From Clostridia bacterium (GTDB lineage: Bacteria > Bacillota > Clostridia > Christensenellales > Aristaeellaceae): a stretch of 39,412 nucleotides of DNA. The translations under genes and the position numbers were made by a program. Location of the stretch: assembly GCA_017427165.1 (NCBI GenBank), contig JAFRTK010000112.1, positions 1 through 39,412 on the forward strand, given 5' to 3'. Below, piece after piece: positions 1-39,412 of the stretch (its first letter is position 1; each line of letters begins with the position of its first letter). The notes under the pieces are model-generated. The model searched no databases. It was not told where the DNA came from and saw nothing but the letters and a program-made list of their open reading frames with translations.

Positions 1-570
1 GAATATATGGCGTTTGAGATGTTCTTCGGCAACAGCGATATCGGTAATACCCGCTTCTACCGGCTGAAAACGGAGGGAAGCAAATGGCGCTGGATCCTGT
101 ATGACGTGGACTACGGCCTGTACAACTCGGACTTCAACAGCCCGTGGAGTTACACCAAGGCCAAGGGCATGGGCCAGAAGTACATCGACAATACCATTTT
201 CATGAAACTGCTGAGCGTACCGGATTACAAGGAGCGCTACCTGAAGAAATTCGGGGAGATTTTCCAGAAGCTGACCACAGGGGAGATGCTGACTATCCTG
301 GAAGAAACGGTTAATATGATCAAACCGGAAATGCAGAACCACTGGGCCCGGTGGGGCGAGGAAAATGACAAGATGGTCATCAGCGACGTACCAACCACCT
401 CAGACGGTGCGCTGCGCTACTGGGAAAAACGGGTGGAACGCCTGCGGAATGTCTGCCGGAAACGGCCGAACAAGCTATGGGGATTTGCCCAGGATGCTTT
501 CAACCTGACGGACGCAGAAATGATCAAATATTTCGGACCGAGACCGGAAATGCCGCCGGATGCCGTTTAA
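1..570 (+). CDS. CotH kinase family protein, C-terminal part
   Basis: This open frame enters from the left edge, so only the last 190 or so residues are visible and the true start lies outside the window. Near the left edge it has an Asn-Ser-Asp-Ile-Gly-Asn stretch followed by Phe-Tyr-Arg-Leu. A Lys-Trp-Arg-Trp and Tyr-Asp-Val-Asp-Tyr-Gly segment follows. This is the pattern of the CotH kinase-like fold, in which an Asn and an Asp pair hold the metal-ATP. CotH of Bacillus is a spore coat protein kinase; many relatives in non-spore contexts have unknown substrates. The next gene, a DUF4956 membrane protein, starts 52 bases downstream, and a VTC-type polyphosphate polymerase follows, an arrangement seen repeatedly with CotH-like proteins. 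The family call is firm; the substrate is unknown. Confidence 0.85.
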   Translation, partial: EYMAFEMFFGNSDIGNTRFYRLKTEGSKWRWILYDVDYGLYNSDFNSPWSYTKAKGMGQKYIDNTIFMKLLSVPDYKERYLKKFGEIFQKLTTGEMLTILEETVNMIKPEMQNHWARWGEENDKMVISDVPTTSDGALRYWEKRVERLRNVCRKRPNKLWGFAQDAFNLTDAEMIKYFGPRPEMPPDAV

Positions 571-621
571 ATCCCGGAATCATGCCGGATCACCGGAACA
601 TCATACAGGAGGAGACAAACC

Positions 622-1329
622 ATGTTCATTTCCACAGCCTTTGCAAGTGCCAGTTCCATCATCAAGAATGACGCGAGCCTGAGTGACTACTTCCTGAGCC
701 AGTTTGAAAACCTGACACCCTGGAAGATCATTATCGGCCTGATTATGGGCTGCATTGTCGGCCTGATCATCGCTTTTGTCTACAAGCGCTGCTACCGGGG
801 CGTTCTTTACAGCCCGACCTTTGCACTGACACTGATGATGCTGACGCTGATTACCACCCCGGTGGTCATGTGTATCAAGAGCGATATCGCGCTGAGCATG
901 GGCATGGTCGGCGCACTGAGTATTGTGCGTTTCCGGACAGCGGTGAAGGACCCGATGGATACGGCCTATATGTTCTGGGCGCTGACGATGGGTATCCTGC
1001 TGGGTGCGGAACTGTACATCCACGCACTGGTTGTCGTACTGGGCATCAGCATCATCCTGTTTGTGATGACGTTCGTACGCTTCCGGAACCCGAACAGCTA
1101 CCTGCTGGTGGTCCACTATGATGACTATGCCGAAACCGAAATTACCCAGCTGCTGCGGCGTACCGTGAAACAGCGCCGCCTGCGCAGCAAGACCGTGACG
1201 CGCGCCGGCGCTGAAATGACCGTTGAGGTCCGCCTGGACAGCAAGCAGGACCTGGTAAGCGCAGTGCTGAATATCGAGGGCGTCCATGACGCGACACTGG
1301 TCGCCTGCCAGACGGAAGCGGGGGCCTGA
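622..1329 (+). CDS. DUF4956 domain membrane protein
   Basis: This is a 235-residue integral membrane protein of the DUF4956 family. Hydrophobic segments lie at about residues 34-56, 66-88 and 115-155. Between them is the family's conserved stretch with Met-Val-Gly-Ala-Leu-Ser-Ile-Val-Arg-Phe-Arg-Thr followed by Lys-Asp-Pro near residues 95-110. The C-terminal 70 residues look soluble and cytoplasmic. The ATG is preceded by a GGAGGAG ribosome binding site at about 608-614. The biochemical role of DUF4956 is not established. It commonly sits beside VTC-domain polyphosphate polymerases and CotH-like proteins, as here, so a role as membrane partner of the polymerase is plausible. That role is inference. 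Confidence 0.88.
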   Translation: MFISTAFASASSIIKNDASLSDYFLSQFENLTPWKIIIGLIMGCIVGLIIAFVYKRCYRGVLYSPTFALTLMMLTLITTPVVMCIKSDIALSMGMVGALSIVRFRTAVKDPMDTAYMFWALTMGILLGAELYIHALVVVLGISIILFVMTFVRFRNPNSYLLVVHYDDYAETEITQLLRRTVKQRRLRSKTVTRAGAEMTVEVRLDSKQDLVSAVLNIEGVHDATLVACQTEAGA

Positions 1330-1377
1330 GCGGCCGGGCGGCATCCGGATGAATAAAAACGGAAGGGGGAAAGAACA

Positions 1378-2091
1378 ATGGCGATGAATACGCTGCCGCT
1401 TCGGCACGAGCTGAAGTACTTTATCAATGAACAGCAGTATTTTGTGCTGTCCGGCATCCTGGACGCGATTCTTTCCCGCGATCCCAACGGCGACGAATAC
1501 AACGAATACCATATTCGTTCCCTGTATTTTGATACGGCGTTCAACTCCGCACTGCTGGACAAGCTGAACGGTGTACAGAACCGCGACAAGTACCGGATCC
1601 GGATTTACAACTTCAGTGACAAGGTGATCAAGCTGGAGTGCAAAACCAAGGTCGGAAGCCTGATCTCCAAACGCAGTATCAGCATCCCGCGGCTGCTGTG
1701 TGAGCAGCTGATCGCAGGGGACCCGACCGGGCTGGAAACAACCCGCAGCGGACTGTTGAACGATGTGTACCGGGAGATGACGATCAACCTTCTGCGGCCG
1801 GTGGTGCTGGTGGATTATGTGCGGGAAGCATACCTGCATCCTGCCGAAGAGGTCCGGATTACGTTTGACAAGCAGCTGCGCACCGGGCTGTACAGCAAGG
1901 AACTGTTTGATCCCTATGTGCCGACCATCCCGCCGTTCAGCAACAACGAGATTATCCTGGAAGTGAAGTATAACCACAGCCTGCCGTCCTACATCCGGGA
2001 TATCCTGGGGACCTACTGCCAGGGTGCATGTCCCAGCGCCATCAGCAAATACACCTGGTGCAGGCGCTTTGAGGGTTTCGGGGAAGAATAA
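1378..2091 (+). CDS. VTC domain polyphosphate polymerase
   Basis: This 237-residue protein has the bacterial VTC/CYTH-like tunnel fold that makes polyphosphate from ATP in the yeast VTC complex. The expected basic and acidic tunnel residues are visible in order. They are Arg-His-Glu-Leu-Lys-Tyr near residue 10, Ile-Arg-Ser-Leu-Tyr-Phe-Asp near 45, Tyr-Arg-Ile-Arg-Ile-Tyr near 70, Leu-Glu-Cys-Lys-Thr-Lys near 83, and Ile-Leu-Glu-Val-Lys-Tyr near 192. The length matches the family's single-domain form. The start is the ATG after a purine-rich AAGGGGGAAAG site; a second ATG two codons later is possible. The gene follows DUF4956 by 48 bases and precedes a CapA-type gene by 21, so co-transcription is likely. 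That this copy polymerises phosphate is inferred from family membership. Confidence 0.88.
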   Translation: MAMNTLPLRHELKYFINEQQYFVLSGILDAILSRDPNGDEYNEYHIRSLYFDTAFNSALLDKLNGVQNRDKYRIRIYNFSDKVIKLECKTKVGSLISKRSISIPRLLCEQLIAGDPTGLETTRSGLLNDVYREMTINLLRPVVLVDYVREAYLHPAEEVRITFDKQLRTGLYSKELFDPYVPTIPPFSNNEIILEVKYNHSLPSYIRDILGTYCQGACPSAISKYTWCRRFEGFGEE

Positions 2092-2112
2092 AGACCGGAG
2101 AGAGGATGCCTG

Positions 2113-3294
2113 ATGAGACCTGGAGGAAAGACGTTCCGGCGCCTGGCGACGGTTATTTTTGCGGCAGCCTGCCTGGCCGCCGGTACCGCGAACGCGGACC
2201 GCGTAATTACGCTGTCCTTTACGGGAGACTGTACGATTGGCAGCGAAGAGGCACGGAGGACCCAGGAAGATTCGCTGCACGCGTATGCGGAACAAAACGG
2301 GTATGACTATTTTTTTGCCAATTTCCGGGAGCTTTTTGAGGCAGATGACGCCACGATCATCAACCTGGAAGGCGTACTGTCGGATACGGCCAACGGGGAA
2401 AAAACATCCAAACGCTACCGCTTCCGCGGGCCGGCAGATTTCACCGGCATCCTGAAAGCCGGATCGGTGGAAGTGGCTGGACTGGCCAATAACCATACTG
2501 CCGATTTCGGGGCCCGGGGGATGGAAAATACCAAGAAAGCCCTGGAGGACGCCGGGATCGGCTGGGCCCGGGCAATGGACTGCCATATTGTGGAAAAGGA
2601 TAGCATCCGAATCGCTGTTTTCTCGATGGACTATGCGCTCTCGAATACCATCGGCGACCGGCTCCGGAAAAAAATAACCGAGATGGAAGAATCGGGCGAG
2701 GTAAATGCAACGGTTGTCCTGTTCCATAACGGCAACGAATATGATCCGAAGCACAACAGCGTACAGGAAAGCCGGGGGAAAAGCTTCGTGGAAGCCGGTG
2801 CGGATCTGGTGGTGATGCACCATTCCCATGTGGTACAGGGCCTGCGGATCCTGGATAACCGGTCGATTTTCTATTCACTGGGGAATTTTGTTTTCGGCGG
2901 GAACCGGGAAATCAAGTCGGTGCTGTATCCGCGGGACGGAGGCCGGGAACCGACCTCGCTGTACTGCCTGGTGGTACAGGCCAAGCTCTATTTTGACGAT
3001 GACGGAAACTATACCGGGCAGCAGATGATTCTGTATCCCGGCTATACGAGCTCCGCGGCTCCGGTGAACAATTACCAGCCGCAGCGGATATCGGCGGAAC
3101 AGGCGGAACCGGTCCTGGACGCCATGCAGTATGACACCCCGGATACGATTATGCCGGCCGTCGGCGAGGACGAAACCGGATACGCCCGGCTGGTGATGCC
3201 CTTCCTTCCGTCCGGCAGGGAGAAGGACGGAAAGCGGAGCACAGACGGCTTGCCGGAAGCGCCGAAAGCATATCCGGACAGAAACAACAGATAA
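2113..3294 (+). CDS. CapA family protein, secreted
   Basis: This 393-residue protein has a basic-hydrophobic export signal in the first 30 residues, ending near Thr-Ala-Asn-Ala. A CapA/PgsA-type metallophosphoesterase-like fold follows. Diagnostic pieces are Phe-Thr-Gly-Asp-Cys-Thr near residue 36, Ile-Asn-Leu-Glu-Gly near 83, Leu-Ala-Asn-Asn-His-Thr near 122, His-Asn-Gly-Asn-Glu near 198, His-His-Ser-His-Val near 236, and a Ser-Leu-Gly-Asn-Phe-Val-Phe motif near 256. CapA proteins take part in poly-gamma-glutamate capsule synthesis or attachment, but many paralogues work on other envelope polymers. No CapB/CapC ligase is nearby, so poly-gamma-glutamate is not the obvious product. The C-terminal 50 residues are low in complexity. 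It sits in the CotH-DUF4956-VTC run. Confidence 0.85.
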   Translation: MRPGGKTFRRLATVIFAAACLAAGTANADRVITLSFTGDCTIGSEEARRTQEDSLHAYAEQNGYDYFFANFRELFEADDATIINLEGVLSDTANGEKTSKRYRFRGPADFTGILKAGSVEVAGLANNHTADFGARGMENTKKALEDAGIGWARAMDCHIVEKDSIRIAVFSMDYALSNTIGDRLRKKITEMEESGEVNATVVLFHNGNEYDPKHNSVQESRGKSFVEAGADLVVMHHSHVVQGLRILDNRSIFYSLGNFVFGGNREIKSVLYPRDGGREPTSLYCLVVQAKLYFDDDGNYTGQQMILYPGYTSSAAPVNNYQPQRISAEQAEPVLDAMQYDTPDTIMPAVGEDETGYARLVMPFLPSGREKDGKRSTDGLPEAPKAYPDRNNR

Positions 3295-3312
3295 AAAAGG
3301 AGAGGAACAGGC

Positions 3313-5199
3313 GTGGAAGCATTGATTCCGAAATGGCACAGGGAACTGGAACTGTTCAGCGCGATCAAACCGCTGCTGATCCTGGAAGGGAATATCACCG
3401 ACCAGTACCGGTATCCGGTGGACGGATCCGTCCGGCAGGATGAGATTATTCCGCTGAGCCGTTACCTGCATGCCTATTTTTCCGACCAGGGATATGATCA
3501 GGTGCTGTTCTACAGCAACCTGCTGGGCTTTATGAGCCCTTATGATCCCTCGATGCTGGAACGGTTTGCCAACCTGACGGAGACGGAGATCAAATCCGGC
3601 GCGGTCCAGGCAGAATTCAAAGGAAACGGCGCCAACACCGCACCGAATGTGATCCGCCGCGCCATGTCGCAGCAGAAAGCGGCTACGGTGACCATCATGG
3701 AGATGGCCAGCCACTATATCACCACGCCGGAGCGGATGGACCAGGCGGATGTGAACAGCTTCAATATCCTGATGCAGAGCGCGCTGAGCGCTTCCTGGGT
3801 CCGGACAACGCACGGCAAAAAGCAAAACCTGCTGATCCTGCTGGTGAACAAGCTGAATGACCTGCCCGCATGGTTCTATCTGAATAACCCGGTATGCAAG
3901 ATCCTGCAGCTGGAGGCTCCGGACCGGGAGGAACGGAAACGCATGATGACCGGGACAAACTTCGCGTCCTTCTTCTCCGGCACCGTCTACCGGCGCGACA
4001 TGCCGTACTATACGGAATACCCGGAGGACCTGGAGCGGATTAAGGAACGGTTTGTCGGCCTGACCGAGGGCATGACCTTCACGGAACTGGACGAAATGCG
4101 GATGCTGTGCAAGAAGGAAGAAACGCCGATCCGCGACCTCTGTTCCGTGGTGGACCTGTACAAGTACGGCATCAAGGAAAACCCGTGGAGTACCCTGAGC
4201 GTAAAGAGCCTGAAAACTGCGAAGGCAGACTTTGAAAAGCGGATCAAGGGTCAGGATACCGCACTGGAACGCACACTGGATGTTGTCAAGCGCGCGGTGA
4301 CCGGCATGAACGGGCTGAATTCTTCTTCCACCGGAAAACCCAAGGGCGTGCTGTTCTTTGCCGGCCCGACCGGTACCGGCAAGACTGAGACGGCCAAAGC
4401 GCTGGCGGAAAAGCTGTTCGGTGATGAGAGCACCTGCATCCGGTTTGACATGAGCGAATACGGGCAGAGCCATTCCGACCAGAAGCTGATGGGCGCACCT
4501 CCCGGATACGTCGGATATGAAGCGGGCGGCCAGCTGACCAACGCGGTGAAGAAGAACCCCTTCTGTATCCTGCTGTTCGATGAAATCGAGAAGGCGCATT
4601 CCACGATCCTGGACAAATTCCTCCAGATCCTGGAGGACGGCCGGATGACGGACGGGCAGGGGAATACGGTATACTTCTCCGAAACGATCATCATTTTCAC
4701 CAGCAACCTGGGCATCTATGTCAAGGACGCTTTCGGCAACCGTGAACCCAACGTGACCATGGACATGCCGTATTCCGAAGTGCAGGCCCGTGTCCGCAGC
4801 GCGATTGAGGATTACTTCAAGCTGGAACTGGGACGGCCGGAAATCCTGAACCGGATCGGTGAAAACATCGTGGTGTTTGACTATATCCGGAAGGAAGCGG
4901 CCGACCTGATCCTGCAGGCGCAGGTGAACAAGATCACCCGGAACCTGCGGGAACAGAAGAACATCTCGATCCGGATCGAGGACTTTGCCTACAAGAGCCT
5001 GGAGGAAGCAGCCACCTTCGACCTGTCCAACGGCGGCCGGGGAATCGGCAACCAGGTGGAGAGCCTGCTGATCAATCCGCTGAGCCGCTGGCTGTTTGAC
5101 AATGAGATTACCGGTGACGCGAAGATCGTGATCGAAGGCTTTGATACGACAGCCAACCCGCCGAGCGTGCGCTGCCGCAGGGAAGGAGAGGACGCGTAA
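3313..5199 (+). CDS. ClpB-like AAA+ ATPase with divergent N-terminal half
   Basis: This 628-residue protein starts with GTG behind an AAGGAGAGG site. The C-terminal half is a Clp/HSP100 D2-type AAA+ module. Walker A (Gly-Pro-Thr-Gly-Thr-Gly-Lys-Thr) lies at about 351-358 and an Asp-Met-Ser-Glu-Tyr motif follows. The substrate pore loop Gly-Ala-Pro-Pro-Gly-Tyr-Val-Gly-Tyr and Walker B (Leu-Phe-Asp-Glu-Ile-Glu-Lys-Ala-His, about 419-427) come next, then sensor 1 (Thr-Ser-Asn-Leu) and a C-terminal lid. The N-terminal 300 residues have no Walker A. They do contain Leu-Glu-Gly-Asn-Ile-Thr-Asp near 24 and a sensor-like Leu-Leu-Val-Asn-Lys-Leu-Asn near 176, so this half may be a decayed AAA domain. 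There is no ClpP-binding IGF-type loop that I can see, which favours an unfoldase or remodeller over a protease subunit. Its stop overlaps the start of the next gene by one base. Confidence 0.85.
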   Translation: MEALIPKWHRELELFSAIKPLLILEGNITDQYRYPVDGSVRQDEIIPLSRYLHAYFSDQGYDQVLFYSNLLGFMSPYDPSMLERFANLTETEIKSGAVQAEFKGNGANTAPNVIRRAMSQQKAATVTIMEMASHYITTPERMDQADVNSFNILMQSALSASWVRTTHGKKQNLLILLVNKLNDLPAWFYLNNPVCKILQLEAPDREERKRMMTGTNFASFFSGTVYRRDMPYYTEYPEDLERIKERFVGLTEGMTFTELDEMRMLCKKEETPIRDLCSVVDLYKYGIKENPWSTLSVKSLKTAKADFEKRIKGQDTALERTLDVVKRAVTGMNGLNSSSTGKPKGVLFFAGPTGTGKTETAKALAEKLFGDESTCIRFDMSEYGQSHSDQKLMGAPPGYVGYEAGGQLTNAVKKNPFCILLFDEIEKAHSTILDKFLQILEDGRMTDGQGNTVYFSETIIIFTSNLGIYVKDAFGNREPNVTMDMPYSEVQARVRSAIEDYFKLELGRPEILNRIGENIVVFDYIRKEAADLILQAQVNKITRNLREQKNISIRIEDFAYKSLEEAATFDLSNGGRGIGNQVESLLINPLSRWLFDNEITGDAKIVIEGFDTTANPPSVRCRREGEDA

Positions 5200-5867
5200 T
5201 GGCTGAGGAAAACAAGGGAAACAACATGTCTCCCGCTGACGCGAGCGAACTGCTGCGGCGCATGAAAGCCATCGCGTCCGACCTGTGGCGGGAACCGCCG
5301 GAAGATGTGGTGCCTGAACCGAAAAAGCAGGAAGCAAAGCCGGCCAAGGTGGTTGTCAGGAAACCGAAGATCGGTATTGACAACCTGTGGATGACAGCGG
5401 ATGAAACCATTGAATGGACGGACGCGCTGGCCCATGAATGGCCGACGGACGGCCTGACTCCCCAGAACCTGTGGGAGTTTTACCACCAGCATGCAGAAGC
5501 TGTGCTGAACGGAGACCTGACTGCCTATACGGAGGTTCTCCGCAAGGCCAACCCGCTGGGTGAGCTGATGGAATACGCACACGGGATCAGCATGCGCGCA
5601 CCGGATGCCGACCGGCTGGAAGCGATGTTTACCGGCCGGGATGAGCACATGGAAAAGAACGCGAAGCAGTACCTTTCTGCCATGGGGGTCCGGATCGCAC
5701 GGGACCTGCTGGCCTGCCTGCCGGTGAGCGAAGTCCGTGTCACCGCGTCCTGGAAGGGTGAAACCGTGATGGACGCTGTATACCGCCGGGAACAGCTGCT
5801 GCACCGGAATTTCAGTTTCCTGGACCCGGTGAAGCTGACCGAGGAATGCGGTGCGGTATTCAACTGA
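5199..5867 (+). CDS. unknown protein coupled to the ClpB-like ATPase
   Basis: This 222-residue protein is not recognised. Its ATG shares one base with the TAA of the AAA+ gene, the closest possible coupling and a sign that the two products work together. The first 70 residues are hydrophilic, with a Pro-Lys-Glu-rich stretch around 35-50, and are probably a flexible tail. The remaining 150 residues look like a mainly helical globular domain. There is no signal peptide or membrane segment, so it should be cytoplasmic. A cofactor or adaptor for the ATPase is the simplest guess; nothing in the sequence proves it. It is the last gene before the terminator. Confidence 0.8.
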   Translation: MAEENKGNNMSPADASELLRRMKAIASDLWREPPEDVVPEPKKQEAKPAKVVVRKPKIGIDNLWMTADETIEWTDALAHEWPTDGLTPQNLWEFYHQHAEAVLNGDLTAYTEVLRKANPLGELMEYAHGISMRAPDADRLEAMFTGRDEHMEKNAKQYLSAMGVRIARDLLACLPVSEVRVTASWKGETVMDAVYRREQLLHRNFSFLDPVKLTEECGAVFN

Positions 5868-5886
5868 ACAAATCTGCAGAAGCATG

Positions 5887-5924
5887 AAAAACAGGATGCC
5901 CGGAAGGACATCCTGTTTATATTG
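5887..5924. terminator. bidirectional terminator
   Basis: A perfect 10-bp stem (5889-5898 with 5909-5918) encloses a 10-base loop. A-rich sequence lies on the left and T-rich sequence on the right, so it can end transcription from both converging genes. Confidence 0.8.
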
Positions 5925-5936
5925 AAGGCCGGGATA

Positions 5937-6905
5937 TCAGTAGCCAATGGCTTCCAGGATCCGGTCGGTTACACGGGCAACCAACAGGGAAAACTCCCTG
6001 GAAACATGGGGATTTTCGAGCCCGCGGACGCAGCGGCCGAGCTGTTCGACCTCCAGGGTATAGTTGTTCCGGACGGAAACGGTTTTTGTTTCCGATACTC
6101 CGTCCCGGGTAACGGTATACGGAATATCCCCGCCCTGGTTGAATTCCACCGGGGAAACAATTGTCCCCTTCGTTCCGAATATGCGGAAACGGTCCAGCCG
6201 CCCATGCGGCAGCAGCATGCCGCAGTCCAGGGCCGCAACGGATTCATCATCATAAAGCAGCAGGGCGGAGGTAAACAGGTCGATTCCCTTCTCTGAGAAC
6301 TGGGCCGATGCACGAACGGTATCCGGCTCTTTTCCGATCATCCACATGGCCATGCTGACCGCATAGCATCCGAGGTCATACATGGCACCACCGTATGTTT
6401 CCTTCCGCAGGCGGATATCTGTATCCGGCCGGCGGCCGGTAATAAAGGCGGATTCCATATACCGGATATCACCGATTGTCCCGGCTTCCAGTTCCGATTT
6501 CACTGCTTGCACAAACGGGCTGTGAAGATAGGCAAAAGCTTCCATCAGGAAAACCCCGTTTGCTTCGGCAGCGGCAAACATCTCCTTTACCTGTGCTTCG
6601 GAAACCGCCAGGGGTTTTTCGCACAGGACATGCTTGCCGGCCTGCAGCGCACGGATTGACCAGGCACAGTGCAGGTCGTTCGGGAGGGGAATATAAACCG
6701 CCTCCACCTCGGGGTCAGCCAGCAGTTCCTCATAGCTTCCGTATGCTTTCCGGAAACCGAATGCATCCCGGAAGGCCTGTGCCTTTTCCAGGCTGCGCCC
6801 GGCAACCGCAAACAGTTCGCAGTTTTCCGCCTGCTGCATTCCGGGAATTGTTGCTCCCCGTGCGATATCCGCAGTGCCGAGAACTCCCCACCGGACCTTA
6901 TCCAT
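5937..6905 (-). CDS. Gfo/Idh/MocA family NAD(P)-dependent oxidoreductase
   Basis: This 322-residue oxidoreductase has an N-terminal Rossmann fold (Trp-Gly-Val-Leu-Gly-Thr-Ala-Asp-Ile at 6-14). The family's catalytic Glu-Lys-Pro motif is at 96-98, inside His-Val-Leu-Cys-Glu-Lys-Pro-Leu-Ala. A C-terminal alpha/beta substrate domain contains Tyr-Asp-Leu-Gly-Cys-Tyr, the usual dinucleotide-side helix. Such enzymes oxidise or reduce sugars, inositols or related polyols; the substrate cannot be read from sequence. The open frame continues far upstream, but the chosen ATG at 6905 has a GGAGG site seven bases before it and matches the family's length. It is monocistronic and convergent with the cluster to its left. 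An imperfect palindrome upstream at 6942-6961 could be an operator. Confidence 0.92.
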   Translation of the reverse strand: MDKVRWGVLGTADIARGATIPGMQQAENCELFAVAGRSLEKAQAFRDAFGFRKAYGSYEELLADPEVEAVYIPLPNDLHCAWSIRALQAGKHVLCEKPLAVSEAQVKEMFAAAEANGVFLMEAFAYLHSPFVQAVKSELEAGTIGDIRYMESAFITGRRPDTDIRLRKETYGGAMYDLGCYAVSMAMWMIGKEPDTVRASAQFSEKGIDLFTSALLLYDDESVAALDCGMLLPHGRLDRFRIFGTKGTIVSPVEFNQGGDIPYTVTRDGVSETKTVSVRNNYTLEVEQLGRCVRGLENPHVSREFSLLVARVTDRILEAIGY

Positions 6906-6941
6906 ATATACGACCTCCATCCTGTGTATCATTTTTAAACT

Positions 6942-6961
6942 GTCCGATAAAAGTATCGTAC
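6942..6961. promoter_or_regulatory. palindrome upstream of the oxidoreductase
   Basis: An inverted repeat has a CGATA/TATCG core (6945-6949 and 6954-6958) around a four-base centre. Two further matching pairs lie outside one mismatch. It sits about 40 bases before the oxidoreductase start, where an operator would lie. No convincing -35/-10 pair was found here. Confidence 0.35.
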
Positions 6962-7073
6962 ACGTTAGAGCATACTCGAAGTCAAATATCTTTTCTTCCG
7001 CTTGCCACGGCGGCGAAAACCGCATATGATACTGGCAGAAGGATATGCCCGGCTGCAGCAGGAGGGGAGGCGG

Positions 7074-7343
7074 ATGCCGGTGAGAAAACGGTATATGTTT
7101 ACCGGCAGTGTCCAGGGAGTCGGATTCCGCTGGCGCGCGAAGCAGGCTGCTTTCCTTTATGACTGCACCGGATGGGTCCGGAATGAATGGGACGGATCGG
7201 TCACAATGGAAATCCAGGGAAAGGAGCCGGATATTGAACGCGTCCTGGGTGCGGTCCGGGACGGGCGGTATATATGGATTGAAGGAATGGACGAGGAAAT
7301 CATTCCGGAAGAACCCGGAGAATACGGTTTCCGGACAGAATAA
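7074..7343 (+). CDS. acylphosphatase
   Basis: This 89-residue cytoplasmic enzyme hydrolyses acyl phosphates such as acetyl or 1,3-bisphosphoglycerate. The substrate-binding loop Val-Gln-Gly-Val-Gly-Phe-Arg provides Arg19. Gly-Trp-Val-Arg-Asn provides Asn37, followed by the usual Asp-Gly-Ser-Val. The Arg-Asn spacing of 18 residues is that of the well-studied enzymes. An earlier in-frame ATG at 7002 would add 24 residues absent from the family. The ATG at 7074 follows a GGAGGGGAGG site directly, so it was chosen. The gene runs away from the oxidoreductase and ends in a strong hairpin. Confidence 0.95.
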   Translation: MPVRKRYMFTGSVQGVGFRWRAKQAAFLYDCTGWVRNEWDGSVTMEIQGKEPDIERVLGAVRDGRYIWIEGMDEEIIPEEPGEYGFRTE

Positions 7344-7374
7344 GGCGCAGGCTGAATGCCTGCGCCTTATTACC
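7339..7374 (+). terminator. hairpin after the acylphosphatase gene
   Basis: A perfect 14-bp stem (7339-7352 with 7358-7371) has a five-base loop and overlaps the stop codon. The T tract after it is short. The minus strand carries a long T run at 7376-7388 before reaching the hairpin, which could also help end the tRNA transcript. Confidence 0.75.
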
Positions 7375-7422
7375 TGAAAAAGAAAAAACCCGGAACCCAT
7401 TGATACAACGTGCTCCAGGCGA

Positions 7423-7498
<76 letters not shown>

Positions 7499-7522
7499 AT
7501 GCTGTCTTGCGACAACGAACGA

Positions 7523-7551
7523 ATAATACCACAACAGCGGCGGTTTTGCAA
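7523..7551 (-). promoter_or_regulatory. promoter of tRNA-Thr
   Basis: On the minus strand a TTGCAA -35 box (7546-7551) is followed after 17 bases by a TATTAT -10 box (7523-7528). This places the transcript start just before the mature tRNA end at 7498. Confidence 0.65.
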
Positions 7552-7585
7552 GGGGTTTTTTCAAAGATTCTTTCTTTTTCCGGCG

Positions 7586-7614
7586 TTGACATCGGCGGGA
7601 TGAAGGCATAGTAT
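7586..7614 (+). promoter_or_regulatory. promoter of the P-type ATPase gene
   Basis: A perfect TTGACA -35 box (7586-7591), a 17-base spacer and a TAGTAT -10 box (7609-7614) lie 33 bases before the ATG of the P-type ATPase. The promoter is back to back with that of the tRNA. Confidence 0.7.
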
Positions 7615-7647
7615 GGAAAAGACAACCCATACCATGGAGGAACTCTG

Positions 7648-10038
7648 ATGGAACACAGGCTTTCCCTTCCGGACAAATGGCCGGAGGACTTTGAATATAC
7701 GGATGAACAGGGACTGACAGACGGGCGGGCGGCAGAGCTTGCCGCACAGGGCCTTGGAAGCGCACTGCCGGAGGCGGATGTCAAACCGTTCCGGACAATC
7801 CTGCGGGACAATCTCTTTACTCTTTTCAATATGCTGAACTTTGCGCTGGCTGTCTGCCTGCTCCTGGTAGGCAGTTACCGGAACATGCTGTTCATCCTGA
7901 TTGTGGCGGCGAATATCCTGATCGGTACGGTCCAGGAGTACCGGGCGCAGCAGACCATCCGGCGGATGCGGCTCCTGAACGCCCCGCAGGTGAATGTAAT
8001 CCGGGAGGGTATGGAAAAACCGGTCCGGCCGGGTGAGGCAGTGAAGGGTGACCTGGCGGTTTTCCGGGCGGGTGACCAGGTGATTGCCGACGCGGTTGTT
8101 GTATCCGGAAGCGGACTGGCGATGGAATCCCTGCTGACCGGGGAAAGCGACGCGGTGCCGAAAAAGGTCAATAACTGGCTGTATTCCGGCAGCTATATTA
8201 CGGAAGGGAAACTGACCGCCCAGCTGGTTTATGTGGCGGATGAAAGCTATGTCGGGCGCCTGACCGGGGAAGCCCGGAAGAACACCCGCGCGGGATCCCG
8301 GCTGATGGAGGAACTGAACCGCCTGATCCGGATTGACAGCTATATCCTGGTGCCGCTGGGGATCCTGCTTTTCCTGAAGCAGCTGATCCTGAACGGAACG
8401 GGCGGAAATCCGCTCCCGTTTGCCGAGGTGGCCCGGGATGCCGTCCCCGCGTCCGTTGCGGCAATGATCGGAATGATTCCGGAGGGCCTGATCCTGCTGA
8501 CCAGTATCGCGATGGCGGTCGGCGTGATCAAGCTGGCCCGCCGCCAGACGCTGGTGCAGGAGCTGGCCGGGATCGAAACATTGGCGCGGGCGGACGTGCT
8601 CTGCCTGGATAAGACCGGAACCATCACCACGGGTGAGATGGAGGTCAGCCTGATCGAAGGCGTGGACGCATCCGGTGCGGAAACAGAACATGCCCTGGCG
8701 CGGCTGCTGGGCGCGTTTGATGAAAAGAGCCCGACGCTGGATGCGCTGCGGAAGGCGGTGAAACCCGGCAATGAGGTTCCGAAGGCGGTTGTACCATTCT
8801 CATCGGAGAGAAAAAAATCCGCGGCTTCATTCCGCGACGGAACTGCCCTGATCCTCGGTGCGCCGGAATACGTACTCGACCAGATTCCGGACAGCCTGCA
8901 GGAACGGATCAGCGCGCTGACAGCGGAAGGAAAGCGGGTGATCATCCTTGCGGAAGGCCGGGGAATCGTGACCCCGGAAGAAATGCCGGCGGTGCAGTCT
9001 GTCTGCGGTATTATCGCGCTGACAGACCAGATCCGTCCCGGGGCAGAAGAGACGCTGCGCTATTTCCGGGAGCAGGGTGTGGAGATCAAGGTCATTTCGG
9101 GGGACAACCCGCAGACCGTATCCCGGATTGCGAAACAGGCCGGCCTGACCGGATGGGACCGGCAGGTGGATGCCCGGGAACTGAATACTCCGGAAGCCAT
9201 CGCGGCAGCCTGTGAGCAGTATACTGTGTTCGGGCGGGTGTCGCCGGAACAGAAGAAGCAACTGGTGACAGCCATGAAGGAGAAGGGGCACAGTGTGGCG
9301 ATGACCGGGGACGGTGTGAACGATATTCCGGCCCTGAAAAGCGCGGACTGCTCCATCGCCATGGCCGGCGGCGCAGAGGCCGCCCGCCACGCAGCCCAGC
9401 TGACGCTGATGGAATCAGATTTCAGCGTTATGCCGGAAATTGTGCTGGAAGGACGGCGCGTGATCAACAATATCACCCGTGCGGCAAGCCTTTTCCTGAC
9501 CAAAACGCTGTTCAGCTTTTTCCTGAGTATCCTGATGATGTTCCTTCCGGGGCTGTATCCGTTTGAGCCGATCCAGCTGACGCTGATCTCCTCACTGACG
9601 GTCGGGATTCCCGGATTTTTCCTGGCACTGGAGCCCAGCACGGAACGTGTGAAGGGCAGCTTCCTCCGGACCGTTCTGTTCCGGGCGCTTCCGGGAGGAA
9701 TTGCAGTGGCGCTCTGCGCCACGCTGGCGATCCTCCTGACCGATACATACGGATGGAGCCGTGAAACCGGATCCACACTGGCGACACTGAGCGCCGGAGT
9801 GGTCGGCTTTGTGGTGCTGCTTCGTACCTGCCTGCCGCTGAACGGACGCAGGGCTGCATTGCTGGCTGCCGTTGCCGGGGCGTTCACCCTGGCGGTTATC
9901 CTGGCCGGATCCCTCTTCAGGCTGGTGCCGCTGGACGGGAAAGCCATGACGGTATTCCTGCTGCTGGCTGTGCTCGGGTGCGCAATCGTGGTCATATCCG
10001 GAACCGTACTGCAGAGGCGGCGGAAAGCATCCCGCTGA
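7648..10038 (+). CDS. P-type cation-transporting ATPase, CtpE-like
   Basis: This 796-residue membrane pump has the full P-type signature set. Thr-Gly-Glu-Ser of the actuator domain is near 165. The ion-site motif Ile-Pro-Glu-Gly of helix M4 is near 277-280. The phosphorylated Asp321 lies in Asp-Lys-Thr-Gly-Thr, and Thr-Gly-Asp-Gly-Val-Asn-Asp is near 553-559. Hydrophobic segments lie at about 65-100, 230-290 and 610-790. There is no heavy-metal CXXC domain and no CPC motif, so it is not a copper- or zinc-type pump. The overall length and the Ser-Gly-Ser near 188 resemble mycobacterial CtpE, a calcium transporter. Calcium is therefore my preferred cargo, but this is inference. A GGAGG site precedes the ATG and its promoter is at 7586-7614. 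Confidence 0.93.
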   Translation: MEHRLSLPDKWPEDFEYTDEQGLTDGRAAELAAQGLGSALPEADVKPFRTILRDNLFTLFNMLNFALAVCLLLVGSYRNMLFILIVAANILIGTVQEYRAQQTIRRMRLLNAPQVNVIREGMEKPVRPGEAVKGDLAVFRAGDQVIADAVVVSGSGLAMESLLTGESDAVPKKVNNWLYSGSYITEGKLTAQLVYVADESYVGRLTGEARKNTRAGSRLMEELNRLIRIDSYILVPLGILLFLKQLILNGTGGNPLPFAEVARDAVPASVAAMIGMIPEGLILLTSIAMAVGVIKLARRQTLVQELAGIETLARADVLCLDKTGTITTGEMEVSLIEGVDASGAETEHALARLLGAFDEKSPTLDALRKAVKPGNEVPKAVVPFSSERKKSAASFRDGTALILGAPEYVLDQIPDSLQERISALTAEGKRVIILAEGRGIVTPEEMPAVQSVCGIIALTDQIRPGAEETLRYFREQGVEIKVISGDNPQTVSRIAKQAGLTGWDRQVDARELNTPEAIAAACEQYTVFGRVSPEQKKQLVTAMKEKGHSVAMTGDGVNDIPALKSADCSIAMAGGAEAARHAAQLTLMESDFSVMPEIVLEGRRVINNITRAASLFLTKTLFSFFLSILMMFLPGLYPFEPIQLTLISSLTVGIPGFFLALEPSTERVKGSFLRTVLFRALPGGIAVALCATLAILLTDTYGWSRETGSTLATLSAGVVGFVVLLRTCLPLNGRRAALLAAVAGAFTLAVILAGSLFRLVPLDGKAMTVFLLLAVLGCAIVVISGTVLQRRRKASR

Positions 10039-10048
10039 CCCCGGCAGG

Positions 10049-10077
10049 TTGTATTTGACGGATGGATTTGGTATAAT
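10049..10077 (+). promoter_or_regulatory. promoter of the repeat-protein gene
   Basis: A perfect TATAAT -10 box (10072-10077) is extended by an upstream TG (10069-10070). A weak TTGTAT -35 box (10049-10054) lies 17 bases away. It probably drives the repeat protein and may run on into the branching enzyme gene. Confidence 0.65.
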
Positions 10078-10112
10078 ATACAAAAAAATTAGCACAGGAC
10101 TGGTGAACGATT

Positions 10113-11318
10113 TTGAACATGCTGAAACGACTGACTGTGACGGTACTGGCGGCCGCCATTTTCTGCACGTCTTTTTTGATTCCAGCTGCCGGAGCGGAAA
10201 CAACCCGCGTTGAAACGACAGAGAATGGCCGCGTGGTCAGGACGGTGTGGCAGGACAGTGCCGGCAATACCGTGACAGGGCCGGACGGCTATGCGGAAAT
10301 CCAGTACAAGTACGGCCGAGGTGTCGTGACAGAGCAGTATTTTGATGAAAACGGCGCACCGACAGCTGCCCGCGGCGGATATTACCGGAAAAAGACCACC
10401 CGGGACGGCAAAAACCGTATCACGGAGATCGCCTACCAGAACGAAAAGGGCGAGCTGATGCTGAACAGCGACGGATATGCCCGGGTGACCATGCTGTACA
10501 CATCTTTCGGCGGGATGACATTCCTGCGCTACTTCGGAACGGGCCGGAAGAAAGTTATGGTTCCTTCGCTGGGATACGCGGAGATCGCAACGGTATACAC
10601 CGGGAAAGCGGTCACATCCCGGACGTGGAATGATGAGAACAGCCAGCCTGTGGATATCCGGGGCTATGCTTCCATGAAGCAGAAACTGAACAAGAATTAC
10701 CAGCCCGTACGCACCTGGTATGAGCATGCGGACGGGAGACCGGCGACAGGTCCGGACGGATGGAGCGTATGCGAGCGGGAACGGGACAAAAAGGGCCGCC
10801 TGACCGCTGTGAAATACTATGATGAAGGCGGAAACCTGACCGACCGCGGCGCCGGATATGCCTGGGAGGAAATCCGGTATGACGGAAACGATGAACTGGT
10901 CACCCGGTACGGAATGGACGGACAGGCAATTCCGGTTTCCGGAAACGCGGTTACCATCCGCTACAGGGAAAAGAATGACCGCCTTACTGCGGAAAGCTAC
11001 CTGAATGCGGACGGCGGGCTGACCGACGGGCCCCTGGGTGTATGCACCGTTGCATATGAATATGATCCGGACGGCCGGATTGAGACGGTGCGCTACCAGA
11101 ACGCCTCCGGCGAAAACGTGCTGTGCAGCCTGGGTTACGCCGGATACCGCGAGACGCGGGACGCAGACGGAACAGTCATCAGCCGGGTTTACCTGGGAAC
11201 AGACGGAAGGGCAACGGAAATCCCCGGCGGCTATGCCGAGGAACGCTATATTTACAACTCAATAAAGGAACTGACCGGAACGCGGAGATACGACCTGAAC
11301 GGCAACATCGTACCGTAA
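10113..11318 (+). CDS. secreted protein with about eleven 32-residue repeats
   Basis: The function is not recognised. The 401-residue protein starts with TTG at 10113, six bases after a GGTGA site; the ATG two codons later is the alternative. Residues 1-29 form a signal peptide ending at Ala-Gly-Ala. Almost all the rest is a chain of about eleven units of 30-33 residues, plus a partial unit at the end. Each unit begins with Tyr or Trp and an Asp/Asn-x-x-Gly turn, then has Gly-Tyr-Ala in the middle. It ends in a strand with Asp-x-x-Gly-Arg-(Leu/Ile)-Thr or a variant. The pattern recalls YD/RHS-like and MORN-like beta repeats but matches neither well. There is no sortase motif, so it is probably released or wall-associated. 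Sixteen bases separate it from the branching enzyme gene. Confidence 0.85.
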   Translation: MNMLKRLTVTVLAAAIFCTSFLIPAAGAETTRVETTENGRVVRTVWQDSAGNTVTGPDGYAEIQYKYGRGVVTEQYFDENGAPTAARGGYYRKKTTRDGKNRITEIAYQNEKGELMLNSDGYARVTMLYTSFGGMTFLRYFGTGRKKVMVPSLGYAEIATVYTGKAVTSRTWNDENSQPVDIRGYASMKQKLNKNYQPVRTWYEHADGRPATGPDGWSVCERERDKKGRLTAVKYYDEGGNLTDRGAGYAWEEIRYDGNDELVTRYGMDGQAIPVSGNAVTIRYREKNDRLTAESYLNADGGLTDGPLGVCTVAYEYDPDGRIETVRYQNASGENVLCSLGYAGYRETRDADGTVISRVYLGTDGRATEIPGGYAEERYIYNSIKELTGTRRYDLNGNIVP

Positions 11319-11334
11319 AGCGAGGAGGCGGAAG

Positions 11335-13362
11335 ATGGATATCCAGAAACTGAACGCTCCCTATGAGATCATCCGGATTGACCCCTGGCTGGAACCGTAC
11401 GCAGGGGATATCGAGCTCCGGATGGACCGTTTCAAGGAAAAGCGGCAGCAGATCGCGGAAAACGCGGAGACGCTTGCCGGATTCGCGAACGGCCACCTGT
11501 TTTTTGGATTTCATCGGACCGCAGACGGCTGGGTGCTCCGTGAATGGATGCCCGGCGCAGATGAGGTGCGCCTGATCGGCGATTTCAACGGCTGGGACCG
11601 GGAAAGCCATCCGATGACACGCGGGGAGAACGGTGTATGGGAAATCCGGCTGGAAGGGGAAAATGCCCTGGAAAACGGCCAGTATGCCAAGCTCTGGGTC
11701 CGGAAAGGAACGGACTGGTTTGAACGCCTTCCGGCGTACAGCACCCGGGTCAGCATGGACGAAAAAAGCCATACGCTGTGCACGCGGGTATGGGATCCCG
11801 GAGACGAATACCCATGGACTGACGCGGACTTTATGCGCCGGAAGCCGGATGCCCCGCTGATTTATGAGGCCCATATCGGTATGGCACAGGACCGGGAGGG
11901 GATCGGCACTTACCGGGAATTTGCGGACAACGTGATTCCGCGCATCCTGCACCTGGGGTACAACACCATCCAGCTGATGGCGGTGCAGGAGCATCCTTAT
12001 TACGGTTCGTTCGGTTACCAGGTTACGAATTTCTTTGCCGCATCCCACTGGTACGGAGAGCCGGATGACCTGAAATACCTGATCAACACGGCCCATGAAG
12101 CCGGAATCCGGGTGCTGCTGGATGTAGTGCACAGCCATGCCTGCCCGAATGTCGGGGAAGGACTGCAGCTGCAGGACGGGACGGACGAGCAGTATTTCCT
12201 GAGCGGCGGCGAGGGATGGCATCCCGCGTGGGGAACGAGGCTGTTCAATTACGGCCGTCCGGAGGTGCTTCATTTCCTGCTGAGCAACCTGAAGTTCTGG
12301 CAGACGGAATACCACTTTGACGGTTTCCGGTTTGACGGCGTGACCAGCATGATCTACCGGGACCACGGGCTGGGATCCGCGTTCACCAACTATGACATGT
12401 ATTTCAACATGAATACGGATATTCAGGCGCTGAATTACCTGCAGCTGGCGAATGAACTGATCCATGAAGTGAATCCGAACGCCATGACGGTGGCGGAGGA
12501 TATGAGCGGAATGCCCGGCATGTGCCTGCCGATCGAGGAGGGCGGAATCGGATTCGATTACCGGCTGGCGATGGGGGAACCGGATTACTGGATCAAGCTG
12601 CTGAAGGATACGCGGGACGAGGACTGGAACATGAACGCCCTGTGGCATGAGATGACCACACGGCGGCCGCAGGAAAAGGTGATCGGTTACTGTGAAAGCC
12701 ATGACCAGGCGCTGGTCGGGGACAAGACCATCATCTTCCGGATGGCGGATGCCGAGATGTATACCGGCATGAACAAGGACTACCATACGCTGACCATGGA
12801 CCGGGCTATCGAACTGCACAAGATCATCCGGCTGTATACGATGAGCCTGGGCGGAAACGGATACCTGAACTTTATGGGCAATGAGTTCGGCCATCCGGAA
12901 TGGATCGACTTTCCGCGGGAGGGAAACGGATGGAGCTACAAGTACTGCCGGCGGCAGTGGTCGCTGGTGGACAATCCGAACCTGAAATATGAGTGGCTGA
13001 ATGAATTCGACGCCGCGATGATCCGCATGGCCCGGGAACACAGCCTGCTGGATGATCCGAATGCCGTGAGCCTGTGGATTGACCCGGAACGGAAAATTAT
13101 CACCTTCAGCCGCAGCAAGCTGCTGTTTGTATTCAATTTCCACAATTCCTATTCCGAGACGCATTTCTTCCTGCACGCGCATACCGTGGGCGAAGGCAGC
13201 TACCGGGTGATCCTGAGCAGTGATGAAAAGCGTTTCGGCGGTCCCGGAATCATTGACCACGATTACATTTACCACACTGAATACACCGAAGGACGCGGAC
13301 TGGGCTTTGATGTATACAGCCCATGCCGGACAGCCATGGTACTTGAAAAGACGGAGGATTAA
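11335..13362 (+). CDS. glgB: 1,4-alpha-glucan branching enzyme, eukaryote-like GH13 type
   Basis: This 675-residue enzyme makes the alpha-1,6 branches of glycogen. It has an N-terminal CBM48 module at about 60-150 (Leu-Ile-Gly-Asp-Phe-Asn-Gly-Trp near 80). A GH13 barrel follows, with Asp334 as nucleophile in Arg-Phe-Asp-Gly-Val, Glu388 as acid/base in Ala-Glu-Asp, and Asp457 in Glu-Ser-His-Asp-Gln. Long stretches, such as Tyr-Gly-Ser-Phe-Gly-Tyr-Gln-Val-Thr and Asn-Phe-Met-Gly-Asn-Glu-Phe-Gly-His-Pro-Glu-Trp, are those of the animal, plant and fungal enzyme. That places it in GH13 subfamily 8 and not the usual bacterial GlgB subfamily 9. The start has an AGGAGG site seven bases upstream. No glgC, glgA or glgP is in the window. 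The stop is three bases before the GH31 gene. Confidence 0.93.
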   Translation: MDIQKLNAPYEIIRIDPWLEPYAGDIELRMDRFKEKRQQIAENAETLAGFANGHLFFGFHRTADGWVLREWMPGADEVRLIGDFNGWDRESHPMTRGENGVWEIRLEGENALENGQYAKLWVRKGTDWFERLPAYSTRVSMDEKSHTLCTRVWDPGDEYPWTDADFMRRKPDAPLIYEAHIGMAQDREGIGTYREFADNVIPRILHLGYNTIQLMAVQEHPYYGSFGYQVTNFFAASHWYGEPDDLKYLINTAHEAGIRVLLDVVHSHACPNVGEGLQLQDGTDEQYFLSGGEGWHPAWGTRLFNYGRPEVLHFLLSNLKFWQTEYHFDGFRFDGVTSMIYRDHGLGSAFTNYDMYFNMNTDIQALNYLQLANELIHEVNPNAMTVAEDMSGMPGMCLPIEEGGIGFDYRLAMGEPDYWIKLLKDTRDEDWNMNALWHEMTTRRPQEKVIGYCESHDQALVGDKTIIFRMADAEMYTGMNKDYHTLTMDRAIELHKIIRLYTMSLGGNGYLNFMGNEFGHPEWIDFPREGNGWSYKYCRRQWSLVDNPNLKYEWLNEFDAAMIRMAREHSLLDDPNAVSLWIDPERKIITFSRSKLLFVFNFHNSYSETHFFLHAHTVGEGSYRVILSSDEKRFGGPGIIDHDYIYHTEYTEGRGLGFDVYSPCRTAMVLEKTED

Positions 13363-13365
13363 AGC

Positions 13366-15366
13366 ATGCAGTTTATTGCAGGAAATGACACGCTGATTGC
13401 GCGGCGGGGCGGTGAAACCCTGCGGATTGAAGGATGGGGCCGTGACAGCCTGCGGGTGCGGGCGGTGATGTACGACGACTGGACCGGAAATGACTGGGCG
13501 CTGACGGAGACGCCGGAAGAAACGGACTGTGAGGTGCAGACCGGCAGGGATGGCGACGGAATGCCCTGCGCACAGATCCGGAACGGCCGGATCATGGCTA
13601 CCGTGAATTTTGCCGGTGTGATCAGCTTTTTCCGGGACGGCGCGCTGATTCTGCGCGAATACTACCGTTCCTACGGCGGAACGATTTCCCGTGGGAGCCG
13701 GTGCCTGAAAATCGTGAACCGCGAATGGAAGGGATGCATCGGCGGCAGCGAATACCAGCTGACCGTCCGGTTTGACGCCAATGACGGGGAGAAAATCTTC
13801 GGCATGGGCCAGTACCAGCAGCCGGAGATGAACCTGAAGGGCAGCCTGATTGAGCTGGCCCAGCGGAACAGCCAGATCTCCGTACCGTTCATGGTCAGCA
13901 GCCTGGGGTACGGAATGCTGTGGAACAACCCGGCGGTGGGCAGCGTGATGTTTGCCAACAACCGCACGGAATGGATTGCCCGGAGCACCCGCCAGATGGA
14001 TTACTGGATTACCTGCGCAGACGGTCCGAAGGAGATCCTCCGGAACTATACCGGCGTGACCGGACGGGCACCTGAATTCCCGGAGAACCTGATGGGCCTG
14101 TGGCAGTGCAAGCTGCGTTACCGCACCCAGGAGGAAGTGCTGACGGTTGCGCGGCAGTACCAGAAGGAAGGCATCCATATCGACCAGATCGTGATCGACT
14201 TCTTCCACTGGACGCTTCAGGGTGACTGGAAGTTTGACAAGACCTACTGGCCGGATCCCAAAGCCATGGTGGATGAGCTGCACAGCATGGGAATCCGGGT
14301 GATCGTTTCCGTATGGCCCAGCGTGGACCGGAAGAGCGAGAATTTCGGCCCGATGATGGAGCAGGGCCTCCTGATCCGCACCGAGCGCGGCGCGGCGCAG
14401 ACATATGATTACCAGGGTGACTGCGTGGAAATCGATCCGTTCAACCTGGAGACCCGGAAGTATATCTGGGAGGTCTGCAAAAAGAATTATTACGACTTCG
14501 GCATCGACGGCTTCTGGCTGGACAATTCCGAGCCGGACTACGGGGTATACGATTTCGAGAACTACCGCTATTGCGAGGGCCCTGCACTGAGCTGCAGCAA
14601 TATGTATCCGCAGATGTTCTCCCGCGCTTTCTTTGAGCCGATGGAGGCAGAGAAGGAAGAAACGCCGGTGAACCTGCTGCGGTGCGGATGGGCCGGCAGC
14701 CAGAAGTACGGCAATGTGATCTGGTCCGGTGACGTTCCGAGCACCTTTGAAGCCTTCCGGGAGCAGCTGCAGGCCGGCCTGAACATGGGCCTGGCGGGTA
14801 TTCCGTGGTGGACGACGGATATCGGCGGATTCATGACGGATGATGTGAACGATCCGGATTTCCGGCAGCTGCTGATCCGCTGGTACCAGTTTGCCGTATA
14901 TTCCGCTGTACTGCGGATGCACGGCGACCGCGGTCCGTATGATATTCCTCCGCTGGATGACCGCGACTGGGGCGGCGGATACCTGCATACCGGCCAGCCC
15001 AACGAGCTGTGGAGCTACGGGGAAGAAAACTACCGGATCATGCGGAAATACTACGATATCCGGATCGCGATGCACGACTATATCAAAGCCCTGTACCGGG
15101 AAGCGCATGAAAACGGATCCCCGCTGATACGCACGATGTTCTATGAATTCCCGGAGGACGAAAAGTGCTGGGAGATCCAGGACCAGTATATGTTCGGCCC
15201 GGATTACCTGGTCGCCCCCATCATGTACCTGAATGAGTTTGAACGGGATGTTTACCTGCCGGCCGGTACGTGGGAAAACGTCAATAACGGTGAGACGATC
15301 CAGGGCGGATGCACAATCCATGTGAACGCGCCGATCGATGAGATTCCGGTTTTCAGGAAGAAATAA
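13366..15366 (+). CDS. glycoside hydrolase family 31 alpha-glycosidase
   Basis: This 666-residue enzyme is a retaining alpha-glycosidase of family GH31. The nucleophile is Asp386 in Phe-Trp-Leu-Asp-Asn-Ser-Glu-Pro. The acid/base is Asp456 in Ile-Trp-Ser-Gly-Asp, followed by the family's Trp-Trp-Thr-Thr-Asp-Ile-Gly-Gly-Phe near 485. The Trp-Leu-Asp-x-x-Glu-Pro form of the nucleophile motif is closer to alpha-xylosidase-type members than to classic alpha-glucosidases. Substrate, glucoside or xyloside, is left open. There is no signal peptide, so it should act in the cytoplasm on imported or stored oligosaccharides. Its ATG is three bases past the stop of the branching enzyme gene and has a GGAGG site, so the two are surely co-translated. 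Confidence 0.92.
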   Translation: MQFIAGNDTLIARRGGETLRIEGWGRDSLRVRAVMYDDWTGNDWALTETPEETDCEVQTGRDGDGMPCAQIRNGRIMATVNFAGVISFFRDGALILREYYRSYGGTISRGSRCLKIVNREWKGCIGGSEYQLTVRFDANDGEKIFGMGQYQQPEMNLKGSLIELAQRNSQISVPFMVSSLGYGMLWNNPAVGSVMFANNRTEWIARSTRQMDYWITCADGPKEILRNYTGVTGRAPEFPENLMGLWQCKLRYRTQEEVLTVARQYQKEGIHIDQIVIDFFHWTLQGDWKFDKTYWPDPKAMVDELHSMGIRVIVSVWPSVDRKSENFGPMMEQGLLIRTERGAAQTYDYQGDCVEIDPFNLETRKYIWEVCKKNYYDFGIDGFWLDNSEPDYGVYDFENYRYCEGPALSCSNMYPQMFSRAFFEPMEAEKEETPVNLLRCGWAGSQKYGNVIWSGDVPSTFEAFREQLQAGLNMGLAGIPWWTTDIGGFMTDDVNDPDFRQLLIRWYQFAVYSAVLRMHGDRGPYDIPPLDDRDWGGGYLHTGQPNELWSYGEENYRIMRKYYDIRIAMHDYIKALYREAHENGSPLIRTMFYEFPEDEKCWEIQDQYMFGPDYLVAPIMYLNEFERDVYLPAGTWENVNNGETIQGGCTIHVNAPIDEIPVFRKK

Positions 15367-15382
15367 GCCGCAAAGGCATCAG

Positions 15383-15422
15383 AAAAAACGAAAGCAGGCA
15401 CTTTCCGGTGCCTGCTTTCATT
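15383..15422. terminator. bidirectional terminator between GH31 and tdk
   Basis: A perfect 12-bp stem (15390-15401 with 15408-15419) has a six-base loop. The A run at 15383-15388 gives the minus-strand tdk transcript a good U tract. Confidence 0.8.
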
Positions 15423-15443
15423 CTGTGGGTCCGGACCTGAAAA

Positions 15444-16004
15444 TCAGGTATCCGGCCCGAGCTTTCCTTCCGCCCAGTGCTTCCGGCACAGGGCGGTATA
15501 GCTTTCATTGCCGCCGAGCATGATCTGGTCGCCGGCTTTGACAACTTTTCCGTTCTGCACACGGGCGTTGAAGGTGGCCTTCTTCCCGCACCAGCAGACG
15601 GTTTTGATCTCCTCAATGCTGTCCGCCCAGGCCAGCAGCCACTGGGACCCTTCGAAGAGGTTGCCCCGGAAGTCCGCCCGGAGTCCATAGGCGATGACGG
15701 GAATGCGCAGCACATCGACAATATACACCAGGAGCTCCACCTGCGCCTTGGTGAGGAACTGCGCTTCGTCCACCAGGATGCAGTCGTATTCCCGGGCCAC
15801 CTCATCCGTGAGTTCTTCCATGAAGATACACGGCGTAGTCAAGCCGGAACGGGAAGCCACCACGCGCGCTCCGTCCCGCGTATCAATCTTCGGCTTGACC
15901 ATGAGCGCCTTCTGCCCGCGCTCCTGGTAATTATACTGAACCATAATGGCGTTGGCGGTTTTGGAAGAACCCATCGCGCCGTACCGAAAGAAAAGCTTGG
16001 CCAT
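15444..16004 (-). CDS. tdk: thymidine kinase
   Basis: This 186-residue type II thymidine kinase phosphorylates thymidine with ATP in the salvage pathway. The P-loop Gly-Ala-Met-Gly-Ser-Ser-Lys-Thr is at 9-16. The Walker B-like Ile-Leu-Val-Asp-Glu-Ala-Gln-Phe is near 87-94. Cys pairs near 140 and a Cys-x-x-His near 176 form the structural zinc site. The lasso region near the C-terminus is present. The start follows an AGGA site, and the N-terminus matches the family exactly. An extra GGAGGT some 30 bases upstream has no reading frame that I would believe. Its promoter lies at 16041-16069, back to back with that of apt. Confidence 0.96.
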   Translation of the reverse strand: MAKLFFRYGAMGSSKTANAIMVQYNYQERGQKALMVKPKIDTRDGARVVASRSGLTTPCIFMEELTDEVAREYDCILVDEAQFLTKAQVELLVYIVDVLRIPVIAYGLRADFRGNLFEGSQWLLAWADSIEEIKTVCWCGKKATFNARVQNGKVVKAGDQIMLGGNESYTALCRKHWAEGKLGPDT

Positions 16005-16040
16005 ATTCCTGCCCCTTTATCCGGATATTTACCTCCTGAA

Positions 16041-16069
16041 ATTATATATGAATCAGGGGCGGTTTTCAA
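16041..16069 (-). promoter_or_regulatory. promoter of tdk
   Basis: On the minus strand a TTGAAA -35 box (16064-16069), a 17-base spacer and a perfect TATAAT -10 box (16041-16046) lie upstream of tdk. Confidence 0.75.
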
Positions 16070-16103
16070 GGGGAACGGAAGGACAGAAAACGGTCGGAAC
16101 GGC

Positions 16104-16133
16104 TTGACGGAAAAGGGATTTCAATGGTATGAT
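16104..16133 (+). promoter_or_regulatory. promoter of apt
   Basis: A TTGACG -35 box (16104-16109), an 18-base spacer and a TATGAT -10 box (16128-16133) lie 56 bases before the apt start. Confidence 0.65.
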
Positions 16134-16189
16134 CTGCACAGGACAGGACCGCCGGAAGGCGCTTTCCCACAAGGACGGAGGGACATACC

Positions 16190-16717
16190 ATGAGCAAGAA
16201 ACTGGAAGATTATGTTGTGACAATCCCGGACTTTCCGGAACCGGGGATTATGTTCCGGGATATTACATCGGTCATCCACGATCCGAACGGACTGAAGCTG
16301 GCGGTTGACGGGCTGGCTGGTTTGCTGGAGGATGTGGATTTTGACCTGGTGGTCGGGCCGGAATCCCGGGGATTCATCTTTGGCGTACCGGTTGCCTACC
16401 TGCGCGGAAAGGGCTTTGTGCCGGTCCGCAAAAAGGGAAAACTGCCCCGTGAAACTGTGAGCCAGAAATATGACCTGGAATACGGGCAGGCGGAAGTGGA
16501 AATACACAAGGATGCCGTCAAGCCGGGTCAGAAGGTGGTTATTGTGGATGACCTGATTGCCACCGGCGGATCCGCAGAAGCAGCAGCCAAGCTGGTGGAG
16601 AAGCTCGGCGGACAGATTGTCCGGATGGTATTTGTGATGGAACTGGCCGGGCTGGAAGGCCGGAAGAAACTGGCTGGTTATGATGTGCAGTCCCTGATCG
16701 TTTATCCCGGAAAATAA
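16190..16717 (+). CDS. apt: adenine phosphoribosyltransferase
   Basis: This 175-residue cytoplasmic enzyme turns adenine and PRPP into AMP for purine salvage. The PRPP-binding motif Val-Val-Ile-Val-Asp-Asp-Leu-Ile-Ala-Thr-Gly-Gly-Ser lies at about 116-128. The N-terminal Phe-Arg-Asp-Ile-Thr near 24 and the Gly-Pro-Glu-Ser-Arg-Gly-Phe near 64 are typical of Apt rather than of other phosphoribosyltransferases. The length is standard. GGACGGAGGG upstream of the ATG serves as the ribosome binding site. It is monocistronic and divergent from tdk, so the two nucleotide salvage genes share one intergenic region. Confidence 0.96.
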   Translation: MSKKLEDYVVTIPDFPEPGIMFRDITSVIHDPNGLKLAVDGLAGLLEDVDFDLVVGPESRGFIFGVPVAYLRGKGFVPVRKKGKLPRETVSQKYDLEYGQAEVEIHKDAVKPGQKVVIVDDLIATGGSAEAAAKLVEKLGGQIVRMVFVMELAGLEGRKKLAGYDVQSLIVYPGK

Positions 16718-16718
16718 A

Positions 16719-16752
16719 GAAGAGCGGAGGCAGTGCCTCCGCTCTTCCTGTA
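16719..16752. terminator. hairpin between apt and the small secreted protein gene
   Basis: A perfect 13-bp stem (16719-16731 with 16735-16747) has a three-base loop. It sits two bases after the apt stop codon and ten bases from the convergent stop. Confidence 0.78.
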
Positions 16753-16757
16753 TCTTG

Positions 16758-17201
16758 TCAGCCGGCAGAAACGGAATTCATAATGGAATCGATCACTTCC
16801 ATGGCCGCAGCGTCATCCCCGTACCAGATAAAGTAGATGCTGACGTTATTGCCGGAGGAAACCCAGGAGTATACCATCCAGGGCCCCTGGCTGTCTGAAC
16901 CGCGGGCATAATTCATCCGGATTCCGTTGATTCTGACGCGGCCGGAGTCTTCCTCGCTTCCGGTAAGAACCTGGAAGGAATTGTCAGAACCGGCATAGGA
17001 AACATAGACAGCCATGTCCACGGAGCCATTGGAATAATGAAGCTCCAGCTCCGGATCATCCGCGGAGGACCTGGAGACCTTTGAAAAACTGTCCGGAAGC
17101 GTGAGTGAAAACCCGGCGGAACAGGACACCGTCTGCGCAGATGCGGAGACAACTCCCGCTACCAGCAGGACCGTGAGCAGCAGAGCAAACCATTTCTTCA
17201 T
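16758..17201 (-). CDS. small secreted protein of unknown function
   Basis: This 147-residue protein is not recognised. It opens with Met-Lys-Lys-Trp and a hydrophobic core, with a signal peptidase site near Ala-Ser-Ala at about 20-22. That leaves a mature domain of about 125 residues that looks like alternating beta strands with a C-terminal helix. No lipobox is evident. The layout, a secreted single domain with Leu-Thr-Leu-Pro-Asp-Ser-Phe near its start, recalls small stress-response lipoproteins and PsbP-like folds, but this is only a resemblance. It is monocistronic, with its own promoter at 17244-17272 and a GGGAGG site before the ATG. Confidence 0.8.
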   Translation of the reverse strand: MKKWFALLLTVLLVAGVVSASAQTVSCSAGFSLTLPDSFSKVSRSSADDPELELHYSNGSVDMAVYVSYAGSDNSFQVLTGSEEDSGRVRINGIRMNYARGSDSQGPWMVYSWVSSGNNVSIYFIWYGDDAAAMEVIDSIMNSVSAG

Positions 17202-17243
17202 CCGGAAAGCCTCCCATAAGTGATGCGTTCAATCATATAACGT

Positions 17244-17272
17244 ATCATAACCGAAAATCATTCCGGAATCAA
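17244..17272 (-). promoter_or_regulatory. promoter of the small secreted protein gene
   Basis: On the minus strand a TTGATT -35 box (17267-17272), a 17-base spacer and a TATGAT -10 box (17244-17249) are present. A perfect 10-bp palindrome, ATTCCGGAAT at 17260-17269, overlaps the -35 box. Confidence 0.6.
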
Positions 17273-17333
17273 TGAAAACTATAAATTTACCCATACATTC
17301 AACGGAATGCACCGGGCATGACGGACAAATAAA

Positions 17334-17347
17334 CAGACTTCAGTCTG
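17334..17347. repeat. palindrome CAGACT-TC-AGTCTG
   Basis: A perfect inverted repeat of six bases each side of a two-base centre lies about 80 bases upstream of a second palindrome that carries the same AGAC/GTCT half-sites. Confidence 0.5.
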
Positions 17348-17427
17348 GAAATAAGCGTGGAATTCCCTGCGGGCGTTGTACTTAAACGGTATGAAATATT
17401 ATTTTTCAAAACGGAATCGTTTGCATC

Positions 17428-17442
17428 CATAGACAGTCTATG
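17428..17442. promoter_or_regulatory. palindromic operator candidate over the -35 box
   Basis: CATAGAC-A-GTCTATG is a perfect 15-base palindrome. It covers the entire -35 hexamer of the promoter for the solute-binding protein gene, the position expected for a repressor site. Confidence 0.55.
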
Positions 17443-17458
17443 TTGAATATGTTATTAT
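17430..17458 (+). promoter_or_regulatory. promoter of the sensory module
   Basis: A TAGACA -35 box (17430-17435), a 17-base spacer and a TATTAT -10 box (17453-17458) lie 60 bases before the ATG at 17519. This is the only promoter I see for the three genes up to 23291. Confidence 0.7.
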
Positions 17459-17518
17459 TCTCATGTCACTATTTTCTTTATGCCATGTAACAATTGAATT
17501 CTCCGAGGTGATTCGTCA

Positions 17519-18448
17519 ATGAAGAAGCCGAGAATAAAGCAGATATTCGCAATGCTGATTGCGGCAGCTGTTTTATGCTTTTCCGGCGGAAGTGATTTCG
17601 GAGTGTGCGAAGGGTCCGTATATACTGTAAATGAATGGAATTATGTGGACAGTTCCATGGACGTGAGCGGCGGAATTCCGGAAGATGCTTCCGGTACGCT
17701 GGCCAGGATCCGGGAACGGGGCGTCCTTCGTGTGGCAACCGAGCCGTATTATCCTCCCCAGGAATTTATTGATCCGGCTTTTGACGGGCAGGACAAATAC
17801 AGGGGGGCCGATATGGAACTGGCCCGGCTGATTGCCGAGCGGATGGGGGTGGAACTCCAGATTTCCGGAATGGAATTCAGGGACGTACTGCCGGCAGTTG
17901 CCGGTGACGAATGCGACCTGGCCATTTCCGCCCTTTCATTTACCCCGGGACGCGCCTCTTCCCATACGATGTCCAAAGGATACTATTTTTCCGATATTCC
18001 CAAGACCGTGATCATCATCCGGGCGGCTGACGAAGCAGAAATCAAATCGGTTGAAGACCTGGCCGGGAAGACACTGGCGGCCCAGCAGGGATCCCTGCAG
18101 GAGGCGGTGATGGCTGCAGGAGTGTATGTTTACAAGGAATTCCGCCGCATGTCGCAGGTTCAGGAAGTATACAGCGCTGTTGCGCGGGGAAATGCAGATG
18201 CCGGCGCCGTGGACGCGGAAACCGCGATTGAGTACCTGGAAAACAATCCGCAGGACGGCCTAATGATTGTTCCCGGGATCGAGTTCCCGCTGCGGTATGA
18301 ATACCTGGGTGACCGGATTGCGGCCCGGAACGGGGAATACCAGCTGATTGCCTTTGTGAACGGTGTGATTGACGAAGTGCTGGAAAACCAGATGTATGAT
18401 GAATGGATCGCAGAAGCCCGGCAGCGTGCCCGGGAGCTTGGAATGTAA
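17519..18448 (+). CDS. family 3 solute-binding protein of a sensory module
   Basis: This 309-residue exported protein has a signal peptide in the first 30 residues and an amino-acid-type periplasmic binding protein fold (SBP family 3) from about residue 58. Markers are Gly-Val-Leu-Arg-Val-Ala-Thr near 68-74, Gly-Ala-Asp-Met-Glu-Leu-Ala near 99, and Cys-Asp-Leu-Ala-Ile-Ser near 138. Others are Leu-Ala-Gly-Lys-Thr-Leu-Ala near 181 and a Tyr-Asp-Glu-Trp near the end. Usually such proteins feed an ABC permease, but no permease or ATPase gene follows. The next gene, 15 bases on, is a large receptor. A role as the ligand-binding arm of that receptor is therefore inferred. GAGGTG before the ATG is the ribosome binding site. 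No standard lipobox is present, so how it stays at the membrane is unclear. Confidence 0.9.
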   Translation: MKKPRIKQIFAMLIAAAVLCFSGGSDFGVCEGSVYTVNEWNYVDSSMDVSGGIPEDASGTLARIRERGVLRVATEPYYPPQEFIDPAFDGQDKYRGADMELARLIAERMGVELQISGMEFRDVLPAVAGDECDLAISALSFTPGRASSHTMSKGYYFSDIPKTVIIIRAADEAEIKSVEDLAGKTLAAQQGSLQEAVMAAGVYVYKEFRRMSQVQEVYSAVARGNADAGAVDAETAIEYLENNPQDGLMIVPGIEFPLRYEYLGDRIAARNGEYQLIAFVNGVIDEVLENQMYDEWIAEARQRARELGM

Positions 18449-18463
18449 GCGGAGGGAACAGGT

Positions 18464-21400
18464 ATGAAAAAATGGAAATTTCCCCTGTTCTGTATCTGGA
18501 TTGTCATCTGCCTGATGCTGAATTACGGCGGGCGGATGCTTTCCATCCACCTGAGCCTTCCGGTATGGCTGGATTCCCTTGGGACCGTGCTCTGCGCCTA
18601 TGTTGCAGGACCGCTGTGCGGCGCGATGGTCGGCCTGACTACCAACCTGGTCTTCTATGTAACAATCGGATATAATTGGGTTTACGGCCTCATCAGCATC
18701 CTGATTGCTGTGATTGTCGGTATTGCAGCCCACCGGAAACGGATGGATGACCTGTTCGGCATCATGACGGTGGGCGGTATCATGGCGCTTGCCTGTACAG
18801 CCGCCTGTGTCCCACTGAACTATTTCATGAACGATGGCAGTACCGGAAACATCTGGGGTGATGCCGTGATCGGATACCTGCGGGAGCTTTCGATGCCGGA
18901 TGTGCTGTGCCTGTCGATCGGACAGCTGTATGTGGAAATGCTGGACAAGCTGCTGATCATGCTGCTGCTGTACATTGCCGTATTGATTTCCGGAATTCCG
19001 AAAATCCGGCGGATCCTGCAGGAGATCAAGGTGGTCCGGCGGAAGGCAGCGGCCGGCGGGGAAAAAGCCGCGAAGGCGCTGGCCCTGATTATCGCTGCCG
19101 GAATCTGCATGGCCGGAATGCCGGCAGAGGTGCAGGCGGACGCGGAGAAAACCGAATTCAACGACTATGTTCAGACGATCTATTCCAGTACCAACGGACT
19201 GCCGTGCGGGGAAGCGAATGACATCGCGCAGACCAATGACGGCATCCTGTGGATCGGCACCTATGCCGGACTGTACCGCTACAACGGACGGGAATTCCGC
19301 TGGATGGACTATGAATCCGTCCGGAACGTGAACTCCCTGTATGTGGATGAGGAAGGCCGGCTATGGATCGGGACCAATGACAACGGCCTGTCCATTGCGA
19401 TCAACGAACAGATTGTGAATGTGATTGACCAGGCGCGCGGGCTTCCGAGCAATTCCGTGCGGGATATCGTCTGCAGTTCGGACGGATACTACTATATCGG
19501 CACCACCAACAGCCTGCAGGTGCTGACAATGAATTACGGGCTGCGGCAGGTGAATACGCTGACGGAAATCTATTATGCCGATGACATGGACGCGGACAGG
19601 GAAGGCCATGTCGCAACGGTGACGTCAGGCGGCACGCTGTACCTGCTGCAGGGAGGGACCGTGCTTTCCTCCCGGCAGATGACAGACGGGAAAACGGTGT
19701 TTAAAAGCTGTGAGTTTGATACAAACGGACACCTGCTGGCCGCGACCACGGGACATGAGATCTATGAATTTGATATCAGCCGGGGCTGGTTTGACGACAT
19801 CGGCGTGATTCCCACCGGCACACTGGAAAGCATCAAGGATATCGACCGGATGGATACCGGTGAGCTTCTGGTCACCGCGGACAACGGTGTCGGGGTGATC
19901 CGGCAGGACGGCACTTTTGAGCAGATCAATACGAATGAATTCAACAATTCCATTGACAAGGTTATGGAGGATTACCAGGGGAACCTGTGGTTTACGTCCT
20001 CCCGGCTGGGACTGCTGCGGCTGGCACCGTCTGATTTCCGGGATATATACACCACGGTGGGGATGGAAAACCGGGTGGTGAATACGACCGCCCTGTGGCA
20101 GGGAACCTATTATTTCGGTACAGACAAAGGACTGGACGCGGTGGACCCTGCGTGCCGGAACCGGATTACGAACGAACTGACACAACAGATGGAGGGATCC
20201 CGGATCCGGTGCATGATCACCGATTCGAATAACCATCTGTGGATCTGCACCTACAATAACGGACTGTTCGAGGTGGAACCGGACGGCACCCAGCACCAGT
20301 ACAGCGGGATCACTGCCGGATTCGGCAACCGTGCGCGGGTGGTGACAGAGCTGACGGACGGAACCATCCTGGCGGCCGGGGATACAGGAATCATCTATAT
20401 CCGGGACCACCAGATCACCCACCGGATCATGTATTCCAGCGGGATGATCCATTCGATGATCCTGACGCTGGTGGAAATGGACAACGGGATTGTACTGGCC
20501 GGAACGGACGGAAACGGGATTGCGGTACTGCGGGACGGAAGGGCGGAGCGCATGCTGACCCGCGCGGACGGACTCGGCTCCGAGGTGGTCCTGCGGATGG
20601 TCCGGGATCCGGAAAACGGCGGAGTTTTTATTGTGACCAGCAACGGGCTGTGCTACATGGACACGGATGCATCCATCCGGAAGCTGGACAATTTCCCGTA
20701 CTTCAACAATTATGATATATGGATCGGCGAAAACGGTTCCCTGTTTGTGATGTCCAGCGCCGGTATTTATGTGGTGAACCGTAGTGAACTGCTGAGCGGA
20801 CGGGAGGAGATCAGCTACGAGCTGCTGGATTCCCGGCGCGGGCTGAACAGCTCTCTGACCGCGAATTCCTGGACCTATTTCAATGAGGCTGCCAACGAAC
20901 TGTTCCTTGCGTGCGACACAGGCGTATTTGTGATCAATACCGCGAAATATTCCGCGGACAGCCAGACATACCGCATGAGTGTGCCATCGGTCCGGATGGA
21001 CGGTGTCATCCACCGGATGGAGCGGGGGATGCCGCTGACAATCGGCCGGGGTGTCCGAAAGCTGGAGCTGTATCCGGAAGTGGTAAACTATACCATCCAG
21101 GATCCGAATGTGGGATACAAGCTGGAGGGATTTGACCGGGAATGGACGATTATTCCGCAGAACAGCCTCGGGACGATTACTTATACCAACCTGCCGGACG
21201 GGAATTACAATTTCCGGCTGGCGGTATTTGACAGCAACCAGGAGAGTATCCTGGCGGAACGTTCCTACGAAATCATTAAGGATATGGAACTGCAGGACCG
21301 GCCCGGTTTCATTGCATACCTGCTGACCATTCCCATGTTTACGGTCGGCTGGCTGACCTGGCTGTACTTCAAACGCCGGAACCAGCGGATTGAGCGGGAA

Positions 21401-22090
21401 CTGGCGGAAGCCAACCGCCGGGTTGAGATGGGCAAACAGACCGTGGCTGCCATTGCGAAAGCGGTGGACGCCAAGGATGAGCGCACCGGAGGCCACAGCC
21501 AGCGTGTCGCGGAATATTCCCGGCTGATTGCCAAAGCGTGCGGGATGAACAAGGACGAATGCCAGGAAGTGGAGTGGGCGGCAAAGCTGCACGATATCGG
21601 CAAGATCGCAATTCCGGATGCCATCCTGAACAAGGACGGCCGCCTGACGGACGAGGAATACGCGCGCATGAAATCCCATACACTGGAAGGAGCGGAAATC
21701 CTGAAGGATTTCACGCTGCTCAAGCATGTGACGGAAGGCGCTGAATTCCACCATGAACGGCCGGACGGAAAAGGATATCCGCGGGGCCTGAAGGGGGAGG
21801 AAATTCCCGTATACGCCCGGATTATCGGCGTGGCCGACGCCTTTGACGCGATGACCGCCACCCGCGTCTACCGGAAGCAGATGGACTTCAGCTATGTACT
21901 TGGTGAACTGGAAAAAGGCCGGGGCACCCAGTTTGATCCGAAATATGTGGATATCCTGCTGAACCTGATTCATACCCGGGAAATCGATATCAACAAGATG
22001 TACGGGATTCCGATGGACGAAAGCACACAGGGAACTCCCGCGGAGAATGCCGGAAGCCCGGCAGGGACTCCGCAGGGAAAGGAGGCATGA
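18464..22090 (+). CDS. receptor: ECF S-like membrane domain, beta-propeller, Y_Y_Y, HD-GYP
   Basis: This 1208-residue protein joins four parts. Residues 1-185 are a membrane domain with about five or six helices; Trp-Leu-Asp-Ser-Leu-Gly-Thr-Val and the following Gly-Pro-Leu-Cys-Gly-Ala-Met-Val-Gly resemble ECF transporter S components. A further hydrophobic stretch at 203-220 leads outside. Residues 228-820 are repeated Leu-Trp-Ile-Gly-Thr blades of a two-component-regulator propeller, followed by a Y_Y_Y domain at about 865-925. A membrane helix at about 949-970 leads to a cytoplasmic HD-GYP domain at about 996-1180, with Leu-His-Asp-Ile-Gly-Lys near 1040 and His-His-Glu-Arg-Pro-Asp-Gly-Lys-Gly-Tyr-Pro near 1096. 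HD-GYP enzymes hydrolyse cyclic-di-GMP, and the key residues are intact. I infer that an external ligand controls this activity. A GGAGGGAAC site precedes the ATG. Confidence 0.92.
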   Translation: MKKWKFPLFCIWIVICLMLNYGGRMLSIHLSLPVWLDSLGTVLCAYVAGPLCGAMVGLTTNLVFYVTIGYNWVYGLISILIAVIVGIAAHRKRMDDLFGIMTVGGIMALACTAACVPLNYFMNDGSTGNIWGDAVIGYLRELSMPDVLCLSIGQLYVEMLDKLLIMLLLYIAVLISGIPKIRRILQEIKVVRRKAAAGGEKAAKALALIIAAGICMAGMPAEVQADAEKTEFNDYVQTIYSSTNGLPCGEANDIAQTNDGILWIGTYAGLYRYNGREFRWMDYESVRNVNSLYVDEEGRLWIGTNDNGLSIAINEQIVNVIDQARGLPSNSVRDIVCSSDGYYYIGTTNSLQVLTMNYGLRQVNTLTEIYYADDMDADREGHVATVTSGGTLYLLQGGTVLSSRQMTDGKTVFKSCEFDTNGHLLAATTGHEIYEFDISRGWFDDIGVIPTGTLESIKDIDRMDTGELLVTADNGVGVIRQDGTFEQINTNEFNNSIDKVMEDYQGNLWFTSSRLGLLRLAPSDFRDIYTTVGMENRVVNTTALWQGTYYFGTDKGLDAVDPACRNRITNELTQQMEGSRIRCMITDSNNHLWICTYNNGLFEVEPDGTQHQYSGITAGFGNRARVVTELTDGTILAAGDTGIIYIRDHQITHRIMYSSGMIHSMILTLVEMDNGIVLAGTDGNGIAVLRDGRAERMLTRADGLGSEVVLRMVRDPENGGVFIVTSNGLCYMDTDASIRKLDNFPYFNNYDIWIGENGSLFVMSSAGIYVVNRSELLSGREEISYELLDSRRGLNSSLTANSWTYFNEAANELFLACDTGVFVINTAKYSADSQTYRMSVPSVRMDGVIHRMERGMPLTIGRGVRKLELYPEVVNYTIQDPNVGYKLEGFDREWTIIPQNSLGTITYTNLPDGNYNFRLAVFDSNQESILAERSYEIIKDMELQDRPGFIAYLLTIPMFTVGWLTWLYFKRRNQRIERELAEANRRVEMGKQTVAAIAKAVDAKDERTGGHSQRVAEYSRLIAKACGMNKDECQEVEWAAKLHDIGKIAIPDAILNKDGRLTDEEYARMKSHTLEGAEILKDFTLLKHVTEGAEFHHERPDGKGYPRGLKGEEIPVYARIIGVADAFDAMTATRVYRKQMDFSYVLGELEKGRGTQFDPKYVDILLNLIHTREIDINKMYGIPMDESTQGTPAENAGSPAGTPQGKEA

Positions 22091-22094
22091 CGCC

Positions 22095-23291
22095 ATGAAA
22101 AAGAGGTATTATGCCGCAACGGCTCTCATCTGTATCCTGATGCTGCTGGCGTTCGCGCTGGCATCCGGCTATTTCACGCGGACCAGCCCGGACAACTCCA
22201 TGGCAGTCGGTTTTATCTATTCAGAAGATGAAAGCACACCCTATACATATAATTTCACCCAGGGACAGCGGGCACTGGCGGAGCAGTACGGCCGCCGCGT
22301 CCGGATCCTGGTGCAGAGCAATGTGCACGGCAGGGAGGCGGAGGAACCGATCCGCGACCTGATCCGGAAGGGATGCCGGCTGATATTTATCAATGTGGAT
22401 ACGGAAGCAGCCGCGCAGCTGTGCGCGGAATATCCGGATGTCCAGTTTTGCCAGGTATCCCTGCCGGGAATTGATCCGAAGGAACTGCCGGAGAATTACC
22501 ATACCTTCAACGGGGAAATCTACCAGGCCCGGTATGTCGCCGGCGTGGCCGCAGGAATGAAGCTCCGGGCCCTGATGGACGCGGGGGATATCCGCCCGGA
22601 GGACGCAAAGGTCGGATATGTGGCAGCCAACAACAGCGCGGAGGTTGTGTCGGGCTATACGGCATTTATCCTCGGAGTGCGGGCGGCAGCTCCGGAAGCG
22701 GTGATGCGGGTTCGCTATACGGGAAGCTGGAGCAATTACAGCGTGGAAAAGAACGTTGCCCGGCAGCTGATTGAAGAGGGATGTATTGTGATTTCCCAGC
22801 ACACCAATACCATTGCACCGGCGATTGCGTGTGAGGAAGCCGCTGCGAAGGGGAACCGGGTGTATCATGTCGGGTATCACCAGAGCATGATGGACGTTGC
22901 GCCATCCACCGCGCTGGTCAGCCTGCGGACCAACTGGACCCCCTACATTCTCAGCGCAACGGAAGCGGTAATGAACGGGCATACGATTGAGAGCGTTGTC
23001 CCCGGACATGTCCACGGGCGGGATATCAGCGCCGGATTTGACCAGAACTGGGTACAGCTGCTGGAACTGAACAAGCAGCTTGCGGCCCCCGGTACCGAGG
23101 ACCGGCTGAACCGGGTCATCGATTCCCTGAAAAAAGGGAAGACGGAAGTGTTCCGCGGGAACTATACCGGCGTGAATCCGGATGAACCGGCGGACACAAT
23201 CGACCTGAAGGCGGGATACCGGGAAAACAAGTCGTCTTCCGCACCGTCCTTCCGGTATATCCTGCAGGATATCATCATGGAAGAAAACTGA
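22095..23291 (+). CDS. BMP family (PnrA-like) substrate-binding protein
   Basis: This 398-residue protein belongs to the Bmp/PnrA family, whose known members bind purine nucleosides outside the cell. The N-terminus is a basic tip and one long hydrophobic helix (about 7-25) with no lipobox cysteine, so it is probably membrane-anchored or cleaved after Ala-Leu-Ala-Ser. The fold follows with Val-Gly-Phe-Ile-Tyr near 38, Tyr-Asn-Phe-Thr-Gln-Gly near 52, and Val-Gly-Tyr-Val-Ala-Ala-Asn near 174. His-Thr-Asn-Thr lies near 236 and His-Val-Gly-Tyr-His-Gln near 257. The start at 22095 has a GGAGG site nine bases upstream; an earlier in-frame start lacks one. It lies four bases past the receptor's stop. 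No ABC permease or ATPase follows, which points to sensing rather than uptake. Confidence 0.88.
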   Translation: MKKRYYAATALICILMLLAFALASGYFTRTSPDNSMAVGFIYSEDESTPYTYNFTQGQRALAEQYGRRVRILVQSNVHGREAEEPIRDLIRKGCRLIFINVDTEAAAQLCAEYPDVQFCQVSLPGIDPKELPENYHTFNGEIYQARYVAGVAAGMKLRALMDAGDIRPEDAKVGYVAANNSAEVVSGYTAFILGVRAAAPEAVMRVRYTGSWSNYSVEKNVARQLIEEGCIVISQHTNTIAPAIACEEAAAKGNRVYHVGYHQSMMDVAPSTALVSLRTNWTPYILSATEAVMNGHTIESVVPGHVHGRDISAGFDQNWVQLLELNKQLAAPGTEDRLNRVIDSLKKGKTEVFRGNYTGVNPDEPADTIDLKAGYRENKSSSAPSFRYILQDIIMEEN

Positions 23292-23319
23292 AACCCGGTG
23301 CGGGAAACAGTCGAAATAT

Positions 23320-23350
23320 GCGGTATCCGGATTTCCCGGATACCGCTTTT
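23320..23350 (+). terminator. terminator of the sensory module
   Basis: A perfect 11-bp stem (23320-23330 with 23336-23346) has a five-base loop and is followed by TTTT. It closes the three-gene transcript. Confidence 0.85.
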
Positions 23351-23394
23351 CAGTCCCTGAATGTTACAAAATGAAACAAATTATAAATAAAGTG

Positions 23395-23423
23395 TTGACA
23401 ATTGAAACATTATATGGTAGAAT
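23395..23423 (+). promoter_or_regulatory. promoter of the S24 repressor gene
   Basis: A perfect TTGACA -35 box (23395-23400), a 17-base spacer and a TAGAAT -10 box (23418-23423) are present. TGAAACA occurs twice, at about 23372-23378 and 23403-23409, once upstream of and once inside the promoter, and could be the repressor's own half-sites. Confidence 0.75.
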
Positions 23424-23446
23424 CCAGACCGTAAGAGGTGAATGGC

Positions 23447-24196
23447 ATGAATTACGCAGAGGTTATCCGAACACGGCGAACCGCCCTGGGAATGAACCAG
23501 GCTGAGCTGGCGGAGAAAACAGGCGTCAGCCGGAACACCGTTGCCGGATGGGAGACCGGCCATTCACGGCCGGATCCGGATACGATCCCGAGGCTGTGCG
23601 ACGCGCTGCGGATTTCGATCAACCGGTTCTTCGGACGGGAATCGAAACGGACGGAAGCAGAGCAGAAAATCCTTTCCCTGTTCGCCTCGCTGGAAAGCGG
23701 GGATCGGCAGGTGATTCTCTGGCAGATGGAAGCCCTCCGGGACCGGCGGGCGGCCCAGCGGGCCTCCGAAGAGGCAGTTCCGCCCAAGGTGGTTTCCCTG
23801 TTCATGAACGACCTGGGAGCCGCGGCCGGATTCGGCGCCGCGCTGGGAGAAGCCCAGGGAGAACGGATTACCCTGCTGGCGGATCCGGAAACGGAGCGGG
23901 CAGATGAAGTGATCACCGTATGCGGCAACAGTATGGAACCCACGTACATGGACGGGGACCGGGTACTGGTGGAGCATACCGGACATCTCCGTTACGGGGA
24001 AATCGGCATCTTCCTGGTGGATAACGAAGGATACATCAAGGAGTACCGGGAAGACGGACTGCATTCCCACAATCCCGCATACCGGACGATGACCTTCCGG
24101 GAAGACCAGCCGGTACGCTGTATCGGCCGGGTAATCGGGAAATTGAAGGACAGCCAGATCCCCACGAAAAGCCAGCTGCGGATGCTGGACAAATGA
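23447..24196 (+). CDS. LexA/CI-type repressor: HTH plus S24 self-cleavage domain
   Basis: This 249-residue regulator has an N-terminal Cro/CI helix-turn-helix (about 6-58, with Met-Asn-Gln-Ala-Glu-Leu-Ala and Val-Ser-Arg-Asn-Thr-Val). A C-terminal S24 peptidase domain follows. Ser162 in Cys-Gly-Asn-Ser-Met-Glu-Pro and Lys198 in Tyr-Ile-Lys-Glu-Tyr are the expected catalytic pair, 36 residues apart. Ala127-Gly128 is a fitting self-cleavage site just ahead of the domain. Such proteins are inactivated by RecA-stimulated self-cleavage in the SOS response, or act as phage-type repressors. No prophage genes surround it. The start at 23447 has an AGAGGTG site; the GTG at 23438 is part of that site and was not used. 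It probably regulates itself and the small gene that follows. Confidence 0.92.
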   Translation: MNYAEVIRTRRTALGMNQAELAEKTGVSRNTVAGWETGHSRPDPDTIPRLCDALRISINRFFGRESKRTEAEQKILSLFASLESGDRQVILWQMEALRDRRAAQRASEEAVPPKVVSLFMNDLGAAAGFGAALGEAQGERITLLADPETERADEVITVCGNSMEPTYMDGDRVLVEHTGHLRYGEIGIFLVDNEGYIKEYREDGLHSHNPAYRTMTFREDQPVRCIGRVIGKLKDSQIPTKSQLRMLDK

Positions 24197-24223
24197 GACG
24201 CTGAACAAATGGAGGAAAGATAT

Positions 24224-24472
24224 ATGAAAATGATGAACGCGGCAACGATCAAGGCCATCAACCAGGCACTGCTCTTCAATTCCAAGGAGCCGTACGAGCG
24301 TCCGGAAGTCCGCCCGTGGCAGTATGTACAGATGGAATATACGCGGGTCGGAATGCCGGTCCCCGCACGTACCCCCGAGTTCGAAACCGTTGATGACGCA
24401 CAGATCTGGATGTGCCTGGACCGGGAATACAACAACCGCCTTCGCGAAGTATCCTACGCTGCTGCGGTATAA
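24224..24472 (+). CDS. small protein of unknown function behind the repressor
   Basis: This 82-residue protein is not recognised. The ATG at 24224 follows a GGAGGAAAG site; an earlier in-frame ATG overlaps that site and is less likely. The protein has no signal peptide or membrane helix and carries several aromatic residues (two Tyr-Glu pairs and Trp-Gln-Tyr near 33). It starts 27 bases after the repressor stop and shares its promoter and terminator. The pairing suggests it is either the effector released by the repressor's cleavage or a modulator of it. That is inference from context only. Confidence 0.75.
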   Translation: MKMMNAATIKAINQALLFNSKEPYERPEVRPWQYVQMEYTRVGMPVPARTPEFETVDDAQIWMCLDREYNNRLREVSYAAAV

Positions 24473-24493
24473 CTGCGGCGACCGGGAAACACA

Positions 24494-24528
24494 GAAAAAG
24501 AGGAGCACCGGATGGTGCTCCTCTTTTA
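24494..24528. terminator. bidirectional terminator
   Basis: A perfect 14-bp stem (24496-24509 with 24514-24527) has a GGAT loop. A and T runs form the stem ends, so it serves both the repressor pair and the convergent secreted protein gene. Confidence 0.85.
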
Positions 24529-24538
24529 TGAACCGGGA

Positions 24539-25573
24539 TTATTTTGTTTTGATTTCAGTATCCTCTGTAACAGTGAGGCGGAAGGAGATTTTTCCCTCGC
24601 GGGTAAAATCGCCGCCGTTGATGCTGTATCCGCCGGCGGCAGCCGTCGTGTTGTCCGCCATGACGATAATGTCGGCACCGCGCGGAACGCTGCCGGCAGT
24701 GACGGAAACGAGATTATCCGCCATGTAGGTGAAACGGCAGCCGGAACAGACGACCTGGACGCGGTCGCTGCTGTTGAGCTGGACATCATCCGGATCCGGC
24801 GCTACCGCCGCAATCGTCATATCGGATGTGATATTCTGCAGCTTAACGGAAGAGACGCCTTCATTCGGAGTCACCCGGATTCCGTTGACGACCCAGTATT
24901 CCACATCGCCGTCCGCGCGGGCTTCCACACTGCCGAATTCCGTAAAGGTAAGGGAAGCGGCGCTGTTTTCCTCATCCGGACGGCCGAAGCTGTCCAGGGG
25001 AACCAGGGTGACGTTCTCACCGGTAACGGTGATTGTTTCCGGTTCCGGAATATCTTCCTCCTCGTCTTCGGCAGGGACCGGCTCAGCGGCAGGCTCCGTC
25101 GGGGTGGATTCCGGCACCGGTTCCGCGGCAGGCTCACTGGCTGCGGGGGCCGCTTCCGCGGCAGAAGCGGCAACAGGTTCGGCAGTTGGTTCGGCGGCAT
25201 AACCGAGCTCAATGGTCAGGCGGTCCGAATCGACCTGATAGCCGTTTCCGGTCAGATGACAGTAAACTTCCCAGCCATTCAGTTCCGCCGGAACTTTTTC
25301 CAGGGTGATTTTCTGCTTGTTCGGGTTCTTGACCTTAATGCCATTGAAGGTTTTGGAAAGTTCCTTGGCGGTCAGTTCCTCGCCGGTATCTGGATTGACA
25401 AAGCGCCAGGTGAGGCCTTTGAAGCTCTTGGCCTTGATCTCGATGATCACAGTGCCTTCCGCTTTGGATTTTCCGAAATCAGGCTGTTTGGTAATCTTCG
25501 GCCCGGCTGCATAGGCGGTTGCGAGCCCTAGCGTCAGGCAGCAGATGAGCAGCAGCGCAACAATCTTCTTCAT
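24539..25573 (-). CDS. secreted Ig-like protein with Pro/Ala/Glu linker
   Basis: This 344-residue exported protein has a signal peptide at 1-22 (cleavage near Ala-Tyr-Ala-Ala). A first domain at about 24-125 follows, with Lys-Gln-Pro-Asp, Trp-Arg-Phe-Val-Asn-Pro and Leu-Asn-Gly-Trp-Glu-Val-Tyr-Cys. That spacing is typical of bacterial Ig-like domains in clostridial surface proteins. Residues 127-180 are a low-complexity Ala/Pro/Glu/Thr linker with an acidic Glu-Asp run at its end. The last 165 residues form a second, beta-rich domain that I do not recognise, containing two nearby Cys residues (Cys-Ser-Gly-Cys). No sortase signal, SLH or cell-wall repeat is seen, so attachment is unknown. It is monocistronic with its own promoter at 25643-25671. 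Confidence 0.82.
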   Translation of the reverse strand: MKKIVALLLICCLTLGLATAYAAGPKITKQPDFGKSKAEGTVIIEIKAKSFKGLTWRFVNPDTGEELTAKELSKTFNGIKVKNPNKQKITLEKVPAELNGWEVYCHLTGNGYQVDSDRLTIELGYAAEPTAEPVAASAAEAAPAASEPAAEPVPESTPTEPAAEPVPAEDEEEDIPEPETITVTGENVTLVPLDSFGRPDEENSAASLTFTEFGSVEARADGDVEYWVVNGIRVTPNEGVSSVKLQNITSDMTIAAVAPDPDDVQLNSSDRVQVVCSGCRFTYMADNLVSVTAGSVPRGADIIVMADNTTAAAGGYSINGGDFTREGKISFRLTVTEDTEIKTK

Positions 25574-25642
25574 AGCGGTATTCCTCCCTTTGCGGGTTCC
25601 GTGCCGGACGGTACGGACTTATTTCTGATACAAATCTGTAAC

Positions 25643-25671
25643 ATTATACACCAGGCGGGGCAAAAAGACAA
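25643..25671 (-). promoter_or_regulatory. promoter of the secreted Ig-like protein gene
   Basis: On the minus strand a TTGTCT -35 box (25666-25671), a 17-base spacer and a perfect TATAAT -10 box (25643-25648) lie just past the holA stop codon. Confidence 0.65.
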
Positions 25672-25675
25672 ATGA

Positions 25676-26686
25676 TCAGCTTTCAGCGGAGCGCAGGGCA
25701 AGCAGCTTCAGCATGACAGCCTCCAGGGATCCTTCCTGGTTCAGGCGGCCGGACTTCACGGCATATTCCGTATCAAAACAGATCTTCACCGCTTTTTTGA
25801 TCTGTGCATTGGTATACATGGATGCCTGGCGCAGGTACTGATCCACGGCGAAGGGCGGGACACCCAAATTGGCGCGGATGGTATCCCGGCTGCATTTTTC
25901 ATACTGCATGATCCGGATATGCTGCAGGAGACGGAACTGACGCAGCAGCATGGAAAGCATATACAGCCGGTCCGCACCGGCCAGCAGCTGGTTGCGCATC
26001 AGCAGGAAAGCCCGGTCATTCTGGCCGGCCACGACCGCGTCCACCATCTGGAAAACCGTACATTCCGTGGAAGGAGTTGCCAGCTGCCGGACCTCATCCG
26101 GATGGATTGTGACATTTTCTCCGGCGTGGGCGGCAATCTTGGCCACTTCAGTCAGCAGCTTCGAGGTATCTGAACCGCAGGTAAAAATCAGGAAATCCGC
26201 GGTATGTTCATCACATTCCTTGCCCAGGTCCCGGAAAGCGGAAGTGACGAAGAGGGTCAGTTCCCGGTCACGAAGCTGCGAAAACGTAACGATCCCGCCA
26301 CGCTTTTTGACGGCGCCGTACAGCTTTTTCCGCCCGTCCGGCTTTTTGGTGCAGTAGAACAACAGAACCGTGGAGGAGGGAACAGAAGCCAGGTAGGTTA
26401 CCAGCTGGTCATCTCCCTCCGCCCGGCCGGTGAGCGCCGGATGGTCCCGGACGATTACAAGACGCCGGTCCGCCAGGAAGGGGAGCGTTTCGGATGCGGC
26501 GATCAGCTGGTCCGTATCCGGGGCTTCCAGGATGGTTTCATTCATATCCTGCATGCCTTCCGGAAGGACGGCTTCCCGCAGCGCGGCAAGCGCCGACTGC
26601 TTCAGGTATTCCTCATCCCCCTCGAACAGGAGGACGGAAGGGACCTGGTTCCGGGACAATGCCTGCAGAAATTCTTTCCGCTCCAA
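25676..26686 (-). CDS. holA: DNA polymerase III subunit delta
   Basis: This 336-residue protein is the delta subunit of the clamp loader, which opens the beta clamp during replication. The N-terminal part has Val-Leu-Leu-Phe-Glu-Gly-Asp-Glu-Glu-Tyr-Leu near 18-28 and a Pro-Phe-Leu-Ala-Asp-Arg-Arg-Leu-Val-Ile-Val strand near 69-79, both HolA hallmarks. The C-terminal third is the helical collar domain. The start is a TTG codon. It was chosen because an 11-base site complementary to the whole 16S rRNA tail lies ten bases upstream. It is the last gene of the long minus-strand run, 22 bases behind comEC; the comEC-holA neighbourhood is common in Firmicutes. Confidence 0.94.
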   Translation of the reverse strand: MERKEFLQALSRNQVPSVLLFEGDEEYLKQSALAALREAVLPEGMQDMNETILEAPDTDQLIAASETLPFLADRRLVIVRDHPALTGRAEGDDQLVTYLASVPSSTVLLFYCTKKPDGRKKLYGAVKKRGGIVTFSQLRDRELTLFVTSAFRDLGKECDEHTADFLIFTCGSDTSKLLTEVAKIAAHAGENVTIHPDEVRQLATPSTECTVFQMVDAVVAGQNDRAFLLMRNQLLAGADRLYMLSMLLRQFRLLQHIRIMQYEKCSRDTIRANLGVPPFAVDQYLRQASMYTNAQIKKAVKICFDTEYAVKSGRLNQEGSLEAVMLKLLALRSAES

Positions 26687-26690
26687 AGAC

Positions 26691-26701
26691 GGATCACCTC
26701 C
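26691..26701 (-). promoter_or_regulatory. very strong ribosome binding site of holA
   Basis: GGAGGTGATCC on the minus strand pairs with the entire anti-Shine-Dalgarno end of 16S rRNA. It may compensate for the weak TTG start codon of holA. Confidence 0.75.
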
Positions 26702-26708
26702 GGGTTGT

Positions 26709-29012
26709 TTATCGGTCAGATTCGGGAATCGGTTCTTCCGGCGAAAGATACGGGATCACGGTGACACGCCCGTCTTCAAAACGAAGGGTGAGCGCTCCGC
26801 TGCGGGCGGTGGACCAAAGCGCGGTATCTGCACTGAGACGCTGCTCCGCCCAGGCAATATGGCGGGATTCGCTTTTACAGCTCAGCAGGACAGCCTGCGG
26901 GGCGACCGCAGCCAGGTATGCTTCAGAGGAGGATGAGGACGAGCCGTGATGCGCCGCCTTGAGCAGGTCCGCAGGAACGGCGGAATACATTTCATACTCC
27001 CCGGAAATATCCCCGGCCTGGAGCAGGGTAACTCCGTCCAGGGTGAGCAGGGAAACCAGCGAATAATGATTCGCCTCCTGGCCCGGACGTGTTTTTCCGC
27101 TCTCCGGCCAGAGAACATCCAGGCTCCCGGATGGAAGGGGAAGATCGTCTCCCTTTCCGATGTACCGGACCTCGGTTCCGGAAGCGCGAAGCTCTGCCAG
27201 GAGTGTGACAATATCCTCATGGATCAGCTGGTCTTCCGCACCGGCCGGAAGCAGCAGGAGCGGAACCGGGATTTCGTCGTCCAGCATGGAACGCAGGCCG
27301 CCGGCATGGTCAGCATGCAGGTGGGTCAGGATCACCGCATCGGGGGTCAGCCGGCGCCGGCGGAGGAAGGAACTGAGAACCCCGTCATCCGTGCCGGTGT
27401 CCATGACCATTACCCGATCCCGGTCCCACAATACAGCGGCATCCGCATTGCCGACACTGAACTGAATGTATTCCGTGGAAGTATGCGGAGCGGGAAGCAG
27501 TGAAACAACCGTCAGCGCAACGCCGGCCGCCAGCAGGCAGATCCGGGTTTTCCGGGACAGGCGGAGTATTGCGCAGAGGGCGGCGGTCAGCAGCAGGAGG
27601 CCAAAGACCGTGAGTACGGAAGGGGAATGGACCCAGAGCGAAATGCCGGGCACCGCCGCCAGATTCCGGACCACGCCGGTCATCAGCGATGTGGCCGCAG
27701 AAGCCACGGAAGCCAGGAGACCGGATATACCCGGTACGGGCAGCAACAGCAGCGCGATCCAGTCCAGCGCGATGAGCGCGGAAGTATAGGCGGTTGCGGG
27801 TATGCTGACCAGGAAGCCGAGCAGCGGCAGCTTCTGGAAGAACCAGAGCTCCGGGAGAAGGACTCCCAGCTGGGCTCCCAGCACCACCGCCGCGGATTCC
27901 CACAGCCACCGGGGCAGCGTGCGGCGGAAAGGATTGTGCCGCGTAATCCCGGGCGTGACAAGCGCCAGGCCGAGTACTGCCGAGAAAGTGAGCAGGAAGG
28001 AAACGCCGGTCAGCTGAACCGGGGACCAGAGCAGCATCACATAAAGAACTGCGCTCAGGGAATGGAGGCTGCTGCGGGGACGGTTCAGGATCTTACCATA
28101 CAGGGAAACCAGCAGCAGCAGGGAAGCCCGGACAACCGGCGGGTTCATTCCGCACAGCGCACAGTAGGCAGCCAGGACGGCTGCATAGAGCCCAAAACGC
28201 AGGACCGGACGCGGGTGAAGCAGGCGGAAGAGCAGAGCCAGCAGGGCCACCAGGATTCCCACGTGGAATCCGCTGACGGACAGCAGGTGCGCGATTCCCA
28301 GCCGGGAAAAGGCATCCCGGTCTTCCGACGGGATCAGGGAACGCTGGCCGAAAAGCAGCGCCGCGGTATACCCGCCGGTTTCTTCCCCCATCCGGTCGAT
28401 CAGCATGACGGTCAGCTGATGGCGCAGGGAAGCGGCGGCACCCGGAAAGGAAAAGAACGGCGGATCGGATACTGACAGGTTTTCCTGCCCGTAAAGCCCG
28501 ATATCGATTCCCTCCCGGAGCAGCTCTTCCCGGAAATCATATCCGTCCGGATTGACAGAGCCGGACGGATGGTACAGCCCGGCCATGAAAGAAACCAGTT
28601 TTCCCGGTTCCAGTCCGGCCGGAAGTTCTTCATCCTCCGAAAGATAGAAGGTCCAATAAGCTCCGCCGGAATGCTCCCGGCCGTTGAGCGTAACATGGGC
28701 AAGTTTGACACGGACCTGGCCGAAATGACCGGAACGGATTTCATCGGAAATGACGCCCTGCACATCGTAATCCGCTTCGGGCGGCAGGGACGGATGCCAG
28801 GCCAGGCTGCCGGCGGCCGTTCCGACAGCCAGTGACAGGAGCAGGCAGCCAATAAACCGCAGGATACCTTTTCCGAGCAGGATGGCGGCCAGTACCGGCA
28901 GGCATGCGACCAGCGCAAACGCCGGGGATGGGGTGCCGCGGCCGATGAGGATGCCGGCAATCAGTGCCAGCACAGCCGGCGGGAGCAGCCAGGACCGCTG
29001 ACGGGAAGTCAT
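26709..29012 (-). CDS. comEC: ComEC/Rec2 DNA internalisation channel
   Basis: This 767-residue membrane protein would carry single-stranded DNA across the membrane during transformation. The order is three N-terminal hydrophobic segments (about 8-70), an extracellular DUF4131-type OB domain (about 80-190) and the Competence multi-helix domain (about 215-480). A C-terminal metallo-beta-lactamase-like domain follows, with Leu-Thr-His-Leu-His-Ala-Asp-His-Ala-Gly-Gly near 560-570 and further metal ligands intact (Gly-Asp near 674, His-His-Gly-Ser near 692). Full length and apparently functional. No other com genes are in the window. Its ATG overlaps the stop of the MBL-fold gene by four bases, so translation is coupled. 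Confidence 0.93.
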   Translation of the reverse strand: MTSRQRSWLLPPAVLALIAGILIGRGTPSPAFALVACLPVLAAILLGKGILRFIGCLLLSLAVGTAAGSLAWHPSLPPEADYDVQGVISDEIRSGHFGQVRVKLAHVTLNGREHSGGAYWTFYLSEDEELPAGLEPGKLVSFMAGLYHPSGSVNPDGYDFREELLREGIDIGLYGQENLSVSDPPFFSFPGAAASLRHQLTVMLIDRMGEETGGYTAALLFGQRSLIPSEDRDAFSRLGIAHLLSVSGFHVGILVALLALLFRLLHPRPVLRFGLYAAVLAAYCALCGMNPPVVRASLLLLVSLYGKILNRPRSSLHSLSAVLYVMLLWSPVQLTGVSFLLTFSAVLGLALVTPGITRHNPFRRTLPRWLWESAAVVLGAQLGVLLPELWFFQKLPLLGFLVSIPATAYTSALIALDWIALLLLPVPGISGLLASVASAATSLMTGVVRNLAAVPGISLWVHSPSVLTVFGLLLLTAALCAILRLSRKTRICLLAAGVALTVVSLLPAPHTSTEYIQFSVGNADAAVLWDRDRVMVMDTGTDDGVLSSFLRRRRLTPDAVILTHLHADHAGGLRSMLDDEIPVPLLLLPAGAEDQLIHEDIVTLLAELRASGTEVRYIGKGDDLPLPSGSLDVLWPESGKTRPGQEANHYSLVSLLTLDGVTLLQAGDISGEYEMYSAVPADLLKAAHHGSSSSSSEAYLAAVAPQAVLLSCKSESRHIAWAEQRLSADTALWSTARSGALTLRFEDGRVTVIPYLSPEEPIPESDR

Positions 29013-29740
29013 ACGGGGAGAACCTGGCCGGCGGACGCCAGCAGGACACGGGGGTATTTCTGCCGGGCTTCCTGCAACAGGATTTCCGGCGGATAAACAG
29101 GATTGAGATGCGTGAGCACGAGCGCTCCGGCCCCGGCTTCCACGGCCAGGGAAGCGGCCAGTTCCGCGGACAGGTGCGGTTTTCCTTCTGCCCAGTCCGC
29201 AGCGGGAAACAGCCCGTCCGCCAGGAGCAGGTCCACATTCCGGAAGAATCCGGCAAGGGATGGCAGGGTATTGGTATCACCGGTATAACCGAACGCTTTT
29301 CCGCCTTCCTCAATCCGGAAGGATACAGCCGGGACCGGATGGCGGGCTTCCCCGACATGGATATTGCAGGAGCCGACGGTAACGGTGCCGCCGGGTGCAA
29401 TATCCGTGAGCCGGAAGCAGGGAACGGACGCCACGATCTTCCGCAGGGCGGAGGATTCATCGACCGGTGCATAAACCGCCAGCTGCGGTCCGCCTTCCCC
29501 AAAGCCCATTGCCTGAAGCCGGTACATCAGCACCGGAATATCCGCGGCATGGTCAAAATGCCAGTGGGACAGGAACAGCGCATCCACGGATTCCGGCGCG
29601 GTGAGCGCAGTGAGGCGGGACAGTACGCCGCTGCCCAGGTCCAGCTGGATCAGTGCGCTGTCCGCCTGCAGCAGGTATCCGGAGGTGGCGCCATTGCTTT
29701 CCGGGAACGGACCGTTGACTCCCAGCAGATGCAGTTTCAT
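29009..29740 (-). CDS. MBL-fold metallo-hydrolase (YhfI/RNase Z-like)
   Basis: This 243-residue cytoplasmic protein is a metallo-beta-lactamase-fold hydrolase. The metal site His59-x-His61-x-Asp63-His64 is complete, with His133, Asp154 and His212 as likely remaining ligands. The form with Gly-Val-Asn-Gly-Pro-Phe-Pro at the N-terminus and Tyr-Thr-Gly-Asp-Thr in the middle matches the YhfI-like group related to RNase Z, whose substrate is not established. It lacks the RNase Z exosite arm, so tRNA processing is unlikely. An AGGAG site precedes the ATG. It lies between the barstar-like gene (gap of four bases) and comEC (four-base overlap). Confidence 0.9.
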   Translation of the reverse strand: MKLHLLGVNGPFPESNGATSGYLLQADSALIQLDLGSGVLSRLTALTAPESVDALFLSHWHFDHAADIPVLMYRLQAMGFGEGGPQLAVYAPVDESSALRKIVASVPCFRLTDIAPGGTVTVGSCNIHVGEARHPVPAVSFRIEEGGKAFGYTGDTNTLPSLAGFFRNVDLLLADGLFPAADWAEGKPHLSAELAASLAVEAGAGALVLTHLNPVYPPEILLQEARQKYPRVLLASAGQVLPV

Positions 29741-29744
29741 ATGC

Positions 29745-29993
29745 TTATAACTCCTTTACCGAGCCGTTGTTATCCTCAACCACTGCGCAGATCCGATCCA
29801 GCGCACGGGTGACTTCTCCATCGCCGCGGGACGCGATCCACAGGCGGACCGGTTCCCGGCGCTCCGACAGGCAGTCATTCAGCGCGTCAGCGTTCATGCC
29901 GTAGTATTCCGGCAGGGAAAGCATGGACTTCAGCGCGGCATGCAGTTCATGCGGCGTGGAATAGGAGGAAGCGTCCAGATAGATGGTTTGCAT
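29745..29993 (-). CDS. barstar family protein
   Basis: This 82-residue protein has the barstar (ribonuclease inhibitor) fold. It opens with Ile-Tyr-Leu-Asp, then Ser-Thr-Pro-His-Glu-Leu-His-Ala-Ala-Leu-Lys and Leu-Pro-Glu-Tyr-Tyr-Gly-Met-Asn-Ala-Asp-Ala-Leu-Asn-Asp-Cys-Leu. This is the signature helix-loop that plugs barnase's active site. The start at 29993 has a GAGGTG site; a further ATG four codons upstream is possible but would use a weaker site. No barnase-like gene is present anywhere in the window. Lone barstar-like genes are widespread and their targets are mostly unknown. It is embedded in the housekeeping run. Confidence 0.87.
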   Translation of the reverse strand: MQTIYLDASSYSTPHELHAALKSMLSLPEYYGMNADALNDCLSERREPVRLWIASRGDGEVTRALDRICAVVEDNNGSVKEL

Positions 29994-30013
29994 ATTGCAC
30001 CTCATTTCACCGG

Positions 30014-30406
30014 TCAGATTCCGCGGCCGGTACGGATGGAGAAGGCCAGCATGTAGGCGGCGAAAGCGCTTTCCACCGCGACATAAAGCGAACCGTGATA
30101 ATCCGAGGGAACGACCAGCAGCCGCAGGACCGGAATCGCATGCCCGACACCGACAGAGGCCAGGTACTGGTACAGGAGTATCAGCAGGATGACCGCGGCC
30201 GGAATAAAGAGCAGCCAGGCAAACGGCTCCCGCAGGCGGGTCGCGCCGGCAAGCGGCAGCAGCAGACCGAGGGAGGCACCCAGCAGCAGGCCAATGAGCA
30301 AGCCTCCAAAGTACCAGCTGAATGAGAAAAGAACCGACATCAGTACGCAGAGCAGGACCAGCATGGCCAGCGGGACCAGGATAACCGTCAGCTTTCTGAG
30401 AAACAT
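30014..30406 (-). CDS. small membrane protein of unknown function
   Basis: This 130-residue protein is very hydrophobic and not recognised. It has membrane segments at about 5-28, 31-52, 62-83 and possibly 110-124, with basic residues at the N-terminus (Arg-Lys) favouring a cytoplasmic start. Its first 19 bases overlap the end of trmD, and an AAGGAG site for it lies inside trmD. It should be co-transcribed with trmD and the barstar-like gene. No enzyme motif is visible. Confidence 0.78.
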
Positions 30407-31130
30407 GTTTCTTCCAGCTCCTTCAGTATTTTCAGGTCCCCGTCATCCAGCTTCGCGGAAGCCAGGAGATCGGGGCGGAGACGCGCGGTGGCAGCCAGGC
30501 TTTCCCGGCGGCGCCAGGCGCGGATTTTCGCGTGGTCGCCGGAAAGCAGGACATCCGGCACACAGCGGCCGTTCAGGTCGCGGGGACGTGTATACTGGGG
30601 ATATTCCAGCAGCCCGTCCGAGAAGGATTCTTCCTCCGGACTGTCTGCACTGCCCAGCACGCCGGGAATAAAACGGGCCACACAGTCCGTGAGCACCATG
30701 GCGGCCAGCTCGCCGCCGGTGAGGATATAGTCCCGATGCTGATTTCCTCGTCGATGCAGGCATCCAGCGCCCGCTGGTCCACACCCTCGTAATGGCCGCA
30801 GAGCAGGATCAGGGAAGGCTCGCGGGCCAGCTCCCGGGCAACCTCGGTGGTCAGCTTCCGGCCGCGGGGTCCCAGGTAGATCCGCCGGGCGTCGGGAGCC
30901 GCCGCGGAAGCTTCTGCCATCGCATCCATGATCGGCTGCGCCATCATGACCATGCCGGCACCGCCGCCGAAGGGGTAGTCATCCGTATTTTTATGCTTGC
31001 TGGCGGAATAGGGGCGGATATCCGTGAGGCGGATATCGAGCAGTCCCTGCTCCCGGGCACGGCCGAGGATGCTGGTCCCGAAGACGCTTTCGAACATCTC
31101 CGGAAAGATGGTCAGGATATTAATCGTCAA
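30388..31130 (-). pseudogene. trmD: tRNA (guanine-N1)-methyltransferase, split by a one-base deletion
   Basis: TrmD methylates G37 next to the anticodon using S-adenosylmethionine and is normally essential. The start is a TTG at 31130 with a GGAGGTGG site; it overlaps the end of rimM by 11 bases. The first 133 codons carry Thr-Ile-Phe-Pro-Glu-Met-Phe, [10 protein letters not shown] and Cys-Gly-His-Tyr-Glu-Gly-Val-Asp. After Gly133, at 30732-30734, the frame breaks because only three Gs stand where four are needed to read [10 protein letters not shown]. Codons in the next frame resume exactly there and run 114 residues to 30388. The joined protein would be 247 residues, the standard length, with every motif intact. 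That argues for a sequencing or assembly error, or a very recent mutation, rather than an old pseudogene. Confidence 0.85.
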
Positions 31131-31641
31131 TGACCGCCACCTCCCGGAGCTTTTCGGAGACAACGGAGATCCGGCGGTTTTCCGGATCGACCTCAGGGAA
31201 AACAGAAAGCAGGGCCGGAGCCATCAGCGTTCCGGTTTCCGTCCGGAACACCCAGGTATCCACGGAGCCATACTGCAACACATCGGTCAGCACGCCGACG
31301 ATGCGGCCGGTTTCATCCACGGCGGTACATCCGACCAGGTCGGCAATATAAACCGCACCGTCTTCCGGCTGCGCGGCATGCGCCCGGTCGATATATAATT
31401 CCTTCCCCCGCAGCTTTTCCGCGTCATCCGCGGTTTTGCAGCCGGCCAGGACGGCATACACAAATCCGTCGTGGATGCGGCTGACGGCGCACGGAACAGG
31501 GGAGAAGGTATCGTTTTCCTTCACATAAAGCGTTTTCCATTCCCCGAAGAGCGAAACATCCGCCGCGTACGGCTTGATTTTGATTTCGCCCCGGATGCCC
31601 TGCGGTTTCAGGACAACGCCGATCATCAGATAATCCTGCAT
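31120..31641 (-). CDS. rimM: 16S rRNA processing protein RimM
   Basis: This 173-residue ribosome maturation factor helps assemble the head of the 30S subunit, by binding S19. The N-terminal domain (Ile-Gly-Val-Val-Leu-Lys-Pro-Gln-Gly-Ile-Arg-Gly-Glu near 6-18) and the C-terminal PRC-barrel domain (Ala-Asp-Leu-Val-Gly-Cys near 99 and a Pro-Glu-Val-Asp-Pro near 151) are both complete. It lies between khpA and trmD in the conserved Firmicute order. Its last 11 bases overlap the trmD start. A hairpin in the 61-base gap to khpA may lower expression of rimM-trmD relative to the ribosomal genes upstream. Confidence 0.95.
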   Translation of the reverse strand: MQDYLMIGVVLKPQGIRGEIKIKPYAADVSLFGEWKTLYVKENDTFSPVPCAVSRIHDGFVYAVLAGCKTADDAEKLRGKELYIDRAHAAQPEDGAVYIADLVGCTAVDETGRIVGVLTDVLQYGSVDTWVFRTETGTLMAPALLSVFPEVDPENRRISVVSEKLREVAVIDD

Positions 31642-31655
31642 TCAGACAACTCCCT

Positions 31656-31700
31656 GAAAAAGCGCGGGATCCGAAACAGATCCGGACCCCGCGCTTTTCA
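31656..31700. terminator. hairpin between khpA and rimM
   Basis: A long inverted repeat has AAAAGCGCGGG arms and then TCCG, with a single mismatch. It is followed on the minus strand by TTTTTC. It lies inside an operon, so it is more likely an attenuator or partial terminator than a full stop. Confidence 0.65.
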
Positions 31701-31702
31701 TA

Positions 31703-31930
31703 TTACTGGATTTCGACAAAAACAGGCTTGCTGTTTTTAGCCGTAGCCGCCTTTACCACGGCGCGGATGGCCTTGGCAATGCGGCCCTGTTTCCCGATGA
31801 CCTTGCCCATATCATCCTCGGCAACATGCAGCTCCAGGATAACAGCCTCAGGGCCCTCGGTCACAGTGACGCTCACCTGCTCGGGATGTTCCACCAGTGA
31901 CTGCGCCACATAGGTAAGAAGTTCTTGCAT
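31703..31930 (-). CDS. khpA: KH domain RNA-binding protein KhpA
   Basis: This 75-residue protein is a single type II KH domain that binds RNA, with the Val-Ile-Gly-Lys-Gln-Gly-Arg-Ile-Ala loop near 44-52. KhpA, with its partner KhpB, affects cell division and RNA turnover in Gram-positive bacteria. Length and position between rpsP and rimM are standard. AGGA before the ATG is the ribosome binding site. The gene lies 77 bases behind rpsP. Confidence 0.95.
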   Translation of the reverse strand: MQELLTYVAQSLVEHPEQVSVTVTEGPEAVILELHVAEDDMGKVIGKQGRIAKAIRAVVKAATAKNSKPVFVEIQ

Positions 31931-32007
31931 GGGTACATCCTTTCTTCCCGGGTACCGGAACAGACAGGCAGACTGCCGCCGTACCGGTGCTGCGGGCGCA
32001 GGTCAGA

Positions 32008-32259
32008 TTATTTCTCCTCGATGGCGCCGGACTTCTTCAGCAGGATGCGCACGGTATCGGTGGGCTGGGCGCCGACACCGAGCCAGTACTTCGCGCGGTC
32101 GTTGTCCACTTTGATTTCCGCGGGCTTGGTCATGGGATCGTAGTAACCGATCTCCTCGATGAACCGGCCGTCACGGGGGCTGTGAATATCAGCGACCACA
32201 ACGCGATAGAAAGGCTTTTTCTTCATACCCATTCTCTTCAGACGAATTTTAACGGACAT
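32008..32259 (-). CDS. rpsP: 30S ribosomal protein S16
   Basis: This 83-residue protein is S16 of the small ribosomal subunit, which stabilises 16S rRNA folding. It begins [11 protein letters not shown] and has Phe-Tyr-Arg-Val-Val-Val-Ala-Asp and Glu-Glu-Ile-Gly-Tyr-Tyr-Asp-Pro, all diagnostic. An AGGAGG site precedes the ATG. Its own promoter lies in the 85-base gap behind ffh, so it need not depend on the ylxM promoter. Confidence 0.98.
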
Positions 32260-32300
32260 TTGGGATTCCTCCTGTAAAATAAATTAATAATCTATCGGAA

Positions 32301-32330
32301 ATCATATACCCGGTATATGAGTCCAATCAA
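32301..32330 (-). promoter_or_regulatory. rpsP promoter overlapped by a palindrome
   Basis: On the minus strand a TTGATT -35 box (32325-32330), an 18-base spacer and a TATGAT -10 box (32301-32306) are present. A perfect 19-base palindrome at 32302-32320 (arms of nine around one base) covers the -10 box and most of the spacer, so it could be an operator. Confidence 0.5.
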
Positions 32331-32344
32331 ACGGGGAGGGGATA

Positions 32345-33667
32345 TTACATCCCGGGGAAACGCATCCGCATGCGGTTTTTGCCTTTACCGCCCATCATCT
32401 GCTTCATCATCTGCTGGGCCTGCTCAAACTGGCGGATCAGGGCGTTGACATCCTGGACGGTGGTGCCGGAGCCGGCGGCAATGCGCTTGCGGCGGGACGC
32501 ATTCAGGATGGAAGGATCGCGGCGCTCCTTCGGCGTCATGGACCGGATGATGGCTTCGGGCTTCTTCATGGCGTCATCGTCCACGTCGAGGTCCTGGCTG
32601 CCCATACCCGGCAGCATTTTCAGCATGCTCTTGAGGCCGCCCATTTTCTTCATGCTCTGCATCTGGTCGAGGAAGTCCTCCAGGGTCAGCTTGTTGCTGA
32701 GGCCCTTGCGGGCGAACTTCTCGGCGTCCTTCTCGTCGAAGGCTTCCGCCGCCTTGTCGATCAGGGTCAGCACGTCGCCCATTCCCAGGATGCGGGAAGC
32801 CATCCGGTCCGGATGGAAGGGCTCGATGTCAGTGAGCTTTTCGCCGATACCACTGAACTTGATGGGTTTTCCGGTGACCGCCTTGATGGACAGCGCCGCG
32901 CCGCCGCGGGTATCGCCGTCGAGCTTGGTCAGGATGACGCCGGTGACATCCAGCTTCTCATCGAAGGCCTTGGCCACGGTTACCGCGTCCTGACCGGTCA
33001 TGGAGTCGACGGTCAGCAGGATTTCAGAGGGGTGAACGGTGTCCCGGATCCGGAGCAGTTCGTCCATCAGTTCCTCATCGATGTGCAGGCGGCCGGCGGT
33101 GTCGATGATCAGCACATCCCGCTGATAATACCGGGCGTACTCAATCGCTTCCTTCGCGGTTTTCACCGGATCCTGCGTTCCCTTCTCAAAGACGGGGACA
33201 TTGACCTGCTGGCCGACTACCTGCAGCTGTTTGATGGCAGCCGGGCGGTAGATATCGCACGCGGCGAGCATCGGCCGCTTGCCCTGCTTGACCAGGTATC
33301 CGGCCAGCTTGGCGCACATGGTGGTTTTACCGGCACCCTGCAGGCCGCAGAGCATAAAGATGGTTGGCACGGAGGAGGACCAGTTGAGCCGGGCGTTGGT
33401 GCTGCCCATCAGCTCGGTCATTTCCTCGTTGACGATCTTGATTACCTGCTGTCCCGGCGTGAGGGAGGAAAGGACATCGGACCCGACACAGCGGTCGGTC
33501 ACCTTGCGGATGAAATCCTTGGCGACCGCGTAGTTGACGTCCGCCTCCAGCAGTGCCATGCGCACCTCGCGCATGCCCGCCTTCACGTCCTGCTCGCTCA
33601 GCCGGCCACGCCCGGTCATTTTCCGCAGCGCGCCCTGCAGTTTTTCGCTTAAGCCCTCAAAGGCCAT
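32345..33667 (-). CDS. ffh: signal recognition particle protein Ffh
   Basis: This 440-residue GTPase binds signal peptides on the ribosome and delivers them to FtsY at the membrane. The N domain is at 1-90. The G domain has Gly-Leu-Gln-Gly-Ala-Gly-Lys-Thr-Thr at 108-116, then Asp-Thr-Ala-Gly-Arg near 190 and Thr-Lys-Leu-Asp-Gly-Asp near 247. The C-terminal M domain ends in a Met-rich tail (Met-Met-Lys-Gln-Met-Met-Gly-Gly). Complete and of standard length. Its start overlaps the end of ylxM by 11 bases. Confidence 0.98.
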   Translation of the reverse strand: MAFEGLSEKLQGALRKMTGRGRLSEQDVKAGMREVRMALLEADVNYAVAKDFIRKVTDRCVGSDVLSSLTPGQQVIKIVNEEMTELMGSTNARLNWSSSVPTIFMLCGLQGAGKTTMCAKLAGYLVKQGKRPMLAACDIYRPAAIKQLQVVGQQVNVPVFEKGTQDPVKTAKEAIEYARYYQRDVLIIDTAGRLHIDEELMDELLRIRDTVHPSEILLTVDSMTGQDAVTVAKAFDEKLDVTGVILTKLDGDTRGGAALSIKAVTGKPIKFSGIGEKLTDIEPFHPDRMASRILGMGDVLTLIDKAAEAFDEKDAEKFARKGLSNKLTLEDFLDQMQSMKKMGGLKSMLKMLPGMGSQDLDVDDDAMKKPEAIIRSMTPKERRDPSILNASRRKRIAAGSGTTVQDVNALIRQFEQAQQMMKQMMGGKGKNRMRMRFPGM

Positions 33668-34016
33668 CGGTTTCCTCCTGATCCAGAGCCAGAAGACCGG
33701 TCAACAGGTCTTCCGCCCGGTGATAGTCCTGCTGTTTCAGGGCGGAGAGCGCTTCCTCCAGGCCGGATTCCATCCGGCGGAAGCGGGCGGCCATTCCCAG
33801 CGAAGATTCCATCTCATTGAGCCGCGAGGCTGCGCGGGTAATCGTCTCGTGCACGGCCTGGCGGGAAATGCCGACCTCCTCGGCAATTTCACCGAGGGAA
33901 AGATCCTCCTCGCAATGGAGGGAGAGAACCTGCCGCTGCTTATCCGTCAACAGGCCGCCGTAGAATGCGGAGAGAAAGGCAAGATCCACCTTTTTCTGAA
34001 GCTCTTCCTTCGCCAT
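33657..34016 (-). CDS. ylxM: YlxM-type helix-turn-helix protein
   Basis: This 119-residue protein of the YlxM/p13 family is encoded before ffh in most Firmicutes and thought to modulate the SRP pathway. A sigma-70 region 4-like helix-turn-helix is clear at about 20-70 (Leu-Ser-Leu-Gly-Glu-Ile-Ala-Glu-Glu-Val-Gly-Ile-Ser-Arg-Gln-Ala-Val). The tail of about 40 residues is acidic. Its ribosome binding site GGAGG is part of the long hairpin at 34021-34060. It overlaps ffh by 11 bases, so the two are coupled. Confidence 0.93.
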   Translation of the reverse strand: MAKEELQKKVDLAFLSAFYGGLLTDKQRQVLSLHCEEDLSLGEIAEEVGISRQAVHETITRAASRLNEMESSLGMAARFRRMESGLEEALSALKQQDYHRAEDLLTGLLALDQEETDGL

Positions 34017-34020
34017 TGAG

Positions 34021-34060
34021 AATGCCTCCTGTCAAGGGACAATCCCTGACAGGAGGCATT
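34021..34060 (-). promoter_or_regulatory. long hairpin holding the ylxM ribosome binding site
   Basis: A 40-base inverted repeat has a perfect 14-bp outer stem (34021-34034 with 34047-34060). A one-base bulge and a 4-bp inner stem follow. It reaches from the -10 box to four bases before the ylxM start codon and includes its GGAGG. It may be an operator, an SD-sequestering leader or a terminator for the gene upstream. Confidence 0.65.
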
Positions 34061-34085
34061 ATACAGCAAATTATTCGATTGTCAA
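34058..34085 (-). promoter_or_regulatory. promoter of ylxM-ffh
   Basis: On the minus strand, perfect TTGACA (34080-34085) and TATAAT (34058-34063) boxes are 16 bases apart. This is the strongest promoter in the window, and its transcript would start inside the 34021-34060 hairpin. Confidence 0.8.
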
Positions 34086-34103
34086 GGGTTTTTGATTGAC
34101 AGG

Positions 34104-35330
34104 TCAGTAATTTATTTCCTGGCCGGAAATTCGTTTCCAGAGCTCACGGATCGTTTTTTGGTTGGAGACGCCGTAGTTCGGGTCGTTGGTCTCGGCTTCC
34201 TCCATGTTCCGCAGGAAGTGGACGCACAGGTGGCCGTCAAAACCGTTGTCCTTGATACTGCCGGACAGGTGAGGCATATCATGCGTGGATCCGATCGTCC
34301 ATGTACCATTCGGCAGTTTGACGTAAACGCCGTGTTGGCTCCAGGTATTCTTGCCGCCGAAGGACTGCACCATGGTGTCTGTATCTGCCCTGGTGAGCGG
34401 TTCACTGTCGCAGTGGCGGCCGCGGGACAGGACACTGAGGGTCCAGCTCAGCCCGGTGGCCGGGTCATAGATCAGCAGATGGTCCCCGTTCTTCAGGGAA
34501 GGCTTGACATCATTGAACCAGTGCAGCAGTCTGATGCTGCTGACTCCCGGAGCGGAAACGGACGCGGTTGTGACCGCGGAAGAAGCATCCGGCTTTGAAG
34601 CGGATGAAGAAGAGGACGCCTGGGCAGTCTGCGCGGAAGCAGATGCCTGGGTGGATGATGCGGATGCCTGGGAAGCGGAACTGCCGCTGATGACGGCGGA
34701 TTCCAGGGCGGTCAGGGTTTTCTTCCCGGCCAGCCCGTCCTGCTTGAGGCCGCTCCGGCTCTGGAATTTATACACGGCGTTGAGCGTCTGCTGTCCGAAA
34801 ATGCCGTCCGCTTTGCCGGAAAGGTATTTCAGGGTAACCAGTGCCTGCTGCATGGTTTTGACCCGGGAACCGCGGTCGCCGATACTGATGGTGGAGTAAT
34901 CCCCGCCGAACAACCCGCCGGAAGAGGAAGATGACACAGCTGGCGCAGGGACCTGGGAAGATTCGGAAGACGCAGGCACCTGAACCGGAGCGGATACCTG
35001 CGCAGCAGGAGCCGTAACAGCAGGCTGGACAACCTGCGTGGATTGTCCGCCTAAAAGGAGGGAAAGGGTTTTGGTTCCGGCCAGGCCGTCCGCCGTGAGG
35101 CTGTTGGCCTTCTGGAATCTGATCACTGCCTCTTCGGTCATCGGCCCGAATTTCCCATCGGCCTTTCCGGACAGATAGCCGAGATTGATCAGCGCCTGCT
35201 GGAGCAGGCGGACGTTATCACCTTTTGATCCCCGGCACAGCGTGGAGGCCTTCAGGGCGTACGCCGGGCCACAGGCCAGGACAGCCATTACAATCACGAT
35301 CAGCAGGCACAGGATCCGGTTACGACGCAC
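34104..35330 (-). CDS. secreted peptidoglycan-binding protein with uncharacterised C-terminal domain
   Basis: This 408-residue protein starts with GTG behind GGGGG and has a signal peptide at 1-25. Two PG_binding_1 domains follow (about 32-93 and 145-213), each with Leu-Gln-Gln-Ala-Leu or Met-Gln-Gln-Ala-Leu, Tyr-Leu-Ser-Gly-Lys-Ala-Asp-Gly and Phe-Gly. They should bind the cell wall. A long Ser/Ala/Gln linker (about 215-262) is typical of wall-spanning spacers. The last 145 residues form a domain seen in other clostridial wall proteins. It has Arg-His-Cys-Asp-Ser-Glu-Pro-Leu-Thr, Thr-His-Asp-Met-Pro-His and Gly-His-Leu-Cys-Val-His-Phe. The His, Asp and Cys residues could form a metal or catalytic site; no activity is established. 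A promoter lies at 35377-35405. Confidence 0.88.
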   Translation of the reverse strand: MRRNRILCLLIVIVMAVLACGPAYALKASTLCRGSKGDNVRLLQQALINLGYLSGKADGKFGPMTEEAVIRFQKANSLTADGLAGTKTLSLLLGGQSTQVVQPAVTAPAAQVSAPVQVPASSESSQVPAPAVSSSSSGGLFGGDYSTISIGDRGSRVKTMQQALVTLKYLSGKADGIFGQQTLNAVYKFQSRSGLKQDGLAGKKTLTALESAVISGSSASQASASSTQASASAQTAQASSSSSASKPDASSAVTTASVSAPGVSSIRLLHWFNDVKPSLKNGDHLLIYDPATGLSWTLSVLSRGRHCDSEPLTRADTDTMVQSFGGKNTWSQHGVYVKLPNGTWTIGSTHDMPHLSGSIKDNGFDGHLCVHFLRNMEEAETNDPNYGVSNQKTIRELWKRISGQEINY

Positions 35331-35354
35331 GGTGAATTCCCCCTTTCGGGACGT

Positions 35355-35377
35355 TCAGTTCATTTCTGATGAACTGA
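35355..35377. repeat. inverted repeat at the transcript start of the wall-protein gene
   Basis: A perfect 9-bp inverted repeat (35355-35363 with 35369-35377) has a five-base centre. It starts directly after the -10 box of the gene at 35330, where a repressor would block initiation. Confidence 0.55.
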
Positions 35378-35405
35378 GTATAGCATATTGATGCAAAATT
35401 GTAAA
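35377..35405 (-). promoter_or_regulatory. promoter of the peptidoglycan-binding protein gene
   Basis: On the minus strand a TTTACA -35 box (35400-35405), a 17-base spacer and a TATACT -10 box (35377-35382) are present; each differs from consensus by one base. Confidence 0.7.
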
Positions 35406-35471
35406 GAAAATGTTACAAAGATGTTAACAATCAAGGATCCGGCCGTGGAGAACCGAAAAGGCAGAAAAATA

Positions 35472-35480
35472 TGATATAAT
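35472..35480 (+). promoter_or_regulatory. extended -10 promoter of topB
   Basis: TGA-TATAAT is a perfect extended -10 element 28 bases before the topB start. The -35 region is poor, as is common for extended -10 promoters. Confidence 0.55.
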
Positions 35481-35507
35481 AGAAAACCAGAACGGAGGAA
35501 GCAGAGC

Positions 35508-37679
35508 GTGGGAAAGATCGTCGTGGTTGCAGAAAAGCCAAGCGTCGGCCGGGATATTGCCCGGGTGATCGGCTGCCGGACATCCGGGGACGGATGCCTG
35601 ATCGGCGACCAGTATATTGTAACCTGGGCAGTCGGCCACCTGGTGACCCTGATGGAACCGGACGAGATGGACGAGCACCTGAAGAAATGGACATTTGATA
35701 CGCTGCCGATCCTGCCGGAGGAAATCCCGCTGAAGGTGATCAGCGCCACAAAGAGCCAGTACAGCAAGGTAAAGAAGCTGATCTGCGACAAGGAGACGGA
35801 CTCCCTGATCTGCGCGACGGATGCCGGGCGGGAGGGAGAACTGATCTTCCGCTATATATATGAAAAATCCGGATGCAAAAAGCCGTTCGACCGCCTGTGG
35901 ATTTCCTCCATGACGGATGAGGCGATCCGCGAGGGATTCCGGCAGATCCGCCCGGGAAGCGACTATGACGGCCTGTACGAGAGCGCCCGCTGCCGGAGCA
36001 AAGCGGACTGGCTGGTCGGTATGAACGCCAGCCGGGCGTTTACGCTGAGATACAACGCACTGCTGAGCGTGGGGCGGGTCCAGACGCCGACGCTGGCGAT
36101 CCTGGTAAAGCGGCGGAAGGAAATTGAGAACTTCAAACCGGAAGGATTCTGCACGGTAACCGCCGATTTCGGCGATTACAGGGGGACATGGTTCTCCGAA
36201 CAGCTGGATCCGGACACCCACCTGAAAACAAAGGCGGAGGCGGACGCGATTGCCGGCGCGGTGAAGGGGAAGGAAGGCCGGGTTGTCCAGGCGGAAACGG
36301 TCCGGAAGCATGAACTGCCGCCCCAGCTGTACGACCTGACCAGCCTGCAGCGGGACGCCAACCGCATGCTGGGATTTACCGCGGACAAGACGCTGAAGAC
36401 TGCCCAGAGCCTGTATGAAACCCATAAGGCGCTGACCTATCCCCGGACGGACAGCCGGTATCTGCCGCCCGATATGATTCCCCGGGTGGTGCAGACCATG
36501 AAGATCCTGCCGGAGAACTACCAGAAGTTTGTACCGGGCGCCCTGCGCGACGGAAAGCTGCCGGTATCCAAAAGAACCATTGACGCCTCCAAAGTGACGG
36601 ATCACCATGCCATTATCCCGACGGCGAAAAAGCCGGACATGTCAAAGTTCAGCGAGGATGAGCGGAAACTGTATGACATGGTGGCCAGGCGCCTGCTGGC
36701 GGCATTTTACCCGGCCTGCGACTATGATGCCACGAAGATTATTACGGAGGTGGGAGAACACCGCTTCCGCACCAACGGCAAGGTGATCGTCGTGAACGGA
36801 TGGCACGATATCCCGCCGCTGGAAAACCCGCCGAAGGCCCGCAAAAAGGCAAAGGGTGAAGAGGAAGAGGAAGGACCGCTTCCGCCCCTGAACGAGGGGG
36901 ATACCCGCATTGTCCGGGACGCGGCGGTCAAAGAAGATAAAACCAAGCCGCCGGCCCCGCATACGGACGCGAGCCTGCTGGCCGCAATGGAAACGGCCGG
37001 CAAAGAGCTGGACGATGAAGAGCTGGCAAAGCAGATGAAGGGAAGCGGTATCGGCACCCCGGCTACCCGGGCGGCAATTATCGAACGCCTGCTGAAGGTC
37101 GGCTACGCGGCCCGGAAAGGCAAAACGCTGCAGGCGACCGACAAGGGCGTCCTGCTGATCGATATCATGCCGGCGGAGATTGCCAGCCCGGAGATGACCG
37201 GACGGTGGGAACTGGCCCTGCACGAGATCACCGACGGGAAACAGGATGCCGGCCGGTTCATGGACGGCATCCGGAGGATGAGCAGCTTCCTGGTGGATTA
37301 TGCCCGGAATGCCTCATCCGCAGTGGTATTCCCGGAAGACGAAAGGCGGAAGCGGACCGGCGGAAAAGGACGGCAGGGCGGGTTTGCTGCTGCGGTCCTG
37401 GAAGGAACCACCTGTCCCATATGCGGGAAAGGAAAGCTGCAGGAAACACCGCGGGCATTCAGCTGCACGGAACCATCCTGCCGCTGCACCCTGTGGAAGG
37501 ACTGCCTCACCCGGGGCGGGGGACCGGTGCTGACGGAGAAACTGATCCGGCTGCTGCTGGAGAAAAAACAGCTGGCGGGATCCACCGGAACCGTGATGAT
37601 CCGGGAGGGAAACATCCTGTTTTACCCGAAAGGAAATGAAGCCCCCAGCGTCAACCGCAGCATGATTTATCAGAAATAG
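35508..37679 (+). CDS. topB: DNA topoisomerase III
   Basis: This 723-residue type IA topoisomerase decatenates and relaxes DNA. The Toprim domain is at about 1-140, with Ala-Glu-Lys-Pro-Ser-Val-Gly near 7 and Thr-Asp-Ala-Gly-Arg-Glu-Gly-Glu near 104. The active-site Tyr311 lies in Leu-Thr-Tyr-Pro-Arg-Thr-Asp-Ser. An acidic and basic low-complexity insert lies near 445-490. The C-terminal zinc ribbon (Cys-Pro-Ile-Cys-Gly-Lys-Gly-Lys and a later Cys pair near 650-670) is present. The start is GTG after a GGAGGAAG site. TopB of this length is usual in Firmicutes; it is sometimes found on mobile elements, but nothing mobile is nearby. The gene is followed after 13 bases by the epimerase gene. Confidence 0.94.
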   Translation: MGKIVVVAEKPSVGRDIARVIGCRTSGDGCLIGDQYIVTWAVGHLVTLMEPDEMDEHLKKWTFDTLPILPEEIPLKVISATKSQYSKVKKLICDKETDSLICATDAGREGELIFRYIYEKSGCKKPFDRLWISSMTDEAIREGFRQIRPGSDYDGLYESARCRSKADWLVGMNASRAFTLRYNALLSVGRVQTPTLAILVKRRKEIENFKPEGFCTVTADFGDYRGTWFSEQLDPDTHLKTKAEADAIAGAVKGKEGRVVQAETVRKHELPPQLYDLTSLQRDANRMLGFTADKTLKTAQSLYETHKALTYPRTDSRYLPPDMIPRVVQTMKILPENYQKFVPGALRDGKLPVSKRTIDASKVTDHHAIIPTAKKPDMSKFSEDERKLYDMVARRLLAAFYPACDYDATKIITEVGEHRFRTNGKVIVVNGWHDIPPLENPPKARKKAKGEEEEEGPLPPLNEGDTRIVRDAAVKEDKTKPPAPHTDASLLAAMETAGKELDDEELAKQMKGSGIGTPATRAAIIERLLKVGYAARKGKTLQATDKGVLLIDIMPAEIASPEMTGRWELALHEITDGKQDAGRFMDGIRRMSSFLVDYARNASSAVVFPEDERRKRTGGKGRQGGFAAAVLEGTTCPICGKGKLQETPRAFSCTEPSCRCTLWKDCLTRGGGPVLTEKLIRLLLEKKQLAGSTGTVMIREGNILFYPKGNEAPSVNRSMIYQK

Positions 37680-37692
37680 CGGAGGAAGCAGT

Positions 37693-38817
37693 ATGGCAAA
37701 CGAAGGGAATGGCACCCGGAACAAAAAGATAATGCTGGTATTCGGAACCCGGCCGGAAGCGATTAAAATGTGCCCGCTGGTGAAGGAACTCCGGAAACGG
37801 GACGGAATCCAGACGGTCGTCTGCGTGACCGGACAGCACCGGAGCATGCTGCAGCAGGTGCTGGACGCGTTCCAGGTGGTGCCGGAGTATGACCTGGCCA
37901 TCATGAAGGACCGGCAGACGCTGTTTGACATTACCATCAATGTGATGAACGGCATGCGGGAAATCCTGGAGAAGGAAAAACCCGACGTGGTGCTGGTGCA
38001 CGGGGATACGAGCACGACGTTTGCCACTGCACTGACCTGTTATTATATGCAGATTCCTGTCGGCCATGTGGAGGCGGGGCTCCGCACTTACGACGCGTTC
38101 TCCCCGTACCCGGAGGAATTCAACCGGCAGGCGACGGGGATTGTGACCCGCTATCATTTTTCGCCGACACCCCTGAGCCGGGAGAACCTGATCCGGGAAG
38201 GGAAAAAGCCGGAAACCGTGTATGTCACCGGCAACACGGTCATTGATGCGCTGCAGACAACCGTCCGCAGGGATTATACGCATCCCGAACTGGAGTGGGC
38301 CTCCGGCAGCCGCCTGATCCTGCTGACCGCACACCGGCGGGAAAACCTTGGCGAGCCGATGCACAACATGTTCCGCGCCATCCGCCGGGTGGTGGAGGAA
38401 CATCCGGACGTCAAAGCCCTGTACCCGATCCATATGAATCCCGTGGTCCGGGAAGCCGCCGCGGCAGAACTGGCGGGCTGCGACCGGATCCGGCTGATTG
38501 AGCCGCTGGAAGTGATTGACTGCCATAACCTGATGGCCCGCAGCTACCTGATCCTGACGGACAGCGGCGGCATCCAGGAGGAAGCGCCCAGCCTCGGCAA
38601 GCCGGTGCTGGTGATGCGCGACGTGACGGAGCGGCCGGAAGGTATCGCTGCCGGCACACTGAAGCTGGTGGGAACCTCCGAAGAGAAAATCTACCGTGAG
38701 TTCACCCGGCTGCTGGATGACAGGAGTGCATACGAAGCCATGGCGCATGCGGAGAATCCCTACGGGGACGGCCACGCGTGCGAACGGATCGCAGATATCC
38801 TGACCCGGGAAGGCTGA
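37693..38817 (+). CDS. wecB: UDP-N-acetylglucosamine 2-epimerase, non-hydrolysing
   Basis: This 374-residue enzyme converts UDP-GlcNAc to UDP-ManNAc, a precursor of wall teichoic acid linkage units and capsules. Markers are Phe-Gly-Thr-Arg-Pro-Glu-Ala-Ile-Lys at 17-25 and Val-Thr-Gly-Gln-His-Arg near 49. Val-His-Gly-Asp-Thr-Ser-Thr-Thr is near 101, and Thr-Asp-Ser-Gly-Gly-Ile-Gln-Glu-Glu-Ala-Pro near 287-297. Complete and of standard length. A GGAGG site precedes the ATG. It lies between topB and a polysaccharide pyruvyl transferase, so it likely marks the beginning of a surface polysaccharide locus that continues to the right of the window. Confidence 0.94.
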   Translation: MANEGNGTRNKKIMLVFGTRPEAIKMCPLVKELRKRDGIQTVVCVTGQHRSMLQQVLDAFQVVPEYDLAIMKDRQTLFDITINVMNGMREILEKEKPDVVLVHGDTSTTFATALTCYYMQIPVGHVEAGLRTYDAFSPYPEEFNRQATGIVTRYHFSPTPLSRENLIREGKKPETVYVTGNTVIDALQTTVRRDYTHPELEWASGSRLILLTAHRRENLGEPMHNMFRAIRRVVEEHPDVKALYPIHMNPVVREAAAAELAGCDRIRLIEPLEVIDCHNLMARSYLILTDSGGIQEEAPSLGKPVLVMRDVTERPEGIAAGTLKLVGTSEEKIYREFTRLLDDRSAYEAMAHAENPYGDGHACERIADILTREG

Positions 38818-38834
38818 CAGACGGAGGAACGGTG

Positions 38835-39412
38835 ATGGCACGCATCGGGATCATGACATTCCTTCATAACGACAACTACGGTTCATCCCTGCAGGCATAC
38901 GCGCTGCAGCGGGTGCTCCGTGCCCTGGGATACGAATGCGAGCATATCGACTACCTTCCGGACCGGGCAGAGAAGATCCGGAACCTGATCGGAAGCGGGA
39001 ACCATCCGAAACTGATTATCGATGGCCTGCGGAAACGTTCTGTCAAAGCCGGGCAGGAAGGCGCCCGGAAAAAGAGCGGCGCGATTCCGGCCTTTTACCG
39101 GGAGTGCATGCAGATGAGCCCGGTTTGCAGGAACCGGCGGGAGCTGGCGGAACAGGCCGGAAAGTACGACATTCTGCTGTGCGGGAGCGACCAGATCTGG
39201 AATCCGGTGTGGCTGAATCCCGCTTATTTCCTGACGTTCGCCCCGGAAGGGATGCCGAAGATCGCGTATGCCGCAAGCCTGGGCATCCGGACCATGCCTG
39301 CCGCAGGGAAGGTGCGGAAGATAAGGAAATGGACAAGGGGCTTCCGGGCGGTATCGGTGCGTGAGGAAGAAGGCGCAGAGCTGCTGGAGCAGATGACGGG
39401 AATCCGGGCGGA
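38835..39412 (+). CDS. polysaccharide pyruvyl transferase family protein, N-terminal part
   Basis: This frame is open to the right edge, so 192 residues are seen and the rest is outside. The N-terminus (Ile-Gly-Ile-Met-Thr-Phe, then Asn-Tyr-Gly-Ser-Ser-Leu-Gln-Ala-Tyr-Ala-Leu-Gln) and Leu-Cys-Gly-Ser-Asp-Gln-Ile-Trp-Asn-Pro near 115-124 are the signature of the PS_pyruv_trans family, which adds ketal pyruvate to sugars of capsules and wall polymers. The ATG follows a GGAGGAACGG site, 17 bases after the epimerase stop. The donor is phosphoenolpyruvate in known members. Confidence 0.88.
   Translation, partial: MARIGIMTFLHNDNYGSSLQAYALQRVLRALGYECEHIDYLPDRAEKIRNLIGSGNHPKLIIDGLRKRSVKAGQEGARKKSGAIPAFYRECMQMSPVCRNRRELAEQAGKYDILLCGSDQIWNPVWLNPAYFLTFAPEGMPKIAYAASLGIRTMPAAGKVRKIRKWTRGFRAVSVREEEGAELLEQMTGIRA

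Follow-up and report, generated by a model that had tools for sequence, protein, structure and literature searches.

A receptor–Bmp gene pair as a candidate extracellular nutrient sensor for cyclic di-GMP breakdown in Clostridia

The closest described counterpart of the genes analysed here is the NspS-MbaA system of Vibrio cholerae, in which, according to the available excerpts of the reports, a periplasmic binding protein informs a membrane cyclic di-GMP enzyme (PMC8967002; PMC5646818); an excerpt of a third report places the system in Sinorhizobium meliloti as well (PMC9993111). In Pseudomonas aeruginosa, RmcA senses L-arginine in cyclic di-GMP turnover by means of an SBP_bac_3 domain, as described in the available part of a review on cyclic di-GMP inputs (PMC8846402). 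That part names SBP_bac_3 as the sole family of the PBP clan which has been studied, and lists sensory domains without tested roles; purines, nucleosides and propellers are not mentioned in it (PMC8846402). On the side of membrane sensors, the excerpt on BtsS describes a seven-helix histidine kinase which uses its LytS-type membrane domain as a metabolite sensor, and a binding protein does not appear in that description (PMC10653868). For the Bmp family, the excerpt on AtzT describes a guanine stacked between Tyr45 and Trp194, with bonds to Glu165, Asn218, Asn220, Ser97 and the Phe98 backbone (PMC6834077).

The whole stretch of DNA that was analysed, 39,412 nucleotides long, is called the window. 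It contains three genes on the same strand at 17519-23291, encoding a family 3 solute-binding protein (SBP), a receptor and a Bmp-type binding protein (Table 1). The genes are separated by gaps of 15 and 4 bases, and no ABC gene (ATPase or permease) was found within the module or the window; both the tight packing and the absence of ABC genes from the module had been claimed in the preliminary description, and both were borne out. A leftover of an ABC operon was ruled out, as the module has no permease or ATPase gene, and the adjoining ATPase and permease genes that mark a Bmp-ABC transporter are absent from the window. The Pfam E-values in the window are 5e-20 for SBP_bac_3, 5e-42 for HD_5, 1e-21 for Reg_prop, 3e-10 for Y_Y_Y and 2e-25 for Bmp. 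The listed open reading frame of Bmp begins at 22047, but the start at 22095 was preferred because it fits the gap of 4 bases and sits after a AAAGGAGG site. The preliminary description also placed the module between one promoter and one terminator. The terminator is supported by a strong hairpin, but the scan found 5 promoter-like sites against 4.9 in shuffled sequences, which is a chance number, and so the site in Table 1, though plausible, is no evidence by itself.

Table 1. Features of the three-gene module and their positions in the window.
Feature	Position	Strand	Basis or remark
Promoter-like site TAGACA-17-TATTAT, TG ahead of second hexamer	17430..17458	+	tentative
Family 3 solute-binding protein (SBP), 309 aa	17519..18448	+	Pfam SBP_bac_3
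Conserved SBP N-terminal extension NEWNY...GIP, candidate docking segment	17618..17698	+	49 SBP sequences
Receptor (REC), 1208 aa	18464..22090	+	Pfam domains, hydropathy
ECF S-like membrane domain, about 6 hydrophobic segments, residues 1-181	18464..19006	+	profile comparison, hydropathy
Further hydrophobic segment, residues 201-225	19064..19138	+	hydropathy, comparison with relatives
Reg_prop propeller and Y_Y_Y domain, predicted extracellular	19148..21268	+	Pfam, PDB matches; topology from hydropathy
Last membrane helix, residues 949-967	21308..21364	+	hydropathy
HD-GYP domain, residues 998-1160	21455..21943	+	Pfam HD_5, alignment
Bmp binding protein of purine/nucleoside type (PnrA-like, AtzT-like), 398 aa, hydrophobic segment at the N-terminus	22095..23291	+	
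Intrinsic terminator-like hairpin, 11 pairs, T tail, strong	23320..23346	+	

The left side of the module holds an adenine phosphoribosyltransferase gene just upstream (16190-16717) and a 147-aa gene on the reverse strand with no NCBIfam match. A similar phosphoribosyltransferase gene lies upstream in three genus relatives (L034, L043 and L177), which may be a coincidence of genus synteny. Directly past the module terminator is the gene of an XRE regulator with a LexA/signal-peptidase-like C-terminal part (23438-24196), and a similar XRE gene is found downstream of Bmp in genus genome G013 (L175). Rfam returned one tRNA for the window.

Named genomes were scanned with the receptor alone as query; 209 relatives were found and the best 80 were kept. 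Their depositor labels are Clostridia, Clostridiales, Lachnospiraceae, Butyrivibrio, Blautia, Oscillospiraceae and Ruminococcaceae, and many of these 80 loci came from ruminants by title. It was found that Bmp directly follows the receptor in 77 of the best 80, while in the remaining 3 the contig stops within or at the receptor. Chance neighbours were ruled out, as Bmp is present in all 77 named loci with sequence past the receptor. The receptor stop and the Bmp start overlap as ATGA in 58 of the 77 (usually by 4 bases), and the unusual gaps in L058 and L098 are due to stop codons inside the receptor gene. Some G+C-rich loci had their Bmp or SBP overlooked by the ORF caller, and all adjacency counts were therefore taken from tblastn. 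No transporter gene family recurs with the receptor-linked Bmp in the 80 named loci; the largest neighbour family outside the module occurs in 12 of them and consists of ABC exporters, judging by its longest member. In the neighbour clustering, a 21-locus cluster comprised only reverse-strand ORFs, 23 of 28 inside the module, and was taken as shadow ORFs; the receptor cluster absorbed 39 members outside the module, and other HD-GYP/GGDEF neighbours were not counted apart. A GGDEF gene as the regular fourth member was rejected, since a motif scan flagged only 5 of 64 downstream regions; in two of these five, L085 and L090, Pfam confirmed a GGDEF gene adjoining Bmp.

For the alignments, 101 of 112 receptor, 94 of 131 Bmp and 49 of 87 SBP sequences which passed the score and a looser length limit were used, those left out being copies or outside tighter length limits. 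The receptor and Bmp distances correlate with r 0.47 over 45 loci, a value which is not informative. In a class sample of 391 genomes, 11 receptor matches were obtained at E 1e-150, 3 of them full-length with the own genome among them; Bmp adjoins the receptor in the other two (L178 and L179), and there is no family 3 gene in their 1.5-kb flank. The module is real, and its core is two genes, the receptor and Bmp.

Variations of the unit were also seen. In G147, one of these two other genomes of the class sample (L190, 2.7-11.6 kb), a PurF-like gene (195 bits, with a cut-off of 350) and an amino-acid-type operon of family 3 protein, permease and ATPase lie downstream of the receptor-Bmp pair in the same orientation. 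In L053, positions 2-1465 of the contig with the main copy hold the terminal part of another receptor gene together with another Bmp, and G456 and G458 have two close family 3 genes each, so that the unit is sometimes duplicated.

On the other hand, the family 3 gene is not part of the core. The preliminary description had suggested counting how often the three genes stay together without ABC genes; the receptor and Bmp stay neighbours in 77 of the 80 loci, but the family 3 gene was found upstream of the receptor in only 30 of these best 80 of 209. It is absent upstream in the other 50, for which 0.7-10 kb of upstream sequence was covered, and hence the "two binding proteins" of that description, both present in the window, are a lineage feature. 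A substitute binding protein upstream in the 50 loci was ruled out. A same-strand upstream ORF exists in 37 of them and these ORFs mostly differ, with seven alike pairs, one at 87% identity and the others below 30%. In seven isolate genomes without the linked gene, the best family 3 match is 26-30% identical, and two of the seven gave no family 3 match at E 1e-12. In the receptor tree (FastTree), 3 changes account for the 51 rows that have no family 3 gene. A single clade, nested among rows with the gene, takes in 48 of them, L055 and L107 stand beside this clade, and L179 is basal with a long-branch warning. This nesting indicates that the gene was probably lost secondarily in the main clade.

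The SBP itself belongs to SBP_bac_3. Arg145 is found in 49 of the 49 aligned sequences and Asp232 in 39, and from GlnBP we take both to be residues of the amino-acid site. The N-terminus of the window protein is signal-like without a lipobox pattern, and a simple lipobox pattern occurs in only 2 of the 49 sequences. Since a free secreted protein of a cell without an outer membrane would need an anchor, the receptor is a candidate for holding the SBP at the cell. Ahead of the binding domain, the N-terminal extension carries its motif in 45 of 49 sequences and GIP in 47 of 49, and this extension may dock on the receptor.

Within the genus, 37 genomes (G000-G036) were compared. The receptor is present in 29 of them, at about 53-67% identity along most of the protein. 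The family 3 protein occurs in the same 29, and Bmp in 28. Bmp lies beside the receptor on the same contig in 27 of the 28; in G019 it is on another contig and the receptor runs off its own, and in G029 the contig stops soon past the receptor. The family 3 gene adjoins the receptor in 28 of 29 genomes, with the exception of G013, where it lies on a separate contig, next to ABC genes that by eye form a sugar-type operon. One stop codon each was found in the family 3 frame of G012 and the receptor frame of G034. The eight genomes without all three genes are 54-88% complete, and one missing contig each could explain the joint absence.

A second Bmp, 31-38% identical, exists in 31 of the 37 genus genomes. 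In G002 it is a 35% identical paralogue heading an ATPase-permease-permease operon, and G045, from the same order, is arranged similarly; the second Bmp of the own genome lies at a contig end. This second Bmp, together with the ABC-linked family 3 gene of G013, would fit binding proteins that serve transporters encoded elsewhere, for example the Bmp-ABC operon, and that are merely co-expressed with a receptor whose propeller senses some other signal; carbohydrate binding has been proposed for the propellers of related sensors. However, the ABC operon has its own Bmp, and the receptor and its Bmp are paired in mostly different surroundings with no transporter family along. We counted the second, ABC-linked Bmp in favour of a sensor and regard service to a distant transporter as quite unlikely. 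The preliminary description had held that homologues next to complete ABC transporters in close relatives would speak against the module; the ABC-linked Bmp of G002 is a paralogue and leaves the orthologues unaffected, but the family 3 gene of G013 does stand beside an ABC operon. Taken by gene content, the neighbouring genes suggest a dedicated nutrient sensor rather than a transporter.

The receptor joins an ECF S-like domain of six segments to a propeller and an HD-GYP domain. The resemblance of its first domain to ECF S components, proposed at the outset, is weak in Pfam (E 0.002, under the cut-off) and firm by profile comparison, which upholds the proposal. The NF045596 (CD3073) profile matches 76 of 76 S-like domain sequences at E<=0.01, and comparison of the profile of these domains with one from 13 stand-alone S proteins gave a match probability of 99.9% (E 1e-35, 171 columns). 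The stand-alone profile in turn matches FolT structures, while the S-like domain profile gave no PDB match up to E 1. Residues common to both sets include D-x-x-G-T and a final D-K. In terms of ECF S membership, homology and six hydrophobic segments are thus present, with the window domain scoring 62.8 bits on NF045596 against a cut-off of 180. The S-domain alignment covered 75 of the 80 named loci and the full-receptor alignment 65. From hydropathy, the charged N-terminus is placed inside, and since the helices ahead of the propeller are odd in number, the propeller would lie outside the cell and the HD-GYP domain in the cytoplasm.

The surroundings of stand-alone S genes were examined at 20 loci taken from 245 sampled genomes. 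Of the 20, 7 have a neighbouring gene for a nucleoside hydrolase or phosphorylase (six by Pfam, and L215 by likeness to L214), and in L212 and L216, which encode the S proteins closest to the receptor's domain, phosphorylase, T and A genes are all present. The other 13 have no recognisable nucleoside gene in the 1.5-kb flanks; all six over-cut-off CD3073 members are within these 13, and so the ligands within the S family may differ. Five of the over-cut-off CD3073-type genes (L204, L206, L207, L208 and L209) adjoin a small-protein gene, which in L204 has a weak 2-thiouracil desulfurase match (25 bits against a cut-off of 34.7) and may hint at the ligand of these S proteins. From the homology to S proteins of operons with nucleoside phosphorylase, T and A genes, it could be argued that the S-like domain still transports, with Bmp passing a nucleoside on to a combined importer and sensor. 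This we consider very improbable, as the receptor has no recurring T or A neighbour across the 80 named loci, and AxxxA, the T-contact motif of ECF S components, occurs in 5 of 76 receptors compared with 6 of 13 stand-alone S proteins.

Relatives with only part of the architecture show which combination goes with Bmp. Bmp was found beside none of the S-like-HD-GYP proteins without a propeller (0 of 9 stretches of 7-8 kb), and beside none of the propeller-HD-GYP proteins without the S-like domain (0 of 10, with about 1.3-1.5 kb downstream and 0.1-1.5 kb upstream). Therefore, Bmp goes with the combination of S-like domain and propeller, and its docking site is not assignable to one of the two. 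The 10 proteins without the S-like domain start with a signal-like segment, an N-terminal signal or anchor, at the place of the 201-225 segment of the receptor. Other fusions were also noted. L237-L245 encode direct fusions of this S-like domain with HD-GYP, in proteins of about 570-740 aa; the gene in L245 adjoins a separate propeller gene, and in L231 the domain is fused, by eye, to a histidine kinase. One of the 10 propeller-HD-GYP genes, in L189 (G118, 3296-8917), is embedded in an amino-acid ABC operon in the order family 3 protein, receptor, permease and ATPase, the last two recognised by eye and motif, which hints at a possible tie between receptors of this kind and family 3 proteins.

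The window Bmp scores 89.8 bits on PF02608 against a gathering score of 24.1, and its closest structures are 3s99 and AtzT. The AtzT residues were mapped onto it by hand from the HMMER alignment: Tyr45, Trp194, Glu165, Asn218, Asn220 and Ser97 correspond to Tyr50, Trp212, Glu183, His236, Asn238 and Val101, respectively. Over the 94 receptor-linked Bmps, Tyr, Glu and Trp are each kept in 93 at the places of Tyr45, Glu165 and Trp194, the Asn218 place is His in 91 and the Asn220 place (238) is Asp or Asn in 92, while the Ser97 place is not kept, being Gly in 55. The sandwich and the acid of an AtzT-type purine pocket are thus retained, and the nucleoside-type assignment made earlier holds as a predicted purine/nucleoside type with most of the pocket kept. 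A lipobox pattern is present in 13 of the 94, and the own paralogue seems to be without one too; the pattern was of no use as a mark of receptor-linked Bmp. Taken together, the Bmp pocket and the kinship of the S-like domain to S proteins of nucleoside operons are two unrelated parts that indicate a purine or nucleoside signal.

The same domains could be read in another way, in which the propeller, or the S-like domain directly, reads the signal, while Bmp inhibits the receptor or takes part in its assembly and binds a ligand only secondarily. Of 76 S-like domains, 40 are matched by the 5TMR-LYT profile PF07694, and the LytS-type membrane domain of BtsS binds its metabolite directly in the excerpt cited above (PMC10653868); moreover, NspS itself is thought to act on MbaA, with norspermidine enhancing the effect, in the available part of that report (PMC5646818). 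The pocket of Bmp is almost invariant at most places, however, which favours ligand binding, and we hold direct sensing to be unlikely.

At the output end, H1043, D1044, K1047, H1096, H1097, D1101, G1104, Y1105 and P1106 are invariant in a 66-row alignment. With these intact HD, HHE and GYP residues and the HD_5 match at E 5e-42, the domain falls within the HD-GYP class, and the receptor is a predicted cyclic dinucleotide phosphodiesterase. Its best PDB match is 5z7c, a 3'3'-cGAMP-specific phosphodiesterase, from which one may suppose 3'3'-cGAMP rather than cyclic di-GMP as the substrate. The match to 4mcw, a metal dependent phosphohydrolase which is presumably a cyclic di-GMP HD-GYP enzyme, is nearly as good, however; the domain also matches 4r8z, a cyclic di-GMP phosphodiesterase, and the own genome has 11 GGDEF matches, so we give the cGAMP substrate little credence. 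No PilZ or flagellin match was obtained in the own genome, which is 80% complete and in which control profiles matched.

We favour, as probable on balance, a sensor which is dedicated to nutrients outside the cell and governs the breakdown of cyclic di-GMP. In such a sensor, Bmp would bind an extracellular purine base or nucleoside, and the loaded Bmp would engage the outer face of the receptor through the propeller, the S-like domain or both. The family 3 protein, where present, would add an amino-acid-type input, perhaps docking via its extension, and two ligands of amino-acid and purine type may then act on one hydrolase. A signal through the last helix would switch the cytoplasmic HD-GYP domain, which would lower or raise the cyclic di-GMP made by the GGDEF enzymes of the cell. 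A more specific form of this sensor is possible but doubtful: a captured transporter part turned sensor, in which Bmp would feed the ECF S-like domain, itself nucleoside-binding, in series, linking extracellular purines to cyclic di-GMP with a separate, lineage-dependent amino-acid input. To our knowledge, a binding protein and an ECF S-type domain do not normally cooperate.

The conserved linkage makes purines or nucleosides the candidate input class of a receptor that occurs in many gut and rumen Clostridia. The module also suggests a route by which transporter modules get recycled into sensors, and as a minimal two-gene pair its ligand and output are directly measurable. Among the literature matches listed, judged by title and the start of the abstract and with most subscription journals outside the coverage, there was no Bmp-paired or S-like/propeller HD-GYP receptor.

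When compared with the known systems, each part of the module has relatives in another context. Its Bmp shares the family with AtzT, Brucella 3s99 and Borrelia BmpD (PMC7093131, available excerpt), and with AtzT most of the purine pocket as well, but these proteins are described or presumed parts of transporters, whereas the window Bmp is paired with a receptor. The six-segment domain is homologous to ECF S components such as CD3073 of NF045596 and FolT, but here it is fused to a signalling protein without T or A partners and scores under the NF045596 cut-off. It shares a related profile with the membrane domain of LytS-type 5TMR-LYT receptors such as BtsS. The outer propeller is like that of the Reg_prop/Y_Y_Y hybrid two-component sensors (4a2l, 3v9f), unlike which the present receptor has an HD-GYP output, an extra S-like domain and binding proteins. 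The SBP_bac_3 domain of RmcA lies inside the enzyme protein, whereas here it is a separate protein. By gene content alone, the closest likeness is to NspS-MbaA, in that a dedicated binding protein and a membrane cyclic di-GMP enzyme occur with no transporter genes. MbaA is a GGDEF-EAL protein and NspS binds polyamines, however, in contrast to the propeller, S-like and HD-GYP domains and the Bmp-type and family 3 proteins found here. By this analogy, our best reading is that the module may work like NspS-MbaA from non-homologous parts without being a member of that system.
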